Of a stretch of DNA of 50,242 bases, positions 1-50,242 are shown one piece after another. The DNA is taken from the NCBI GenBank assembly GCA_016290135.1, contig JAEESW010000014.1, forward strand, positions 1 to 50,242. Direction: 5' to 3'. Every line of letters begins with the position of its first letter. Positions within the stretch are counted from its first letter, which is position 1. The position numbers and the translations under genes are program-made. The stretch is from a bacterium. GTDB taxonomy: Bacteria > UBP6 > UBA1177. The notes under the pieces were generated by a model, which did not search any database, had not been told where the DNA came from, and saw only the letters and a program-made list of their open reading frames with translations.

Positions 1-342
1 ACCGATACCGCTTTTGGGTGTTTCGACAACGACTTCATGCGCTACGAGCCTCGACATTGAGTCGTAAAGCCCGTGCCCTTTGCCGTTTTTGTCATTTTCG
101 ACTCTAAGTATCGGATTTTTAGCAGGAAAGACTCGTGATGACCAGCCGCCGACAGCATAAAGAGGGTCGTTGTGCCGCAGAATATCCGGCCCTGTCGCCG
201 ATTCCAGCCCCGGCACAAAAGGATCCACATCGAACTTTGCCTCGTTCTCAGAACTTCCCGAAATCAGCGTCTTCACTTTTTCAGGGGCAAAAATCACCCA
301 GATCTTATTGAGCGGGTCTCTTCTCAACATTCCTTCCGCCAT
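1..342 (-). CDS. galT: galactose-1-phosphate uridylyltransferase-like protein (partial, N-terminal 114 residues)
   Basis: The frame opens at an ATG (340-342) with a GGAG ribosome site 6 bases upstream and runs off the left edge, so only the N-terminus is present. It reads RRDPLNKIWVIFAPEK near the start, then WSSRVFPAKNPIL and HEVVVETPKSG. These match the conserved order of GalT-family proteins of the HIT superfamily, which move UMP between glucose-1-P and galactose-1-P. At the site where GalT enzymes usually have a zinc-binding CPFCPGNE-like motif, this protein has DPFVPGLE, so both cysteines are missing. The catalytic HPH motif would lie outside the window. A related nucleotidyltransferase such as an ADP-glucose phosphorylase-like protein is possible. 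The gene follows the radical SAM gene by 66 bases and has its own likely promoter. Confidence 0.75.
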   Translation of the reverse strand, partial: MAEGMLRRDPLNKIWVIFAPEKVKTLISGSSENEAKFDVDPFVPGLESATGPDILRHNDPLYAVGGWSSRVFPAKNPILRVENDKNGKGHGLYDSMSRLVAHEVVVETPKSGIG

Positions 343-377
343 GATTTTCTCCAAATTGAACAATCAAAAAACTCTGT

Positions 378-406
378 TTTATAGCACAAAAACCATGCGG
401 CGGCAA
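378..406 (-). promoter_or_regulatory. putative sigma-70 promoter of the galT-like gene
   Basis: On the minus strand TTGCCG (406-401) and TATAAA (383-378) are separated by 17 bases, about 35 bases before the galT-like ATG. The -35 starts just after the stop codon of the upstream radical SAM gene, so galT may be transcribed independently. Confidence 0.5.
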
Positions 407-408
407 CT

Positions 409-1656
409 TCAGAAAAGCGAAAGCTGTTCGATCGTGTGGTCAGCCGCTCCCGCTCTCGTGCTTGTTGTTTTCATAGCCTCAAAAACAGCCCGGTCGGTCA
501 CTGTCGTTTCAGGCATCATTTTTCCTTTGCAGGTGATGAAATAACGCGCCCTTTTGAGGACGACTCCTATCCGCTTCAAGTCATCGAAACCGAGCGAACC
601 GCTTCTTCTTGCCGAAACTATCCTGACCGCGGACTGCCTGCCGATCCCCGGGACGCGGAGGATCATTTCGAACGAGGCAGAATTTATCTCCAGCGGAAAA
701 AGGTGCATGTTCCGCATCGCCCAGACGGCTTTAGGATCGATCTCGTCGGAAAGGAACGGATCTTTCTCAGAAACGATCTCATCAGCCTGAAAGCCGTAAA
801 AGCGCATGAGCCAGTCGGCCTGATAGAGCCTGTGCTCGCGGTCAAGCGGCGGAGTCGAGATTACAGGAAGCCGCTTATCGGAATTTACCGGCACGAATGC
901 AGAAAAATAGACTCTTTTCATGTTGAATCTTTTATAAAAAGCCTCTGTCAACTTCACTATTTTGAAATCGCTTTCAGGTGTTGCTCCGACAATGAGCTGT
1001 GTCGTCTGCCCGGCCGGAGCAAAAACGGGGAGTTTTTTCGTCTTCTTCCTCTCCTCGCGGTTTTCAACTATGTCACCGCAGATTTCACCCATCGGCTTTA
1101 TGATCGAATCCCTGCTCTTTTCGGTGAGAAGTTTCAGACTCTTTTCCGACGGAAGCTCGATGTTCACCGAAACTCTGTCGGCATAGAGCCCTGCTTCCTT
1201 GATGAGGGCCTCGCTTGCTCCGGGGATCACTTTAAGATGGATGTAGCCGTTGAAATTTTCCTCGGTGCGGAGTTTTTTCGCCGCCAAAAGCATCCGCTCC
1301 ATCGTGTAATCGGCGTTTTTGACGATGCCGGAACTTAAAAAAAGCCCTTCGATATAGTTTCTTTTATAAAAATTCATCGTGAGCGAGACCAGCTCGTCAA
1401 CAGTGAACGAAGCACGTTTTATGTCGTTGCTGCGCCTGTTTATGCAGTATGCGCAGTCGTTTATGCAGTAGTTCGTGAAAAGCACTTTGAGCAGACTTAT
1501 GCACCTTCCGTCAGCCGACCAGCTGTGGCAGATCCCCGACTTGTGCCCGCTGCCTATACCGCCTGGAGTCCCGTGACGGTCGCTTCCGCTTGACGAACAG
1601 CTTGCGTCGAACTTTGCCGCAGCACCTAATATCTCAAGTTTTTCAATAAGTTCCAT
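409..1656 (-). CDS. putative DNA modification/repair radical SAM protein (TIGR03916-type)
   Basis: This 415-residue protein carries a radical SAM CxxxCxxC cluster motif at residues 64-71 (CINDCAYC). A helix-hairpin-helix-like DNA-binding element sits near residues 332-352 (LRVPGIGRQSAVRI). The SADGRCISLLKVLFTN approach to the cluster and the overall length fit the putative DNA modification/repair radical SAM family that usually partners a uracil-DNA-glycosylase-like protein. No such partner is visible here. The protein ends in EQLSLF, which matches the bacterial beta-clamp-binding consensus QLxLF. The start at 1656 (MELIEK) was chosen over the longer frame at 1689 because AAGGTG lies 5 bases upstream of it. 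The exact reaction of the family is not established to my knowledge. Confidence 0.85.
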   Translation of the reverse strand: MELIEKLEILGAAAKFDASCSSSGSDRHGTPGGIGSGHKSGICHSWSADGRCISLLKVLFTNYCINDCAYCINRRSNDIKRASFTVDELVSLTMNFYKRNYIEGLFLSSGIVKNADYTMERMLLAAKKLRTEENFNGYIHLKVIPGASEALIKEAGLYADRVSVNIELPSEKSLKLLTEKSRDSIIKPMGEICGDIVENREERKKTKKLPVFAPAGQTTQLIVGATPESDFKIVKLTEAFYKRFNMKRVYFSAFVPVNSDKRLPVISTPPLDREHRLYQADWLMRFYGFQADEIVSEKDPFLSDEIDPKAVWAMRNMHLFPLEINSASFEMILRVPGIGRQSAVRIVSARRSGSLGFDDLKRIGVVLKRARYFITCKGKMMPETTVTDRAVFEAMKTTSTRAGAADHTIEQLSLF

Positions 1657-1693
1657 AAAACACCTTACGACCTTAAAAAACCAAAGCACCGTC

Positions 1694-1721
1694 TTTATAA
1701 TACCTGAAATAAAAAAGGCAA
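1694..1721 (-). promoter_or_regulatory. putative sigma-70 promoter of the radical SAM gene
   Basis: On the minus strand TTGCCT (1721-1716), a 16-base spacer and TATAAA (1699-1694) lie about 40 bases before the ATG at 1656. The same box pair and spacing recur in front of several other genes in this window. Confidence 0.6.
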
Positions 1722-1787
1722 TTTTTTTAATGCCTGCAGATGATCACCGGATCACGGGATCACGACAGGGACCGGCGGCAGAATAAC

Positions 1788-1815
1788 TTGCCTTTTCCGC
1801 GCTTTTTCCTAATAT
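1788..1815 (+). promoter_or_regulatory. putative sigma-70 promoter of lpdA
   Basis: TTGCCT (1788-1793), a 16-base spacer and TAATAT (1810-1815) precede the lpdA start by about 40 bases. The block is nearly the same, spacer composition included, as the one before the lipoprotein gene at 12629. Confidence 0.6.
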
Positions 1816-1855
1816 TGCCCGCAATTTGTTTATTCTTTTTTTTATGGAGGAAAAT

Positions 1856-3226
1856 ATGGAAAAAGTAAAACTTCTCATCATCGGCGCAGGTCCCGGCGGT
1901 TATGTCGCAGCGATCAGGGCTGCACAGCTCGGTCTTGAACCTGTTGTCGTCGAACGCGGATTTCTTGGCGGCACATGCCTCAACCGCGGCTGCATCCCGA
2001 CAAAAGCACTCATTTCGGCAGCCGAGACTTTCAACTCGATTCTGAGCGCAGAAGCGTTCGGGATCACTGCAAATGCTGAATTTGACTGGACAAAAGTGAT
2101 AGAACACGCAAAAGGCGCAGCGGCAAAGAACAGAATGGGTATCGCCTATCTTTTCAAGAAGAACAATATCCGCCACGTCCAGGGAGAGGCAAAATTCACT
2201 TCCCCGCACACCGTAAAAGTCGGAGAAAACGAATTTGAAGCCGAGAACATCATCATCGCAACAGGCTCGGTCGTCCGCGATTTCCCCAATTTTTCGATCG
2301 ACAACAGAAAGATCATCAGCTCCGACCAGGCTCTTTTTCAGGCTAAACTGCCGAAAAGCCTCGCTATCATCGGCGGCGGCGTGATCGGAGTCGAACTCGG
2401 TTTCGTCTACCGCACTTTCGGAGTCGAAGTAACGATAATCGAAGCGATGAATACTATCATCCCGATGGAAGATGCTGACATTTCCAAAGAACTCACCAAA
2501 GAGTTTAAAAAGAAAAAGATCAAAATAATTACAGGCACTTCAGTTGAAAAAGCAGAAAAGACCGATAGCGGCGTGACCCTTACACTTGCAAACGGAAACG
2601 TCGTCGAGGCAGAGCAGGTCCTTTCATGCGTCGGACGTTCTCCGAACACCGCGAGACTCAGCCTCGAAGCTGCAGGGATCACTCCAGACAGGCGCGGATT
2701 CATTTCAGTCGATCAAAATTTCCGCACGAATGTTCCCGGAATCTATGCAGTCGGAGATGTCATCCCGACACCGATGCTGGCCCACACCGCCGAACACGAA
2801 GGGATCAGGGCTGTAGAACACATCGCCGGGATGAAAGACGCGGCGCCGATAGATTATTTCTACAATCCCGCATGCATCTACTGCACTCCGTCCATCGCTT
2901 CGATGGGTCTCCGCGAGGCGCAGGCAGTCGAAAAAGGGATTAAATTCAAAGTCGGCAAATTCCCCTTCAGCGCGAACGGAAAAGCTGTAGCGGCAAACCA
3001 TACGACCGGATTCGTCAAAGTGCTGATCGACGAGGAAACGCACAAAATCATCGGCGTTCACATCATCGGTCACGGCGCGACCGACCTGATTTCGGAATTT
3101 ATTCCGGCAATGAACGCAGGTCTTACTGCAGAAGAGATCGTCGAATCGATCCATCCGCATCCGACACTTTCAGAAGCATCGCTTGAAGCACTTTTAGGCG
3201 CTTTGGGAAGAGCTGTCCACATCTGA
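1856..3226 (+). CDS. lpdA: dihydrolipoyl dehydrogenase (E3 / glycine cleavage L protein)
   Basis: This 456-residue flavoprotein oxidises dihydrolipoyl groups with NAD+ and serves as the E3 subunit of 2-oxo-acid dehydrogenases or the L protein of glycine cleavage. It shows the FAD dinucleotide motif GAGPGG (residues 10-15), the redox-active disulfide CLNRGC (C41, C46), a second nucleotide-binding GGGVIGVE motif, the TNVPGIYAVGD FAD motif and the C-terminal catalytic HPHPTLSE. All key residues are intact and the length is normal. The start at 1856 is set by a GGAGG site 6 bases upstream. It stands alone, with no E1/E2 or gcv genes beside it, so which complex it serves cannot be told here. Confidence 0.95.
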   Translation: MEKVKLLIIGAGPGGYVAAIRAAQLGLEPVVVERGFLGGTCLNRGCIPTKALISAAETFNSILSAEAFGITANAEFDWTKVIEHAKGAAAKNRMGIAYLFKKNNIRHVQGEAKFTSPHTVKVGENEFEAENIIIATGSVVRDFPNFSIDNRKIISSDQALFQAKLPKSLAIIGGGVIGVELGFVYRTFGVEVTIIEAMNTIIPMEDADISKELTKEFKKKKIKIITGTSVEKAEKTDSGVTLTLANGNVVEAEQVLSCVGRSPNTARLSLEAAGITPDRRGFISVDQNFRTNVPGIYAVGDVIPTPMLAHTAEHEGIRAVEHIAGMKDAAPIDYFYNPACIYCTPSIASMGLREAQAVEKGIKFKVGKFPFSANGKAVAANHTTGFVKVLIDEETHKIIGVHIIGHGATDLISEFIPAMNAGLTAEEIVESIHPHPTLSEASLEALLGALGRAVHI

Positions 3227-3240
3227 TCATCACGCCGGTT

Positions 3241-3268
3241 CTTGTCGATATCCCGTAATATCGGCAAG
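3241..3268. terminator. hairpin between convergent genes
   Basis: CTTGTCGATAT (3241-3251) pairs with ATATCGGCAAG (3258-3268) in an 11-bp stem with one G:U pair and a 6-base loop. It starts 14 bases after the lpdA stop and lies before the end of the convergent gene at 3284. Only a short T-run follows on the plus strand, so it may be a weak or bidirectional terminator. Confidence 0.5.
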
Positions 3269-3283
3269 ATTTTGCGGCGGCGT

Positions 3284-3709
3284 TTAATATTTTGATCTAT
3301 TCCACTCGAAATCGAGAAATATGACTTTTTTCCCGTCAGGGGAGATCTTTTTGAGCATTTTCACGACAGGACTTATATCGGCTGCGGTATTCAGCATGAC
3401 GAACGGCCGGTCAATGACTGTCGGAGCATCCTTCAGCATGAGGGCGCGGAGCAGTTTGACTTTGAAGATCGTCTCGGAATCGAGCTGAAAAGTTTTTTTC
3501 TCTATTGAACCGGATATTTCAAGAAGATCGAGGAGGCGCACTATTTCAGCCCGGATAGAATCGTCTTTTTCGTCCGTCAGATAGCGCGGAACAAGCGAGA
3601 TGTTGTCGTAAACACTCAAGTTGGAAAGCAGCGGAACATCCGGAGAAACAAAACCGGCACGCTCACCGCGCATCGCAGAGACACGCTCCTTGAGTTCAGT
3701 CTCGCTCAC
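3284..3709 (-). CDS. degenerate ABC ATPase-like protein paired with an MlaE-type permease
   Basis: This 141-residue protein aligns by eye only with the later part of an MlaF-type ATPase. The LKERV...FVSPDVPLLSNLSVYDNI segment corresponds to the usual 'LRRRIG..FQ..ALFDSLTVFENV' Q-loop region, but the Gln is replaced. The whole Walker A half is absent because the gene begins directly at this point. The ABC signature LSGG is replaced by LDSE, Walker B LLDEP reads VIDRP with no catalytic Glu, and the H-loop region reads LDFE with no His. It should therefore not hydrolyse ATP. It starts with GTG overlapping the permease stop (GTGA), so the two are translationally coupled. It could be a remnant or a structural partner of the permease; which one is unknown. 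Confidence 0.6.
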   Translation of the reverse strand: MSETELKERVSAMRGERAGFVSPDVPLLSNLSVYDNISLVPRYLTDEKDDSIRAEIVRLLDLLEISGSIEKKTFQLDSETIFKVKLLRALMLKDAPTVIDRPFVMLNTAADISPVVKMLKKISPDGKKVIFLDFEWNRSKY

Positions 3710-4503
3710 AAAGAATTCAGGAATAATCTCGCAACTAATAATACCACCTCCACAAAAACTATAGACATGAAAACGCCCATCATCCCGCGAAGCACCGAAA
3801 CCGGGATGTCGGTCGTGCGGTATTGTGTTTTCCAGCCGTTGTAAAGCGGAATGACCGATATGAAAAACCCGAACACGATCGTTTTCATGTAGAAAATGAT
3901 TATATCATAGACCGATATCGATTTCGTGATCATCTCGGAGAAGATCCCTGCACTCATCTCGAAAATGATGCTGCTGAAAATAAAACCGCTGAAAAGGACG
4001 ATTATCGCAAAAAGCGAAGAAAGGACAGTTACGCTTATGATGAAACTGATGATCCTCGGCAGAAAAAGATAGATTACAGGGTCTATCCCGAACGACTCAA
4101 GCGCATCGATCTCGCGGTTGACCTTCATGACGGCGATCTCAGAATTGACGGCGGAAGAACTTCTCAGAGCGAGCAGGACAACTGTGATAAGAGGCGAAAA
4201 CTCAAGAACGACAACGCCCATGACGATGTTTCCCAGATACTGGACAAGACCGAAACTTTTGACAGTCTGAAAAACGATCCCGATAAAGATGCTGCCGAAG
4301 ACCGCGCTGAGGACGACAAAAAAGTTAAGCAGCTGATACGCCGTGAAAAATATCTGCATGACAAGGACATCGAACGCGGCACGGTTGAAAAACGACCCCT
4401 GCAGGAATTCGCGCAGACATTTCAGGCAGAATACGCAGAAACCAGAAACATTATTGAAAGTGCTCACCGCCTTAGCACCAAGCTGTTCAATGAAGTCCCG
4501 CAC
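3706..4503 (-). CDS. MlaE-family ABC transporter permease
   Basis: This 265-residue membrane protein has about five hydrophobic segments and the MlaE/DUF140 permease features: SPLITVVLLALRSSSAVNSEIAVMKVNREIDALESFGIDP matches the conserved family region of gate and coupling helix. The family moves phospholipids or related lipids between the membranes of diderm bacteria, together with an MlaF ATPase and an MCE-domain protein. Here the only neighbour is a 141-residue degenerate ATPase, and no MCE protein is present. The start is GTG at 4503 with a GGGGG run 6 bases upstream. A TATAAT (4534-4529, minus) lies 26 bases upstream, but no convincing -35 box was found. Confidence 0.85.
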   Translation of the reverse strand: MRDFIEQLGAKAVSTFNNVSGFCVFCLKCLREFLQGSFFNRAAFDVLVMQIFFTAYQLLNFFVVLSAVFGSIFIGIVFQTVKSFGLVQYLGNIVMGVVVLEFSPLITVVLLALRSSSAVNSEIAVMKVNREIDALESFGIDPVIYLFLPRIISFIISVTVLSSLFAIIVLFSGFIFSSIIFEMSAGIFSEMITKSISVYDIIIFYMKTIVFGFFISVIPLYNGWKTQYRTTDIPVSVLRGMMGVFMSIVFVEVVLLVARLFLNSL

Positions 4504-4564
4504 GGAATCCCCCGAAAATCAACGTTCGATTATATACTTTTGTTGTCAAAAATAAACTAAAATC

Positions 4565-4592
4565 TTGACTACAAAGAGAATTTCACTATAAT
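4565..4592 (+). promoter_or_regulatory. sigma-70 promoter of the ffh operon
   Basis: TTGACT (4565-4570), a 16-base spacer and a perfect TATAAT (4587-4592) lie 27 bases before the ffh start. This is the strongest housekeeping-type promoter in the window. Confidence 0.75.
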
Positions 4593-4618
4593 CGCACGGC
4601 TTTTTTTGAGAGGGTGAA

Positions 4619-5971
4619 ATGTTCGATCAGCTCACCGACAAACTTGAGGCGACTTTCAAAAAGTTGCGCGGTGTCGGCAAATTAACGGAAGACAACATCA
4701 AAGACGGAATAAGAGAACTCAAACTTTCTCTCCTAGAAGCCGACGTAAACTTCAAAGTCGTCAAGGAACTTGTTGAAAAGGTTAAGGAAAGAGCTCTCGG
4801 AACGGAAGTCGCGAAAAGCATAAATCCGGGTCAGATGTTCATCAAGATCTTCCACGAAGAACTTGTTTCGATGCTCGGAGAAGGCGACCATTCGCTCAAT
4901 CTGAACGTCAGACCGCCGGCAGTCATCCTCATGGCGGGTCTTCAGGGAAGCGGTAAAACGACGACAGCAGGAAAGCTCGCATACCTTCTCAAAAACAAGA
5001 TGAAAAAACGCGTCCTGCTCGTTCCGGCCGATGTTTACAGACCTGCCGCAATAGATCAGCTCAAGACTTTAGCAGCAAAAATAGAAGTTGACGTCTATCC
5101 GTCGGAAGTCGGCATGGATCCAGTCGATATCGCGGTAAAATCGATCGAATACGGCAGAAACAATGTCGCTGATGTCATCATAATCGATACCGCCGGCCGT
5201 CTTCAGGTCGATGAAGAGATGATGGACGAGATCACGAACATCAAAAACGCGGTCGAGCCTTCCGAGATCCTTTTCGTAGCCGATGCGATGACGGGTCAGG
5301 AAGCAGTAAATGTCGCGGCTGAATTTCATAAAAGACTTTCGATCACCGGCGTCGTCCTCACAAAAATGGACGGTGACGCAAGAGGCGGTGCTGCACTTTC
5401 GATCAACGCGGCGACCGGCGCTCCGCTCAAATTCGTCGGTATGGGCGAAAAGATCGAGCAGTTCGAAGTATTCCATCCCGAAAGGATCGCAGGCCGTATC
5501 GTAGGTTTGGGCGATGTCCTTTCGCTTGTTGAAAAGGCGACCGAAAAGATCAATGCCGAAGAAGCTGTCCGCCTTCAGAAAAAAATGGGAAGCAACGAGT
5601 TCGACCTTGAAGATTTCCTTGCACAGATGAAGATGGTGAGGAACATGGGGCCGATGGAAAACATGCTTGAAATGATCCCCGGCATGGGCAAGGCGATGAA
5701 ACAGATGGAAGGAAAGGTCAACTTCGAGAAAGAGCTTTCCAAAATCGAAGCGATCATCTTCTCTATGACCAAAGAAGAACGCAGAAGACCGGAGATCCTC
5801 AACGCTTCGCGCCGCAGAAGGATCGCGAACGGCAGCGGAACAAAGGTCCAGGATATAAACCAGTTTATGAAGCAATACCTTGAAATGAAAAAAATGATGA
5901 AAAGCATAAATAGGCTCGGATTGGGCGGGCTTATGAAAAAGTTCAAGGGTTTAGGCAACTTAGTCAAATAA
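4619..5971 (+). CDS. ffh: signal recognition particle protein Ffh
   Basis: This 450-residue GTPase is the protein part of the signal recognition particle. It binds signal peptides of nascent membrane proteins and docks with FtsY. It has the N domain (1-90), the G domain with Walker A GLQGSGKTTT (about 107-116), PADVYRPAAIDQL, DTAGRL and TKMDGDARGG, and a Met-rich M domain at the C-terminus with repeated KMM motifs for signal-sequence and 4.5S RNA binding. Length is typical. The ATG follows GAGAGG at 8 bases. It leads the ffh-rpsP-khpA-rimM cluster, with 15 bases to rpsP. Confidence 0.97.
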   Translation: MFDQLTDKLEATFKKLRGVGKLTEDNIKDGIRELKLSLLEADVNFKVVKELVEKVKERALGTEVAKSINPGQMFIKIFHEELVSMLGEGDHSLNLNVRPPAVILMAGLQGSGKTTTAGKLAYLLKNKMKKRVLLVPADVYRPAAIDQLKTLAAKIEVDVYPSEVGMDPVDIAVKSIEYGRNNVADVIIIDTAGRLQVDEEMMDEITNIKNAVEPSEILFVADAMTGQEAVNVAAEFHKRLSITGVVLTKMDGDARGGAALSINAATGAPLKFVGMGEKIEQFEVFHPERIAGRIVGLGDVLSLVEKATEKINAEEAVRLQKKMGSNEFDLEDFLAQMKMVRNMGPMENMLEMIPGMGKAMKQMEGKVNFEKELSKIEAIIFSMTKEERRRPEILNASRRRRIANGSGTKVQDINQFMKQYLEMKKMMKSINRLGLGGLMKKFKGLGNLVK

Positions 5972-5986
5972 TTTTTGGAGGATTTA

Positions 5987-6226
5987 ATGAGCGTTAGTAT
6001 CAGACTGACCAGAGGCGGTTCTAAGAAAAAACCTTCTTACAGAGTTGTTGTTCTTGACAGTAGAAAGAAAAGAGACAGCGACTATCTCGAAAGACTCGGG
6101 CACTACAATCCGTGTGTTGATCCGGCTGAAATCGTTATTGATGTTGAAAAGTACGATGAATGGATCAAAAAAGGTGCGCAGAGTTCCGATACCGTTGCTT
6201 CTCTCGTAAAAAAAGTAAGAAAGTAA
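5987..6226 (+). CDS. rpsP: 30S ribosomal protein S16
   Basis: This 79-residue protein begins MSVSIRLTRGGSKKKPSYRV and contains the S16 signature through RDSDYLERLGHYNP. It is a structural component of the small ribosomal subunit. The ATG at 5987 was chosen over the frame start at 5975 because GGAGG lies 5 bases upstream and the N-terminus then matches the family. It sits between ffh and khpA in the usual order. Confidence 0.97.
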   Translation: MSVSIRLTRGGSKKKPSYRVVVLDSRKKRDSDYLERLGHYNPCVDPAEIVIDVEKYDEWIKKGAQSSDTVASLVKKVRK

Positions 6227-6263
6227 GAAAAAAAACAAACTTTTTCTATTTTCGGAGGATTTT

Positions 6264-6497
6264 ATGAAAGAACTCATTGAGCAGATCGCTATGAAATTGG
6301 TAGATCATCCTGAGGAAGTTTCAGTTACAGAGGTTGAAGGTGAAAATTCAACGATTCTTGAACTTAGAGTGGCAAAATCAGATATTGGTAAAGTTATCGG
6401 CAAAGAAGGAAGAATTGCAAAGGCAATAAGGGTTCTTCTCGGCGCGGCAACTTCACGTGAACAGAAAAGGTGCACTCTCGAAATAGTTGAAGATTGA
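6264..6497 (+). CDS. khpA: KH-domain RNA-binding protein KhpA
   Basis: This 77-residue protein is a single KH domain with the RNA-binding GxxG loop as GKEG within KVIGKEGRIAKAIRVLL. KhpA-type proteins bind RNA, often together with KhpB/Jag, and are typically encoded just after rpsP, as here. GGAGG lies 5 bases before the ATG. The stop overlaps the TTG start of rimM. Confidence 0.92.
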   Translation: MKELIEQIAMKLVDHPEEVSVTEVEGENSTILELRVAKSDIGKVIGKEGRIAKAIRVLLGAATSREQKRCTLEIVED

Positions 6498-6970
6498 AAA
6501 ATATCCCATCTTTTAAAATCGTAGGAACTTTTTCAAAAGTTCTGAAAAAAGACGGTTCTCTTCTTTTCAAGCCAAAATTTAAAGACAGTGATTTTTTATT
6601 GGATTTTGACTGTCTTTATCACAGCGGGTTCGGGACAAAGTGGCATATTGCCTCGATAACAAAGACCGGCAAAGGTTTTATGATCCGATTCACAGAAGTA
6701 AAAACTTTCAAAGAAGCGGAATTTCTGGTCGGTGAAAAATTCGCTCTTCCGGAAACCGAGATCTTCGGCAGATCGCAGGATCTTATGATCGGAGAAAGCG
6801 TTTACGACAGAGACGGCATGATCTCAGGCAGGATCACCGCCTTCACTCCTACTCCGACCTACTCTCTCGCCGAGATAGAAAAATCGGACAAATCTTCTGA
6901 ACTCGTCCCGTTTACAGAAAAATTTTTCAGGTTTGAAAAAGGAAAGATCGTCCTGATCGCAGAGCCTTAG
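6494..6970 (+). CDS. rimM: ribosome maturation factor RimM
   Basis: This 158-residue protein fits RimM, which binds S19 and assists 30S head assembly. It has an N-terminal beta-barrel (FKIVGTFSKVLKKDG, then the conserved VKTFKEAEFLVGEKFALP) and a C-terminal PRC-barrel-like part (GESVYDRDGMISGRITAF through LVPFTEKFF). The likely start is TTG at 6494, inside the khpA stop region (TTGA overlap), because no ATG lies nearby. The usual next genes trmD and rplS are absent. The stop codon instead overlaps the tail of the convergent aroQ. Confidence 0.88.
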   Translation: MKNIPSFKIVGTFSKVLKKDGSLLFKPKFKDSDFLLDFDCLYHSGFGTKWHIASITKTGKGFMIRFTEVKTFKEAEFLVGEKFALPETEIFGRSQDLMIGESVYDRDGMISGRITAFTPTPTYSLAEIEKSDKSSELVPFTEKFFRFEKGKIVLIAEP

Positions 6971-7407
6971 TTTTTTCTCTTTTTAAGAAAAGCGGTCAGA
7001 CCTTCCAGAGCGGCTGAATAAGTCTCCGTTCCAAGCCCGCATACCACTCCGACAGCGGCATCGCTCAGATAGGATCTGTGTCTGAACTCTTCACGGGCAA
7101 AGATGTTGGTGAGATGTGCTTCGACAAAAGGGATACTTGAACACAAAAGCGCATCACGCAGAAGAACGCTCGTGTGGGTGTAAGCTCCGGGATTTATCAC
7201 GATACCGTCGCATTTCGCATTTACGATGATCTTTGCGAGTTCCCCTTCGCAGTATTCAGAGACCGCTTCGGTTTCGACTCCGAGCAGAGCCGCTTTTTCA
7301 TAAAACGCACCGATAAGTTTTTCGCGCGTTCCCTTTTCACCGTAGATCTGCGGCTCTCTTTCGCCGATCTTATCAAGCAAAGGACCTTCAATGAGCAGAA
7401 TCTTCAT
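6967..7407 (-). CDS. aroQ: type II 3-dehydroquinate dehydratase (variant active site)
   Basis: This 146-residue protein belongs to the dodecameric type II dehydroquinases of the shikimate pathway, which convert 3-dehydroquinate to 3-dehydroshikimate. It retains REPQIYG with the catalytic Tyr and flexible-loop Arg, INPGAYTHTS, EAHLTNIFAREEFRHRSYLS and the expected length. It is odd at the N-terminus: the usual GPNLN segment reads GPLLD, so the Asn that stabilises the enolate (Asn12 in Mycobacterium numbering) is Leu, and the QSNxEG segment reads SEYCEG. It overlaps the upstream 71-residue ORF by ATGA and is the last gene of the HAD-hydF operon. Confidence 0.88.
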   Translation of the reverse strand: MKILLIEGPLLDKIGEREPQIYGEKGTREKLIGAFYEKAALLGVETEAVSEYCEGELAKIIVNAKCDGIVINPGAYTHTSVLLRDALLCSSIPFVEAHLTNIFAREEFRHRSYLSDAAVGVVCGLGTETYSAALEGLTAFLKKRKN

Positions 7408-7619
7408 ATTTCCTCCTCGTTCATTTCACGCCATTTTATTTCGGAATAGACCGAAAGCAGCCATGCGGCGACCGGCGACATATCGGCACAGAATACAGCC
7501 TGGGATATTTTAGCCACTTCGCTCCCGGGCTTTTTTTCGGCATATTCTTTCACCATTTCGGCCGCGGCCTCCCAGTTTTTCTGCCGGATAGCAATTATGA
7601 TCATTGTTTCAGTAACCAT
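7404..7619 (-). CDS. small protein of unknown function between hydF and aroQ
   Basis: This 71-residue soluble protein has no signal peptide, membrane segment or motif I recognise. It appears largely helical (KNWEAAAEMVKEYAEKK, then SPVAAWLLSVYSEIKW). GAGGTG lies 4 bases before its ATG, and its stop overlaps the aroQ start (ATGA). That arrangement makes it a real, co-translated gene rather than a chance frame. Confidence 0.7.
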   Translation of the reverse strand: MVTETMIIIAIRQKNWEAAAEMVKEYAEKKPGSEVAKISQAVFCADMSPVAAWLLSVYSEIKWREMNEEEI

Positions 7620-7631
7620 TTTTCACCTCGA

Positions 7632-8825
7632 TCATTCGATTCCGAAAGGTTTCAGCGCGCGCGGAAAAACGCCGTGCAGATAGCTTATGAGAACTCCGAA
7701 ATTGGTCACAGGAACTCCTTTTTCTGCCGGGACCGCCTGACGCAGCAGCATCTCGCGGCGGTTCAGAGTGCACGCGCCGCAGTGGACTATCAGTTTGTAG
7801 TCGGTGAGATTTTCAGGATAATCGCGGCCTGCAGAAGTTTCGATTATGAGCCCGCCGCCGACTTTGTCGTTCAGCCATTTCGGTATCTTGACCCGTGCGA
7901 TGTCGTCATCCTGAGAGTGGTGAGAACAGCTTTCGGCGATAAGAACTTTGTCGCCTGCTTTAAGGCTTTCGACCGTTTTTACAGCCTTTACCATTTCGGC
8001 GAGATTCCCTTTCTGCCTGATAGAAAGGATCGAAAACGACGTGAACGGAACATCTTCGGGAACTATCGGCGCGACCTTTGAAAAGACCTGCGAATCTGTA
8101 ACGACGAGAGCGGGCTTGTTTTTGAGCGAATCGAGCGTTTTCTGCAGATTCTGAGGCTCGCACGAAAGCGCTATCCCGCCGCCGTCGAGAATGTCTCTCC
8201 AGGCTCTCACCTGCGGCATTATCATGCGCCCTTTGGGTGCACTCGAATCGATCGGGGTTATCATCAGAACGATGTCCCCCGGATTGATAAGATCGCGCAG
8301 AAAAGGCGGTTCCCATTCTGCGGGAGAGAGTTCCGTTATCTTTTTCGTGATCTTCTCTATCCCTTCGTTGTTTAAAGCACTTACGGCAATATATTCTTTG
8401 CCTTCGAGCCATTTTTTAACGCTTTCCGAAAGGGTCAGTTCCGACTTGTTTAGAACAAGAATGAGAGGGATCTTTTCATTTTCGCACTCATCAATAATGT
8501 TGTCTTCAAGCTCACCGGCAGCTCCGGCGGCATCGACAACAAGGATCACCATATCCGATTTTTTAAGATAACTTACTGATTTTTTTACCCTTTCAAGCCC
8601 CAAAGCATCTCCAGTGTCATCAAGTCCGGCAGTATCGATAATGAGCGCAGGACCGGTAGGGAAAAGTTCGATCGCCTTCATGACGGGATCGGTCGTCGTT
8701 CCCGGAACATCGGAAACGATAGCGACGTTCTGACCCGTGAAAGCGTTTATCAGAGAAGACTTTCCGGCATTCCTCCTGCCGAAGATCGAAATGCGGAGCC
8801 TGTCGCCAGTCATTACTCTTGCCAT
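7632..8825 (-). CDS. hydF: [FeFe]-hydrogenase maturation GTPase HydF
   Basis: This 397-residue protein is the scaffold on which the 2Fe subcluster of [FeFe]-hydrogenase is assembled with HydE and HydG. It has an N-terminal GTPase domain (Walker A GRRNAGKSSLI, DTAGLDD, LNKSE) and a C-terminal iron-sulfur site that fits the HydF pattern CxH...HCxxC: CSH in AESCSHH and, about 45 residues later, HCGACTLNRREM. GAGG lies 5 bases before the ATG. HydE, HydG and the hydrogenase are not in the window. It follows the HAD gene by 7 bases, so the two are co-transcribed. It is the best evidence for an anaerobic lifestyle. Confidence 0.95.
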   Translation of the reverse strand: MARVMTGDRLRISIFGRRNAGKSSLINAFTGQNVAIVSDVPGTTTDPVMKAIELFPTGPALIIDTAGLDDTGDALGLERVKKSVSYLKKSDMVILVVDAAGAAGELEDNIIDECENEKIPLILVLNKSELTLSESVKKWLEGKEYIAVSALNNEGIEKITKKITELSPAEWEPPFLRDLINPGDIVLMITPIDSSAPKGRMIMPQVRAWRDILDGGGIALSCEPQNLQKTLDSLKNKPALVVTDSQVFSKVAPIVPEDVPFTSFSILSIRQKGNLAEMVKAVKTVESLKAGDKVLIAESCSHHSQDDDIARVKIPKWLNDKVGGGLIIETSAGRDYPENLTDYKLIVHCGACTLNRREMLLRQAVPAEKGVPVTNFGVLISYLHGVFPRALKPFGIE

Positions 8826-8832
8826 AATTTCC

Positions 8833-9462
8833 TCACAAAATATCGGTATAATCTTTAAAATATGTAAATTTCACGTTTTCGGAAGCGAGTTTTTCGGCAA
8901 GCTCGTCTGTCGCGTATATTTTGTCGGCGTATCTCGAACCGCAGAAATCGGTCTCGCCGTCACCGAAATAGATGGTTTCAAAACCTTCGTTCTTATACTT
9001 TTCGACGACTGCGCGCTTGCAGTTTGAGCAGTTTCTGTCACAGAGCGGAGGCAGTGCGTTTTGGCACGGCACAAGTTCCCAGTTTTTATCACCTAAATAC
9101 TTGATATCGTTGATATAAGCCTCAACTTCGACATTGTTCATGAAAAGGTCGGCAAAACTTCTGAAACCGCCGCTTAAGATCACTATCTCGTCACCGTTCT
9201 CGCGGACTTTTTTCACAAAATCGAAGAAACCTTTTCTCACAGGAACATTTTTCTTAATAAAATCAAAGAGTTCTTCCTTTTCAGCCTTCATCGAATCAAC
9301 TTCATCGACCAAAGTCTGATGACGCTCTTTTCTTCCGGCACGCATCTCGTTTTCAAGCTCACGCCAGTCAACGATGCAGTATTTGTCGAATGCAACGACC
9401 AGAGTGTCTAAAGCGGTCACTGTTCCGTCAAAATCAAGAATATAGCACTTTTTTCCGTTCAT
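8833..9462 (-). CDS. HAD-family phosphatase, MtnX-like
   Basis: This protein of about 209 residues has HAD motif I DFDGTVTALDT, motif II ILSGGFRSF and motif III/IV IYFGDGETDF. It also has a cysteine group CDRNCSNCK, like the CGxCK segment of MtnX-type phosphatases of methionine salvage. Its substrate is not certain; a phosphoserine phosphatase-like role is the alternative. The start at 9462 (MNGKKCYIL) was chosen because GGGGA lies about 4 bases upstream. The longer frame would cross the promoter. It is the first gene of an operon with hydF. Confidence 0.8.
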   Translation of the reverse strand: MNGKKCYILDFDGTVTALDTLVVAFDKYCIVDWRELENEMRAGRKERHQTLVDEVDSMKAEKEELFDFIKKNVPVRKGFFDFVKKVRENGDEIVILSGGFRSFADLFMNNVEVEAYINDIKYLGDKNWELVPCQNALPPLCDRNCSNCKRAVVEKYKNEGFETIYFGDGETDFCGSRYADKIYATDELAEKLASENVKFTYFKDYTDIL

Positions 9463-9488
9463 ATTTCCCCGCATCATAAAAACGCGGC

Positions 9489-9516
9489 ATTTTAAGCCCG
9501 TTTGACTCAATGGCAA
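9489..9516 (-). promoter_or_regulatory. putative sigma-70 promoter of the HAD-hydF-aroQ operon
   Basis: On the minus strand TTGCCA (9516-9511), a 16-base spacer and TAAAAT (9494-9489) lie 27 bases before the HAD gene start. It overlaps the divergent promoter region of the ABC-F gene. Confidence 0.6.
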
Positions 9517-9530
9517 GTTTTTGATACCCT
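9502..9530 (+). promoter_or_regulatory. possible promoter of the ABC-F gene
   Basis: TTGACT (9502-9507) is followed after 17 bases by TACCCT (9525-9530), a poor -10 match, about 22 bases before the start. It overlaps the divergent HAD promoter, so the two may compete for polymerase. Confidence 0.35.
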
Positions 9531-9552
9531 GCCCCGCTTTTCGGAGGTTTTT

Positions 9553-11475
9553 ATGCTTTTACTCAAAGGAATTTCAAAACAGTTTTCAGGTCAGACGATC
9601 CTCAACAATGTGGATCTGCCGCTTTCAAAGCACATAACGGCGCTTGTCGGCAAAAACGGCTCCGGCAAATCGACCCTGATGAAGATAATCGCCGGTATCG
9701 AATACAGTGACTCCGGCGAAATAACTTTCAAAAAAAATGCCTCGATCGAATATCTTCCGCAGCAGGCAGTCTACAATTTCAAAGGCTCGGTCTATGAAGA
9801 AGTCGCAAAAGGGCTCGATTCAAGCAGATACGATTCGCTTCTTGCCGAACAGTCGGGACTTCTTGAGAAGATCGCTGCCAGCAAAGACCCCGATGAAAAG
9901 CTGCTTATACGCCTGAACGAGATCGTTGAAGAGATCCACAGGATAGAAGTTAAGACCAAGCAGAAGAACTCGATAGAAACGATACTTTTGAACCTCGGTT
10001 TCAGGCGTGACGAGTGGGCACGCCCTGCTTCGACTCTCAGCGGCGGCTGGCAGATGCGCATAGCCTTGGCACGCGTCCTCGTGAAAGAACCCGACATCAT
10101 AATGCTTGACGAGCCCACGAACTACCTCGACATCGTCACGATCGACTTTTTGACCGGCTGGCTCAAAAAATTCGACGGACAAGTGCTTTTGGTCTCTCAC
10201 GACCGCGATTTTCTCAACAATGTCGCAGAAGAGACGTGGGAAATTTTTAACGGCGATATCTCGGTCTACAAAGGAAATTACGATTTTTACCTCAAAGAAA
10301 GAGATGCCAAAATTGCTCTCCTTGAAAAACAGCGTGAAAAACAGCTCAATGAAATCAAAGATTTACAAGATTACTACGACAAAAATCATACCAATGCGGC
10401 ACACGCGGCGATGGCGCAGTCGAAACTGAAAACTTTGGAAAAACTCAAAAGCGAACTCATCGTTCTGCCGCCCAAAGCACCGACTATGACTTTCAGGCTT
10501 CCCGAACCCAGGCGCGGAGGCGAAATAGTTGCGGAACTCAGCGACATCACGCAGAGATTCGGCGATCTTGAAGTCATTTCCAACTACAAGAGGATAGTCA
10601 GGCGCGGAGAAAGGATCGCTCTAGTCGGAAGAAACGGATTCGGCAAGTCGACCCTCATCAACATCATCGGTCAGGAACTCGTTCCCACCGCCGGCAGCTG
10701 CAGGATCGGTGCAGGAATAGACATCTGCTATTTTCGTCAGCACGAGATCTCGAAACTGCCGCCCGACATGACGGTCCAGGGATTCGTCGAATCGATCGCC
10801 CCGTTTGAAATGATGACGAAAATCAAGAACATACTCGGCTGCTTCCTCTTTTTTGAAGACGACTGGGAAAAAAAGATCGCGGTCTTGAGCGGCGGAGAAA
10901 AAGTGCGGCTTGCCTTCATCAAATTCATAATGACTCCGGGCAACCTTCTCCTTCTCGACGAGCCGACCACCCACCTCGACATCGATTCGAAAGAGATCCT
11001 GCTCAACACACTGAAAAGCATACCGGCCACCATAATCTTCGTTTCACACGACTCCCACTTCATAAATTCGCTTGCCACCTCAGTCGTATATTTCAGGAAG
11101 CGAGGGGACATCTTCAACTTTGAAGGGACTTACGAAGAGTATCTCCAAATGTACGGGCACGAGATCATCGCCGAAGAAAGCAGCGCCGCAAAGCCGAAAA
11201 GCACAGGAAACAAACCTGACGACTCACAAGGAAAAGTTGATTTCGCGCAGCAGAAAGAAATGCGCAACCGCCTGAATAAATTAAAGAAAGAGATCGATTC
11301 CATTCAAGATAAAATAGAAACTCTCGAAAAAGAGAAAAGTGCTGTCTGCGACAAACTCTCCACTTCCGCATTCGACCAGACTCTCGCCTCACGCCTCGGC
11401 GAAATCGAGGACGAACTCCTTGAACTCATGGAAAAATGGGAAGAGAAAAGCATCGAACTTGAGAAGATGGGGTAA
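9553..11475 (+). CDS. ABC-F family ATPase (ribosome-associated)
   Basis: This 640-residue soluble protein has two ABC cassettes in tandem and no membrane segment, as in the ABC-F translation factors that act at the ribosomal E site. Cassette 1 has GKNGSGKST (about 33-41), LSGGWQMR and LDEPTNYLD. Cassette 2 has GRNGFGKST (about 358), LSGGEKVR and LDEPTTHLD. A charged linker of about 80 residues separates them. The C-terminal 100 residues form a Lys/Glu coiled coil (MRNRLNKLKKEIDSIQDKIE), as in Uup/YheS-type members. The start at 9553 has GGAGG 6 bases upstream. The subfamily and any antibiotic-protection role cannot be assigned by eye. Confidence 0.92.
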   Translation: MLLLKGISKQFSGQTILNNVDLPLSKHITALVGKNGSGKSTLMKIIAGIEYSDSGEITFKKNASIEYLPQQAVYNFKGSVYEEVAKGLDSSRYDSLLAEQSGLLEKIAASKDPDEKLLIRLNEIVEEIHRIEVKTKQKNSIETILLNLGFRRDEWARPASTLSGGWQMRIALARVLVKEPDIIMLDEPTNYLDIVTIDFLTGWLKKFDGQVLLVSHDRDFLNNVAEETWEIFNGDISVYKGNYDFYLKERDAKIALLEKQREKQLNEIKDLQDYYDKNHTNAAHAAMAQSKLKTLEKLKSELIVLPPKAPTMTFRLPEPRRGGEIVAELSDITQRFGDLEVISNYKRIVRRGERIALVGRNGFGKSTLINIIGQELVPTAGSCRIGAGIDICYFRQHEISKLPPDMTVQGFVESIAPFEMMTKIKNILGCFLFFEDDWEKKIAVLSGGEKVRLAFIKFIMTPGNLLLLDEPTTHLDIDSKEILLNTLKSIPATIIFVSHDSHFINSLATSVVYFRKRGDIFNFEGTYEEYLQMYGHEIIAEESSAAKPKSTGNKPDDSQGKVDFAQQKEMRNRLNKLKKEIDSIQDKIETLEKEKSAVCDKLSTSAFDQTLASRLGEIEDELLELMEKWEEKSIELEKMG

Positions 11476-11481
11476 GTGTAA

Positions 11482-11526
11482 AACAGGTCATTAGCCTGCG
11501 GATGCCGGCATATACCTGTTATTTTT
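11482..11526 (+). terminator. possible terminator after the ABC-F gene
   Basis: AACAGGT (11482-11488) pairs with ACCTGTT (11514-11520), which is followed by a T-run. The 25-base interval contains its own 10-bp palindrome, ATGCCGGCAT (11502-11511). The 7-bp stem and large loop make this a tentative call. Confidence 0.4.
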
Positions 11527-11586
11527 CAGGCTTCTCTGTTTTGTTCCTCCTGCAGAACGGCGCATCGGGACCCGGGATCATGCGTT

Positions 11587-11964
11587 CTATTTCACGAGTT
11601 TCTCGACGAAGGGAACATCGGCAGGCGAAAATTCGTAGGCAACGGCTTCTTCAGGCGTTATCCAGCGGATATCCCTGTGTTCGAGAAGTTTCGGAACTCC
11701 CTTCACGATCTTTGCCTCGAAAAGTGTGAGATGCACCGAAATATCGGGATAGACGAATGTCGATTCAGCGAATTTCCCCCCTGCTTCGAGCTCGATCTCA
11801 AGTTCTTCGCGGCATTCTCTCGCAAGCGCAGCTTCGGGCGTCTCCCCCGCTTCGACTTTTCCGCCCGGGAACTCCCACATCAAAGGACGCGATTTGTGTT
11901 CAGGGCGCTGACAGATCATGAATTTTTCACCGTCACGCACGAGTGCTGCGACAACTTCGACCAT
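11587..11964 (-). CDS. mutT: Nudix hydrolase, MutT-like (8-oxo-dGTP diphosphatase type)
   Basis: This 125-residue protein contains a complete Nudix box, GGKVEAGETPEAALARECREEL (residues about 34-55), which binds Mg2+ for pyrophosphate cleavage. The preceding ALVRDGEKFMICQRP and PLMWEFPGGK are typical of MutT-type enzymes that hydrolyse oxidised nucleotides. GGAGG lies 4 bases before the ATG. It follows the GNAT gene by 8 bases. Substrate preference is inferred from similarity only. Confidence 0.9.
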   Translation of the reverse strand: MVEVVAALVRDGEKFMICQRPEHKSRPLMWEFPGGKVEAGETPEAALARECREELEIELEAGGKFAESTFVYPDISVHLTLFEAKIVKGVPKLLEHRDIRWITPEEAVAYEFSPADVPFVEKLVK

Positions 11965-11972
11965 TTTTCCTC

Positions 11973-12515
11973 CTATTTCACGATATCGGTATTGATCATG
12001 TGACGCCAGAACCAGCCGAAAAAACTCTCCATCATCGGTTTGTATTCCTCAGGCTCGACTTTTCCGCCGGTCCCCATTATCGCATAGACCATATTGAGTT
12101 CATGCAGTTTGTAAGGCAGATCATGCAGGCCGCAGTTGAGATAAAAGTTGTGCCGTTTCACCCTTTCTTCGGGGTTGTCGCACTCTTCAAGCCAGTTTTC
12201 AAGCGCTAAAAACAGCCGTTTTCCCTTGTAATGTTCTATCATCGCCTTTACCGCCGCGGTGCCGAAACCCTTTCCGCGCTGTCTTTCGTCGATCGCGAAA
12301 AAGAAGAGATAGGCAAGGTCTCCTGAATGGACAAGATATGCGAAACCGACCCACAGATCACCTTCAAAAAGATTCCAGAAATCGGCTTTTCCCTGAACTG
12401 CACGCTTTTTCAGAAGCCGGAAAGGAAACCGCTCGTTTGCAGGAAAAGCGCTCAGATAAAGCTCTTCCACGCGTTTCATCTCAGCTTTTGTACTTTCAAT
12501 TCTTACAAGTTTCAT
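11973..12515 (-). CDS. GNAT-family N-acetyltransferase
   Basis: This 180-residue protein has the acetyl-CoA pyrophosphate-binding motif A in the form QRGKGFGTAAVKAMI (about residues 94-108), preceded by the beta-strand LAYLFFFAID. The acceptor substrate is unknown. GGAGG lies 4 bases before the ATG. It forms a two-gene operon with the Nudix hydrolase downstream. Confidence 0.85.
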   Translation of the reverse strand: MKLVRIESTKAEMKRVEELYLSAFPANERFPFRLLKKRAVQGKADFWNLFEGDLWVGFAYLVHSGDLAYLFFFAIDERQRGKGFGTAAVKAMIEHYKGKRLFLALENWLEECDNPEERVKRHNFYLNCGLHDLPYKLHELNMVYAIMGTGGKVEPEEYKPMMESFFGWFWRHMINTDIVK

Positions 12516-12539
12516 ACTTCCTCCGCAGCAAAACAGCCG

Positions 12540-12568
12540 CTTTTACCACAATGTTTCCGGAACGGCAA
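12540..12568 (-). promoter_or_regulatory. putative promoter of the GNAT-Nudix operon
   Basis: On the minus strand TTGCCG (12568-12563), a 17-base spacer and TAAAAG (12545-12540) lie 24 bases before the GNAT start. It is back to back with the lipoprotein promoter at 12574. Confidence 0.45.
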
Positions 12569-12573
12569 ATCCC

Positions 12574-12601
12574 TTGCCTTTTATCCGCTTTTCCCTAATA
12601 T
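12574..12601 (+). promoter_or_regulatory. putative sigma-70 promoter of the Cys-rich lipoprotein gene
   Basis: TTGCCT (12574-12579), a 16-base spacer and TAATAT (12596-12601) lie 27 bases before the ATG. The block closely resembles the lpdA promoter at 1788-1815. Confidence 0.6.
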
Positions 12602-12628
12602 AAAGCGTTTTTTTGACGGAGGTCTCTG

Positions 12629-13732
12629 ATGAAAAAATTCTTTTTGATTTTGGCTTTATGCACGGTTTTTGCAATTACTGCCTGCGGCAGCTCCAAAAAA
12701 ACAAACAACGACGACGATTCGGGCGAGGCGCAGAACGACGAAGATGTCGCCGACACGGAACAAACTGACGCTATCGAACCTTCCGATGACAGCGATTCAC
12801 AGCCTGTCGATACCGACACGACGCCGGAACAACCGGATGACGCCGATTCCGACAGTGATCAGGAACCGGATGACGCCGATCCGACTGATGATTCCAATGA
12901 CGAAAAACCTGAAGGAGATACCCTTCCGGAAGAAGATTTCACGCTTGACGAAGAAGTCATCGCTGTTCCCGACGATCAGGTGAATAACCCTGATGCCGAC
13001 TGCGTTTTCGGAACTTTTGTCGAATTCTGTGACGGAAACACGGCCGTCCGCTGCCTCGAAGGGAAAGTTTCTCACGAAAACTGCGCGGACAAGACCTGCA
13101 TGACCACAAACGGTCTTCACTGCGGACGCATGGAAGGGAAAAATGTCGCAGGATGCCACGAAAGCTGCGAAACACCGAAGAAAGATGTGGTTTGCAAAAA
13201 ATCCGATGTTGTCTCCGATTACAAAGCGGGCGGAACCTTATCTGCCGACCTATGTCTTGAAACAAGCAAAGGAAAACTCTCCTTCAAATTTACTGAACAG
13301 TGCGACACGCCGTGCAACGAAGAGGGAACAGATTTTATAAAACTGAATAAAGTTCCTGACGATCAGGACAATACATTTCTCGCAGAATGTGATTATGAAA
13401 CCTTTGTCGAATTCTGCGACGGAAACACTGCCGTATACTGCGAGGGCACTGTTTCCAGAACAAACTGCTCAGGAAAAACCTGCATGACAACCATCGGTGT
13501 CTACGGCGAAGAATATGAAGGAAAAAACTATGCGTACTGCATGAATTCATGCGAAGGACCCGCTGATTTGGACGAAAAATCCTGCATCTTTAATATGGAT
13601 TTAAATATTGCAATCATCAACAATGATTACTGCCTTGAAACGAGCGCAGGTTATCTTGAGTTCTGGAATGTCCCGACTGAATACTGCGAAAACGGCTGTG
13701 CCGAAGACGGCGAAACCTGCAAAACCGAATAA
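12629..13732 (+). CDS. Cys-rich two-repeat surface lipoprotein with acidic linker
   Basis: This 367-residue protein has a lipoprotein signal peptide ending in the lipobox ITAC (Cys at about 19). A linker of about 90 residues, very rich in Asp, Glu, Pro, Ser and Thr, follows. Two homologous Cys-rich repeats come next (about 110-230 and 235-367), each with FVEFCDGNTAV, a C..KTCMTT segment and a late DYCLETS or ADLCLETS segment. Each repeat has about 10-12 cysteines, suggesting disulfides outside the cytoplasm. The linker probably projects the repeats from the outer membrane. No catalytic motif was recognised. GGAGG lies 6 bases before the ATG. Similar acidic linkers are common in lipoproteins of Myxococcota-like bacteria. 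Confidence 0.85.
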   Translation: MKKFFLILALCTVFAITACGSSKKTNNDDDSGEAQNDEDVADTEQTDAIEPSDDSDSQPVDTDTTPEQPDDADSDSDQEPDDADPTDDSNDEKPEGDTLPEEDFTLDEEVIAVPDDQVNNPDADCVFGTFVEFCDGNTAVRCLEGKVSHENCADKTCMTTNGLHCGRMEGKNVAGCHESCETPKKDVVCKKSDVVSDYKAGGTLSADLCLETSKGKLSFKFTEQCDTPCNEEGTDFIKLNKVPDDQDNTFLAECDYETFVEFCDGNTAVYCEGTVSRTNCSGKTCMTTIGVYGEEYEGKNYAYCMNSCEGPADLDEKSCIFNMDLNIAIINNDYCLETSAGYLEFWNVPTEYCENGCAEDGETCKTE

Positions 13733-13746
13733 TTTCCGCCGGCAGT

Positions 13747-15105
13747 TTATCGGGTTGATCCGCCGGATTTCCTTTTCAGCGCGACCCGCATAAACCAGAA
13801 ATAGTAGCAGAGCATTATCGTTGCTGTGATGCTCCAGCTTATAGGATAGCATGCAAGAAGATTGCTGTAGGTCCTGTTCATCGTGAAAAAGGTGAAGACC
13901 CAGATGACACGCGTCACGCAGATGCCGAGAAGCGCGATCAGAGCCGGAGCGAGAGAATTGCCGTAACCGCGCAGACTTCCTGAAATAACATCGACTGAAA
14001 GGTTGAGTATCTGGAAAGAAGTGATGTAGAGGATCCTCGTCCTGCCGTATTCAATGACAGCGGGATCGCCGTTGAAAAGGCTCAAAAGCTCTCGAGAGAA
14101 AAATATTATCGGAAGAGCGAGCGCAAACATAAAAACGCAGTCCATCCAGAACGCATGCAGAGTCACTTTCCGGCAGCGGTCAAGCTTTCCGGCACCGTAA
14201 TTCTGTCCGATGAAAGCGGTGCACGCCTGAGAAAAAGCGTTCACTATGAAGTAGACAAAGATCTCGGTATTGAAAGCGGCGGCCGATGCAGCCATGACGT
14301 CGGCACCGAGCGAGTTTATCGCAGACTGGATTATGATGTTCGAAAGGGCGAAGACCATGCTCTGGACACCTGCAGGAACGCCGATGCGCAGGATCTCAAG
14401 AAGAGATGCGTGATCCGCACCGATCTTGTGGAACTCTATCCCGACATCGCTTTTGGAACGCAGAAGAACGATGAACATCGCACCTGAACTCAGAATGTTT
14501 GCAATGACTGTGGCTATCGCGACCCCTTCCGCCCCCATTTTCAGAACGAGAACGAAAAACAGATTGAGCAGAACATTTATTATTCCCGCCGCGACAAGAC
14601 AGACAAGCGGAGTGTTCGTATCGCCCTTCGAGCGGAAGATAGCCGACTCAAAGTTGTAGAGCAAAATCGCCGGAAGCCCCGAAATGTAGATACGAAAGTA
14701 TGAAAGCGCCATCGGCAGCACCTCTTCAGGCACCGAAAGAAGCGACATTATGCGGTTTGAAACAGCAAGTGCAAGCAGCGCCATCACGCTTCCGCAGACA
14801 AGACTCAAAAACACCGCAGTGTGGACAGCCTTCTTCACGCCGTCACGGTCACCCTTCCCTATGCACCTGGCGATAACGACAGTCGCACCGGTCGATATCC
14901 CGACAAAAAGGTTGACGACGATACCTATGACAGGAGTGTTGCAGCCAACGGCCGCCATCGCGAATTTGCTTGCGAAACGCCCGACGACCATGACATCTGC
15001 CGCATTGAAAAACTGCTGCAGGATGCCCGTAAGAGCAAGAGGGATGGCGAACTGCAGGATCTTTGCGGCAAGCCCGCCGTTAAGCATGTCTATTTCACGT
15101 CTCAT
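13747..15105 (-). CDS. MATE family efflux transporter
   Basis: This 452-residue membrane protein has about 12 hydrophobic helices and MATE-family features. The N-terminal half carries IPLALTGILQQFFNAADVMVVGRF; FRSKGDTNTPL and the internally repeated NTEIFVYFIVNAFSQACTAFIGQNYGAG follow. MATE proteins export drugs or metabolites using Na+ or H+. ATG at 15105 was preferred over a TTG at 15123 because the promoter at 15142-15169 would leave only about ten bases before that TTG. The GGGAG ribosome site is 11 bases upstream, which is rather far. Substrate unknown. Confidence 0.88.
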   Translation of the reverse strand: MRREIDMLNGGLAAKILQFAIPLALTGILQQFFNAADVMVVGRFASKFAMAAVGCNTPVIGIVVNLFVGISTGATVVIARCIGKGDRDGVKKAVHTAVFLSLVCGSVMALLALAVSNRIMSLLSVPEEVLPMALSYFRIYISGLPAILLYNFESAIFRSKGDTNTPLVCLVAAGIINVLLNLFFVLVLKMGAEGVAIATVIANILSSGAMFIVLLRSKSDVGIEFHKIGADHASLLEILRIGVPAGVQSMVFALSNIIIQSAINSLGADVMAASAAAFNTEIFVYFIVNAFSQACTAFIGQNYGAGKLDRCRKVTLHAFWMDCVFMFALALPIIFFSRELLSLFNGDPAVIEYGRTRILYITSFQILNLSVDVISGSLRGYGNSLAPALIALLGICVTRVIWVFTFFTMNRTYSNLLACYPISWSITATIMLCYYFWFMRVALKRKSGGSTR

Positions 15106-15141
15106 CGGAAAAAGCGCTCCCAAACACTCAAAAAGCGGCGA

Positions 15142-15169
15142 ATTATCATGTTGAAAGTAAGAAAGTCAA
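15142..15169 (-). promoter_or_regulatory. putative sigma-70 promoter of the MATE gene
   Basis: On the minus strand TTGACT (15169-15164), a 16-base spacer and GATAAT (15147-15142) lie 37 bases before the ATG at 15105. Confidence 0.6.
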
Positions 15170-15187
15170 TAGGAATAAAAACTTGTG

Positions 15188-15352
15188 TCAGCGTCTGGGA
15201 TTTTTCTTGTTTGCTCTGCATGAGGAACAGTTCCCGCATTCAGACCCCATTCCGCATCCGCAGTCGCCGCGCATACGTTTTCTTATGATGCTGACCAATG
15301 CAGATACGAACATTGTCAGAAGCAAGAGTGAGATTATGATCGTCGCCAGCAT
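15188..15352 (-). CDS. FeoB-associated Cys-rich membrane protein (54 aa)
   Basis: This 54-residue protein begins MLATIIISLLLLTMFVSALV, one membrane helix. A basic stretch (IIRKRMR) and a Cys cluster DCGCGMGSECGNCSSC follow. That is the layout of the small FeoB-associated Cys-rich proteins found after feoB. Its ATG (15352) lies 9 bases past the feoB stop with GGAGG 5 bases upstream, so it is clearly co-translated. The cysteines may bind iron or sense redox state during Fe2+ uptake; that role is inference. It resembles the N-terminal half of the protein encoded at 20224-20586. Confidence 0.85.
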   Translation of the reverse strand: MLATIIISLLLLTMFVSALVSIIRKRMRGDCGCGMGSECGNCSSCRANKKNPRR

Positions 15353-15361
15353 TACAGCCTC

Positions 15362-17716
15362 CTACATTCCGATCGCCTTGCCGATGAGATATACAGCAAG
15401 TGAACAGAGCCATGCGATCACGCACTGCCATACGACAACGCCTGCAGCCCATTTTGCACCGAGCTCGCGCTTTACTGAGGCGACAGCCGCAACACACGGA
15501 GTATAGAGCAGGCTGAAGACAAGAAGACTTGCAGCAGTGAGACTCGTCATCATAGTTTCAACGCCGCCTGCGAACAGGATCTCAAGAGTCGAGACCACAC
15601 TTTCCTTTGCCATGAAGCCGCTGAAAAGCGCAACGACGATCTGCCAGTCACCGAGTCCTATCGGTTTCATGACCGGAGAGATAAGCCGAGCAACAGATGC
15701 GAGCATACTAAGTTCGGCATCCTCGACCAACTGAAGTTTCCAGTTGAAGCTCTGCATGAACCACACAACGATCGTTGCAACAAAAATCACCGTGAAAGCC
15801 CTTTGCAGGAAATCCTTCGCCTTTTCCCACAAAAGCTGCGCCGTATTCCGCACACCCGGCATGCGGTAGTTAGGAAGCTCCATTACGAAAGGCACCGCCT
15901 CGCCTTTGAAAAGCGTTCCTTTGTATAAAAACGCAATAAGTATCCCGACAAGTATCCCCAAAAGATAAAGGCCTGTCATGATGAGTCCGCCGTGTTTCGG
16001 GAAGAATGCGCTTACGAAAAAGGCATAGATCGGAAGTTTTGCCGTACAGCTCATAAAAGGAGTGAGAAGTATCGTCATTTTTCGGTCTCGTTCGCTCGGA
16101 AGCGTCCTTGTCGACATTATGGCAGGAACAGAACAGCCGAAACCGACCAAAAGAGGAACGATGCTCCTGCCCGAAAGTCCGATCTTGCGCAGCAGTTTAT
16201 CCATAAAAAACGCGACACGAGCGATGTAGCCTGAATCTTCGAGCATTGAAAGAAAGAAAAAGAGCGTCACGATTATCGGCAGGAACGAAAGGACGCTCCC
16301 AAGCCCCGCAAAAATGCCGTCAATGATCAGGCTGTGAAGCACCTCGTTCACTCCTGCAGCCGCCAGACCGGCGTCAGTCACTTCCGTGAGACGGTCGATC
16401 AAACTCTCCAGAAGTTCCTGCAGCCACGCGCCGATAACATTGAACGTCAGGTAGAACATACTTCCCATGATCGCGATAAAACACGGGATAGCCGTCCATT
16501 TTCCTGTCAGCACATTGTCGATCTTCTGACTTCTCGCGCTCTCTTTGCTTTCGTGCGGCTTTTTGACAGTAGCTGAACACAGCCTGTAGATAAAAGAGAA
16601 CCTCATATCGGCTATTGCCGCGCTCCGATCGAGACCACGCTCGCTCTCCATCTGCATGACGATGTGCTCAAGAGTCTCTTTTTCGTTTATGTCAAGGTCG
16701 AGTTTATGCAGGATCTGTTTGTCATCTTCCAGAAGTTTTGTCGCTGCGAACCGCACCGGGACACCTGCTTTTTCGGCATGGTCTTCGATCAGGTGGATCG
16801 TTCCGTGAAGCGCACGGTGGACTGCGCCGCCGTTGTCATCCTTGCCGCAGAAATCCTGACGCAGCGGACTTTCCTGAAATTTTGCGACGTGGATCGCGTG
16901 AGAAACCAGCTCTTCGACTCCCTGCCCCTTTTTCGCAGATATCGGAACGACGGGCACACCGAGCAGCGATTCCATTTTGTTCACATCGACCGAACCGCCG
17001 TTTGCCGTAACTTCGTCCATCATGTTGAGGGCGACGACGAGCGGGATGTTCAGCTCTAAAAGCTGCATCGTCAGATATAAGTTGCGCTCGATATTTGTGG
17101 CGTCAACGATGTTGATTATCGCGTGCGGCTTTTCGTTCAGGACAAAATCTCGCGAGATCAGTTCCTCGGCAGAGTAAGGCGACATTGAGTAAATGCCTGG
17201 CAGATCGGTGATCTGCGTATCCGCGTGCCCTTTGATGGCTCCCGATTTTCTGTCAACAGTGACGCCGGGAAAGTTCCCGACATGCTGATTTGATCCGGTG
17301 AGGCGGTTGAAAAGCGTCGTCTTTCCGCAGTTCTGGTTCCCGACAAGTGCAAATGTGAGGACTGTGCCGTCAGGAAGCGGGTTTTCGCTCTCTTTGTCAT
17401 GGAATTTCCCGCTCTCTCCAAGGCCGGGATGTTCCGTGGAAAGCGGACCTGCGTCCACCTGGTTCTGCCGGAGCGCGGGATTCGCCGCATCCGCCTCAGT
17501 TACTTCGATCTGCTCTGCATCCGCCACACGCAGTGTCAGTTCGTATCCGTGCAGCCTGAATTCCATCGGATCTCCGAGAGGGGCGTATTTTACGAATGTT
17601 ATCTCTGCTCCCGGAATTATCCCCATATCAAGAAAATGCTGACGGAGCTCTCCGTTTCCGCCGAGTTTTACGACTCTTGCGGTCTCTCCGGTCTTTATTT
17701 CGCGCAATGTTGTCAT
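15362..17716 (-). CDS. feoB: ferrous iron transporter, FeoA-FeoB fusion
   Basis: This 784-residue protein carries a FeoA SH3-like domain at residues 1-75 (LREIKTGETARVVKL, then YAPLGDPMEFRLHGYELTLR), joined by a linker of about 50 residues to a full FeoB. The G domain has GNQNCGKTTLFNRLTGSNQ, the switch PGVTVDRKSG, DLPGIYSMSPYS and NMMDE. The membrane domain has two Gate repeats, including FGCSVPAIMSTR and the late YTPCVAAVASVKRELG. FeoB imports Fe2+ across the inner membrane. The TTAG-N6-CTAA box and TTGACA about 65-85 bases upstream suggest iron-dependent control. The 54-residue Cys-rich protein follows directly. Confidence 0.95.
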   Translation of the reverse strand: MTTLREIKTGETARVVKLGGNGELRQHFLDMGIIPGAEITFVKYAPLGDPMEFRLHGYELTLRVADAEQIEVTEADAANPALRQNQVDAGPLSTEHPGLGESGKFHDKESENPLPDGTVLTFALVGNQNCGKTTLFNRLTGSNQHVGNFPGVTVDRKSGAIKGHADTQITDLPGIYSMSPYSAEELISRDFVLNEKPHAIINIVDATNIERNLYLTMQLLELNIPLVVALNMMDEVTANGGSVDVNKMESLLGVPVVPISAKKGQGVEELVSHAIHVAKFQESPLRQDFCGKDDNGGAVHRALHGTIHLIEDHAEKAGVPVRFAATKLLEDDKQILHKLDLDINEKETLEHIVMQMESERGLDRSAAIADMRFSFIYRLCSATVKKPHESKESARSQKIDNVLTGKWTAIPCFIAIMGSMFYLTFNVIGAWLQELLESLIDRLTEVTDAGLAAAGVNEVLHSLIIDGIFAGLGSVLSFLPIIVTLFFFLSMLEDSGYIARVAFFMDKLLRKIGLSGRSIVPLLVGFGCSVPAIMSTRTLPSERDRKMTILLTPFMSCTAKLPIYAFFVSAFFPKHGGLIMTGLYLLGILVGILIAFLYKGTLFKGEAVPFVMELPNYRMPGVRNTAQLLWEKAKDFLQRAFTVIFVATIVVWFMQSFNWKLQLVEDAELSMLASVARLISPVMKPIGLGDWQIVVALFSGFMAKESVVSTLEILFAGGVETMMTSLTAASLLVFSLLYTPCVAAVASVKRELGAKWAAGVVVWQCVIAWLCSLAVYLIGKAIGM

Positions 17717-17779
17717 ATTTTATGCCTTAAAAAATTTTTCAAAATTAAAGAACTTCCAAATTAGAGTAGAAAATAGTTG

Positions 17780-17800
17780 TTAGCAGAGACTAATTGTCAA
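17780..17800 (-). promoter_or_regulatory. putative metal-repressor operator and -35 box of the feoAB fusion gene
   Basis: The palindrome TTAG-CAGAGA-CTAA occupies 17780-17793. One base further, on the minus strand, is TTGACA (17800-17795). This layout is identical to that before the second feo operon (operator at 23673-23686), with the same half-site, one-base gap and -35. The palindrome would sit in the -35/-10 spacer. No clear -10 hexamer was found. The half-site TTAG/CTAA resembles DtxR-family metal regulators, but the regulator is inferred. Confidence 0.65.
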
Positions 17801-17826
17801 GGAAAAATGAAAAAAATGATAAAATT

Positions 17827-17844
17827 GTCTTTTAGCAGGAAGAC
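17827..17844 (-). terminator. possible terminator after the porin gene
   Basis: On the minus strand GTCTT and AAGAC form a short 5-bp stem with an 8-base loop, followed by AATTTTATC and further T-rich sequence. It lies between the porin stop and the feoAB promoter. The stem is short, so confidence is low. Confidence 0.3.
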
Positions 17845-17862
17845 GAAAAAATCTGTTTGTTT

Positions 17863-19212
17863 TTATTCTTTTGTCTCTTCCCAGATGAAATCGAATGCGC
17901 CGCTCAGAGCAAGTGCGATGGAGTGGCTGTCAAGTGACTCGGAAACAGTCCCGTTCTTTTCGCCGTATCCGTGGAATGTGGTTTTGTTGAAGTCATAGTC
18001 GAGCTCGATCCCTGCGTAGTCGCAGAAGTTGTAGATGATTGCAATGTTCACACCGAGATTCGAATCATCCTTGCTGACTATATTCTCTGCATAGAACGGA
18101 GCTTTGAAGTATGAAACTCTCGCCATCATGTCAACATCCCAGAGCGTTGCGTAAGGCATTGCGAAAAGTCCCCATGAAGTCAATGAGGAATCAGCATCTT
18201 TTACGCCGTCGGAGATAAGTTTGCCGTTTTGGAAATCGGGGTTGTAAAGAGCGCGGTGAGTAAGGCCGAATTCGCCTTTGAAGCCGACGGAAATGTCATC
18301 GTTTACGTTGTAGCCGAGATCTGCGCCGATCGCCATGAGGACATTGTTTTTATCTTGATCAAGATCTTCGCCGTTTTTGTAGGAAGCGATCTCTTCTTCT
18401 TCAAAATTGTAAACATCGAAGCCGTAGTTTCTGTAAGCCTTGCCTACAACAAGAGAAGCTGCTGCGGTAGCGTAAAAATCGCCGGTTTTGTTGAAACGGA
18501 TATCAGCCCCGAATGCCGGAGTGCGGAACAGGTTCGCTTCTCCGTCAAGCATCGTTTCGTTTGCTCCGTTGAAGGCGAAAAGTGTGACAGCAAGGTCGGA
18601 TTCTTTCGAGAAAATGAGGTCTATACCGAGAGAAAAGCCGAGATCGTTGAAAGCTCCGCCGAAAAAGTCTTCTTTTATCGCCGAATTTGCGAAGGCGACT
18701 TCATGGTCATATCCCGTTTCGATACCGAAAGGCATTTCGAATAGACCAGCCTGAAGATTGACATCGAGTCCGAAAGTTCCCGCCGCATTCCTGAACGATG
18801 GATGCTGCATCCTGAAAGATACGTTTTTGATGACATCGAGCGTCATTCTGCCTTCGTCATCGACCGATCCGAAATCGACCATGGCGCGGCCGTTGAACAT
18901 TCTGTCTCCGCCCTGCAGGTCAAGGATCAGGTTGTCGAGACCTATCTCGTAGCTCTCTTCCTTGTTGACATCGCCGTCTTCAATGTTGATCCCTGCCGAA
19001 ACTCCGCCGAAAACAGTGGCGTTGAAATAGGGTCTGCGCTCAAAAGCGAGTTTGTTCTCTTCTTCTTCCGCTTCAGCAGCTTCTCCCTCAGCGGGAGCTT
19101 CTGCAGCCTCGACTGTTGATTCTTTTGTTTCTTCGTTTGCCTGAGATTCCTGAGCAAACAATGAAAAAGATACTGCGCAGCAAATCATTGCCGCAAAAAA
19201 GAAATTACGCAT
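17863..19212 (-). CDS. porin-like outer-membrane beta-barrel protein
   Basis: This 449-residue protein has a signal peptide with cleavage expected after SLFA (about residue 20). An Ala/Glu-rich acidic stretch (about 20-52) follows, then alternating beta-strands through to the C-terminus. Segments such as LDVNLQAGLFEMPFGIETGYDHE and GIELDYDFNKTTF recall OprO/OprP-type phosphate or anion porins, where an outward-facing strand follows the 'GxFxxPFG' motif. The end is not a classic aromatic barrel terminus. GGAGG lies 6 bases before the ATG. It stands between the two feo loci on the same strand, so a role in metal or anion uptake is possible but not shown. Confidence 0.75.
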   Translation of the reverse strand: MRNFFFAAMICCAVSFSLFAQESQANEETKESTVEAAEAPAEGEAAEAEEEENKLAFERRPYFNATVFGGVSAGINIEDGDVNKEESYEIGLDNLILDLQGGDRMFNGRAMVDFGSVDDEGRMTLDVIKNVSFRMQHPSFRNAAGTFGLDVNLQAGLFEMPFGIETGYDHEVAFANSAIKEDFFGGAFNDLGFSLGIDLIFSKESDLAVTLFAFNGANETMLDGEANLFRTPAFGADIRFNKTGDFYATAAASLVVGKAYRNYGFDVYNFEEEEIASYKNGEDLDQDKNNVLMAIGADLGYNVNDDISVGFKGEFGLTHRALYNPDFQNGKLISDGVKDADSSLTSWGLFAMPYATLWDVDMMARVSYFKAPFYAENIVSKDDSNLGVNIAIIYNFCDYAGIELDYDFNKTTFHGYGEKNGTVSESLDSHSIALALSGAFDFIWEETKE

Positions 19213-19287
19213 GAAAAACCTCCAATAAAAATAAGTTGTTAAAAAAATCCAAAAAAATAATTGTTGATTTGCATTTTTACATCATCC

Positions 19288-20085
19288 TTACCACTCGAAT
19301 GTTGCCCAGCGGTCATTCATTTTGGGCAGCAGCAATGCGAACAGGTTTCCGCGGATGCTGTGTTTTTTCATCTCTTCGTTGAAGCTGTGTTCTTCGACAA
19401 GGCGGAATCCTTTGACGAGATCGGCTATTTCCTGACCAGAATCGGTGCCTGAGACAAAATGGGCGTTTGTGTTTTTTATGGTATCGTGAAACTTCTCGTT
19501 TTTTACCATAAGTTTGTTGTTCTGCTCTGCGATAAGTGTTCCTCCGTCGGGGAAATTTTCCTTCAGGATATTCAGAAAAGTCCGTATCTGTTCCATTGTG
19601 ATATACATGAAAAGGCCTTCAGCAAGAAAAACGGGCTTTGTTTTTTTCTCTGAAAGGGCTTCCTGAACGGGTTTGCACCAGTCTGAATCCAATATGTTCC
19701 CGGCAATCATAGTCACTCTTTCTTTTTCAGGGAAAGCCTTTTTTCTTGCAGTGATCACATCAGGGAGATCCAGGTCGAACCAGAGGATTTTTCCGTTGTC
19801 AACGCGGGAGAACCGGTCGTCGAATCCGGCACCGAGATTGATGACCACAGTTTCGGGAGTTTTTATGATGATTTCCTTCAGCTGTCTGTCGAGCATGATC
19901 GTGCGGGCAATAACTCCTTCATGAGACATAAACTTGTCATATTTTGAGATGTCAATGCCTATAGTTTCAACGATCTCCACTGCTTTTTTGTCGGTTACAC
20001 GCGGATTTTCACGCCTGCTTTCGCTTGCTTTTACCGCCAGCGGAATTAATGCCGTTGTCTGAACATCGCCTAACTGCAAATTCAT
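19288..20085 (-). CDS. LCM-family SAM-dependent methyltransferase
   Basis: This 265-residue protein resembles the leucine carboxyl methyltransferase/PPM1-like family. Markers are TALIPLAVKASESRRENPRV near the N-terminus, VVINLGAGFDDRFSRVD for SAM binding (about residues 85-100), FDLDLPDVI, and FLAEGLFMYI. Bacterial members methylate small molecules or polyketide-type products, and the substrate here is unknown. The ATG at 20085 was preferred because GGAG lies 6 bases upstream. The ATG at 20097 has no ribosome site. It lies between the feo operon terminator and the porin gene. Confidence 0.85.
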   Translation of the reverse strand: MNLQLGDVQTTALIPLAVKASESRRENPRVTDKKAVEIVETIGIDISKYDKFMSHEGVIARTIMLDRQLKEIIIKTPETVVINLGAGFDDRFSRVDNGKILWFDLDLPDVITARKKAFPEKERVTMIAGNILDSDWCKPVQEALSEKKTKPVFLAEGLFMYITMEQIRTFLNILKENFPDGGTLIAEQNNKLMVKNEKFHDTIKNTNAHFVSGTDSGQEIADLVKGFRLVEEHSFNEEMKKHSIRGNLFALLLPKMNDRWATFEW

Positions 20086-20131
20086 CTTTGTCTCCATGTC
20101 ATGAAATTTTAAAAGAGCAGATCAAAAAACG

Positions 20132-20188
20132 AAGGGAAAGAATCAATAGGGACGGTGCGGTTTATTAGTCCGAAAAGTTCTTTCCCTT
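20132..20188 (-). terminator. long inverted repeat, terminator of the second feo operon
   Basis: AAGGGAAAGAA (20132-20142) and TTCTTTCCCTT (20178-20188) are a perfect 11-bp inverted repeat, with an inner GGAC/GTCC pair (20150-20153 and 20168-20171). On the minus strand the stem is followed by CGTTTTTTG, the T-run of an intrinsic terminator. It lies 36 bases past the end of the feo operon. Confidence 0.55.
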
Positions 20189-20223
20189 TTATTACACGGA
20201 GGAGGTTGTTAGTTTTGTAAATA

Positions 20224-20586
20224 TCAACGTTTTGCAATGCTCTTTATTCCGTATCCTGTGCTTTTGATTACTTTCCTCAATTCTTCCTCATCGAGCGGCT
20301 CGTCGCTTGTTATCTGCGTGAGGCCTGTTTTGTGCGACGATTTGACCTCTTTTACCTTGAAATTGTTGCGGATCGCGTCGTTGACATGACTTTCGCACAT
20401 GCCGCACATCATTCCTTCGATTTCAAGGACTGTCAGGTGTTTTGAAGTGTGGCAGCTTCCTGACATCGGGCAGCAGCCGCAGTTGCATCCGCATGAGGAT
20501 TTTCCCTGTTTCTTGTTTTTTACAAGATTGAGGATGATGGCGGCAACCACCGCCATCAATATTGCCAGCACAAGGATTGTTCCCAT
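20224..20586 (-). CDS. FeoB-associated Cys-rich membrane protein fused to a heavy-metal (HMA) domain
   Basis: This 120-residue protein has one N-terminal membrane helix (about 3-22) and a Cys cluster CGCNCGCCPMSGSC (32-45) like that of small FeoB-associated proteins. A C-terminal domain of about 70 residues with the HMA metal-binding signature MMCGMC (about 58-63) and the SSHKTGLTQI / VIKSTGYGI ends of that fold follows. Its ATG shares one base with the feoB stop (TAATG), so translation is coupled. HMA domains usually bind Cu+, Zn2+ or similar ions. The fusion suggests metal hand-over or sensing at FeoB, which is inference. Confidence 0.85.
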   Translation of the reverse strand: MGTILVLAILMAVVAAIILNLVKNKKQGKSSCGCNCGCCPMSGSCHTSKHLTVLEIEGMMCGMCESHVNDAIRNNFKVKEVKSSHKTGLTQITSDEPLDEEELRKVIKSTGYGIKSIAKR

Positions 20587-23117
20587 TATTTACCTGCCGT
20601 AACTGAAAGTTTTGTCGCTTCGCTGTATTGCTTGAAGAAAAGCATGTAGATCATTCCTGCAAGGCAAGCGAAAGCGGCTATCATGAATATTATGTTGAAG
20701 AGAGAGAAGTTGCCGGTGAACAGGTTGCCGAACTGGTTGATCATAAGTGCGACTGCATAAGCGAAACCGCACTGGTAGCCGATCGCGAACCAAGTCCATT
20801 TCGTGTTGTTCATTTCACGCTTGATAGCACCGATCGCAGCAAAACACGGAGCGCAGAGAAGGTTGAAGACCAGGAACGAATATCCGGTGATTCCCGTGAA
20901 TGCCTGAGCCATAGCTTCCCAAGCCGTCATATCGCCTGCGCCGTAGAGAATGCCCATCGTGCCGACGATGTTTTCTTTTGCGACAAGTCCGGTGACCGAT
21001 GCGACAGCCGCCTGCCAGCTTCCCCAGCCGAGCGGAGCGAAGATCCATGCAATGCCTTTGCCGATATATGCTAGGATCGAAGAATCGAGCTGGTCTTCGG
21101 CGAGCATTCCGAAACCTTCGTCAGTCCAGCCGAAGAATGAGGTGAACCATACGAGGATCGTTGAAACAAGGATGATCGTTCCCGCTTTTTTGATGAACGA
21201 CCAGCCGCGCTCCCACATCGATCTGAGAACATTTCCGAATGTCGGCATGTGGTAAGCAGGAAGCTCCATTACGAAAGGAGCAGGGTTGCCTGCGAACATT
21301 TTCGTCTTTTTGAGCATGATGCCGGAGATGATGATCGCTGCCATTCCGACAAAGTATGCGCTTGTAGCGACCCATGCCGAGCCTCCGAAAATCGCACCTG
21401 CAACCATCGCGATGAAAGGAACTTTCGCGCCGCACGGGATGAAAGTCGTCGTCATGATCGTCATCCTGCGATCACGCTCGTTTTCTATAGTTCTGCTTGC
21501 CATGACGCCGGGGATGCCGCAGCCGGTTCCTACGAGCATCGGAATGAACGATTTGCCCGAAAGTCCGAATTTTCTGAAGATCCTGTCAAGGACGAAAGCG
21601 ATACGCGCCATATATCCGCACGCTTCGACAAATGCGAGGAGGAAGAAGAGGACGAGCATCTGCGGGACAAATCCGAGGACCGCGCCGACTCCGGCAACGA
21701 TACCGTCAAGGATGAGCCCTTTGAGCCACTCTGCGCAGCCGATCGCATCCAGTATTTTTTCAACGAGAACGGGAACTCCCGGGATCCATGCGCCGTAATC
21801 AGCCGGATCAGGTTCGTCGAATCCTTTTTCCTCGAAGTAGGAGAGAGCCTCTTTGAAAGACATTCCGTTTGCTTCGTTTTCCGCGTCGTCTTCCGCCACT
21901 TTGACTTCGCCGTCGTAGAAAACGTTGATATTTGAATGTTCGAGAGTTTCCTCGTCTTCGACGTCGTAAGCTATATACTGTTTTTCGGGCTGGAGTTCTT
22001 TTGCGGCTTTCATCGTTTCTTCCGCATTGATTTCTTCTTCGCCTTCTTCATTTTTTGCTGTTACGATGACTTCATAAGCGTCGAAAGCGTTGTGTGCTGC
22101 GCCGTATTTTTCAGCTTCTTCCTCGTAGTCGCCTGTTCCGATCCCGAACATGTGCCAGCCGTCGCCGAAAAGACAGTCGTTTGCCCAGTCAGTAGCGTCC
22201 GCGCCGACCGTTACCATTGAAATGTAGTAAATAAGGAACATGACGATCGCGAAGATCGGAAGGCCTAACCAGCGGTTCGTCACGATTTTATCGATTTTGT
22301 CAGAATTGGAGAGCTCGCCTGCATTCGCCTTTTTGTAGCTCGATTTCAGAATTTCGGCGATGTAGATGTAACGCTCGTTCGTGATGATGCTTTCCGCGTC
22401 GTCGTCGAGCTCTTTTTCGGCAGCCTTGATGTCCGCTTCGATGTGGTCGAGAAGACTTTTTTCGATTTTGAGCATTTCAAGGACTTTGTCGTCACGCTCG
22501 AAAACTTTGATCGCGTACCATCTCTGCTGTTCTTCGGGCATACCGTGGACAACAGCTTCCTCGATGTGGGCTATTGCGTGTTCGACAGGGCCCGAGAAAG
22601 AATGCTGAGGCAGGGTTTTTGTCTCTTTTGCCGCTTTGATTGCTGCTTCCGCCGCTTCTGTAATTCCGTCGCCTTTGAGAGCGGAAATCTCGACAATTCT
22701 GCATTTGAGCTGTCTCGAAAGTTCGGCAACATCTATTTTATCGCCCGATTTTTTGACGAGATCCATCATATTGAGAGCGATTACGACCGGAATCCCGAGT
22801 TCGACAAGCTGAGTCGTAAGGTAAAGGTTTCTTTCAAGGTTCGTCGCGTCGACGATGTTCAAAATTGCGTCGGGACGCTCGCCGATAAGATAGTTTCTCG
22901 CAACGACTTCTTCCAGAGTATAAGGTGAAAGCGAGTAGATTCCGGGAAGGTCCGTAATGATAACGCCTTCATGTTTTTTGAGTTTTCCCTCTTTTTTCTC
23001 GACTGTGACTCCCGGCCAGTTTCCAACGAACTGATTTGACCCTGTGAGAGCATTGAAAAGGGTGGTTTTTCCCGAATTCGGGTTTCCCGCAAGTGCGATT
23101 CTGATTTTTTCAGCCAT
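20586..23117 (-). CDS. feoB: ferrous iron transporter FeoB (second copy, with acidic insertion)
   Basis: This 843-residue protein has a G domain at the N-terminus (GNPNSGKTTLFNALTGSNQ, PGVTVEKKEG, DLPGIYSLSPYT, NMMD), a helical regulatory region, and a membrane domain with two Gate repeats (VGTGCGIPGVMASRTI; APCFAAIGAIKREM). After the first membrane helix it has an acidic insert of roughly 110-120 residues (about 330-445, with GDYEEEAEKYG, EEGEEEINAEE, EDEETLEHSN). By position this probably faces the periplasm. The first feoB in this window lacks an equivalent. It is preceded by two feoA genes, 11 bases from the nearer one, and followed by the Cys-rich/HMA protein. Confidence 0.95.
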   Translation of the reverse strand: MAEKIRIALAGNPNSGKTTLFNALTGSNQFVGNWPGVTVEKKEGKLKKHEGVIITDLPGIYSLSPYTLEEVVARNYLIGERPDAILNIVDATNLERNLYLTTQLVELGIPVVIALNMMDLVKKSGDKIDVAELSRQLKCRIVEISALKGDGITEAAEAAIKAAKETKTLPQHSFSGPVEHAIAHIEEAVVHGMPEEQQRWYAIKVFERDDKVLEMLKIEKSLLDHIEADIKAAEKELDDDAESIITNERYIYIAEILKSSYKKANAGELSNSDKIDKIVTNRWLGLPIFAIVMFLIYYISMVTVGADATDWANDCLFGDGWHMFGIGTGDYEEEAEKYGAAHNAFDAYEVIVTAKNEEGEEEINAEETMKAAKELQPEKQYIAYDVEDEETLEHSNINVFYDGEVKVAEDDAENEANGMSFKEALSYFEEKGFDEPDPADYGAWIPGVPVLVEKILDAIGCAEWLKGLILDGIVAGVGAVLGFVPQMLVLFFLLAFVEACGYMARIAFVLDRIFRKFGLSGKSFIPMLVGTGCGIPGVMASRTIENERDRRMTIMTTTFIPCGAKVPFIAMVAGAIFGGSAWVATSAYFVGMAAIIISGIMLKKTKMFAGNPAPFVMELPAYHMPTFGNVLRSMWERGWSFIKKAGTIILVSTILVWFTSFFGWTDEGFGMLAEDQLDSSILAYIGKGIAWIFAPLGWGSWQAAVASVTGLVAKENIVGTMGILYGAGDMTAWEAMAQAFTGITGYSFLVFNLLCAPCFAAIGAIKREMNNTKWTWFAIGYQCGFAYAVALMINQFGNLFTGNFSLFNIIFMIAAFACLAGMIYMLFFKQYSEATKLSVTAGK

Positions 23118-23128
23118 TTTTTCCTCCC

Positions 23129-23350
23129 CTACTCGACTTCAATCATTTCGGCATCTTCTTTTCTCAAAGAGAGCTCGTAATTTCTGACAGTGACCTCGAT
23201 CGGGTCGCCGAGAGGAGCGACTTTTCTGACGAAAATCTCAACTCCTTTCGTGACTCCCATGTCCATGATGCGCTTTTTGACGGCACCTTCGCCGTGAAGT
23301 TTTACAACTTTCACCGTTTCACCGATTTTTGCTTCGCGTAAAGTTTTCAT
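23129..23350 (-). CDS. feoA: FeoA-family protein (second of two)
   Basis: This 73-residue SH3-like FeoA protein (MKTLREAKIGETVKVVKLHG, then APLGDPIEVTVRNYELSLR) closely resembles the FeoA domain of the fusion protein at 15362-17716. FeoA binds the FeoB complex in the cytoplasm and supports Fe2+ uptake. The ATG at 23350 was chosen over the frame start at 23365 because GGAGG is 8 bases upstream. It ends 11 bases before feoB. Confidence 0.92.
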   Translation of the reverse strand: MKTLREAKIGETVKVVKLHGEGAVKKRIMDMGVTKGVEIFVRKVAPLGDPIEVTVRNYELSLRKEDAEMIEVE

Positions 23351-23375
23351 TTTATATACCTCCAAAAATTAGACT

Positions 23376-23588
23376 TCAAACCATGATTTTGCGGGCCATA
23401 TCCTCGTTTATCGCGACCCGGGACTCCTTTACTTTGACAATGATGTTTCCTGCAAGCGAATTTACGACAGTGACAGTCGATCCGACCGTAAATCCTAAAT
23501 TTTCAAGATGATGTTTGACTTCATCATTTCCGCCGATCTTTTTTATGACCTGTTCTTCACCGGCATCTGCCAAAACTAAAGGTATCAA
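23376..23588 (-). CDS. feoA: FeoA-family protein (first gene of the second feo operon)
   Basis: This 70-residue protein fits the other FeoA subtype: IPLVLADAGEEQVIKKIGG, HHLENLGFTVGSTVTVV and a C-terminal ESRVAINEDMARKIMV. The start is a TTG at 23588 with GGAG 6 bases upstream. A longer frame reaches 23669 but would begin inside the -10 region of the promoter, so it is rejected. Two different FeoA proteins in one operon suggest a heteromeric FeoA-FeoB complex. Confidence 0.88.
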   Translation of the reverse strand: MIPLVLADAGEEQVIKKIGGNDEVKHHLENLGFTVGSTVTVVNSLAGNIIVKVKESRVAINEDMARKIMV

Positions 23589-23652
23589 TGTTTTCTCCAC
23601 AAAAAGATTACCAATATTACATTTCTCATTATATTCAATGAGCAAAACCAAA

Positions 23653-23666
23653 TTAGCTGACGCTAA
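23653..23666 (-). promoter_or_regulatory. putative metal-repressor operator 1 of the second feo operon
   Basis: The palindrome TTAG-CTGACG-CTAA lies 20 bp (two helical turns) from a second copy at 23673-23686. It covers the expected transcription start, so binding there would block initiation. Confidence 0.6.
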
Positions 23667-23693
23667 CAATAATTAGCCAAGACTAATTGTCAA
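23666..23693 (-). promoter_or_regulatory. promoter of the second feo operon with operator 2 in its spacer
   Basis: On the minus strand TTGACA (23693-23688) is followed after 16 bases by TATTGT (23671-23666). The spacer contains the palindrome TTAG-CCAAGA-CTAA (23673-23686). The stretch GACTAATTGTCAAG is identical to that before the first feo locus. Confidence 0.65.
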
Positions 23694-23776
23694 GAAAAAA
23701 AATCTAAAAAAATGACCGAGCCTCTTTAACGCCCGCTTCTCACAAGGCTTTCAGCGGTTTTTTCGAAAAAAAACCC

Positions 23777-23805
23777 TTTACAAAAACATTTTTTTTCACT
23801 ATTAA
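23777..23805 (+). promoter_or_regulatory. putative promoter of the VTC/adaptor operon
   Basis: TTTACA (23777-23782), a 17-base spacer and TATTAA (23800-23805) lie about 37 bases before the GTG start at 23842, within an A/T-rich stretch. No palindromic operator was seen here. Confidence 0.45.
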
Positions 23806-23841
23806 CTTATGTTATTGTTTTTTGTTAATAGAGGTTGCTTC

Positions 23842-25860
23842 GTGTATAATGACAAAATCCACGGGCTCGGTCTGCTTTTCACATTCATTGCGCTTTTGAT
23901 AACGACTGTTGTCTGCATAATCATCTATTCGGGCGGCGAAACTACGACTTTTCAAGGGTTTGCCGAATCGAATGAAACAATAATAAATTCAGAGACTCCG
24001 GTCAGCATCAAAAAGGTCCTCGTCATGGAGGGCGACACTGTCTACAAAGGGCAGAAACTCGCCGAGCTTGAAAGCCAGGAACTTGCGCTCCGCATAGCCG
24101 ATATCCGCAGCCAGCTGCTTCAGATCGAGACAAAACGCGGAATGAGCGAAAAAGAGATCAAATCAAAAATCCTCCAGAACAAGGCGGAGGAACGGGCTGT
24201 AATAAGTGAACTCCGCGCACAGATACAGACCCTTGAAAACCAGCTCAAGATCAACAAAGTGCTCGCCGGCGGGCTTAAAAGCGTGAAGATATCCGATTCG
24301 GTCAAAAATCCGATAGAGATCCAGATCGAATCTCTTGAATCGGCCATTGTAGAGCGCAGAAAGGAGTTTGCCGAGATCAACCGGATGTACACAAAAATGC
24401 TTGAAAGCGGTGAGACTCCCGAAGGGGCGCAGGAAGAAAAACTGAAAGCCGAACTTGAATCGCTTGAGCGGCAGAATTCCGATATGGCAGTATATGCTCC
24501 CTTCGAAGGAATAATCGGCAGCGTATTCATCAAAAACGGGAACGGTGAGAAAGTTTTCTTCAAAGGGGGAGAAAAGATCGCAGCCTACAGCCCTATCCTT
24601 TCGATCGTCAACAAAGAACCGTCGTTTGTAAAAGGCTACATTCCCGAATCGCAGTTTTCCGTCATCAAGACAGGCGATAAAGTAACGGTATCGAACTCAC
24701 ACTCGCTGCAGCAGGTGACAGGCGTGGTCACAGGGCTCGGAGGCAGGATAATCCAGCTTCCGGTCCGCCTTCTGAGAAACCCGAACATCGCGCTCTGGGG
24801 AAGAGAGATCGTTATAAAGATCCCTGAAGACAACGGATTCATTCTCGGAGAAAAAGTTTCGATCACATACTCTCAGAATGTCTTGGGCAATCTTGCAAAG
24901 GTCTTTTCGGCGACACAGCCCAAACTTCTGGCCAAGGAAAAAAACAAAGATGAACTGAACAGATCACAGAATGACCCGGATCCAACGCGGAATGACACTG
25001 CGGAAAGAAATGCAGAGACGCTTTCTGAGACATCAATACAATGGAATGGGAACACAAAGATCGAGGCTTCAGGCGCAGTCTTCGTTCCTGAAACCGGAAA
25101 ATTTCTGGTGGTTTCGGATGAGACCGAAAAAAAGACGCCCCTTCTTTTTGAAATCGGGAAAAACGGCGAAACGAAAACCATTCCGATAAAGAATCTAAAT
25201 AAGATCAATGATCTGGAATCAATAGCGAAAGAACGTGAAAACACTTATCTCATAATGTCGTCGCTCAGCTACTCCAAAAAGGGAAAACTTAAACCTGAAA
25301 GAAGGATCCTCGCAAGGGTCTCGCTTTCAAGCGGCAATGCTGAATTTGAAAAAGCAGTCGATTTTTACGAGATCCTCAGGAATTTTGCCGAAAGATATGA
25401 TACTGACGAAGCAAAGTTCATAAAAAAAGGGATCGCCGGAAGATCGATCGACATCGAAGGGATGTCCGTTCTCGAAGATTCGCTTTTCATCGCTTTCAAA
25501 GATCCGCTTTCGGAAAAAGGGAAAGGGGTGATTTTCGAAATAAGCGGCTATGAAACGATTTTTGCCGAAAAAAGGATCGCCGCAGAACAAATAAAGACAA
25601 TTTCTGTGGATCTGCCGCCTGAAAGAAAGATCTCCGACCTGCATATACTTTCCAGGGACAGATTCTACTTCACAGCATCCTGCATGAGCGAAAAGTGCGG
25701 CGGGCTCTACCGCTTTGAAAACGGAAAAAGCGTGCCGCTGAAAGAGTTTCCCGAATTAAAACCTGAAGGGATCGCGCTTGATGACAGCGGAAATATTTTC
25801 ATATTCTTCGACCTCGGTCAGAATGACAACTCGAAATTTCTGAATTTGGGCAGGATATGA
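23842..25860 (+). CDS. HlyD-like membrane fusion protein fused to a DUF3616/SdiA-regulated-like domain
   Basis: The N-terminal part of this 672-residue protein is a periplasmic adaptor: one membrane anchor (about 8-30), a split lipoyl-like barrel (VSIKKVLVMEGDTVYKGQKLAELE ... YAPFEGIIGSVFIKNGNGEKV), a long coiled-coil hairpin (about 85-215) and a beta-barrel region (GYIPESQFSVIKTGDKVTVS). A hydrophilic linker (about 360-400) leads to about 270 C-terminal residues rich in beta-strands with repeated acidic-Gly motifs NDLESIA, DIEGMSVLEDSLFIAFKDP and KPEGIAL. These recall DUF3616 or SdiA-regulated/esterase-like propellers. I know no adaptor with such an extension. GTG start at 23842 has GAGG 7 bases upstream. 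It is first in a five-gene operon. Confidence 0.75.
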   Translation: MYNDKIHGLGLLFTFIALLITTVVCIIIYSGGETTTFQGFAESNETIINSETPVSIKKVLVMEGDTVYKGQKLAELESQELALRIADIRSQLLQIETKRGMSEKEIKSKILQNKAEERAVISELRAQIQTLENQLKINKVLAGGLKSVKISDSVKNPIEIQIESLESAIVERRKEFAEINRMYTKMLESGETPEGAQEEKLKAELESLERQNSDMAVYAPFEGIIGSVFIKNGNGEKVFFKGGEKIAAYSPILSIVNKEPSFVKGYIPESQFSVIKTGDKVTVSNSHSLQQVTGVVTGLGGRIIQLPVRLLRNPNIALWGREIVIKIPEDNGFILGEKVSITYSQNVLGNLAKVFSATQPKLLAKEKNKDELNRSQNDPDPTRNDTAERNAETLSETSIQWNGNTKIEASGAVFVPETGKFLVVSDETEKKTPLLFEIGKNGETKTIPIKNLNKINDLESIAKERENTYLIMSSLSYSKKGKLKPERRILARVSLSSGNAEFEKAVDFYEILRNFAERYDTDEAKFIKKGIAGRSIDIEGMSVLEDSLFIAFKDPLSEKGKGVIFEISGYETIFAEKRIAAEQIKTISVDLPPERKISDLHILSRDRFYFTASCMSEKCGGLYRFENGKSVPLKEFPELKPEGIALDDSGNIFIFFDLGQNDNSKFLNLGRI

Positions 25861-27095
25861 GAAGTTTTTTTTCGTTTTTCTTCATTTTTTTTCTCCCTTT
25901 TATCCTTTTTTGCAAAGATCTGACTATCGCTGAATACATCGAAGCGGCAAAAGACGACCCGCGCCTGAAATCAAAAAAGGCCATGTCGGATTCAATCGAT
26001 GATTCAAACGACACTCCCGGCATAAAAGGACTCGAATTCAGAAGCGAAACGGGGAATTTCGACATTATGGAGCAGAAATATGCCCTCAGGCTCTATTTCA
26101 AAGGATTCGGGGAAACAAGATCTTCACGGGAATTCGTTAAAAACATGCAGGCTCTGCATAAACTCGATTATATATCGGCACGCTCCGAAGTCCTGTTTGA
26201 AAGATACCGTGCCGTCGTCACCTACATCCAGCATAAAAAGGAGCTCAAGATCATAGAAACGATGCGTGAGCTTCTCAACGACAAGCTGTCGGTCACAGAA
26301 AAGATCGGCGACATAACCGGCGAAACGACAGAGATCGACAAAATGGATATCGAAGACAAAATCACTGAGATCGAAATGCGCAGGATCGAGGTGGAATCAA
26401 CGGTCGAAACAATAGAAGCCATCGTAAAAAACGATATGGGCGAAGAGATGACGCCCGCTTTCGATAAAGAAAAAATAGTCTCTGTCGGAGATATCGAAAA
26501 ATTTGCGCAGTCTTTGGATGATATCCACGGCGCGACCAAGGCAGAAAGCAGCTATCAGACACTCAGAGAGATAGTCGCCGGGAACGAGATCGCCCTGGAG
26601 CAGGCAAAAGAACGTGACTGGCTCAAATACATAGCCCTCGAATACAATACCGATGACCGCACCAAAAGACCGTCGCGCGGATTTTCGATAGGTTTCGCGA
26701 TCACTATCCCGGGATTCAAAAACAATCAGACTTCCATTATAAAAAAGCAGATCAAGTCTCTTGAACAGAATTCCGATTTCGAATCGCAGAGCCGCATCAA
26801 GGAAACGGAGATCCGTATCGCCCTTCTGACGCTGAAACGTGAGATCAGGCAGTATAAGACCCTTGCCGAAAGAAAAGACGATATCGAGAAAAGCGGTATC
26901 CTTCAGAAATATTCTTCGATCGAAGGCGTGAACCCGATGATGGTCATAAAACTGAAAGAAAAGATCCTGAAAAAGGAGCTGAAACTGGCTGAACTCGAAT
27001 TCAAGATCTACGAAAAATACATAAATCTGGCCTATCTCATGGGGCTCTACGAAGACTGGCAGTCAGGCAACTTTCTCAGCGGGGAAGGCAGATAA
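25857..27095 (+). CDS. TolC-like outer membrane efflux protein (OEP family)
   Basis: This 412-residue protein has a strongly hydrophobic signal peptide (to about residue 20). It has the OEP-type start LTIAEYIEAAKDDPRLKSKK, and two halves of long alpha-helical coiled coil with an internal EIALEQAKERDWLKYIALEY...GFSIGFAITIPGF repeat typical of TolC-like trimeric channels. It is somewhat shorter than TolC. Its ATG overlaps the adaptor stop (ATGA), so adaptor and channel are coupled. No RND, ABC or MFS pump is encoded in the operon. Confidence 0.75.
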   Translation: MRSFFSFFFIFFLPFILFCKDLTIAEYIEAAKDDPRLKSKKAMSDSIDDSNDTPGIKGLEFRSETGNFDIMEQKYALRLYFKGFGETRSSREFVKNMQALHKLDYISARSEVLFERYRAVVTYIQHKKELKIIETMRELLNDKLSVTEKIGDITGETTEIDKMDIEDKITEIEMRRIEVESTVETIEAIVKNDMGEEMTPAFDKEKIVSVGDIEKFAQSLDDIHGATKAESSYQTLREIVAGNEIALEQAKERDWLKYIALEYNTDDRTKRPSRGFSIGFAITIPGFKNNQTSIIKKQIKSLEQNSDFESQSRIKETEIRIALLTLKREIRQYKTLAERKDDIEKSGILQKYSSIEGVNPMMVIKLKEKILKKELKLAELEFKIYEKYINLAYLMGLYEDWQSGNFLSGEGR

Positions 27096-27916
27096 TGGCA
27101 GCACACGCTCAAACCGACATCCCTTCAGTCCTGCAGAGATTCGAGTTCAAATACCACATCCCGCGCTCGATGATCCGGCCGATATCAGACTTTGTTAAGG
27201 CCTACTGCTTTCTGGATAAATACTCGGAGATGTCGCCGAGCGGATTTTACCGGATAAACAACCTCTATTTCGACTCCCCTTTTCACACTTTCCTCAACAA
27301 CAGACTTGAAAAAAAGGAAAACCGCTTCAACATGAGGATCCGTTCCTACGGTGAAGATCCCAAGCCGCCATACTTCTGGGAGATCAAGTGCAAATTGAGG
27401 GAAAACAGGCAGAAATTCAGGGCAAAAGTAAAATCGGACGAGATAGAAAGACTTTTTTATTCGCCGAAAGCGTCCGACGAACTCGGTTTTTCAGGGACCG
27501 ATGCTAAAAACATGGATCTTTTCCAGTCCCTCGCCCTTTCCTACAACGCGGAACCGCAGGTCATAACCCGCTACGACAGAATGGCGTGGATAAGCGAGAC
27601 CGACGAATACGCAAGAGTCACTTTTGACGCGAATCTCCAATGCGCCGAAGAGCATACATTCAATGTCCGTCCGTGCCAGGAAAGAATGGAAAGTTATGAT
27701 ACCGCAACTATTTTCAGGCACGAAGCCCACTGCATACTTGAACTTAAAGGACAGGTGTCACACCTTCCGCTGTGGATGGTCGATCTTGTCAGGACTTTTG
27801 ACCTCAAAAGGGTCGCTTTTTCAAAATTCAGATACGGAATGATGCGCATTTTAAGGAACAACTACCCCGACAGTGTCTGGTTCAATGTTTTTGACCAAGG
27901 AGATATATATGAGTGA
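27095..27916 (+). CDS. VTC-domain protein (polyphosphate polymerase-like)
   Basis: This 273-residue protein is a stand-alone VTC domain, the tunnel-shaped fold that makes polyphosphate from ATP in yeast Vtc4. Visible active-site elements are RFEFKYHIP at the N-terminus, NNLYFDSP, the Arg pair in NMRIRSYGE, FWEIKCK with the Lys of the tunnel, CILELKG with the metal-binding Glu near 230, and VAFSKFRYGM with the late Lys. There is no membrane segment. It starts at the stop of the OEP gene and overlaps the DUF4956 gene by 8 bases. VTC and DUF4956 genes are known neighbours. That the enzyme makes polyphosphate here is inferred from these residues. Confidence 0.88.
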   Translation: MAAHAQTDIPSVLQRFEFKYHIPRSMIRPISDFVKAYCFLDKYSEMSPSGFYRINNLYFDSPFHTFLNNRLEKKENRFNMRIRSYGEDPKPPYFWEIKCKLRENRQKFRAKVKSDEIERLFYSPKASDELGFSGTDAKNMDLFQSLALSYNAEPQVITRYDRMAWISETDEYARVTFDANLQCAEEHTFNVRPCQERMESYDTATIFRHEAHCILELKGQVSHLPLWMVDLVRTFDLKRVAFSKFRYGMMRILRNNYPDSVWFNVFDQGDIYE

Positions 27917-28595
27917 TTTTCTGACGAACAACCTTTCTTCTTCATCGCTTTCATCGCTGAGCGTGATCTATTCGACTGCTCTTGCCTTCATACTTTCGGT
28001 CTCGATCGGTCTCACCTACATCAAGACTTTCCGCGGACTTTCATATTCGCGCAATTTCGTGCAGGCCATCATGCTCTGTTCGATAATCACTTCAATGGTC
28101 ATCCACGCGATAGGCGACAGCGTTGCGATCGGCATAGGCACTTTGGGCGCACTCTCAATCATCAGATTCAGGACGAACCTCAAAGATTCACGCGACATAG
28201 TCTTCATGTTCGCCGCGCTTTCCAGCGGTATAGCATGCGGAGTCGGTGCATACTTCATGGCTTTTGCCGGGATTCTCCTCTTTAATATAGCAGCATTCAT
28301 CCTCTATCTCTCGCAGCTCAGCAAAGCCTCATATTTCGACGGGATACTCCGCTTCAACATCGGCAGCGACGAACTCGACATTCAGAAAATGGCAGAGATC
28401 CTGAAAAAGCACTGCAAAGTATTTGCCCTCATCACCTTGAAAGAGATTGCGGTCGGCGAAAGACTTGAATACGCATACCACATAAAAATGAAGCCGGAAT
28501 CGACTTCGGAAGAACTTGTGAGCGAGCTTAAAAAAGAGATTCCGGCAATGAACAACGTGTCGCTTCTCCTGCAGGAAACAACAGTAGAGCTTTAA
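27909..28595 (+). CDS. DUF4956 membrane protein
   Basis: This 228-residue protein has four hydrophobic segments in its first 150 residues. Between the second and third lies the conserved IGDSVAIGIGTLGALSIIRFRTNLKDSRDIVFMFAALSSGIACG region of DUF4956. A cytoplasmic C-terminal domain of about 80 residues follows. DUF4956 proteins are typically encoded next to VTC-domain proteins and may be their membrane partner. The start at 27909 has AAGGAG 6 bases upstream. Confidence 0.88.
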   Translation: MSDFLTNNLSSSSLSSLSVIYSTALAFILSVSIGLTYIKTFRGLSYSRNFVQAIMLCSIITSMVIHAIGDSVAIGIGTLGALSIIRFRTNLKDSRDIVFMFAALSSGIACGVGAYFMAFAGILLFNIAAFILYLSQLSKASYFDGILRFNIGSDELDIQKMAEILKKHCKVFALITLKEIAVGERLEYAYHIKMKPESTSEELVSELKKEIPAMNNVSLLLQETTVEL

Positions 28596-28599
28596 AAAT

Positions 28600-29511
28600 A
28601 TGAAAAACGAAAAATTTCGGAAAATCATAGAGATCTCACTTTTTATTTTTTTATTCTTTGTAATATTTTCAAGAGTTTATCTTGAAACTGCAGTGTTTGC
28701 CAAAAAACCGTTCTTCTCATATTTCGTAGCGACACACCACTGCGCGTGGTTCACTTTCGTATTCTTCTATTTCGCTCTCTGCGCACGCTATATCCTCGGG
28801 CTCAAACCTGACAAGATCCCCTATCTCGCTCTTTTCAGTCCTGTGATATACATTCCGCTGATTCATGCATTGATTTCCGGCTCAAAACTCAAGCTTCAGT
28901 ACATACGCGGAGACTTTTCCAAAGCGCTTTTCGACATTCTTACTCTCTACAAATTCAGCGAACACGACAGTTTCTTCTTCTTCGAAATGCTCGCCATTCT
29001 CGTTATTTTCGCAGTTCTGAGCTACATTGTCTCACGCAGCGTTTTGAGGACTGTCCTCAACATAATCGTAGGTTTTTACGGCAGCATGTTCCTTGCCGGA
29101 CTTCAGCTTTTCGGGGTGGCACGGCGCACAAAGGCGTATTTTCCGCTGAACACAGTTTTCAAAAACCACATCCTCCTTTCTTTAGTCTATTTCACGGCCG
29201 TGATCCTGGCATTTTCAATATGCTTCTTTCCTGAGATCAAAGAACTTGTAAAACGCAATTTCAAGCCTTTGGGAATAGCTTTGGTTCCAGGGATCCTCGC
29301 TCCGCTTGTCATGTTCTACTTCTGGCAGAAACCGTTGAATATTGCAGATCTCATCCTGCTGACAGTGACCTGCACAACGACTCTCTTTTCTCTGATTTTT
29401 CTGCAAAAAGAAACCAACCTGCCGGGCGGACGTTTTTTCCCGTTCGTTTTTTCTGTTTTTCCGCTTGTTTTGATATTAGGAATAATATTCAGAGATAAAG
29501 TTTTTATTTAA
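28600..29511 (+). CDS. polytopic membrane protein of unknown function
   Basis: This 303-residue protein has about eight predicted membrane helices with short loops (KKPFFSYFVATHHCAWFTF, SGSKLKLQYIRGDFSKALFD). I recognise no transporter or enzyme motif. It starts 4 bases after the DUF4956 stop with only a weak ribosome site, so it probably relies on coupling. It ends tail-to-tail with the lipoprotein gene (stops overlap). As the last gene of the VTC/adaptor operon it might be the inner-membrane component that the adaptor and channel otherwise lack. That is speculation. Confidence 0.7.
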   Translation: MKNEKFRKIIEISLFIFLFFVIFSRVYLETAVFAKKPFFSYFVATHHCAWFTFVFFYFALCARYILGLKPDKIPYLALFSPVIYIPLIHALISGSKLKLQYIRGDFSKALFDILTLYKFSEHDSFFFFEMLAILVIFAVLSYIVSRSVLRTVLNIIVGFYGSMFLAGLQLFGVARRTKAYFPLNTVFKNHILLSLVYFTAVILAFSICFFPEIKELVKRNFKPLGIALVPGILAPLVMFYFWQKPLNIADLILLTVTCTTTLFSLIFLQKETNLPGGRFFPFVFSVFPLVLILGIIFRDKVFI

Positions 29512-30029
29512 AGACCGCTCACGATCTTCCATTTACCGTCTTCTTTGACGAATTTCATCTTGTTGTTTTCCATAACTTTCTGGTTCGTCATTCCGTCAGG
29601 CTGGATAAAGGCGTTTTCCTCCGTCGGAGGGATAGAGCTCTTCATCTTGAAGCGGACTTCGTAAAAATATACCAGTTCGGCCTTGTCCTCGGCGTCGTTA
29701 ATAAAGAAAAGATCCTTAATAATGCAGGTGATGCTGACCTTTTCAAGGCTGTGGTATGCATCTGAATTGAGTATTTCGATAAGTTTATCGTAATCTATAT
29801 CGTCGGCAGCCTCATCCGTTCCGTTCGTATCGTAATAGTCCTTCGAAACATACTCAAGAAAGATCTCGGGATTCTGCTCCTTGAAGCCTTTGATGTAGTA
29901 GCCGAAAACAGTCAGGATCTCCTTTGAATCGGGCGTTTCCTCAATGTTCGTCCCCTTGATCATCTTTGGGCTGCACGCAACCGTCATAAACATCGAAAAC
30001 ACGATCATAAGCATCAAAATTTTTTTCAT
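29508..30029 (-). CDS. small lipoprotein at the end of the type II secretion operon
   Basis: This 173-residue protein has a lipoprotein signal peptide with lipobox MTVAC (Cys at about 19). The remainder looks like an NTF2/SnoaL-type alpha+beta fold (helical ILTVFGYYIKGFKEQNPEIF, later strands AELVYFYEVRFKMK and a final MKFVKEDGKWKIVSG). It follows gspN by 18 bases with GGAGG 5 bases before its ATG, so it belongs to the secretion operon. It could be a pilotin-like or assembly lipoprotein; no direct sequence evidence for that was found. Confidence 0.8.
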   Translation of the reverse strand: MKKILMLMIVFSMFMTVACSPKMIKGTNIEETPDSKEILTVFGYYIKGFKEQNPEIFLEYVSKDYYDTNGTDEAADDIDYDKLIEILNSDAYHSLEKVSITCIIKDLFFINDAEDKAELVYFYEVRFKMKSSIPPTEENAFIQPDGMTNQKVMENNKMKFVKEDGKWKIVSGL

Positions 30030-30047
30030 TTTATCCTCCAAAAATAT

Positions 30048-31460
30048 TTATTCTTCCTCACTTTCCCTTTCTTCAGCCGCAGGTTTAGGCTGTTCAGATT
30101 CACCTTCTTCCTGACTTTCACGCGCCTTTTTGGCAGCTTCCATCTCTTCGCGGACTTTGCGGATCTCGTTCATGGCCGCTTCCTGAGCCTCTTTGATCCT
30201 GGCTTCTTCCTCCCTCCTGCTGCGTTCTTCCTGTTCTCTGCGCTCGCGCTCCTCTTTTTCGCGCTGCTCACGCTCTTCACGCATCTTTTCCTCGCGCTCT
30301 TTTGCAGCTTCTTCCTTCTGTTTGAGCTCCTCTTCCTTACGTTTGAGTTCGTCTTCCTTTTTCTTCAGATCGTCATTCTGTGACGCATTTCCCGCTGCCG
30401 GAGCCGGAGGCATAGGTTTCGGAACAGCTTCTCTCTGCGGCAGACGGTCTCCCCTCTGCTGACGCTGCGGTCTTGCCGAGGGCTTTTTCTGCTGGCGCTG
30501 CTCGGATCTCTGTTCATGTTCCTTTTTCTGCGTTCTGGACATCTGCGGCTTGTTCAAAAAGCCTTTAAGGGAAAATTCGAATGTGTTTTCCGCTTCGCCT
30601 TTGTATTGCGAAAGCTGGCTGACAAGCAGGTTGAGAGCAACATTTTCAGAAATCTTCGCCATATCAGGGACCTTCGCAGTCACTTCAAGATCGAGCCTCG
30701 AAGAGGAGAAATTCCTCGTATTCAAAGTGATCTTTCCGACTGCTTCAAGCTCAACAATCCCTTTTATCGAAAGGCGTTTTATCTCGGCTTTACTGTCAAC
30801 GATCTCAGTCTCGAGTCCGACATCTCCAAGTATTATCTTGCCGACATCGAAATCTCCCATCGGAGTGGGCACTTTTCCGCGCAGGACGACATCTGTGCCG
30901 CTCAATTCCGCTTTTCCGTTATACTTCCCCTCTTTTGAACAAAGATCTCCAGCGCCGCTCAGTGTGCCTGTAAGCAGAACTTCTCCGAGCAAAGGCTTGA
31001 AGAGTGAAAGAGGGACTTCCGAGGCATCAAGCGAATAACAGGGATTCTCACTGGTATCAAAAGAAGCATCAAGTCCACCGCCCTGCGAGTTTATATCCTC
31101 GATATGGAGTTTTCCCGCAGGATGTCCGCCCAAAGTCGCAAATATCGACGGCGAGAACGAAAGTTCGGAAAAAGTGAGGACTTTGCTCCCCTTCTGCAGA
31201 AGCGTCCCTTCTTCGAACGAAACATTGCCCAGAAGCGATACATCGACATCTTCCGAGAGCAGGGCAAGATCCTTTATAAAAAGCTGCTCATTGATCTTGG
31301 ATATAATGAAATCATCCGGAAAAAATATCTCGATCCCGAGCCACAGTCCGATAAGAACTGCAACATCCACGAACAGCACTATCTTGACCGCCGCCTGAAC
31401 TTTTCCCGGGACCGGCAGATTCCTGATCCTGTCGAGCAGTTTGCGAAGTTTATTCTCCAT
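30048..31460 (-). CDS. gspN: type II secretion system protein GspN with charged coiled-coil extension
   Basis: In this 470-residue protein an N-terminal membrane anchor (about 24-46) is followed by a periplasmic beta-rich domain (about 50-310). That domain has the GspN-type layout of repeated strands, as in VDVSLLGNVSFEEGTL and MGDFDVGKIILGDV. From about 315 the sequence changes to a Gln/Arg/Pro-rich linker and then about 110 residues of almost continuous Lys/Glu/Arg/Gln heptads, a predicted long helix. Such an extension is not part of GspN proteins I know. It overlaps gspM by 11 bases with GGAG 7 bases before the ATG. Confidence 0.82.
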   Translation of the reverse strand: MENKLRKLLDRIRNLPVPGKVQAAVKIVLFVDVAVLIGLWLGIEIFFPDDFIISKINEQLFIKDLALLSEDVDVSLLGNVSFEEGTLLQKGSKVLTFSELSFSPSIFATLGGHPAGKLHIEDINSQGGGLDASFDTSENPCYSLDASEVPLSLFKPLLGEVLLTGTLSGAGDLCSKEGKYNGKAELSGTDVVLRGKVPTPMGDFDVGKIILGDVGLETEIVDSKAEIKRLSIKGIVELEAVGKITLNTRNFSSSRLDLEVTAKVPDMAKISENVALNLLVSQLSQYKGEAENTFEFSLKGFLNKPQMSRTQKKEHEQRSEQRQQKKPSARPQRQQRGDRLPQREAVPKPMPPAPAAGNASQNDDLKKKEDELKRKEEELKQKEEAAKEREEKMREEREQREKEERERREQEERSRREEEARIKEAQEAAMNEIRKVREEMEAAKKARESQEEGESEQPKPAAEERESEEE

Positions 31461-31995
31461 TCGCAGTCTCCTTCTTCATTGCCGCAACAACAAGGGAAAC
31501 ATCATAATTCTGCTTGTTGAAACGCTTTTTGATGGTTATCGAGTCAACAAAGACATAACGCCCTTTGTTCTCAAGTCCGTAGAGGAAAGTCAAAGTCTGG
31601 TCGAGCGGCACTTCGCGGAGGCTGAGCTCGACTCTCTCGATGTTGATATCGCCTTTTTTACGCGGTTTTATCTCTTTTATCGAACTTATCGGGATACCCA
31701 CGCTCTCCTTAACGGCCGAGATGTCCGAATTGAGGTTCACGCTGCTCGAATCTATGCCGTCCTGCATCTTCGTAGCCTGAGCCTGGGCCTTTTTGAACTG
31801 CTCCTTTTTGGAGACCATCTCCTGGATCATCTTTTCCTGTTCTACGATCGTATCCTTGCGGTCGTTGATCGCGGAACTCATAAAAAACCAGACTGTGACA
31901 AAGACAAATATCATAACGAAAGTCAGAAACGCAACGAGGACAGTGCGCTCGCGTTCGCTGAAATTGCTTATCGCCTCTATCAGTTTTTCTTTCAT
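31450..31995 (-). CDS. gspM: type II secretion system protein GspM
   Basis: This 181-residue protein has a short cytoplasmic start, the family's SERERTVLVAFLTFVMIFVFV membrane helix (about 13-38), a coiled coil (DRKDTIVEQEKMIQEMVSKK) and a ferredoxin-like periplasmic domain. GspM binds GspL in the inner-membrane platform. The start abuts the gspL stop (TAAATG) with GGAGAG just upstream. Confidence 0.88.
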   Translation of the reverse strand: MKEKLIEAISNFSERERTVLVAFLTFVMIFVFVTVWFFMSSAINDRKDTIVEQEKMIQEMVSKKEQFKKAQAQATKMQDGIDSSSVNLNSDISAVKESVGIPISSIKEIKPRKKGDINIERVELSLREVPLDQTLTFLYGLENKGRYVFVDSITIKKRFNKQNYDVSLVVAAMKKETANGE

Positions 31996-33483
31996 TTATC
32001 TCTCCTGATCGTTGTTCTCTTTTCCTTTTTTCTTCCCTTTCTTAGCCTTTGGATCCTCTTTTTTGGGAGCCGCATAGCTGAATGAAATATTGAAAGAGCT
32101 CTTGTCGCCCCTTGTGTTTATCTGCCCTCTGTTGATCTCGTCGATCATTTGATCGTTTTCAAGAAGTTCAGTGAATTTGTTGATGTCGTCCAGCGTGTTG
32201 CTCGTGCCTACGACCCTGATCTTCCCTTCCTCCTTTATCGAGATCTCAGAAACTTCGATAGTGCTCCCCTCGAAGGTGAAATAGGGAAAAATGACCTCCA
32301 TTATGTAGAGCGCGCTGTATGGATAGACCGATTTTTTGTCAGCAATGTTCGCTTCGCCCTTTATCGACTTGTCCATGATCGACAAAGCCTGGCGCAGAGA
32401 GGGCATCTCCTTGCCGATGACCTCTTTCATCAGCGTTTTCGTTCTCTCCTCGCCGGCCGCTATCCTTTCATCGAGATACTTTATCCTCGCTTCCATGCCG
32501 GCAATAAGCAGGACGATCGCCGTCAGATAAAGCAGCACCGCTATTATCGCCCTCTTTTTCAGGAAAGCGAAACCTCCTTTGTATGCAAAATCGCCTGTCG
32601 CGAAATTCACCGTGCTGTCATTGTCAACAGATTCGGAGATCATCTCAAGCTGCATCGCGAAATCGTAAACTATGAACGATGAATCCGAAAAGAGAGATGG
32701 ATCCATGCCGCGGACTATCTTGTCAGCCCCTTCAGGAAGCACTCCGCCGATAAAAACAGCCGTCTCTCCCGCATCTCCGGCAAAAGGAGCAAAAAATTCA
32801 AAGATCTTCTCGAAGAAAGAGATCACCGTCTTACGCATCCTCACTTCGATATCACTGAGTTCGCCCGGTTCGCTGAGATCGCCGGCGACACTGAGCCATG
32901 AATCAAGCTCAGCCTGAGGATCTTCGCCGCCGAAAATGGCGAGCATATCGCTTCTAAGCTCGTTCAGTCCGCCGTTCCTGACGATCTGTCCGTCGGCAAA
33001 AACCATGAGCGAATAGTCATCGTTTACGAAGATCGCCTTTTTCAGCGGAGTATCCGACTTGAAGAAGAGCGTCTCCTCCGGGACGATGCTCCTCACTTTC
33101 TCGCGGGCAGCATCATCAAAGTCCAAAAGAGCTTTGCGGACGACATCCTTCTCCACTGCAAAGACATTCATATCGCCGCTGCCCTTCTGAAAGTTTTTGA
33201 CTTCGATCATCATATTCTCCTCTTTGAACGGAGTCTCTGATTCGATATCCTGCGCGACGATCTTCTTAAGATAGGAGTGCTTTACCGGAGGATAGTTTCT
33301 CGCATAGTAGAGCATCTCCCTGCCAGAGCAGACAAAATCTATGTAGTCAAAACTTTTGAAAAGTTCGGCGGCTGCACTTTTTTCGACGAATTCACTCTTT
33401 TCGAAGGTAGTTTTATTGTATTCCTTCGAGAAAGTATCTATCAAAAATCCGCCGTTTGCCGCTCTGCATGAAGCAAATTTCAT
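31996..33483 (-). CDS. gspL: type II secretion system protein GspL (PilM/N-like)
   Basis: This 495-residue protein has a cytoplasmic actin-like domain (1 to about 310; IVAQDIESETPFKEENMMIE is the PilM/GspL-type segment), one membrane helix (AIIAVLLYLTAIVLLIAGM) and a periplasmic coiled coil plus ferredoxin-like domain. GspL recruits the ATPase GspE to the membrane. The end is Lys-rich (PKAKKGKKKGKE). AGAGGT lies 5 bases before the ATG. Confidence 0.88.
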   Translation of the reverse strand: MKFASCRAANGGFLIDTFSKEYNKTTFEKSEFVEKSAAAELFKSFDYIDFVCSGREMLYYARNYPPVKHSYLKKIVAQDIESETPFKEENMMIEVKNFQKGSGDMNVFAVEKDVVRKALLDFDDAAREKVRSIVPEETLFFKSDTPLKKAIFVNDDYSLMVFADGQIVRNGGLNELRSDMLAIFGGEDPQAELDSWLSVAGDLSEPGELSDIEVRMRKTVISFFEKIFEFFAPFAGDAGETAVFIGGVLPEGADKIVRGMDPSLFSDSSFIVYDFAMQLEMISESVDNDSTVNFATGDFAYKGGFAFLKKRAIIAVLLYLTAIVLLIAGMEARIKYLDERIAAGEERTKTLMKEVIGKEMPSLRQALSIMDKSIKGEANIADKKSVYPYSALYIMEVIFPYFTFEGSTIEVSEISIKEEGKIRVVGTSNTLDDINKFTELLENDQMIDEINRGQINTRGDKSSFNISFSYAAPKKEDPKAKKGKKKGKENNDQER

Positions 33484-33499
33484 TTTTTACCTCTTAAAC

Positions 33500-34735
33500 T
33501 TATCCTTCTCTGTAGTAATAAATGTTGCCTTCGCGGTCGACGATCATCTCGACCCAGCTTTCGATCCCTTCCTTTATTCCGACAGCCTTGATGCGGTAGA
33601 CGCTTCCTGTAGTATCGGCGACTTCGGAGACCGACTTGTCAAGATTGACACCTTCATCGGCGCATGCCTTTACAAAATCGTCAAGTTTGTTAAAGCCGTA
33701 CTGCGCCCTTTTCGCGAGGATCTTTCCCAGAAGCTCGCGCATAGCGTCTTCGTTGTAGAAAACCGTAAGTGCCTTGTCCACGGCATAGGCTCTTATCAAG
33801 CCTTCGAGCATATCGTGGTTGGCCTTGTTCACATTGATCTTTCCGGTCGAATAGATCGTGATGTGCGGTTCAAGGATCTTGAAAACGAGATCGTCTACGC
33901 CGTAGACCATCATCAGTTCCTGCACTGTGTCGAATTTAGCATTCTTCACCTTGTATTCAGGCTCAAAATCATCATAGTTCGACTGCTCGTCGCCTCCTGT
34001 CATATACTTTGCGCCGTCGGTATACTTGTCATCGCCCATATCGACCCAGTCAACGATGTTCTGAATAAGCTCCTCTCTGTCGACATATTCCCTTCTTGAA
34101 GTGTTCTCAAGAAAAATGAAGTCGTAGAACTCAGGTTCTATCAACGCCTCAAGCATTTTGATGATCGCACCTTTCGTGCCGTAGGCGAGCTGGTTAAGGT
34201 TGATCTTGGTATCTTCCCCTTTGAACTCCACTTTGAAATCACCGGGGAACTGAAATATCGGGTCGCCGGTCTCAGTATAAGTGTGTTCGCCCTCCTCATC
34301 GTTCGTCGCTGCTCCGGCAGGCTTGTCTGTATCGGTCTTCGTTACGACATCTTCGATATCGACAAACGGACCGGCATCGGTGAAAGTGCGCAAAAGCGCC
34401 GTATCCATCGGGATTATGTCCCAGATCTCTATCTGATTCGAGAGGTTGAACTGCTTGAGGAGCCCTTCGACCTGTTTCTGGAGATCAAAAATGACGACTG
34501 CGAAGTTGACCGCGCTCGAAGCGAGAGCCTGGGCTTCAGCCTTGTGCTTGTAGTTCATCGCAAGGTCGAACTCTGTCTTTGCTTCATAGTTCATGTCGCT
34601 GACAATAGGAAGCATCACAGCTATCATCACAAGGACAAGAACAAGGGCAAACCCGCGCTTTTTACCTCCACGACCGGTTCCGCACCGTTTTTCCGAGCGG
34701 AGGCTTGACTTTATTTTGTCCAATAGATTCAACAT
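33500..34735 (-). CDS. gspK: type II secretion system minor pseudopilin GspK
   Basis: This 411-residue protein has a long basic leader (about 28 residues) ending in KKRG before FALVLVLVMIAVM, so peptidase cleavage is expected at G^F. The Glu normally at position +5 of pseudopilins is absent, which is characteristic of GspK, the pilus tip. The large alpha domain contains DLAMNYKHKAEAQALASSA and a helix-hairpin-helix-like INVNKANHDMLEGLI. It starts 1 base after the gspJ stop. The ribosome site is weak. Confidence 0.9.
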   Translation of the reverse strand: MLNLLDKIKSSLRSEKRCGTGRGGKKRGFALVLVLVMIAVMLPIVSDMNYEAKTEFDLAMNYKHKAEAQALASSAVNFAVVIFDLQKQVEGLLKQFNLSNQIEIWDIIPMDTALLRTFTDAGPFVDIEDVVTKTDTDKPAGAATNDEEGEHTYTETGDPIFQFPGDFKVEFKGEDTKINLNQLAYGTKGAIIKMLEALIEPEFYDFIFLENTSRREYVDREELIQNIVDWVDMGDDKYTDGAKYMTGGDEQSNYDDFEPEYKVKNAKFDTVQELMMVYGVDDLVFKILEPHITIYSTGKINVNKANHDMLEGLIRAYAVDKALTVFYNEDAMRELLGKILAKRAQYGFNKLDDFVKACADEGVNLDKSVSEVADTTGSVYRIKAVGIKEGIESWVEMIVDREGNIYYYREG

Positions 34736-34736
34736 C

Positions 34737-35390
34737 TTAAAAACTAAAAGGTTTAGTCATCTTAAGGTTTACAACAGTCTCTATCAGGTAATCTTCCTCG
34801 CCGAATGCGCCCTCTTTGGCTATCATGGTTATCTTTACTTTCGGCGGAAGAGAATTCACATTGTCGAGACTTTCGCTATTCCAGTGGTCGACCCACTCTT
34901 TTGTCGTCGTGTGCCAATACTCGAACTTGATGCTTTTGAACCCTTTCAGAACGGGGTAGACGTTGCCTCCGCGCTCGGGATCCTGATCGACCCAAAGGCT
35001 TTCCCTGCGCATGAGGACATTCTCTCCGTCGATGTTCTCTCCGTAGTATTCGATCTCAGTCTGGTCGCACTGTTTCATGCCGGCAGCCATTTTCACATGG
35101 TTTATCGCGGCAAAAGTCAGGTGGCTTACCGGATCGTCGTCCTCGCTCTTGAAAATGGTCTTGTGCGTCTCTTCCGGCGCACCTTTGTTGACGGTAAGAT
35201 AAGCGTTTTTCAGATCACTGCGGATGAGTTCAAGAGTAAAATATATGCCGCGCTCCCTCTCAGTCACAGCCTTTATTTTGGCTCTGCCGCTCAGGAGGTT
35301 CGAAAACGAGAAATAGACCGATGTGACAAGTATCGCCGTAATGCTCATCGCAAGCAGCACTTCTATGAGAGTAAAGCCTTTTCTCATCAT
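34737..35390 (-). CDS. gspJ: type II secretion system minor pseudopilin GspJ
   Basis: This 217-residue protein has a prepilin leader MMRKG^FTLIEVLLAMSITAI with Glu at +5. The rest is beta-rich, containing ELIRSDLKNAYL and ESLWVDQDPERGG, as in GspJ of the GspI-J-K tip complex. AAGGTG lies before the first ATG, inside the gspI end (4-base overlap). Confidence 0.9.
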   Translation of the reverse strand: MMRKGFTLIEVLLAMSITAILVTSVYFSFSNLLSGRAKIKAVTERERGIYFTLELIRSDLKNAYLTVNKGAPEETHKTIFKSEDDDPVSHLTFAAINHVKMAAGMKQCDQTEIEYYGENIDGENVLMRRESLWVDQDPERGGNVYPVLKGFKSIKFEYWHTTTKEWVDHWNSESLDNVNSLPPKVKITMIAKEGAFGEEDYLIETVVNLKMTKPFSF

Positions 35391-36043
35391 TTCACCTTGA
35401 CGGCGCCGCCGTTAAGCATATTGCCGGGCTGCTGCGGAGATCCGCCTTTGTTCAGCCCTTCGAACCTGTTTTTCGGAGCATCTCCGCCTTTGCCCTTGCC
35501 GCCTTTTCCGTTGTTGCCGCTGTTGCCGCCGGTATACTGCTGGAACGTCTTCACAGTGCCGTCGGTCGTGAGGAACACGGTGAACACCACTTTCTCAGAC
35601 TCTTTCACACCTTCACCCCAAAAGACCGAAACAGTGAGTTTGCGGATCCTTTCCTTGAAAAAATCCTCGATATTCCCTTTTGCCAGAGAGAGCATCGATG
35701 CGCTTTGGTCGAGATAGGAACCGTCGTCGGCACCTGTCGAGAAATCAGGAAGCGGTATAAAGACACGCTTTACCGAGTATTTCCAGCGGAAACCTTCATA
35801 CTCTCTCTCCTCGAAATCGCCCTCTTCCTCGGTCTCGTCGTCAGGCAGGCCGTCCTCTCTGATTATCTCTTCGACATCGTGGAGCTTAAGGCGGCAGAGT
35901 TCCGTTCCGAGATAGATGTTGTGCACCTTTGAAGCATAGATGTAACTTGCCGATATTATTCTGGAGGCCGCAAAAAGGACACCTGAGAGGATAGTTATCG
36001 CCGCAAGGACTTCGATGAGCGAAAAACCTTTGGAAAATCTCAT
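35387..36043 (-). CDS. gspI: type II secretion system minor pseudopilin GspI
   Basis: This 218-residue protein has a prepilin leader RFSKG^FSLIEVLAAITILSG. It is longer than usual GspI (about 120) because of an acidic insert (EEEGDFEEREYEGF) and a C-terminal Gly/Asn/Lys-rich tail (GGNSGNNGKGGKGKGGD). ATG at 36043 and GTG at 36046 are both possible; the GTG has the better-spaced GAGGG. It is coupled to gspH. Confidence 0.88.
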   Translation of the reverse strand: MRFSKGFSLIEVLAAITILSGVLFAASRIISASYIYASKVHNIYLGTELCRLKLHDVEEIIREDGLPDDETEEEGDFEEREYEGFRWKYSVKRVFIPLPDFSTGADDGSYLDQSASMLSLAKGNIEDFFKERIRKLTVSVFWGEGVKESEKVVFTVFLTTDGTVKTFQQYTGGNSGNNGKGGKGKGGDAPKNRFEGLNKGGSPQQPGNMLNGGAVKVK

Positions 36044-36867
36044 CACGACTTTCCCTCCGCATCCTCATCTTTCAGAAGATCCTTCATATCTTCGATCTCG
36101 TCTTCAAAGCTGCCGGATCCGATCTTCACATTGAGGAACATATCCGATGTGATGTAAACGAAACTCTCCTCTCCGTCAGCTGTCTCCTCGCCGATAGAAA
36201 GATAAAAAGGTTCGATCCTTCCCTCCGGAAAAATGTAGATGAAGACTTTAGGCTCCTTTCCCTTGTTGTCTGAGTCAAGGAAGTCGTTCCTCTTCACTAC
36301 TTCAGGAGTGTGATAGGCAAAAAATCCGGTCACGATCAGGTTCTTCGAGAATTTCTTCTCGGCTGAATTTTTCGTGAACTGCGGTTTCAGGATCTCTTTC
36401 AAAGAGCGTCTTTCGGGAATAAAATTTTCATAGTTGTAGTAATCCGAATTTTCCAGGTCTTCCTCGGAAGAGAGGAGTTTCGCTTTCTGCAGAAGCGTTT
36501 CGGCATCGAGCGCCATACCCTTACCGGCAAAAGGATCGCTCGTTGTCCCGCTTTCCATCCTTTCAATGAGTTTTTCATTCTCCTCTTCCTTCGCAGCGGC
36601 AGCCTCACCAGTGAAAAGATAGAACTGTGTCTCGCTTTTCTCTGTCCAGTAAGAGCCTTTTTCCATGTCGATGACAAGGCGGACATATTCTTTGTTGCGC
36701 ACCGCCTGCATGAAGCTGTAACGCAGGAAGGAGTTGAAACCGCCCATGTCCGCGCTTGCCTGATAACGTCCGAAACGGTTCACACCCGCAACGGAAAAGC
36801 CGGCGACGACGATCGCTATCGCCGCGACAGCAAGCATTTCGACCATGGAAAATCCGGATCTTTTCAT
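36043..36867 (-). CDS. gspH: type II secretion system pseudopilin GspH
   Basis: This 274-residue protein begins MKRSG^FSMVEMLAVAAIAIV, a pseudopilin leader with Glu at +5. FLRYSFMQAVRNKEYVRLVIDMEKGSYW follows, the helix-to-sheet transition typical of GspH/FimT. It is about 100 residues longer than usual, with an inserted charged helical segment (about 90-150). It starts 2 bases after gspG. Confidence 0.85.
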   Translation of the reverse strand: MKRSGFSMVEMLAVAAIAIVVAGFSVAGVNRFGRYQASADMGGFNSFLRYSFMQAVRNKEYVRLVIDMEKGSYWTEKSETQFYLFTGEAAAAKEEENEKLIERMESGTTSDPFAGKGMALDAETLLQKAKLLSSEEDLENSDYYNYENFIPERRSLKEILKPQFTKNSAEKKFSKNLIVTGFFAYHTPEVVKRNDFLDSDNKGKEPKVFIYIFPEGRIEPFYLSIGEETADGEESFVYITSDMFLNVKIGSGSFEDEIEDMKDLLKDEDAEGKS

Positions 36868-36869
36868 AG

Positions 36870-37301
36870 TTATTCGTCTTCCCAGTTCGTTATATCGTCG
36901 TTCCCGCCCTCTTTGCCGTCTGGTCCGAAAGAGTAAAGGTCAAAGCCGTCTTCATTGTTTGAGCCGGGATAAATGTAGACATATTCGTTTCCCCACGGAT
37001 CCTGCGGCACTTTCTTCTCTTTGAGGATCTTTTCTTCGACAAGTCTCGAAAGGCCGTCGTCACTGTCAGGATAGCGTCCGAACTCAGTTTTATAAAGATC
37101 AAGAGCATTTGAGATCGTGCCGATGTCTATCTTCGCCTGTTTTATCTTCGATTTGTCGAGATAGCCCATGACACCGACGCCGACCGCGCCCATGATCATC
37201 GTCATGATCGTGATGGTTACCATGATCTCAAGAAGCGAAAAGCCTTTTGAAGCCTCTTTTGCATTTGCTTTGATCAAAGCCTTAACAAAATTTCTGAACA
37301 T
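36870..37301 (-). CDS. gspG: type II secretion system major pseudopilin GspG
   Basis: This 143-residue protein has a leader ending KEASKG^FSLLEIMVTITIMT with Glu at +5. The GspG core follows: KSKIKQAKIDIGTISNALDLYK, FGRYPDSDDGLSRL, and the calcium-site end DPWGNEYVYIYPGSN...FSFGPDGKEGG type sequence. It is the main subunit of the pseudopilus. GGAGG lies 5 bases before the ATG. Unlike its neighbours it has a 149-base gap upstream holding a sigma-54 promoter and activator sites. Confidence 0.95.
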   Translation of the reverse strand: MFRNFVKALIKANAKEASKGFSLLEIMVTITIMTMIMGAVGVGVMGYLDKSKIKQAKIDIGTISNALDLYKTEFGRYPDSDDGLSRLVEEKILKEKKVPQDPWGNEYVYIYPGSNNEDGFDLYSFGPDGKEGGNDDITNWEDE

Positions 37302-37348
37302 AAAAACCTCCTGAAAAACCTTAAAAAAAACTAAAACCTATAAATTAA

Positions 37349-37364
37349 GCAACTCGAGTGCCAC
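37349..37364 (-). promoter_or_regulatory. sigma-54 (-24/-12) promoter of gspGHIJKLMN
   Basis: On the minus strand GTGGCAC-TCGAG-TTGC has GG and GC exactly 10 bases apart (37362-37361 and 37350-37349), the invariant sigma-54 spacing. The start point would be near 37337, giving a leader of about 36 bases before gspG. The matching promoter before gspC is at 43977-43992. Confidence 0.8.
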
Positions 37365-37408
37365 AAAATTTCATTAGTTATTTCAAGATATTACGAGAGC
37401 AAAAGAAA

Positions 37409-37437
37409 TGCCAATTCGGCAATTTGACAATTTGTCA
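37409..37437 (-). promoter_or_regulatory. tandem 13-bp palindromes, putative enhancer-binding-protein sites upstream of gspG
   Basis: TGCCAATTCGGCA (37409-37421) and TGACAATTTGTCA (37425-37437) are imperfect-centre palindromes 3 bases apart. They fit one pattern, TG[AC]C-N5-G[GT]CA. The pair starts 45 bp from the outer end of the sigma-54 element, exactly as upstream of gspC. Confidence 0.75.
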
Positions 37438-37450
37438 AAGAGTCTTTTCC

Positions 37451-38680
37451 CTAACCGACTGCATCGTTGAGCTGGAGTATCGGCATGACGACAGAGAAAA
37501 CGATGAATCCGATAACGCCGGCAAGAGCGACGATCATCATAGGCTCGAGCATCGAAGTGAGTTTTTCCATCGTATACGTGACTTCCTTTTCGTAGGATGC
37601 CGCAAGAGTTTCAAGCATCTCCTCGAGTTCGCCGCTCTGTTCGCCTATCGCGATCATCTGAATGACGATGGGCGGAAATTCGCCGCTTCTCTTGAGCGGG
37701 ACAGCGATGGATTCACCCTCTTTGATGTTTTCGCGGGCAACTCCGACCGCATTTTCAAGGATCTTGTTGTCAATGATCTTTTTGACAATATCGAGTGCGC
37801 TGAGTATCGGAACACCCGAGTGCAGAAGCGTCGAAAGAGTCTGAGCAAAACGGCTGATCGCGACCTGCCTGTTGACTCTGCCTAAAATCGGAGCGTTGAT
37901 CTTGACCCTGCTCCACCAGAGCTCGCCCTTCGGGGTCTTGATGTATTTGTTGAATGCGACGACTCCTCCGAAGATCATTATCGCTATCAGCCACCACCAG
38001 CTTCCGATAAAACCGGAGAGCCACAGAAGGATCTTCGTTTGTATCGGCAGAGACATCTTTACATCTTCGAACATTTTGGAAAGCTTCGGGATTACGACCG
38101 TGAAAAGGACGCCGACGACTAAAACAGCTACGATCATAAGCACCATCGGGTAAGTCATAGCGCTCTTGACTTTGTTTTTGAGGTCGACCTGAGATTCCAT
38201 GAAGCCGGCAAGCCTCATCAGAACTTTGTCCGTCGCGCCCGACTCCTCTCCGGCAGCGATCATGTTACAGAACAAGTCATCAAAAATATTAGGAAATTCC
38301 CTTGCACTTTTACTAAAACTGTAACCTTCGTTCATCTTACCCTTGATGATGATGAGAGCATCTTTCATTATCGGGTTTTCCTGCTGCTGAGCCACTGCGT
38401 CGATCGCCTCGACAAGAGGGATCTTCGCTTTCTGCAGCGTTGCAAGAAGACGTGTCATCGAAGCGACTTCGTCAAGCGGCACCTTCTTCGCGCCGAAAGA
38501 AAAGATCTTGCGGAGAAAATCAAAACTGAAGCCCTGGGCCTGCGACTTTTCACTTATTTCGGTGATATAGTAGCCTTCAGAAAGGAATTTCGTCTTGACC
38601 GCCGCTCTGTTGGGACTTTCGATCGTTCCCTTCTTCTCTTTGCCGTTTGCATCGATTATTTTGTAGGCAAAAAGCGGCAT
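37451..38680 (-). CDS. gspF: type II secretion system inner-membrane protein GspF
   Basis: This 409-residue protein has an N-terminal PLFAYKIIDANGKEKKGTIE followed by two repeated cytoplasmic domains, each with the family motif (AAGEESGATDKVLMRLA and AIGEQSGELEEMLETLA), and three membrane helices. GspF is the platform protein that couples GspE to pseudopilus growth. GGAGG lies 7 bases before the ATG. The ATG shares a base with the gspE stop. Confidence 0.96.
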   Translation of the reverse strand: MPLFAYKIIDANGKEKKGTIESPNRAAVKTKFLSEGYYITEISEKSQAQGFSFDFLRKIFSFGAKKVPLDEVASMTRLLATLQKAKIPLVEAIDAVAQQQENPIMKDALIIIKGKMNEGYSFSKSAREFPNIFDDLFCNMIAAGEESGATDKVLMRLAGFMESQVDLKNKVKSAMTYPMVLMIVAVLVVGVLFTVVIPKLSKMFEDVKMSLPIQTKILLWLSGFIGSWWWLIAIMIFGGVVAFNKYIKTPKGELWWSRVKINAPILGRVNRQVAISRFAQTLSTLLHSGVPILSALDIVKKIIDNKILENAVGVARENIKEGESIAVPLKRSGEFPPIVIQMIAIGEQSGELEEMLETLAASYEKEVTYTMEKLTSMLEPMMIVALAGVIGFIVFSVVMPILQLNDAVG

Positions 38681-40374
38681 TACTTATCCTCCTGCGTTCT
38701 GAGAAGGACTTCTTCGGGCGATGTTATTCCTTTTATCGCCTTGAGAGCTCCGTCTTCACGGAGGTTGAGCATTCCGTTTGCCGCCGCTATCCTGCGGATA
38801 TCGCTTGCATCCTTGCGCGCTACGACAGCCCTTCTGAGATCCTCGTCTATCATAAGAAGTTCGAAAATACCGCTTCTTCCTTTATATCCCGAATATCCGC
38901 ATTCGGGGCAGCCCACCGCTTTGTAGAACGGATGATTCGCATATTCTTTCGGGTCAAGTCCAAGTTCTTCAAGGATAGCTGCCGGCGGGAAATAGGCCTC
39001 CTTGCATGCCGGGCAGAGCTTCCTGACAAGCCTCTGCGCGAGGACACCGACAACAGTCGACGAGATAAGGAAAGGTTCGATCCCCATATCGATAAGTCGT
39101 GTGAACGCCGTCGGAGCATCGTTCGTGTGGAGGGTCGAAAAAACAAGGTGACCGGTAAGAGACGCGTTGATCGCAATGTCCGCCGTTTCCTTGTCACGGA
39201 TCTCACCGACCATGATGATGTCGGGGTCCTGGCGGAGGATCGAACGGAGACCGCTCGCGAAAGTAAGTCCTATCTTCGAATTGATGTGGATCTGATTGAC
39301 ACCTTTGATCTGATACTCGACCGGGTCTTCGACCGTGATTATCTTGACATCGGGCGAATTTATCTCGGTCAGCGCCGAATAAAGCGTCGTAGTTTTACCG
39401 CTTCCGGTAGGTCCTGTGACGAGGAAGATACCGTGTTTCATGTGGATTATCTTTCTCATCGTCTCAAGATCGCGCTTGGTGAAACCGCTCTCGTCAAGAG
39501 AGAGTTTCTGCGAACGTTTATCCAAAATACGGAGGACTATCGATTCGCCGTGGACGCTCGGAAGGGTCGAAACACGGAAGTCTATGTCGTTCCCGGCGAT
39601 CTTGACCTTGATGTTACCGTCCTGCGGAAGTCTTTTTTCCGAAATGTTGAGGCGGCTCATGATCTTGATCCTTGTGATGAGACCTGCCTGAGCTGCCTTC
39701 GGAACGCGCTGGACGATAGAAAGCTTGCCGTCCTTTCTGAAGCGGACGATAACTTCGTCTTCATAAGATTCAAAGTGAATATCGCTGGCCTTTTCCTTTA
39801 CCGCCTTTGCGATCGTGTTGTTCACGAATTTGATGATAGGCGCATCATCGTTGGAGTCGATGAGGTCAGGGATAGTGTCGTCTTCGTCCGCCATTTTGCC
39901 GAACTCCTCGGCATTGAGCGACTCTTCTTTGTTGTCGACACTGCTGTAGGCCTGGTTTATCATGTCGTTGATCTTCTCGGGCGAAACAAGAAGCGAGACT
40001 ACATTTTTACGGAAGATCATAAAAAGCTGATTGAAAAGAAGCATATCTATGTCGGTGACGACGACATGGAGATCATTGTCGGCATAAAGAGGCAGAGCCT
40101 TGAATTTTTTAGCCAGGGCTATCGGAAATTCGCCAAGGACCGCAGGATCGAGCTTCTTGAGATCCTCTTCCGTCACCATCTTTATCCCGCTCTGCTCTGA
40201 AAAAGCCTCGGTCACCTGCGCGGGAGAGACCTTTCCCTCAGAAACAAGGAACTGCCCGATTTTGCCGGTCCCCTGCCGGTCGGCATGCTGCGCCGCGAGC
40301 GCCTCCGAAAGCTGCTCCTCGTCGACATATCCTTTTTCAACGAGGATCTCACCTATTTTGCGCTTTGCTGCCAT
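38680..40374 (-). CDS. gspE: type II secretion system ATPase GspE
   Basis: This 564-residue protein has an N-terminal GspE/PilB domain (KIGEILVEKGYVDEEQLSEAL), Walker A GPTGSGKTT (about 320), Asp box, Walker B DIIMVGEIRD, His box, and a zinc-binding four-cysteine element CPAC...CPEC (about 455-490). It powers pseudopilus assembly from the cytoplasm. ATG at 40374 was chosen over TTG at 40380 because GAGGA then has a 6-base spacing. It abuts the gspD stop. Confidence 0.96.
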   Translation of the reverse strand: MAAKRKIGEILVEKGYVDEEQLSEALAAQHADRQGTGKIGQFLVSEGKVSPAQVTEAFSEQSGIKMVTEEDLKKLDPAVLGEFPIALAKKFKALPLYADNDLHVVVTDIDMLLFNQLFMIFRKNVVSLLVSPEKINDMINQAYSSVDNKEESLNAEEFGKMADEDDTIPDLIDSNDDAPIIKFVNNTIAKAVKEKASDIHFESYEDEVIVRFRKDGKLSIVQRVPKAAQAGLITRIKIMSRLNISEKRLPQDGNIKVKIAGNDIDFRVSTLPSVHGESIVLRILDKRSQKLSLDESGFTKRDLETMRKIIHMKHGIFLVTGPTGSGKTTTLYSALTEINSPDVKIITVEDPVEYQIKGVNQIHINSKIGLTFASGLRSILRQDPDIIMVGEIRDKETADIAINASLTGHLVFSTLHTNDAPTAFTRLIDMGIEPFLISSTVVGVLAQRLVRKLCPACKEAYFPPAAILEELGLDPKEYANHPFYKAVGCPECGYSGYKGRSGIFELLMIDEDLRRAVVARKDASDIRRIAAANGMLNLREDGALKAIKGITSPEEVLLRTQEDK

Positions 40375-40376
40375 GG

Positions 40377-42959
40377 TCAATCCTCTTCGTCGTCAAGTTC
40401 CGGAACAAGTTCGTCTTCCGCGTCTTTCTTCGGTCTGTTTTTATTTTCACCGTCGTTTTCTATGATCTTTTCCTCTCCGCCGGGAGTGACCATGATCGAA
40501 TTTTCCTTCTTGTTGGCAGCTTCGATCCTTTTCAGTTCCTCTTTCTCAAAAGCCTGCTGATGACCGACGGCGTTGACGACCGAAAGAAGGGGTCCGCGCC
40601 TTTTGTCGAGGTATACCGTCTCTTCGAATTTGGTGTCGCCGCCGTAATACTTCCTCGCGAATTCATCACGCTCCTCCATTTTCTTGCGGAGGATACGCTC
40701 GAAATCCTCTTTGCTGTCAACGACGTGCGGAGTGAGGATGAGCAGCAGGTTCACTTTGGCCTTGTTCACTTTCTTATATTTGAAAAGGTTTCCGATGACA
40801 GGTATGTCGCCCAGGATCGGAATTTTGTTTTCGCCTTCGGTAACTGTATCCTTCATAAGTCCGCCGATGACTATCGTCTGCTCGTTTTCGGCATTGATCT
40901 TGGTCTTTGCCTGTCTTTTCGTCGTTTTGTAACCGTAATCGGTCTGCGCGCCGAGCTCAGTCATTTCCTGGTTGATCTCAAGCGTCATGTAGCCTGACTC
41001 GTTGATCTGCGGTTTAATTTTGAGTTTAAGCGCGACATCTTCACGGGTGTAGGTTATCGTGCTTCCTGTCGTGCTCGTCAGGATGTTTCCCGACGGGAAC
41101 GGAACTGTTTCACCGACTGTGATCTCGGCTTCTTCGTTGTCCGTCGTGAGAAGATGCGGAGTCGAAACTACGTTTACAGTGGAATCGTTCTGCGCCGCGT
41201 TCAGAATGAGTCCGATCGAAGGAACGCCGTCAACAAGCGAAAGACCGGGCATTCCGGCTGTTCCGTCAACCGAGGCGCCTACCATTCCGGCAACGAGTCC
41301 GGGAGTCGGTGAAGATAGAGCCTTTCCGAAGAAAAGAGGAACTTTCTCGCCTGCGACCGTTACTTCATAACCCATCGCGCTGTATGCGTTGCCGTATTCA
41401 AGGTTGTTGTCGATACTTACTTCGAGGATCGCAGCTTCGACAAAGACCTGTTTTCTCTTGACATCAAGTTTCTCGACGACTTTTTTGAGGTTCCTGAAAT
41501 CCTGAAGCGAAGAAACGACTACAAGAGAGTTGGTCGATTCGTTGGCAGATATCTGGACATCACCTTCGAAGACATCGGTCCCTTTGTTCCCTGTCTTTGA
41601 AGATCCTGAAGCCTTTTTGTTTTTCGACAGTGAATTCAAAGTCTTGAGCATGTCCTCTGCTTTCGCGTTCTGAAGCTTTACGACATGGATCTCGCCTTCG
41701 CCCTCTACTTCGCGGTCGATATTCTGGACTACCTGAAGGATCAGATTGTAGGTCGCCTTGTTGCAGAGAACGATTATCTGCTGACTTCTTTCATCTGCAA
41801 CGATGTGGATATAAGTCTCGCTCAGGCCTTCGCTGTCGTCCTGACCCCATGACGGATGAAACGGAGGACGGGGAGGAAATTTGCCGCCGTTCGCCTCGCC
41901 CTGTTTACCGACACCGCCAAGAGAAGGCGTATTGTCGTTGTTTTTTCCTTTTTTGTTCCCCTTTTTGGAGAAATCCTTAAAAATATCCTCTATGATCTTG
42001 CGCGCATCCGCTGCAAGGACGTGGTTGAGCTTGATAAAATAGAGTTCGGCCTTGTCGGACTCGGAAGGCTGGTCAAGCTCCTTTACCAGCATCATGATCT
42101 TCCTGATGTTGGCTGCGTAATCGACAACGATCAAAGTCTTGTCGTCGAAGACCACCGAAGTCGCGCCTTTGTCCCTGAAAAGTTTCAGCACTTTGTCTAT
42201 ATCGGTCGCTGTGACATACTCGAATTTCATGATAGTCGCGACCATTTTGAAAAGATCCGGGACATTGGCGCCCTTATAAAAAGGGATCTTCATCTCGGGG
42301 ATGTTTTTTTCTTTCGTGATTATCGTGTAGGAACCGTCTTCCGAAACGCTGAAATCGTTGACCGCAAGAAGCGTGAGGAACGTTTTGTAGGCTTCAGCGA
42401 CAGTGACCTTCTGCGGAGAGAGGAGGTTGATCTTTGCTTTGCCCAGATTTTCGGGGATTATGAAGTTTTTCTGCAGCAGATCGGAAAAGAGTTTAACGAC
42501 GTTCATAAGCTCTTCGTCCTTGAAATCGAGCCTGATCTTGAGATTCATATTGGCTGCTTTAGGCTCGTTTATCTCGACTTTCACAGCGTCAAGAAGCTTG
42601 TTTTCGTCAGGAGTCTTAGGCTGTTCCTTGTCAAGGATATTCTTCGGCTGCGGAGGAGTCACAGTCCTGACTTCATTGTTGTTTTTCTTGGGCTGCGCCG
42701 CATTTTCCGCCGGTTTTGCCTCATCCTCCTTTTTATCGCCGTTTTCTTCATCCTTGTTCTCAAGATCGACATTCCTCGGTTTGGGATTGTTGAATTTCTT
42801 CAGATTCGGATTCATCGGCCTGACTTTGTTGAACTTATTATTGTTGATATTGATCGGAACTTTAATGTTTTCAGCTCCGTCTCCCTCTTCCGGGTAAACA
42901 TTCGTGAACGAAAAAGCAATCAGAGCCGCCAGAAAAATCATCTTTTTCAGATCCAGCAT
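40377..42959 (-). CDS. gspD: type II secretion system secretin GspD
   Basis: This 860-residue protein has a signal peptide (to about 23) and an Asn/Lys/Pro/Glu-rich low-complexity region (about 25-135) that is not usual in GspD. The N0 domain (LKIRLDFKDEELMNVVKLFS), N1-N3 domains with a Gly/Pro/Asn-rich insert (about 345-385), and the secretin barrel (about 540-760; LLTTDNEEAEITVGETVPF, then TLEINQEMTELG) follow. An acidic tail ends the protein. It forms the outer-membrane channel. No lipobox was seen. GGAGG lies 5 bases before the ATG. Confidence 0.96.
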   Translation of the reverse strand: MLDLKKMIFLAALIAFSFTNVYPEEGDGAENIKVPININNNKFNKVRPMNPNLKKFNNPKPRNVDLENKDEENGDKKEDEAKPAENAAQPKKNNNEVRTVTPPQPKNILDKEQPKTPDENKLLDAVKVEINEPKAANMNLKIRLDFKDEELMNVVKLFSDLLQKNFIIPENLGKAKINLLSPQKVTVAEAYKTFLTLLAVNDFSVSEDGSYTIITKEKNIPEMKIPFYKGANVPDLFKMVATIMKFEYVTATDIDKVLKLFRDKGATSVVFDDKTLIVVDYAANIRKIMMLVKELDQPSESDKAELYFIKLNHVLAADARKIIEDIFKDFSKKGNKKGKNNDNTPSLGGVGKQGEANGGKFPPRPPFHPSWGQDDSEGLSETYIHIVADERSQQIIVLCNKATYNLILQVVQNIDREVEGEGEIHVVKLQNAKAEDMLKTLNSLSKNKKASGSSKTGNKGTDVFEGDVQISANESTNSLVVVSSLQDFRNLKKVVEKLDVKRKQVFVEAAILEVSIDNNLEYGNAYSAMGYEVTVAGEKVPLFFGKALSSPTPGLVAGMVGASVDGTAGMPGLSLVDGVPSIGLILNAAQNDSTVNVVSTPHLLTTDNEEAEITVGETVPFPSGNILTSTTGSTITYTREDVALKLKIKPQINESGYMTLEINQEMTELGAQTDYGYKTTKRQAKTKINAENEQTIVIGGLMKDTVTEGENKIPILGDIPVIGNLFKYKKVNKAKVNLLLILTPHVVDSKEDFERILRKKMEERDEFARKYYGGDTKFEETVYLDKRRGPLLSVVNAVGHQQAFEKEELKRIEAANKKENSIMVTPGGEEKIIENDGENKNRPKKDAEDELVPELDDEED

Positions 42960-42968
42960 TTATGCCTC

Positions 42969-43940
42969 CTACTCTATTGTATATTCTAAAGTTTCATTCT
43001 GCCCTTTTCTGACGATGTCGAGCGAAAGCTTGGACGCACTCTGGAGCCTCGAATAAGCCTCGAGTGCCTTGTCGGGACTTGAAAGCTCGATACCGTTTAT
43101 CGATTTCAGGACATCGCCGTTCTGGATCCCTATCTTGGTGTAAAGACTGTCTTTCGCGATAGAGAAGATCTTGAACCCGTTGTCTTTCGCCGACGGGACT
43201 ATCCTCGCCTGAGACGCGAGCGCGCCGAGGTTTCCCGTCGCTTTGTTGAGGTCTGCGCGTTTGACGACATACTGGTTCGGACCGACATTCCTGATATCAA
43301 AATCATCATCACCTTTCGGCTGCGGCTGAGTCTCTCCAGCCATTTTCGGTGCTTCGGGGACAGGCATCTGTTTAGCCTCTCCGACACCGTCGCCGATGCA
43401 TTTAACACCGCTCGTCGTTCTGAAGATCGCGATGTTCCTCCAGACAAAAGCAAGGATCACGCCGTCCTGCACTTCGGCCCCGGTCCTTGTCACAGCGCCT
43501 CCGTTTCCTTTGCCTTTGAGGATGGCGAACGAAAAGTCGTTGTCCTTCGCGACTATCGTTCCGGTAAGTTCGTAACCCGGCAGAAGAGCACATTTGTCAG
43601 GATTTTCAAGATAAAAGAATATATCTTCCTTGCTCATTTCGGGAACTTCCTTACTCTCTTCAACACTATCCGTCGTCTGCTGATCAGTGAGAGCGATGAG
43701 GCGCGACGAGGAATCAAAAATATTAGCGGAAGTCATATTGTTGGGATTTTTGCCGAAATAAAAACTCTCCTTTTTTTCTTCGCTTGTATTTCCTTCAAGT
43801 GTTTTATAGTAATTTTTTCCGACCGGAACATAGACCTGTTCACCTTTGACGACGAAAGCGAGCAAGAATCCGACGAAAGAAAGTACCGCCGCCGCTATCG
43901 CGATAAACAAAGCTATGTTCAAAACAGTTCTGCTTTTCAA
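42969..43940 (-). CDS. gspC: type II secretion system protein GspC
   Basis: This protein of about 323 residues has one membrane helix (about 8-32), the HR region that contacts the secretin (ELTGTIVAKDNDFSFAILKGK) and a C-terminal PDZ domain (about 245-323; YTKIGIQNGDVLKSINGIELSS). GspC links the inner platform to GspD. The start is taken as TTG at 43940 with GAGG 6 bases upstream. The longer frame beginning at 43985 would start inside the sigma-54 promoter, upstream of the transcription start. First gene of the secretion cluster. Confidence 0.88.
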   Translation of the reverse strand: MKSRTVLNIALFIAIAAAVLSFVGFLLAFVVKGEQVYVPVGKNYYKTLEGNTSEEKKESFYFGKNPNNMTSANIFDSSSRLIALTDQQTTDSVEESKEVPEMSKEDIFFYLENPDKCALLPGYELTGTIVAKDNDFSFAILKGKGNGGAVTRTGAEVQDGVILAFVWRNIAIFRTTSGVKCIGDGVGEAKQMPVPEAPKMAGETQPQPKGDDDFDIRNVGPNQYVVKRADLNKATGNLGALASQARIVPSAKDNGFKIFSIAKDSLYTKIGIQNGDVLKSINGIELSSPDKALEAYSRLQSASKLSLDIVRKGQNETLEYTIE

Positions 43941-43976
43941 AGCACACCTCGCAAAAAACAAAGACCGCTTATTTAA

Positions 43977-43992
43977 GCAACTCAAGTGCCAA
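43977..43992 (-). promoter_or_regulatory. sigma-54 (-24/-12) promoter of gspCDEF
   Basis: On the minus strand TTGGCAC-TTGAG-TTGC matches the sigma-54 consensus almost perfectly, with GG and GC 10 bases apart (43990-43989 and 43978-43977). Transcription would start near 43965, about 25 bases before the TTG start of gspC. Confidence 0.85.
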
Positions 43993-44036
43993 AAAAATTT
44001 TTCAATAAAATTAACATGTTACACCATCAGTCAAAA

Positions 44037-44065
44037 TGCCAATTCGGCAATTTGACATTTTGTCA
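44037..44065 (-). promoter_or_regulatory. tandem 13-bp palindromes, putative enhancer-binding-protein sites upstream of gspC
   Basis: TGCCAATTCGGCA (44037-44049) and TGACATTTTGTCA (44053-44065) lie 3 bases apart and 45 bp from the outer end of the sigma-54 element. The first is identical to, and the second one base different from, the sites before gspG. Confidence 0.75.
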
Positions 44066-44093
44066 CATTCTTTTCAGCTCCGCCGCAATTCAT

Positions 44094-44124
44094 CGTTACG
44101 GCGAAACGGCGTAACGACGTTACG
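44094..44124. repeat. three CGTTACG/CGTAACG half-sites
   Basis: CGTTACG (44094-44100), its reverse complement CGTAACG (44110-44116) and CGTTACG again (44118-44124) form two overlapping inverted repeats, with a 9-base and a 1-base gap. They lie between the gsp activator sites and the exchanger promoter and look like an operator for an unknown regulator. Confidence 0.45.
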
Positions 44125-44147
44125 TTATTATCTAAAAAACGATAATC

Positions 44148-44175
44148 TTGAAATTGCGGAATTTTCAACCATAAT
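44148..44175 (+). promoter_or_regulatory. putative sigma-70 promoter of the cation exchanger gene
   Basis: TTGAAA (44148-44153), a 16-base spacer and CATAAT (44170-44175) lie 31 bases before the ATG at 44207. Confidence 0.6.
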
Positions 44176-44206
44176 CCGGCGATTTTGTCTTTTTTGTGAG
44201 GTAAAA

Positions 44207-45136
44207 ATGTGGGTCCAGGGAATAGTTTTGATAGTTTCCCTTTTGGTTTTGGCATGGAGCGCAGATAAATTCGTTGACGGATCGTGCGGACTGGCACACT
44301 GTCTGGGGATTTCACCGTTTTTGATCGGGATGATCATTGTCGGATTCGGCACATCGGCCCCTGAAATGCTCGTTTCGGCAGTATCGGCGTTTGAAGGAAG
44401 CCCCGACATCGCGCTCGGCAACGCATACGGCTCGAACATCACGAACGTTCTTTTGATTCTCGGAGTCGCAGCGATCGTAAACCCGATAAAGGTCGATTTT
44501 TCGGTCGTAAAAAAAGAGCTTCCGTTCCTTGCCGGAACGATAGTCCTCACCGTTTTTCTTGTTCTTGACGGCTTCATCTCGCGCATCAACGCGATTTCCA
44601 TGCTCATCATTTTCATCCCAATAATGGTGATTTCCTCTCTCGGCAAAAAAGAGGAAGAGAACAAAGAAGAAACCGACAGAAAAGAGTCTCTGCTCAAATC
44701 AATATGCCTGATAATCCTCGGTCTGGCGCTTCTCGTCAGCAGTTCGCGCGCTCTCGTCTGGGCTGCAAAAGACATTGCGACAGCCCTCGGGATCAGCGAA
44801 CTCATCATCGGTCTCACGATAGTCGCGCTCGGGACTTCGCTTCCGGAACTCGCGGCTTCGGTATCGGCCGCAAGGAAGAACGAGCACGGTGTCGCATTCG
44901 GGAACGTTGTAGGCTCGAACCTTTTCAACACGATGTGCGTTGTCGGCATCGCCGGAACAATCACGCCCATAGCCGTTGATCCGAAGATACTTACGAGAGA
45001 TCTTCCGGCAGTCGCATTAGTGACCTTGTTCCTCTTCATTTTCGGCATCAGGAAAAAAATCAGCCGCGCTTCAGGCGTCTTTCTCGTAGCGCTTTATATC
45101 GTCTACACGATCCTTTTGGGATTGAAAGTCATTTAA
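44207..45136 (+). CDS. CaCA-family calcium/sodium antiporter (YrbG-like)
   Basis: This 309-residue membrane protein has about ten helices and the two inverted alpha-repeats of the Ca2+/cation antiporter family. Repeat 1 has GFGTSAPEMLVSAVSA and GNAYGSNITN; repeat 2 has ALGTSLPELAASVSAA and GNVVGSNLFN. The Pro-Glu pairs of both repeats, which bind the cations, are intact. It exchanges Na+ or H+ for Ca2+ across the inner membrane. The start at 44207 has GAGGT 4 bases upstream; a longer frame from 44036 would run through the promoters. Confidence 0.93.
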   Translation: MWVQGIVLIVSLLVLAWSADKFVDGSCGLAHCLGISPFLIGMIIVGFGTSAPEMLVSAVSAFEGSPDIALGNAYGSNITNVLLILGVAAIVNPIKVDFSVVKKELPFLAGTIVLTVFLVLDGFISRINAISMLIIFIPIMVISSLGKKEEENKEETDRKESLLKSICLIILGLALLVSSSRALVWAAKDIATALGISELIIGLTIVALGTSLPELAASVSAARKNEHGVAFGNVVGSNLFNTMCVVGIAGTITPIAVDPKILTRDLPAVALVTLFLFIFGIRKKISRASGVFLVALYIVYTILLGLKVI

Positions 45137-45153
45137 GATCTGAGAAGAACTCT

Positions 45154-46716
45154 CTACAGATGTTTGAAACTTCTGATTCCGGTGAATACCATCGGGATAC
45201 CGTGTTCGTTGCAGGCATCGATCGATTCCTGGTCTCTGACTGATCCGCCGGGCTGGATTATCGCCGTGATACCGACAGATGCAGCTCTGTCGACGCAGTC
45301 TCTGAACGGGAAGAACGCGTCGCTTGCCATTACGCAGCCTTCGACCGGAGACTGAGCCTTTTTGATCGCGATATCAAGAGAGTCGATTCTTGACATCTGC
45401 CCTGCTCCGACACCGACCGTTGCGCCGTTTTTAGCGATAAGTATCGCGTTGCTTTTGATGAAACGGACCATATTCTGCGCGAAAAGGAGCTCTTTGATCT
45501 GCCCGGGAGTCGGCTTTTTCTCGGTCACGAACTGAAGATCAGCCTCCGTGATGACGCGTCTGTCCGCGGTTTCGATGAGAACTCCGCCCGAGATCTTCTT
45601 CAATTCGACATCCATTGCAAAATTACGAGCGAACTCGCCGACTTCGACAAGTCTGATGTTCTTCTTTTTGCTGAGGACTGCTTTCGCCTCGTCCGAAAAC
45701 GCCGGAGCGACGATAGCTTCGACAAAGAGAGCCTTCATTATTTCAGCCGTTTCGCCGTCAAGCGTCTTGTTTACGGCGATGATCGATCCGAACGCGCTGA
45801 CAGGGTCGCATGCAAGGGCTTTCGTATATGCTTCGGCAAGAGTTGAGCCGACAGCAGCGCCGCACGGATTGGTGTGTTTTACTATCGCCACAGCAGGTTC
45901 AGTGTAGCCGCTGACTATATTTTTCGCAGCTTCGAGATCCATGTAGTTGTTGAATGAAAGCTGCTTTCCGTGAAGCTGTTCGGCAAGTGCCAGAGTCCCT
46001 TTTTCAGCCTCGCTGTCGATATAGATGGAGGCTTTCTGATGCGGGTTTTCGCCGTAGCGCAGAGTCTCCTTTTTGACGAACTGCATATTTATGAATTCGG
46101 GGTCTTCGCTGATTTTTTCGCCGCAGCAGTCGACTGTCGAAAGATATGAAGCAATGTAGCTGTCGTAAGCCGCAGTAAGCCTGAAAGCCTTGGAAGCAAG
46201 TTTGAAGCGCGTTTCAAGCGAAATCTCTCCGCCGTTTGCCTTCATTTCGTCAAGTATAGCTTTGTAGTCATCGGGAGAGGTGACGATAGCGACATCTCTG
46301 AAATTCTTTGACGCGCTTCTGACCATCGAAGGACCGCCGATATCGATGTTTTCAATGATGTCTGCAAAGGGTTTGCCGCTTTCGACCGTCTTTTTGAACG
46401 GATAGAGGTTGACAACGACCATGTCGAACATCGTGATGCCGTGATCTGACGCAGCTTTCATGTGGTTTGCATCGTCTCTGCGCGCAAGGATCCCGCCGTG
46501 GATCTTCGGATGGAGCGTTTTGACGCGGCCGTCCATCATTTCGGGAAAACCTGTGTAATCCTCGATCTTCGTTACGTTTATCCCGTTGTCTGCAAGCATT
46601 TTGCAGCTTCCGCCGGTCGAAAAGATCCTGACACCCGCCTTGTCGAGCTCTGATGCAAAATCGACAAGTCCCGTCTTGTCAAAAACACTGATGATAACAT
46701 TTTTGATTTTTGCCAT
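45154..46716 (-). CDS. purH: bifunctional AICAR transformylase / IMP cyclohydrolase
   Basis: This 520-residue enzyme carries out the last two steps of IMP synthesis. The N-terminal MGS-like cyclohydrolase domain (VIISVFDKTGLVDFASEL; FSTGG; VKTLHPKIHGGILARRD) is followed by the transformylase domain with QLSFNNYMDLEAA, VAIVKHTNPCGAAVG and the late ASDAFFPFRDCVD. All parts are present at normal length. GGAGG lies 5 bases before the ATG at 46716. It is not linked to other pur genes here. Confidence 0.97.
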   Translation of the reverse strand: MAKIKNVIISVFDKTGLVDFASELDKAGVRIFSTGGSCKMLADNGINVTKIEDYTGFPEMMDGRVKTLHPKIHGGILARRDDANHMKAASDHGITMFDMVVVNLYPFKKTVESGKPFADIIENIDIGGPSMVRSASKNFRDVAIVTSPDDYKAILDEMKANGGEISLETRFKLASKAFRLTAAYDSYIASYLSTVDCCGEKISEDPEFINMQFVKKETLRYGENPHQKASIYIDSEAEKGTLALAEQLHGKQLSFNNYMDLEAAKNIVSGYTEPAVAIVKHTNPCGAAVGSTLAEAYTKALACDPVSAFGSIIAVNKTLDGETAEIMKALFVEAIVAPAFSDEAKAVLSKKKNIRLVEVGEFARNFAMDVELKKISGGVLIETADRRVITEADLQFVTEKKPTPGQIKELLFAQNMVRFIKSNAILIAKNGATVGVGAGQMSRIDSLDIAIKKAQSPVEGCVMASDAFFPFRDCVDRAASVGITAIIQPGGSVRDQESIDACNEHGIPMVFTGIRSFKHL

Positions 46717-46751
46717 AAAACCCTCCACTGTTAAATAAAAAAATCGCCGCC

Positions 46752-46779
46752 TTCATAGCAAAATCGCGATTTATTGCAA
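46752..46779 (-). promoter_or_regulatory. putative sigma-70 promoter of purH
   Basis: On the minus strand TTGCAA (46779-46774), a 16-base spacer and TATGAA (46757-46752) lie 36 bases before the purH ATG. No PurR-type palindrome was recognised. Confidence 0.5.
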
Positions 46780-46816
46780 TTTTTACAGAATTTTTTTTGG
46801 CGTCCTTTTCTGGATC

Positions 46817-47974
46817 CTAAAACTCGGAAACTCCCCTTTTAAGCCGCTGCAGACCGTCTTCAAGAGTCGTTTTCGGACAGGCGATGTTCATTCTGAGGAA
46901 GTGTTTTCCCGCATCGCCGTAAACGCTTCCGGCTGTGAGGAAAAGCCCCGTTTTTTCTCTGATCTTCGAGGCGGCTTCCGTGCTTTCGAGCCCTGTCTTC
47001 GAGATGTCGAGCCACAAAAGATAGGTCGCGTCGCTTTTTACGACTGAAATTTCAGGGATCTCCTTTTCAACGAATTCGTATACCCGTTTTCTGTTTTCGG
47101 AAACATATTTCCGCATCGCATCGAGCCACGGCGCGCCTTCATTGAAAGCTGACACAGCCGCAGTGCATGCAAAAGAATTGGGTTCCGCGATCTCGTCTGT
47201 GTTGAGGGCTCTCCAGACTTTATGCCTGATGAAAGGATCTTCGGCATATACCGCCGCACTTTTCATCCCGGCCATGTTGAAAGCCTTCGTCGGAGCAATG
47301 CAGGTCACCGAAATTTCGCAGCAAATATCGGAAACGGAGGCAAACGGGACATAATCTTTGCCCGGTTCTGTGATATCGCAGTGGATCTCATCAGAAACTA
47401 TCGTGACACCGTGTCTTTTCGCAAGTTCCCCGACTTTCCCGAGGTCTTCCTTTCCCCAGATCTTCCCTGCAGGATTCTGCGGATTGCAGAGGATCATCAA
47501 TGTCGTCTGCGGATCCGAAAGTTTCTTTTCAAGATCGTCGAGATCCATGCTGTATACGCCGTTTTCATAGATCAGCGGGCTTTCGAGAACGCGGCATCCG
47601 TTGTTGACGATGCTGTTGAAAAAAACATTGTAGACCGGGGTCTGGATCACGACATTTTCATTCGGAGTGGTAAGTTTCCTCACGATCGAGGATATTGCGG
47701 GAACTACACCGGTGCAGAAGACAAGCCCTTCTTTTTTCATCTTGAAACCATGGCGCGTTTTCCACCAGTTAATGTAGGCTTCATACCACTCGTCCGGGAT
47801 CACAGAGTATCCGAAGACACCGTGTTCGAACCGTTTTTTTATCGCGTTTCCGATCTCGGGAGCAAGCCTGAAATCCATGTCCGCGACCCACATCGGAAGC
47901 TCGTTTTCCTTCACATCCCACTTGACGGAATCAGTTCCGCGCCTGTTTATGACGGTATCGAAATCGTAATTCAT
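46817..47974 (-). CDS. PatB/MalY-family PLP-dependent C-S lyase or aminotransferase
   Basis: This 385-residue fold-type I PLP enzyme begins NYDFDTVINRRGTDSVKWD, contains ELPMWVADMDF, the cofactor-binding NPQNPAGKIW and SDEIHCD segments, and the Schiff-base Lys in APTKAFNMAGMKSA. These are hallmarks of the PatB/MalY cystathionine beta-lyase subgroup, which splits cystathionine or cysteine to give thiol, pyruvate and ammonia. The start at 47974 lies 2 bases after the DUF3737 stop, and GAGGTG upstream supports it. Tight coupling to DUF3737 is notable. Confidence 0.92.
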   Translation of the reverse strand: MNYDFDTVINRRGTDSVKWDVKENELPMWVADMDFRLAPEIGNAIKKRFEHGVFGYSVIPDEWYEAYINWWKTRHGFKMKKEGLVFCTGVVPAISSIVRKLTTPNENVVIQTPVYNVFFNSIVNNGCRVLESPLIYENGVYSMDLDDLEKKLSDPQTTLMILCNPQNPAGKIWGKEDLGKVGELAKRHGVTIVSDEIHCDITEPGKDYVPFASVSDICCEISVTCIAPTKAFNMAGMKSAAVYAEDPFIRHKVWRALNTDEIAEPNSFACTAAVSAFNEGAPWLDAMRKYVSENRKRVYEFVEKEIPEISVVKSDATYLLWLDISKTGLESTEAASKIREKTGLFLTAGSVYGDAGKHFLRMNIACPKTTLEDGLQRLKRGVSEF

Positions 47975-47976
47975 GC

Positions 47977-48852
47977 TCACCTCAGCCATTCCGGCCTTTC
48001 AGATTTTTTTACAATATTTTTGCATGTTATTTTTGTCTTTGCAGGATCGATCCTGTCCTGTTCGATGATGAGTTCGCCGATCTCTTCCGCTTTTATCATC
48101 CCGCTTTTCGGATTCAGCACGCTCTCCACCCTGGTCGTAATGTCGGCTTCGACCGAAGAGTATTCGAAAGCGAGCGTCGTATTCAGAAGTTTGCAGTTCC
48201 TCATCACGAGGTTTTCGATGTAGCACATCCCCTGAAGACTTTCGATCGTGCAGTTCTCAAAAACGAGATTTTTGGAATTCCAGCCCAAATACTCACCGGA
48301 AATGAAGGAATCGCGGACGGTGACATTCCCGCTGTTCCAGAAGGCGTCCTTCGAAAGCAGCCTGGAATCGCGCACCGTCACATTCTTCGCGCCGTCAAAG
48401 GAGTAGTTCCCGTCGAGGACGAGGCGGCTCACTTCGGCATTTTCACAGTTCATTGCAAAGTAGTCGCCTTTGGCCGAAACATTCCTCATTTTTATGTCGC
48501 GGCAGTTCCACAGAGTCTCTGCAGCATTTGTGAAGACAACATTTTCAAGAGTCAGCCCTTCGCATCTTCTGAAATTTTTCGGAGCCTGGATCACAGCATC
48601 AACGACAGAAACATCTTTAGAATACCATACTCCGGCCCGCGCCATCTCGAACCATTTGCAGTCGTGCGCCTTCACATTTTCGCAGTACCACAGCGGATAC
48701 TTCCAGCGGAATGCCGAACCCGAAAGTTCGATACTGCAGCTCTCTTTTAGCGGAGATTCTCCATCTTCAAAGATCGAATCAACAATCCTGAGATCCTTAC
48801 TCCCGAAAAGACTTCTTTCGCCTCTGAAAATTTTTTCCCTAAGTTCTTTCAT
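47977..48852 (-). CDS. DUF3737 family protein (parallel beta-helix-like)
   Basis: This protein of about 291 residues contains repeated short strands of the form 'NVTVRDS..', 'NLVFENC..', 'NLVMRNCKL', as expected of a right-handed beta-helix. Its N-terminus (GERSLFGSKDLRIVDSIFEDGESPLKE, then WKYPLWYCENV) matches DUF3737. Function is unknown. No signal peptide is present, so it is probably cytoplasmic. ATG at 48852 has GGAAG 5 bases upstream; ATG at 48864 is the alternative. It is translated together with the C-S lyase. Confidence 0.88.
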   Translation of the reverse strand: MKELREKIFRGERSLFGSKDLRIVDSIFEDGESPLKESCSIELSGSAFRWKYPLWYCENVKAHDCKWFEMARAGVWYSKDVSVVDAVIQAPKNFRRCEGLTLENVVFTNAAETLWNCRDIKMRNVSAKGDYFAMNCENAEVSRLVLDGNYSFDGAKNVTVRDSRLLSKDAFWNSGNVTVRDSFISGEYLGWNSKNLVFENCTIESLQGMCYIENLVMRNCKLLNTTLAFEYSSVEADITTRVESVLNPKSGMIKAEEIGELIIEQDRIDPAKTKITCKNIVKKSERPEWLR

Positions 48853-48884
48853 TGAATCTTCCATGATCCCGCTATTCCAATCGA

Positions 48885-50225
48885 TTAATGATCAGCTATG
48901 ACACAGCGGACTTTCGCCCTGTAAATATCTTCCAGAACCGAAGCAGTCATGAAATCAAGCACCTTAAAGTGTTCCGAAAGATACATTTCGCTGCTCCAGA
49001 GTGTGTCAACATCTCCGAATTTGGAATATTTGCCGGAAAAATCATAATCGCAGGCATCGTCATCACAGTTTATCACAAGCGTCTGAAGCTCTTCGACACT
49101 CGGAAGTCTCCAACCTTCTCCAAGATTGTCGCAGTATCCGCTCATATCTTCCCAATCCATCTCGTCTGGAGAGATATCTGACCATTTATATCCTGTATCA
49201 GGATCGGTATACGGAAATTCAACTTCGGGTATCGTTTCGTCAAGGATACAGCGGAAAACACCATCGGTGAAATATTCCGGCGCAGCGAATATGCCGTCTT
49301 TCAAGTTAATGATCAACGCTTCGGTCCCTCCGCCGAGTGTCGATGAAAGGAAGTTGCCGTAATCGTTAAGACCGGACTCGCAGCCAGCCTGGAATATGCA
49401 CACATCCTCATCGTAGCAAAGTTCGCTGAAATCGCTGCAGGTTTCCGAAATATTGCACTCGCCGCCGGCCTTGAGTTCGCCGCAGTTCATCGCAAGAGTC
49501 CTGACCTCGTCTATAGTCGGGATCCTCCACTGTCTCTTTCCGGCAAAAACCGATGAACGGCAGTCTTTGGCAAAAGTATATCTGTCGGCATATCCGCCGT
49601 TTGGAATATATTTCGTGCTGGCAGTAGACCAGACATGACCGCTCGCATTATCCTTGCAGGGAGCGATACCTGTCTCGTCACAGTAACGGATATCCGCTCC
49701 TTCGGAATATTCTTCCAGATCGCTTCTCACGCAACGGACAGAGAAACCTGCTTCATACCAGTAGTCCTTCAAGCCTGTCGCCATATTCCAAGCCCAGGGG
49801 TCTTGAGGATTGTAATAACCGATAACAGGAGTTGACGTGATGAAGACCGCCTGCGGCATTCCGGGGAAAGACGAAGCAGGCTGCGATTTGGTGTAGTCGA
49901 TCAGTGTAAGGAGCTCGTTTCTGTTCGGAAGTCTCCAATCGGCATACCCGGCATATTCAAGATCTTCACAGTAGGCAAAAGCATCTTTGAGCGAGCTGAT
50001 CTCGTTTGTCACGGTCTTCTGCCAGATAAGATTGGTACTCGAATCGCGGATCATCTCTTCGCCGTTTACAGTTTCAGACGTGTAATTCGAAGCGTCGACC
50101 TTGCCGTATTCATCACCGCGGACACACATGACATAATTATATTGATCGACCGGGTCCTCAACCTGCTCCAATAAACCGTCGTTAATACCGAATACCCATG
50201 CACTCTGTTCTCCCTCAGCAACTCC
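48885..50225 (-). CDS. DUF1566 (Lcl C-terminal) repeat protein, 5' end missing
   Basis: The reading frame codes for at least three DUF1566/Lcl-type modules of about 110-150 residues. Each has a 'W' after a polar start, a WRLPNRNELLTLID-like helix (WRIPTIDEVRTLA; WRLPSVEELQTLV) and a final strand ending in VRCV or FRCI. Upstream of the first TTG (50171) the frame continues to 50225 and reads SAWVFGINDG...YNYVMCVRGDEYG, the end of a further module. The true start is therefore outside the window. A TAG at 50226-50228 breaks the frame close to the sequence end, perhaps from end-of-contig error. Such proteins are usually exported lipoproteins of unknown role. Confidence 0.78.
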   Translation of the reverse strand, partial: GVAEGEQSAWVFGINDGLLEQVEDPVDQYNYVMCVRGDEYGKVDASNYTSETVNGEEMIRDSSTNLIWQKTVTNEISSLKDAFAYCEDLEYAGYADWRLPNRNELLTLIDYTKSQPASSFPGMPQAVFITSTPVIGYYNPQDPWAWNMATGLKDYWYEAGFSVRCVRSDLEEYSEGADIRYCDETGIAPCKDNASGHVWSTASTKYIPNGGYADRYTFAKDCRSSVFAGKRQWRIPTIDEVRTLAMNCGELKAGGECNISETCSDFSELCYDEDVCIFQAGCESGLNDYGNFLSSTLGGGTEALIINLKDGIFAAPEYFTDGVFRCILDETIPEVEFPYTDPDTGYKWSDISPDEMDWEDMSGYCDNLGEGWRLPSVEELQTLVINCDDDACDYDFSGKYSKFGDVDTLWSSEMYLSEHFKVLDFMTASVLEDIYRAKVRCVIADH

Positions 50226-50242
50226 CTAAGCGCCCCACCTAT

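Follow-up and report, generated by a model that had tools for sequence, protein, structure and literature searches.

The operon described here raises the question of what an adaptor and an outer-membrane protein are doing next to a putative polyphosphate polymerase when no pump gene stands beside them. The window, meaning the whole stretch of 50,242 nucleotides that was analysed (GCA_016290135.1 JAEESW010000014.1:1-50242), belongs to a 2.47 Mb genome (98% complete) of a rumen bacterium. Its closest relatives with a name are MAGs from rumen and gut, of which two carry the label bacterium UBP6. The operon consists of five genes, A-B-C-D-E, on the plus strand, with ORFs at 23842-29511. A and B overlap by 4 bases, B and C by 1 and C and D by 8, and a 4-base gap separates D from E. 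All ORFs, the overlaps and the gap of the five tightly packed genes reported in the first-pass annotation were reproduced at the same coordinates. The features are as follows.

23842..24939, plus strand: A, adaptor part; N-terminal TM helix, barrel-sandwich, long alpha-hairpin and beta-barrel of an EmrA/MacA-like membrane fusion protein
25066..25860, plus strand: A, C-terminal beta-propeller of the YjiK/SdiA-regulated/phytase-like type
25857..27095, plus strand: B, OEP/TolC-type outer-membrane protein with a signal peptide (PF02321)
27095..27916, plus strand: C, predicted VTC-domain polyphosphate polymerase, tunnel domain only (PF09359)
27909..28595, plus strand: D, DUF4956 membrane protein (PF16316)
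28600..29511, plus strand: E, protein with 8-9 TM segments, genus-specific accessory (no Pfam family)

None of the five proteins scored above the cut-off of an NCBIfam equivalog. Pfam searches of the window revealed no RND, ABC or MFS pump genes beside the operon, and the remaining transporters of the window (two FeoB, MATE, MlaE and a Na/Ca exchanger) are encoded away from it.

The gene A (23842-25860) has a GTG start, and an in-frame ATG is present upstream at 23809. Its product is above the Pfam cut-offs for HlyD_D23 (PF16576) and HlyD_3 (PF13437). The AlphaFold model (mean pLDDT 88) predicts a TM helix, a long hairpin with helices at residues 78-143 and 156-212, a barrel and then a propeller; the closest PDB folds in a fold search were EmrA (4tko), EmrAB-TolC and MacA. 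The HlyD-like adaptor with a large C-terminal domain that had been read from the sequence is thus recovered, the large domain being a predicted beta-propeller. R301, P306, R308, L309 and G319 are among the best-conserved columns, and several of them lie in the barrel strands that follow the hairpin. These strands are near the usual contact of an adaptor with its inner-membrane partner and may serve such a contact here. The propeller matches DUF6929, Phytase-like and SdiA-regulated weakly, the latter two below their Pfam cut-offs (phytase-like 17.1 bits, cut-off 27.6; SdiA-regulated 17.0 bits, cut-off 21); standalone propeller relatives at L063 and L151 are above the SdiA-regulated cut-off. Its profile matches YjiK (3qqz) with E 0.0024, and the acidic residues E408, D457, E459, E539, E642 and D657 are conserved in an alignment of 42 copies. 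The product of the gene B matches OEP (PF02321) with 25.2 bits against a cut-off of 22, so that the earlier assignment as a TolC-like protein holds, though narrowly. B is the conserved neighbour of A in the genus, in the sister genera and in distant loci.

The gene C encodes a protein of 273 aa in which PF09359 is the single domain (146.3 bits, E 1.4e-42, cut-off 23); no SPX domain, Vtc1-type TM domain or TM segment was found by Pfam and hydropathy. The first match of its profile is yeast Vtc4 (2.8e-18). The catalytic residues of Vtc4, K200, R264, R266, K281, K294, R361, R373, E426, K428 and K458, are matched in 10 of 10 cases and are invariant in 45 sequences, which bears out the intact active-site motifs claimed for this enzyme. 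R264, R266 and E426 are the residues that were mutated to inactivate VTC in yeast, where synthesis is coupled to translocation via a basic channel (PMC9911596). The product of C is predicted to use ATP for the synthesis of polyphosphate or of a related phosphate polymer. Neither PPK1 and PPK2 nor a clear PPX/GppA was found in the UBP6 genus, which leaves VTC as its only recognisable polyphosphate polymerase.

The probable start of the gene D is the ATG at 27909, with GGAG upstream. The protein matches DUF4956 (PF16316) with 45.3 bits (cut-off 30.6), as do all 67 aligned relatives at E <= 0.01. The AlphaFold model (pLDDT 77.5) predicts five TM helices and a C-terminal ACT/ferredoxin-like domain; rows from plasmids were left out of the alignment used for structure prediction. 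Counting residues from the codon that precedes the ATG, RFRT occupies 87-90; the motif is invariant in the 67-row alignment, in fuller form RFRT-x-KD, and is predicted to face the cytosol. A sequence search against solved structures gave no significant match. The fold search returned nothing below E 0.001, and the resemblance was limited to the C-terminal domain, which is similar to the C-terminal domain of MgtC (7qa5, TMt 0.60) and to ACT domains. The TM region is weakly alike to MgtC (PF02308, 18.9 bits, under the cut-off of 31.4).

The likeness to MgtC allows a reading in which the operon is a phosphate or energy sensor. D would act in an MgtC-like manner on phosphate uptake or ATP homeostasis, VTC would drain ATP or phosphate into cytosolic polyphosphate, and the adaptor, the OEP and the propeller would report periplasmic conditions. 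This reading draws on the MgtC-like TM region and ACT-like C-terminal domain of D, on the role of MgtC as a regulator in Salmonella, where it activates both PhoR and the uptake of phosphate (PMC6658541), and on the phosphate transporter genes (PHO4/PiT) that are sometimes linked, being found inside the operon or downstream of it in L055, L082 and L092. However, it is not evident why a regulator should require a complete adaptor hairpin and an outer-membrane channel, or the tight co-inheritance of adaptor and OEP with D described below, and we consider the sensor distinctly unlikely.

The gene E encodes 8-9 membrane segments according to hydropathy and belongs to no Pfam family. It is present only in loci of the UBP6 genus and is missing from the sister genera and every other locus. 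E was therefore rejected as a core inner-membrane subunit. The first-pass annotation had proposed the DUF4956 protein together with the last protein as the inner-membrane part of the system; D, which is always present with the adaptor and OEP, remains the candidate for this place, whereas E drops out.

The question of whether the genes belong together was approached by a neighbourhood survey. Of the 28 genomes covered in the phylum, 15 encode VTC, with one copy each. The other 13 VTC-bearing members of the genus share the order A-B-C-D-E (one of the contigs breaks off inside B), and two further genera of the phylum have A-B-C-D without E. This conservation of order indicates that the operon is not a chance arrangement. 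In the sister genus of L029 and L084, A has no propeller and the gene after D encodes a CotH lipoprotein; in that of L023 and L042, D is followed by a gene for a lipoprotein with a lamin-tail domain. L084 (SLGQ01000232) is publicly labelled Sumerlaeota, while the genome survey places it, as G004, in the window's own family.

The product of D was then scanned against 84,980 species genomes, which gave 80 loci, 68 of them outside the genus; being the closest matches to the query, these 68 are a biased sample of DUF4956. Profiles derived from the UBP6 genes were used to call presence within four genes of D. D was called in 66 outside loci, and A and/or B accompany it in 65 of these, the sole exception being a contig of 3.1 kb that breaks off at D. 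Of the 68 loci, 45 have C in the neighbourhood. The survey could have separated the adaptor and OEP genes from the VTC-DUF4956 pair; instead they are conserved with DUF4956 in at least 12 phyla, usually together with VTC. Most loci have the order D-A-B-C, and A-B-C-D is found in UBP6, several Desulfobacterota and Calditrichota. The position of D on either flank of A-B-C implies that the linkage outlived rearrangement. In a maximum-likelihood tree of 72 DUF4956 proteins, a quick search in which some deep joins are unsure, all 46 proteins from adaptor and OEP loci form one clade (SH-aLRT 99), apart from the DUF4956 proteins of A-C-D, CotH-type, OMP-type and monoderm loci. The clade includes UBP6, Desulfobacterota, Calditrichota, Fibrobacterota, Delongbacteria, Planctomycetota, Myxococcota (NCBI label), Pseudomonadota, Campylobacterota, Nitrospirota, Spirochaetota, Bacteroidota and Balneolota, and the intermixing of these phyla within it suggests cassette-like transfer. 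In a methanotrophic symbiont of Bathymodiolus (L097:7441-15058), transposase-like genes lie between D and A and also split the OEP gene.

OEPs are often shared among pumps, and the adaptor and OEP might accordingly serve an unlinked pump and be mere neighbours of an intracellular VTC-DUF4956 module. This would not explain why 65 of 66 loci link them to D, why the linkage occurs in two gene orders, or why the D proteins of adaptor and OEP loci form a single clade. Furthermore, no RND, ABC or MFS pump family recurs near the core in the 68 outside neighbourhoods, which extends the earlier observation that the operon adjoins no pump. An unlinked pump is thus very improbable, and D is the sole inner-membrane protein always present.

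Among the 66 outside loci, the propeller is fused to the adaptor in 25, encoded by a separate neighbouring gene in 8 (including a broken copy in L090) and absent or not seen in 33. The occurrence of both fused and split forms supports a functional tie to the system, in which the propeller would be an accessory periplasmic domain. A hydrolase or sensor role of this domain could point to a purpose besides bulk export. Phytase-like proteins are encoded after C in L066 and L097. Related proteins are also found beside the system at L042:3063-5006, L053:2712-4883 and L091:2-1231; the L053 member has a PPDK_N (pyruvate phosphate dikinase ATP-binding) domain, and the lipoprotein-like signal of the L042 protein makes a phosphotransferase outside the cytosol possible.

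We propose that A, B, C and D constitute an envelope-spanning, polymerase-coupled export system for polyphosphate or a similar phosphate polymer, a model to which we give an even chance. The product of C would polymerise the chain from ATP at the cytosolic face. D would oligomerise into an inner-membrane conduit, the counterpart of the TM pentamer of yeast Vtc1/Vtc3/Vtc4, and A would join it to the OEP-type channel B. Polymerisation and the membrane potential would then drive the chain across the periplasm and the outer membrane, with no RND, ABC or MFS pump involved, and E would be a genus-specific add-on. We infer complex formation, cargo, direction and energy source from the observed gene content, co-inheritance and intact catalytic residues together with the predicted folds. 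Polyphosphate as the cargo is consistent with these data. The second weakness of the export model is the resemblance of D to MgtC, which is known as a regulator and not as a channel. Its main weakness is that D-A-B also occurs in loci where VTC is missing, which leaves room for a different cargo.

A strict requirement of D-A-B for VTC was rejected, as Saprospiraceae and Balneolaceae have D-A-B loci with no adjacent VTC. The trio may accordingly export a surface polysaccharide, a glycolipid or a small phosphorylated molecule, with VTC and CotH modifying or energising that cargo instead of producing it. Besides the persistence of D-A-B without VTC in Bacteroidota and Balneolota, such a role would fit the monoderm VTC-DUF4956-CotH sets that adjoin exopolysaccharide genes (PMC7112168; Pseudobutyrivibrio) and the Bacteroidota C-H-D loci that adjoin a sugar transferase or O-antigen ligase. 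However, the 68 loci show no recurrent glycosyltransferase or polymer synthase alongside D-A-B(-C), and VTC is the commonest enzyme partner. A different cargo is therefore rather unlikely in our view. PPK1 is encoded in 7 of 8 tested genomes that have D-A-B and no adjacent VTC. Saprospiraceae with D-A-B often have a distant VTC; in two Balneolaceae genomes with D-A-B no VTC was detected, and both have PPK1. As PPK1 is common, its presence is merely compatible with a polyphosphate cargo.

Two samples with less bias towards the query show that the adaptor and OEP do not accompany every VTC-DUF4956 pair. DUF4956 is rare in the Desulfobacterota group (7 in 297 genomes); of the seven loci, one was unreadable, three encode the adaptor, and in the other three VTC-DUF4956 is accompanied by CotH or an outer-membrane barrel. 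VTC was found in 23 of 118 Bacteroidota genomes. Twelve of the 20 loci read have this adaptor family, usually as A-C-D and some near a YjiK-like propeller gene, and the OEP gene is not adjacent in most A-C-D loci. The other eight lack the adaptor, and several of them have DUF2490 outer-membrane proteins. DUF2490 or other outer-membrane barrel genes lie beside VTC-DUF4956 at L163:5270-5938, L165:7364-7996, L170:4628-5335 and L171:4697-5884, where DUF4956 belongs to a distant clade. A universal linkage of VTC-DUF4956 to adaptor and OEP was consequently rejected. The association that had been suspected from the window extends across many diderm phyla and does not cover all diderm VTC-DUF4956 loci. 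These architectures imply that VTC-DUF4956 is the common core and that adaptor and OEP mark a large diderm branch.

The monoderm contrast consists of five plasmid records and two papers. DUF4956 matches were obtained on plasmids of Paenibacillus, Pseudobutyrivibrio, Nonomuraea, Planococcus and Enterococcus. VTC adjoins DUF4956 by profile in four of the five loci; in Nonomuraea, the profiles call VTC and CotH, and DUF4956 is identified by a tblastn match alone. The profiles detected no adaptor or OEP in any of the five, and CotH in all except Paenibacillus. A monoderm VTC-DUF4956 set next to pel genes has been described (PMC7112168), as has a similar locus of C. perfringens, NELoc-2 (PMC2879425). 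In the latter, two genes located between VTC and CotH, CP4_0461 and CP4_0464 (222-226 aa), are annotated as tubulin/FtsZ GTPase; position and size make DUF4956 their most likely identity. In this small sample, adaptor and OEP go together with an outer membrane, as an export role would predict.

CotH kinase genes lie beside 26 of the 68 outside loci, and a signal-type segment is present at the N-terminus of 28 of 30 complete CotH proteins, a set that includes those from monoderms. Within UBP6, 11 of the 16 genomes that have the system encode CotH, elsewhere or adjacent, compared with 0 of 11 that lack it; these counts are not independent, since the genomes are related, and they leave out one 77% complete genome with CotH and no system gene found. 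No CotH was detected in the operon of the window or in its 98% complete genome. There is no ATP outside the cytosol. Exported polyphosphate might supply phosphate or energy to enzymes there, and surface or periplasmic CotH-family kinases, which the chain would reach by way of D, A and B, might use it to phosphorylate surface proteins or polymers. The linkage and the signal segments motivate this idea without establishing it, and we regard it as unlikely.

The gene set resembles several known systems in part. As in the yeast VTC complex (Vtc1/3/4), a Vtc4-type tunnel polymerase with the same catalytic residues is combined with a membrane protein, and the coupling of synthesis and translocation in yeast is the model for the window set. 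Unlike its yeast counterpart, the product of C lacks SPX and the Vtc1-type TM domain; the membrane partner is a DUF4956 protein, the target would be the periplasm or the outside instead of the vacuole, and an adaptor and outer-membrane channel are added. The set shares with EmrAB-TolC and MacAB-TolC an adaptor of the EmrA/MacA fold, with TM anchor and long hairpin, and an OEP-type protein encoded alongside. It differs in having a DUF4956 protein at the inner-membrane position in place of an MFS or ABC transporter, a C-terminal propeller on the adaptor and a cytosolic polymerase in the operon. The monoderm VTC-DUF4956-CotH(-DUF4832) cassette, found beside pelDEADAFG and in NELoc-2 of C. perfringens, has the same adjoining VTC and DUF4956 genes, and its CotH partner is common to many diderm loci. 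The cassette lacks adaptor, OEP and propeller and has DUF4956 proteins of different clades, whereas the UBP6 operon lacks CotH. The proposed coupling of cytosolic polymerisation to export through both membranes recalls the synthase-dependent secretion of cellulose, alginate and Pel, but the window set has no glycosyltransferase or PilZ, and an HlyD-type adaptor and an OEP replace the TPR scaffold and beta-barrel. D itself is similar to MgtC/SapB in its TM region (a weak PF02308 match) and ACT-like C-terminus, and is distinguished by its score below the Pfam cut-off, the invariant RFRT-x-KD and the linkage to adaptor and OEP.

Taken as a whole, the set probably makes a polymer inside the cell and passes it through both membranes by an undescribed machine. 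No description of a VTC-DUF4956-adaptor-OEP set was found in the open-access literature; subscription papers could hold one. The same literature contained nothing relevant on bacterial polyphosphate export and little on DUF4956 or bacterial VTC-domain proteins, with no adaptor or OEP partner described. To our knowledge, bacterial VTC-domain proteins are almost unstudied, and we know of no explanation of how polyphosphate reaches the bacterial cell surface. The conserved set, with its dedicated DUF4956 clade and its spread over at least 12 phyla, suggests a specific, testable machine in which a DUF4956 protein stands where tripartite systems have the pump. DUF4956, a family present in bacteria of the gut and in a locus that enteritis strains of Clostridium perfringens carry, gains a concrete functional hypothesis, and the secreted CotH kinases are linked to a possible phosphate donor.

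The region upstream of the operon is occupied by minus-strand feo genes. Two distinct FeoB genes are located at 15362-23117 of the window. One of them has a fused N-terminal FeoA domain (15362-17716), and the second is followed by a gene for a small heavy-metal/FeoB-associated protein (20224-20586). Between the feo genes and the operon (23600-23800), the sequences TTAGCTGACGCTAA and TTAGCCAAGACTAA resemble operators of the DtxR/MntR type. They may serve feo only, because feo is not a neighbour of the operon in other UBP6 species.

Follow-up and report, generated by a model that had tools for sequence, protein, structure and literature searches.

How are the two parts of a type II secretion system (T2SS), gspCDEF and gspG to gspN, switched on together when each is preceded by its own promoter? 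The question arises from a window of 50,242 nucleotides, the entire contig C24 of a 2.47-Mb genome (G000; 66 contigs, 98% complete), from a bacterial group that is little known and seen mostly in ruminant guts. In the original prediction, one sigma-54-type enhancer-binding protein was proposed to act on both parts. We compared the locus with the other members of the family of the window (f1, G000–G018, 19 genomes) and searched the layout of its elements in 61 genomes, 42 of them outside f1. The comparison indicates that the gsp elements very probably belong to a small regulon of sigma-54 (RpoN), in which each forms a unit of enhancer and promoter and an unlinked operon containing asd is the third member.

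The gsp gene cluster

The cluster lies on the minus strand, from position 43940 down to about 30048, in the order gspC, D, E, F, G, H, I, J, K, L, M and a gspN-like gene. The products of gspC (42969–43940; NF041515 GspC_delta, 196 bits, cut-off 150), gspD, encoding the secretin (40377–42959; TIGR02517, 447 bits, cut-off 351), gspG, encoding the major pseudopilin (36870–37301; TIGR01710, 110 bits, cut-off 89), and gspM (31450–31995; PF04612, 33.6 bits, cut-off 27.8) all score above the curated cut-offs. The gspE ATPase (38680–40380; TIGR02533, 629 bits) and gspF (37451–38680; TIGR02120, 421 bits) fall slightly below their cut-offs of 630 and 424. The profile matches are weaker for the genes that follow gspG. 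The gspJ (34737–35390; TIGR01711, 2.9e-10) and gspK (33500–34735; NF037980, 5.4e-25) products match below the cut-offs, while the gspH-like pseudopilin (36043–36867; weak TIGR01708 match), the gspI-like pseudopilin (35387–36046; prepilin N-terminus TIGR02532) and the gspL-like gene (31996–33483; weak PilN match, PF05137, below the cut-off) are named from these matches together with their positions. The gspN-like gene (30048–31460), for which Pfam gave no match, is named from its position only.

The start of gspC was placed at TTG 43940 by comparison with relatives. TTG 43985, the start of the listed frame, was rejected, as this position falls inside the –24/–12 promoter. A divergent plus-strand gene begins at 44207 and faces away from gspC. 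In the GspD comparison, the ten close named relatives share 84–89% identity and are metagenome-assembled genomes, the titles of which refer mostly to the rumen or another ruminant gut; one of the ten is labelled Spirochaetales and two are labelled UBP6.

Promoters and upstream elements of gspC and gspG

Both gspC and gspG are preceded by TGGCAC-N5-TTGC, a sigma-54-type promoter with the GG-N10-GC spacing, and in both cases the same 29-bp element lies upstream of it, across a gap of 45 bp. On the minus strand, the –24/–12 promoter of gspC, TGGCACTTGAGTTGC, occupies positions 43977–43991 and its upstream activator element (UAS), TGACAAAATGTCAAATTGCCGAATTGGCA, positions 44037–44065, and the gspG promoter, TGGCACTCGAGTTGC, and UAS, TGACAAATTGTCAAATTGCCGAATTGGCA, occupy 37349–37363 and 37409–37437, respectively. 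These assignments are based on the sequence, the pair motif and the conservation of the layout described below. For comparison, the sigma-54 consensus of Geobacter sulfurreducens is given as TTGGCACGGTTTTTGCT in passages of PMC2725144. The original prediction had placed all four elements at these positions, with the 45-bp spacer in each case and with 5' ends at 43965 and 37337, and our coordinates agree with it throughout. It also holds that one 13-mer is the same at the two loci and the other differs by a single base. The 13-mer TGACAAATTGTCA is a perfect palindrome about its central base, and each of the remaining two 13-mers has a single position that does not pair.

The UAS can be read in two ways, as a doublet of 13-bp inverted pairs or as an array of four TGNC units spaced every 8 bp. 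The four-unit description fits 38 of 43 distinct promoters (19 gspC, 15 asd and 9 gspG; this set leaves out two reverse-strand rows with a 47-bp spacer and the gspC promoter of G021), and the N positions complement each other in 24 of the 43 for pair 1 and in 16 for pair 2. Since each TGNCA unit is nearly self-complementary, two palindromes and four direct 8-bp repeats are indistinguishable.

The strict pair, TGMC-N5-GKCA twice with 3 bp between, occurs in the 2.47-Mb genome only at these two sites, and the reversed-pattern control gave no match. The –24/–12-like pattern by itself is not rare, with nine genome matches as compared to five in the control. Given that the bare promoter pattern is close to the control number, the evidence resides in the combination of the elements and in its conservation.

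Conservation of the layout

The complete layout without mismatches was found 38 times in the 61 genomes, always within the 19 f1 genomes and never in the other 42. According to the downstream frames, 17 of these matches precede gspC, 11 gspG and 10 asd, and none precedes any other gene. The comparison of sequences confirms the observation, well beyond chance; the elements, their geometry and conservation, and the genes that they precede can be read directly in these genomes. Allowing at most one mismatch, the pair motif is present in all 19 f1 genomes, although the reversed control also matches in four of them (G001, G002, G003 and G015). At two or three mismatches, five extra matches appeared in f1 and 16 outside, as compared to 5 and 15 for the reversed control; four of these 16 are f3 sites, at gspC (G020 and G021) or asd (G021 and G023), and one lies in G024.

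With spacers of 44–46 bp, the unit is found upstream of gspC in 18 of 19 genomes, of gspG in 12 of the 15 genomes of the window's genus, and of asd in 17 of 19. As had been predicted, close relatives that keep the gsp genes keep the elements, the exceptions being G002 for gspC (59% complete, no gspF match) and G004, G005 and G010 for gspG, where the unit was not found. In G005 and G010 the asd gene is there, with neither UAS nor promoter. Across the 43 distinct promoters, the spacer varies only between 44 and 46 bp in a search of 44–49 bp, and thus the promoters share a conserved upstream site at a fixed distance, as in regulons of enhancer-binding proteins. The layout search, of the kind that the original prediction had proposed, lists gspC, gspG and the third operon. 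Two further matches were rejected as targets: an extra pair on contig C11, found with at most one mismatch, has no GG-N10-GC at 40–51 bp (strand checked; the other strand judged by eye), and a three-mismatch match on C41 lies in coding sequence, as judged by eye.

Related arrangements extend beyond f1. The gspC unit of G019 (family f2) has one mismatch and a 46-bp spacer. In family f3, the first TGNC 13-mer lies 74 bp from the –24 element of asd in four of five genomes (G020, G021, G022 and G023), and the same distance is found at gspC in G021, G022 and G023. The asd gene of G024 has a sigma-54-like site without a full 13-mer, and gspC of G020 has a promoter with a decayed array (three mismatches) that lacks a full TGNC pair. 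In family f4, two TGNC pairs precede gspC in each genome; in G026 a promoter lies 75 bp from the first, while in G025 and G027 no promoter was found at the right distance. At two gspD loci of Desulfobacterales (L069 and L070), no TGNC pair precedes a sigma-54-like site in a scan judged by eye. The T2SS switch therefore seems old, as it is shared by three families within a single order and also occurs in one genome from a further family of the phylum.

An IHF-like site in the spacer

The original prediction described the sequence between UAS and promoter as not conserved. The spacer is indeed less conserved than the elements, with a mean information of 1.01 bits in 17 gspC sequences, in which the UAS reaches 1.64 and the promoter 1.63, but it contains a conserved IHF-like block. 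On the minus strand, TAACATGTTAATT at 44009–44021, between the UAS and the promoter of gspC, and TAATATCTTGAAA at 37381–37393, between those of gspG, each have one mismatch to YAANNNNYTGATW, the reverse complement of the IHF consensus, which is given as WATCAR-N4-TTR in passages of a Geobacter paper (PMC7962754).

With at most one mismatch, YAANNNNYTGATW is found in 39 of the 43 distinct promoters (mean 6.1 and maximum 16 in 200 shuffles), and 38 of the 39 sites lie at an offset of 14–16 from the UAS. Perfect sites occur in 17 of 43 (shuffle mean 0.6, maximum 3), and the opposite orientation occurs once (shuffle mean 2.8). These shuffle figures overstate the significance, because the promoters are related and the pattern was noticed before the test, and the agreement of the three operons on the putative site is the stronger point. 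The genome encodes three HU/IHF-family proteins: an IHF-alpha homologue (111.2, cut-off 111), a best match to IHF-beta that falls below its cut-off (105 against 115), and a distant third. A predicted site between enhancer and promoter thus coexists with IHF-family genes, consistent with IHF-assisted promoters.

The third operon

The third operon, on another contig, consists of asd, encoding aspartate-semialdehyde dehydrogenase, and a gene for a CFI-box/outer-membrane-barrel protein. Among the 28 genomes searched, 24 have asd, always as a single match, and it was not found in the three f4 genomes or G028. Wherever the neighbouring gene of about 630–700 aa is complete, asd overlaps or abuts it. 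In the genome of the window, its product matches the CFI-box-CTERM family NF041770 with 70.8 bits (cut-off 40) and NF040596, the outer-membrane barrel family of MXAN_2562, with 111 bits (cut-off 100), with a weak match to the MXAN_2561 family (44 bits against a cut-off of 150). The fold was predicted with low confidence (mean pLDDT 60, pTM 0.43), and at that confidence the model agrees with two β domains, a helical segment and strands towards the C-terminus.

In Myxococcus xanthus, MYXO-CTERM proteins reach the surface via T2SS sorting, according to passages of PMC11980579, which makes a connection between the CFI-box/barrel protein and the T2SS plausible by analogy. The proposed regulon would name a co-regulated partner operon, whose barrel protein matches families named after Myxococcus genes.

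Origin of the gspG promoter

No promoter separates gspG from gspF, which it directly follows, in G005 and G010 of the same genus, in G015, G016 and G017 of other genera, and in all five f3 genomes. The gspG promoter sits between gspF and gspG in G000 and G008. In the other ten genomes of the genus with a gspF locus, no gspG was found within 1494 bases after gspF (713 in G009). This comparison was made without G002, G018 and G019, and the f4 genomes lack the gspG motif used. The gspC and gspG units lie on separate long contigs in G006 and 41 kb apart on one contig in G007. The assembly of G001 is fragmented.

Given that gspG follows gspF without its own promoter in other genera, the promoter of gspG was apparently gained later, at the level of the genus, and the operon then split in most species. 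Gain at the gspF–gspG junction and then separation would be the simplest order. The UAS of gspG is 0.90–0.97 identical to that of gspC (five genomes), whereas the asd UAS is 0.66–0.72 identical to it, or 0.79–0.83 when reversed (four genomes). The gspG promoter likewise resembles that of gspC more than the asd promoter does, and this closer resemblance fits an origin of the gspG unit as a duplicate of the gspC unit. If so, the locus clearly illustrates an operon that acquired an internal regulatory unit and only later broke up.

Sigma-54 and the candidate activators

A profile search detected rpoN on contig C47 (PF04552, 187.5 bits), in agreement with the original prediction, to which the absence of this gene would have been adverse. 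Five PF00158 proteins stand apart from five weak AAA matches: PilR on C1, in a pil operon with pilB, a pilT-like gene, pilC and pilS; a GAF-type activator on C25; an orphan NtrC-type response regulator on C64 (G000:C64:143736-145097); a response regulator with a histidine kinase next to it on C39; and an FHA-type protein on C36, with FHA and AAA+ domains and no HTH. The first four have AAA+, GAFTGA and HTH all present, and the C64 protein is a candidate for the orphan activator that had been expected. The FHA type was rejected as the array-binding activator, since its chain ends without an HTH. The GAF type was also rejected: it is missing in G003, G004, G006, G007, G009, G012, G013 and G014 (96–99% complete, with four activators each), which keep the elements, with absence judged by frame length and score and only G006 and G013 represented in the tree (three of four activators each). 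G001 (93% complete) keeps three units but has just two activators, which length and score assign to the PilR and C64 types.

A quick tree of 76 proteins placed 21 of the 25 f4 activators (G025, 6 of 9; G026, 8 of 9; G027, 7 of 7). No C39-type protein was among these 21. Counterparts of the C64 type in G025 and G026 are weakly placed, in an open fork with support 87, and none was among the seven activators of G027 (82% complete). Our guess favors the C64 orphan, at somewhat less than even chances, followed by PilR, for which the case is somewhat weaker, and the C39 regulator, which is unlikely; another protein is improbable. The lack of an orphan-type counterpart in G027, and the widely stepped TGNC pairs near pilA there, shift some weight from the orphan to PilR.

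A model and its alternatives

From these data we infer sigma-54 dependence, IHF binding and a single activator. An NtrC-type enhancer-binding protein would occupy the TGNC array, roughly 85 bp before the start. The DNA would be bent at the spacer site by IHF or a relative, and the activator would then open RNA polymerase–sigma-54 at TGGCAC-N5-TTGC. The regulon would comprise gspCDEF, gspG–N and the unlinked operon of asd and a secreted CFI-box/barrel protein. In other genera, gspG would be served by the gspC promoter, behind which it follows gspF; most of the window's genus would have the second unit before gspG, which in most such species no longer adjoins gspF.

A chance accumulation of AT-rich repeats, with sigma-70-type promoters driving the gsp genes, could be suspected from the near-control number of bare –24/–12 matches, but as a chance match it is refuted by the pair-motif control and the 38 exact layouts, none of which lies outside the family or at other genes. 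The elements are also more conserved than the spacer between them, and we give this explanation almost no credence. Some enhancer-binding proteins act without DNA binding, and the array might then belong to an unrelated regulator, such as a repressor or nucleoid protein, with the true activator bound elsewhere or acting from solution. One FHA-type protein without HTH does exist in this genome; however, a fixed distance of 44–46 bp that encloses an IHF-like site is what a classical enhancer arrangement looks like, and the array does not cover the –24/–12 element but precedes it. This alternative therefore appears improbable.

A real sigma-54 regulon could also be activated by PilS–PilR, which would place type IV pili and the T2SS under one system. 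PilR is conserved in f1–f3, PilR-type proteins are seen in all three f4 genomes, although no supported fork joins them, and pilR lies about 12–14 kb from gspC in G004, G006 and G014. A pilA-type promoter of G027 is preceded by two TGACAAAAATTGTCA pairs with a 10-bp step, and one similar pair is found in G011. For Pseudomonas aeruginosa, passages of PMC6058289 name GTCT elements among the hallmarks of PilR sites. On the other hand, on the assumption that PilR controls pilA, PilR is disfavored by the pilA-type promoters: the 33 overlapping rows reduce to 22 distinct promoters, and none of these has the 8-step TGNC pair. TGNC pairs at other steps occur in 4 of the 22, in one (G027) twice, whereas in 18 no pair appears with a step between 6 and 13. 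We regard PilS–PilR control as doubtful, though it deserves to be taken seriously.

Activation through an NtrC-type protein is the reading that we prefer. A shared enhancer-binding protein for gspCDEF and gspG–N, as originally predicted, is supported as the natural reading of the common elements, and their presence at asd suggests that one regulator may switch all three operons together. A fuller scenario is tentative: throughout the lineage, the whole T2SS would be made on demand under one NtrC-type regulator, likeliest the orphan, together with asd and a fused CFI-box/barrel protein acting as dedicated partner or surface client, and the unit would have been copied when gspG left gspF. If this is true, a copied enhancer–IHF–promoter unit kept the two T2SS halves in step. 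The geometry is exact enough for start-site prediction in uncultured gut bacteria.

Comparison with known systems

Literature searches of open-licence texts found no paper describing this regulon, and few cases in which T2SS genes are directly under sigma-54 promoters that share an activator site. The original prediction had set the locus against a usual sigma-70-type or quorum control of T2SS operons. That contrast was too strong, as RpoN-dependent T2SS genes have been reported (PMC9743648) and predicted (PMC12316311), as far as passages of these papers go. In Plesiomonas shigelloides, T2SS-2 is under positive RpoN control, as judged by a mutant, RNA-seq and qRT-PCR, and the other T2SS is unaffected (PMC9743648). 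The T2SS genes described here are predicted to be under the same kind of control; the passages on Plesiomonas give mutant data and no promoter site, whereas the present case provides cis-elements, three operons and cross-family conservation, from sequence. In Myxococcia, which belong to another phylum, T2SS gene groups are enriched in predicted sigma-54 regulons. As compared to our analysis, that enrichment is at the group level, the passages give no shared activator site, and the term "semialdehyde" is absent from the text (PMC12316311). In Azoarcus, a T2SS cluster is induced under nitrogen fixation, according to passages of PMC3916325.

The individual parts of the proposed unit also have counterparts. 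The sites of M. xanthus NmpR, as presented in passages of PMC11841059, are likewise paired and inverted, with an N5 center, upstream of the sigma-54 promoters of several operons, but they read GCGCA-N5-TGCGC instead of TGNC-N5-GNCA and the regulon content differs. The IHF-assisted RpoN promoters of Geobacter, in passages of PMC7962754, have an IHF site between enhancer and promoter, as predicted here from sequence. The envelope-related targets agree with the view of sigma-54 as a controller of the bacterial exterior, in a text that nowhere mentions type II secretion, general secretion or gsp (PMC3162934). Set beside these systems, the proposed regulon is canonical in mechanism, and new in content and lineage.

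Regulatory elements at the gsp and asd promoters

In G005 and G010, two members of the genus, gspC retains both the activator element and the sigma-54-like promoter, unlike asd of the same two genomes (L277 and L268, respectively), which has neither. A second TGGCAT-N5-TTGCT match lies on the minus strand of the window (37398-37413), overlapping the gspG activator element, and is probably due to chance.

Other sigma-54-like promoters

The tandem pair of pilA-like genes on contig C35 carries a TGGCAC-type promoter at each gene (99663 and 100221), and the TGNC pair with the 8-bp step is absent at both. At the pilA loci of several genus genomes, the promoter of the second pilA-like gene is followed by a conserved leader, ttgttgtttgatagtcagacgacgtta. 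In G027, from another family, two copies of TGACAAAAATTGTCA precede a pilA-type promoter (L304), one by 152 bp and one by 202 bp; this sequence is a relative of the gsp activator site with a 10-bp step.

The palindrome TGTAAA-N5-TTTACA was observed upstream of two further sigma-54-like promoters, before an inositol-phosphate-synthase-like gene (C9:13175; TGTAAAAATCTTTTACA) and an aminotransferase gene (C37:14695; TGTAAAAATATTTTACA), both genes being named by eye. These promoters perhaps form a second enhancer-binding-protein regulon.

The FHA-type protein and the barrel protein

The protein combining FHA and sigma-54-activation domains (C36, 17244-18686, minus strand) lacks an HTH. Other genomes of the genus give comparable scores, suggesting that the protein is conserved among them as well.

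The barrel protein (L071, 10103-11995) is a fusion of MXAN_2561-like, CFI-box and MXAN_2562-like parts. Its MXAN_2561-like and MXAN_2562-like parts correspond to two separate NCBIfam families, which take their names from consecutive Myxococcus locus numbers.
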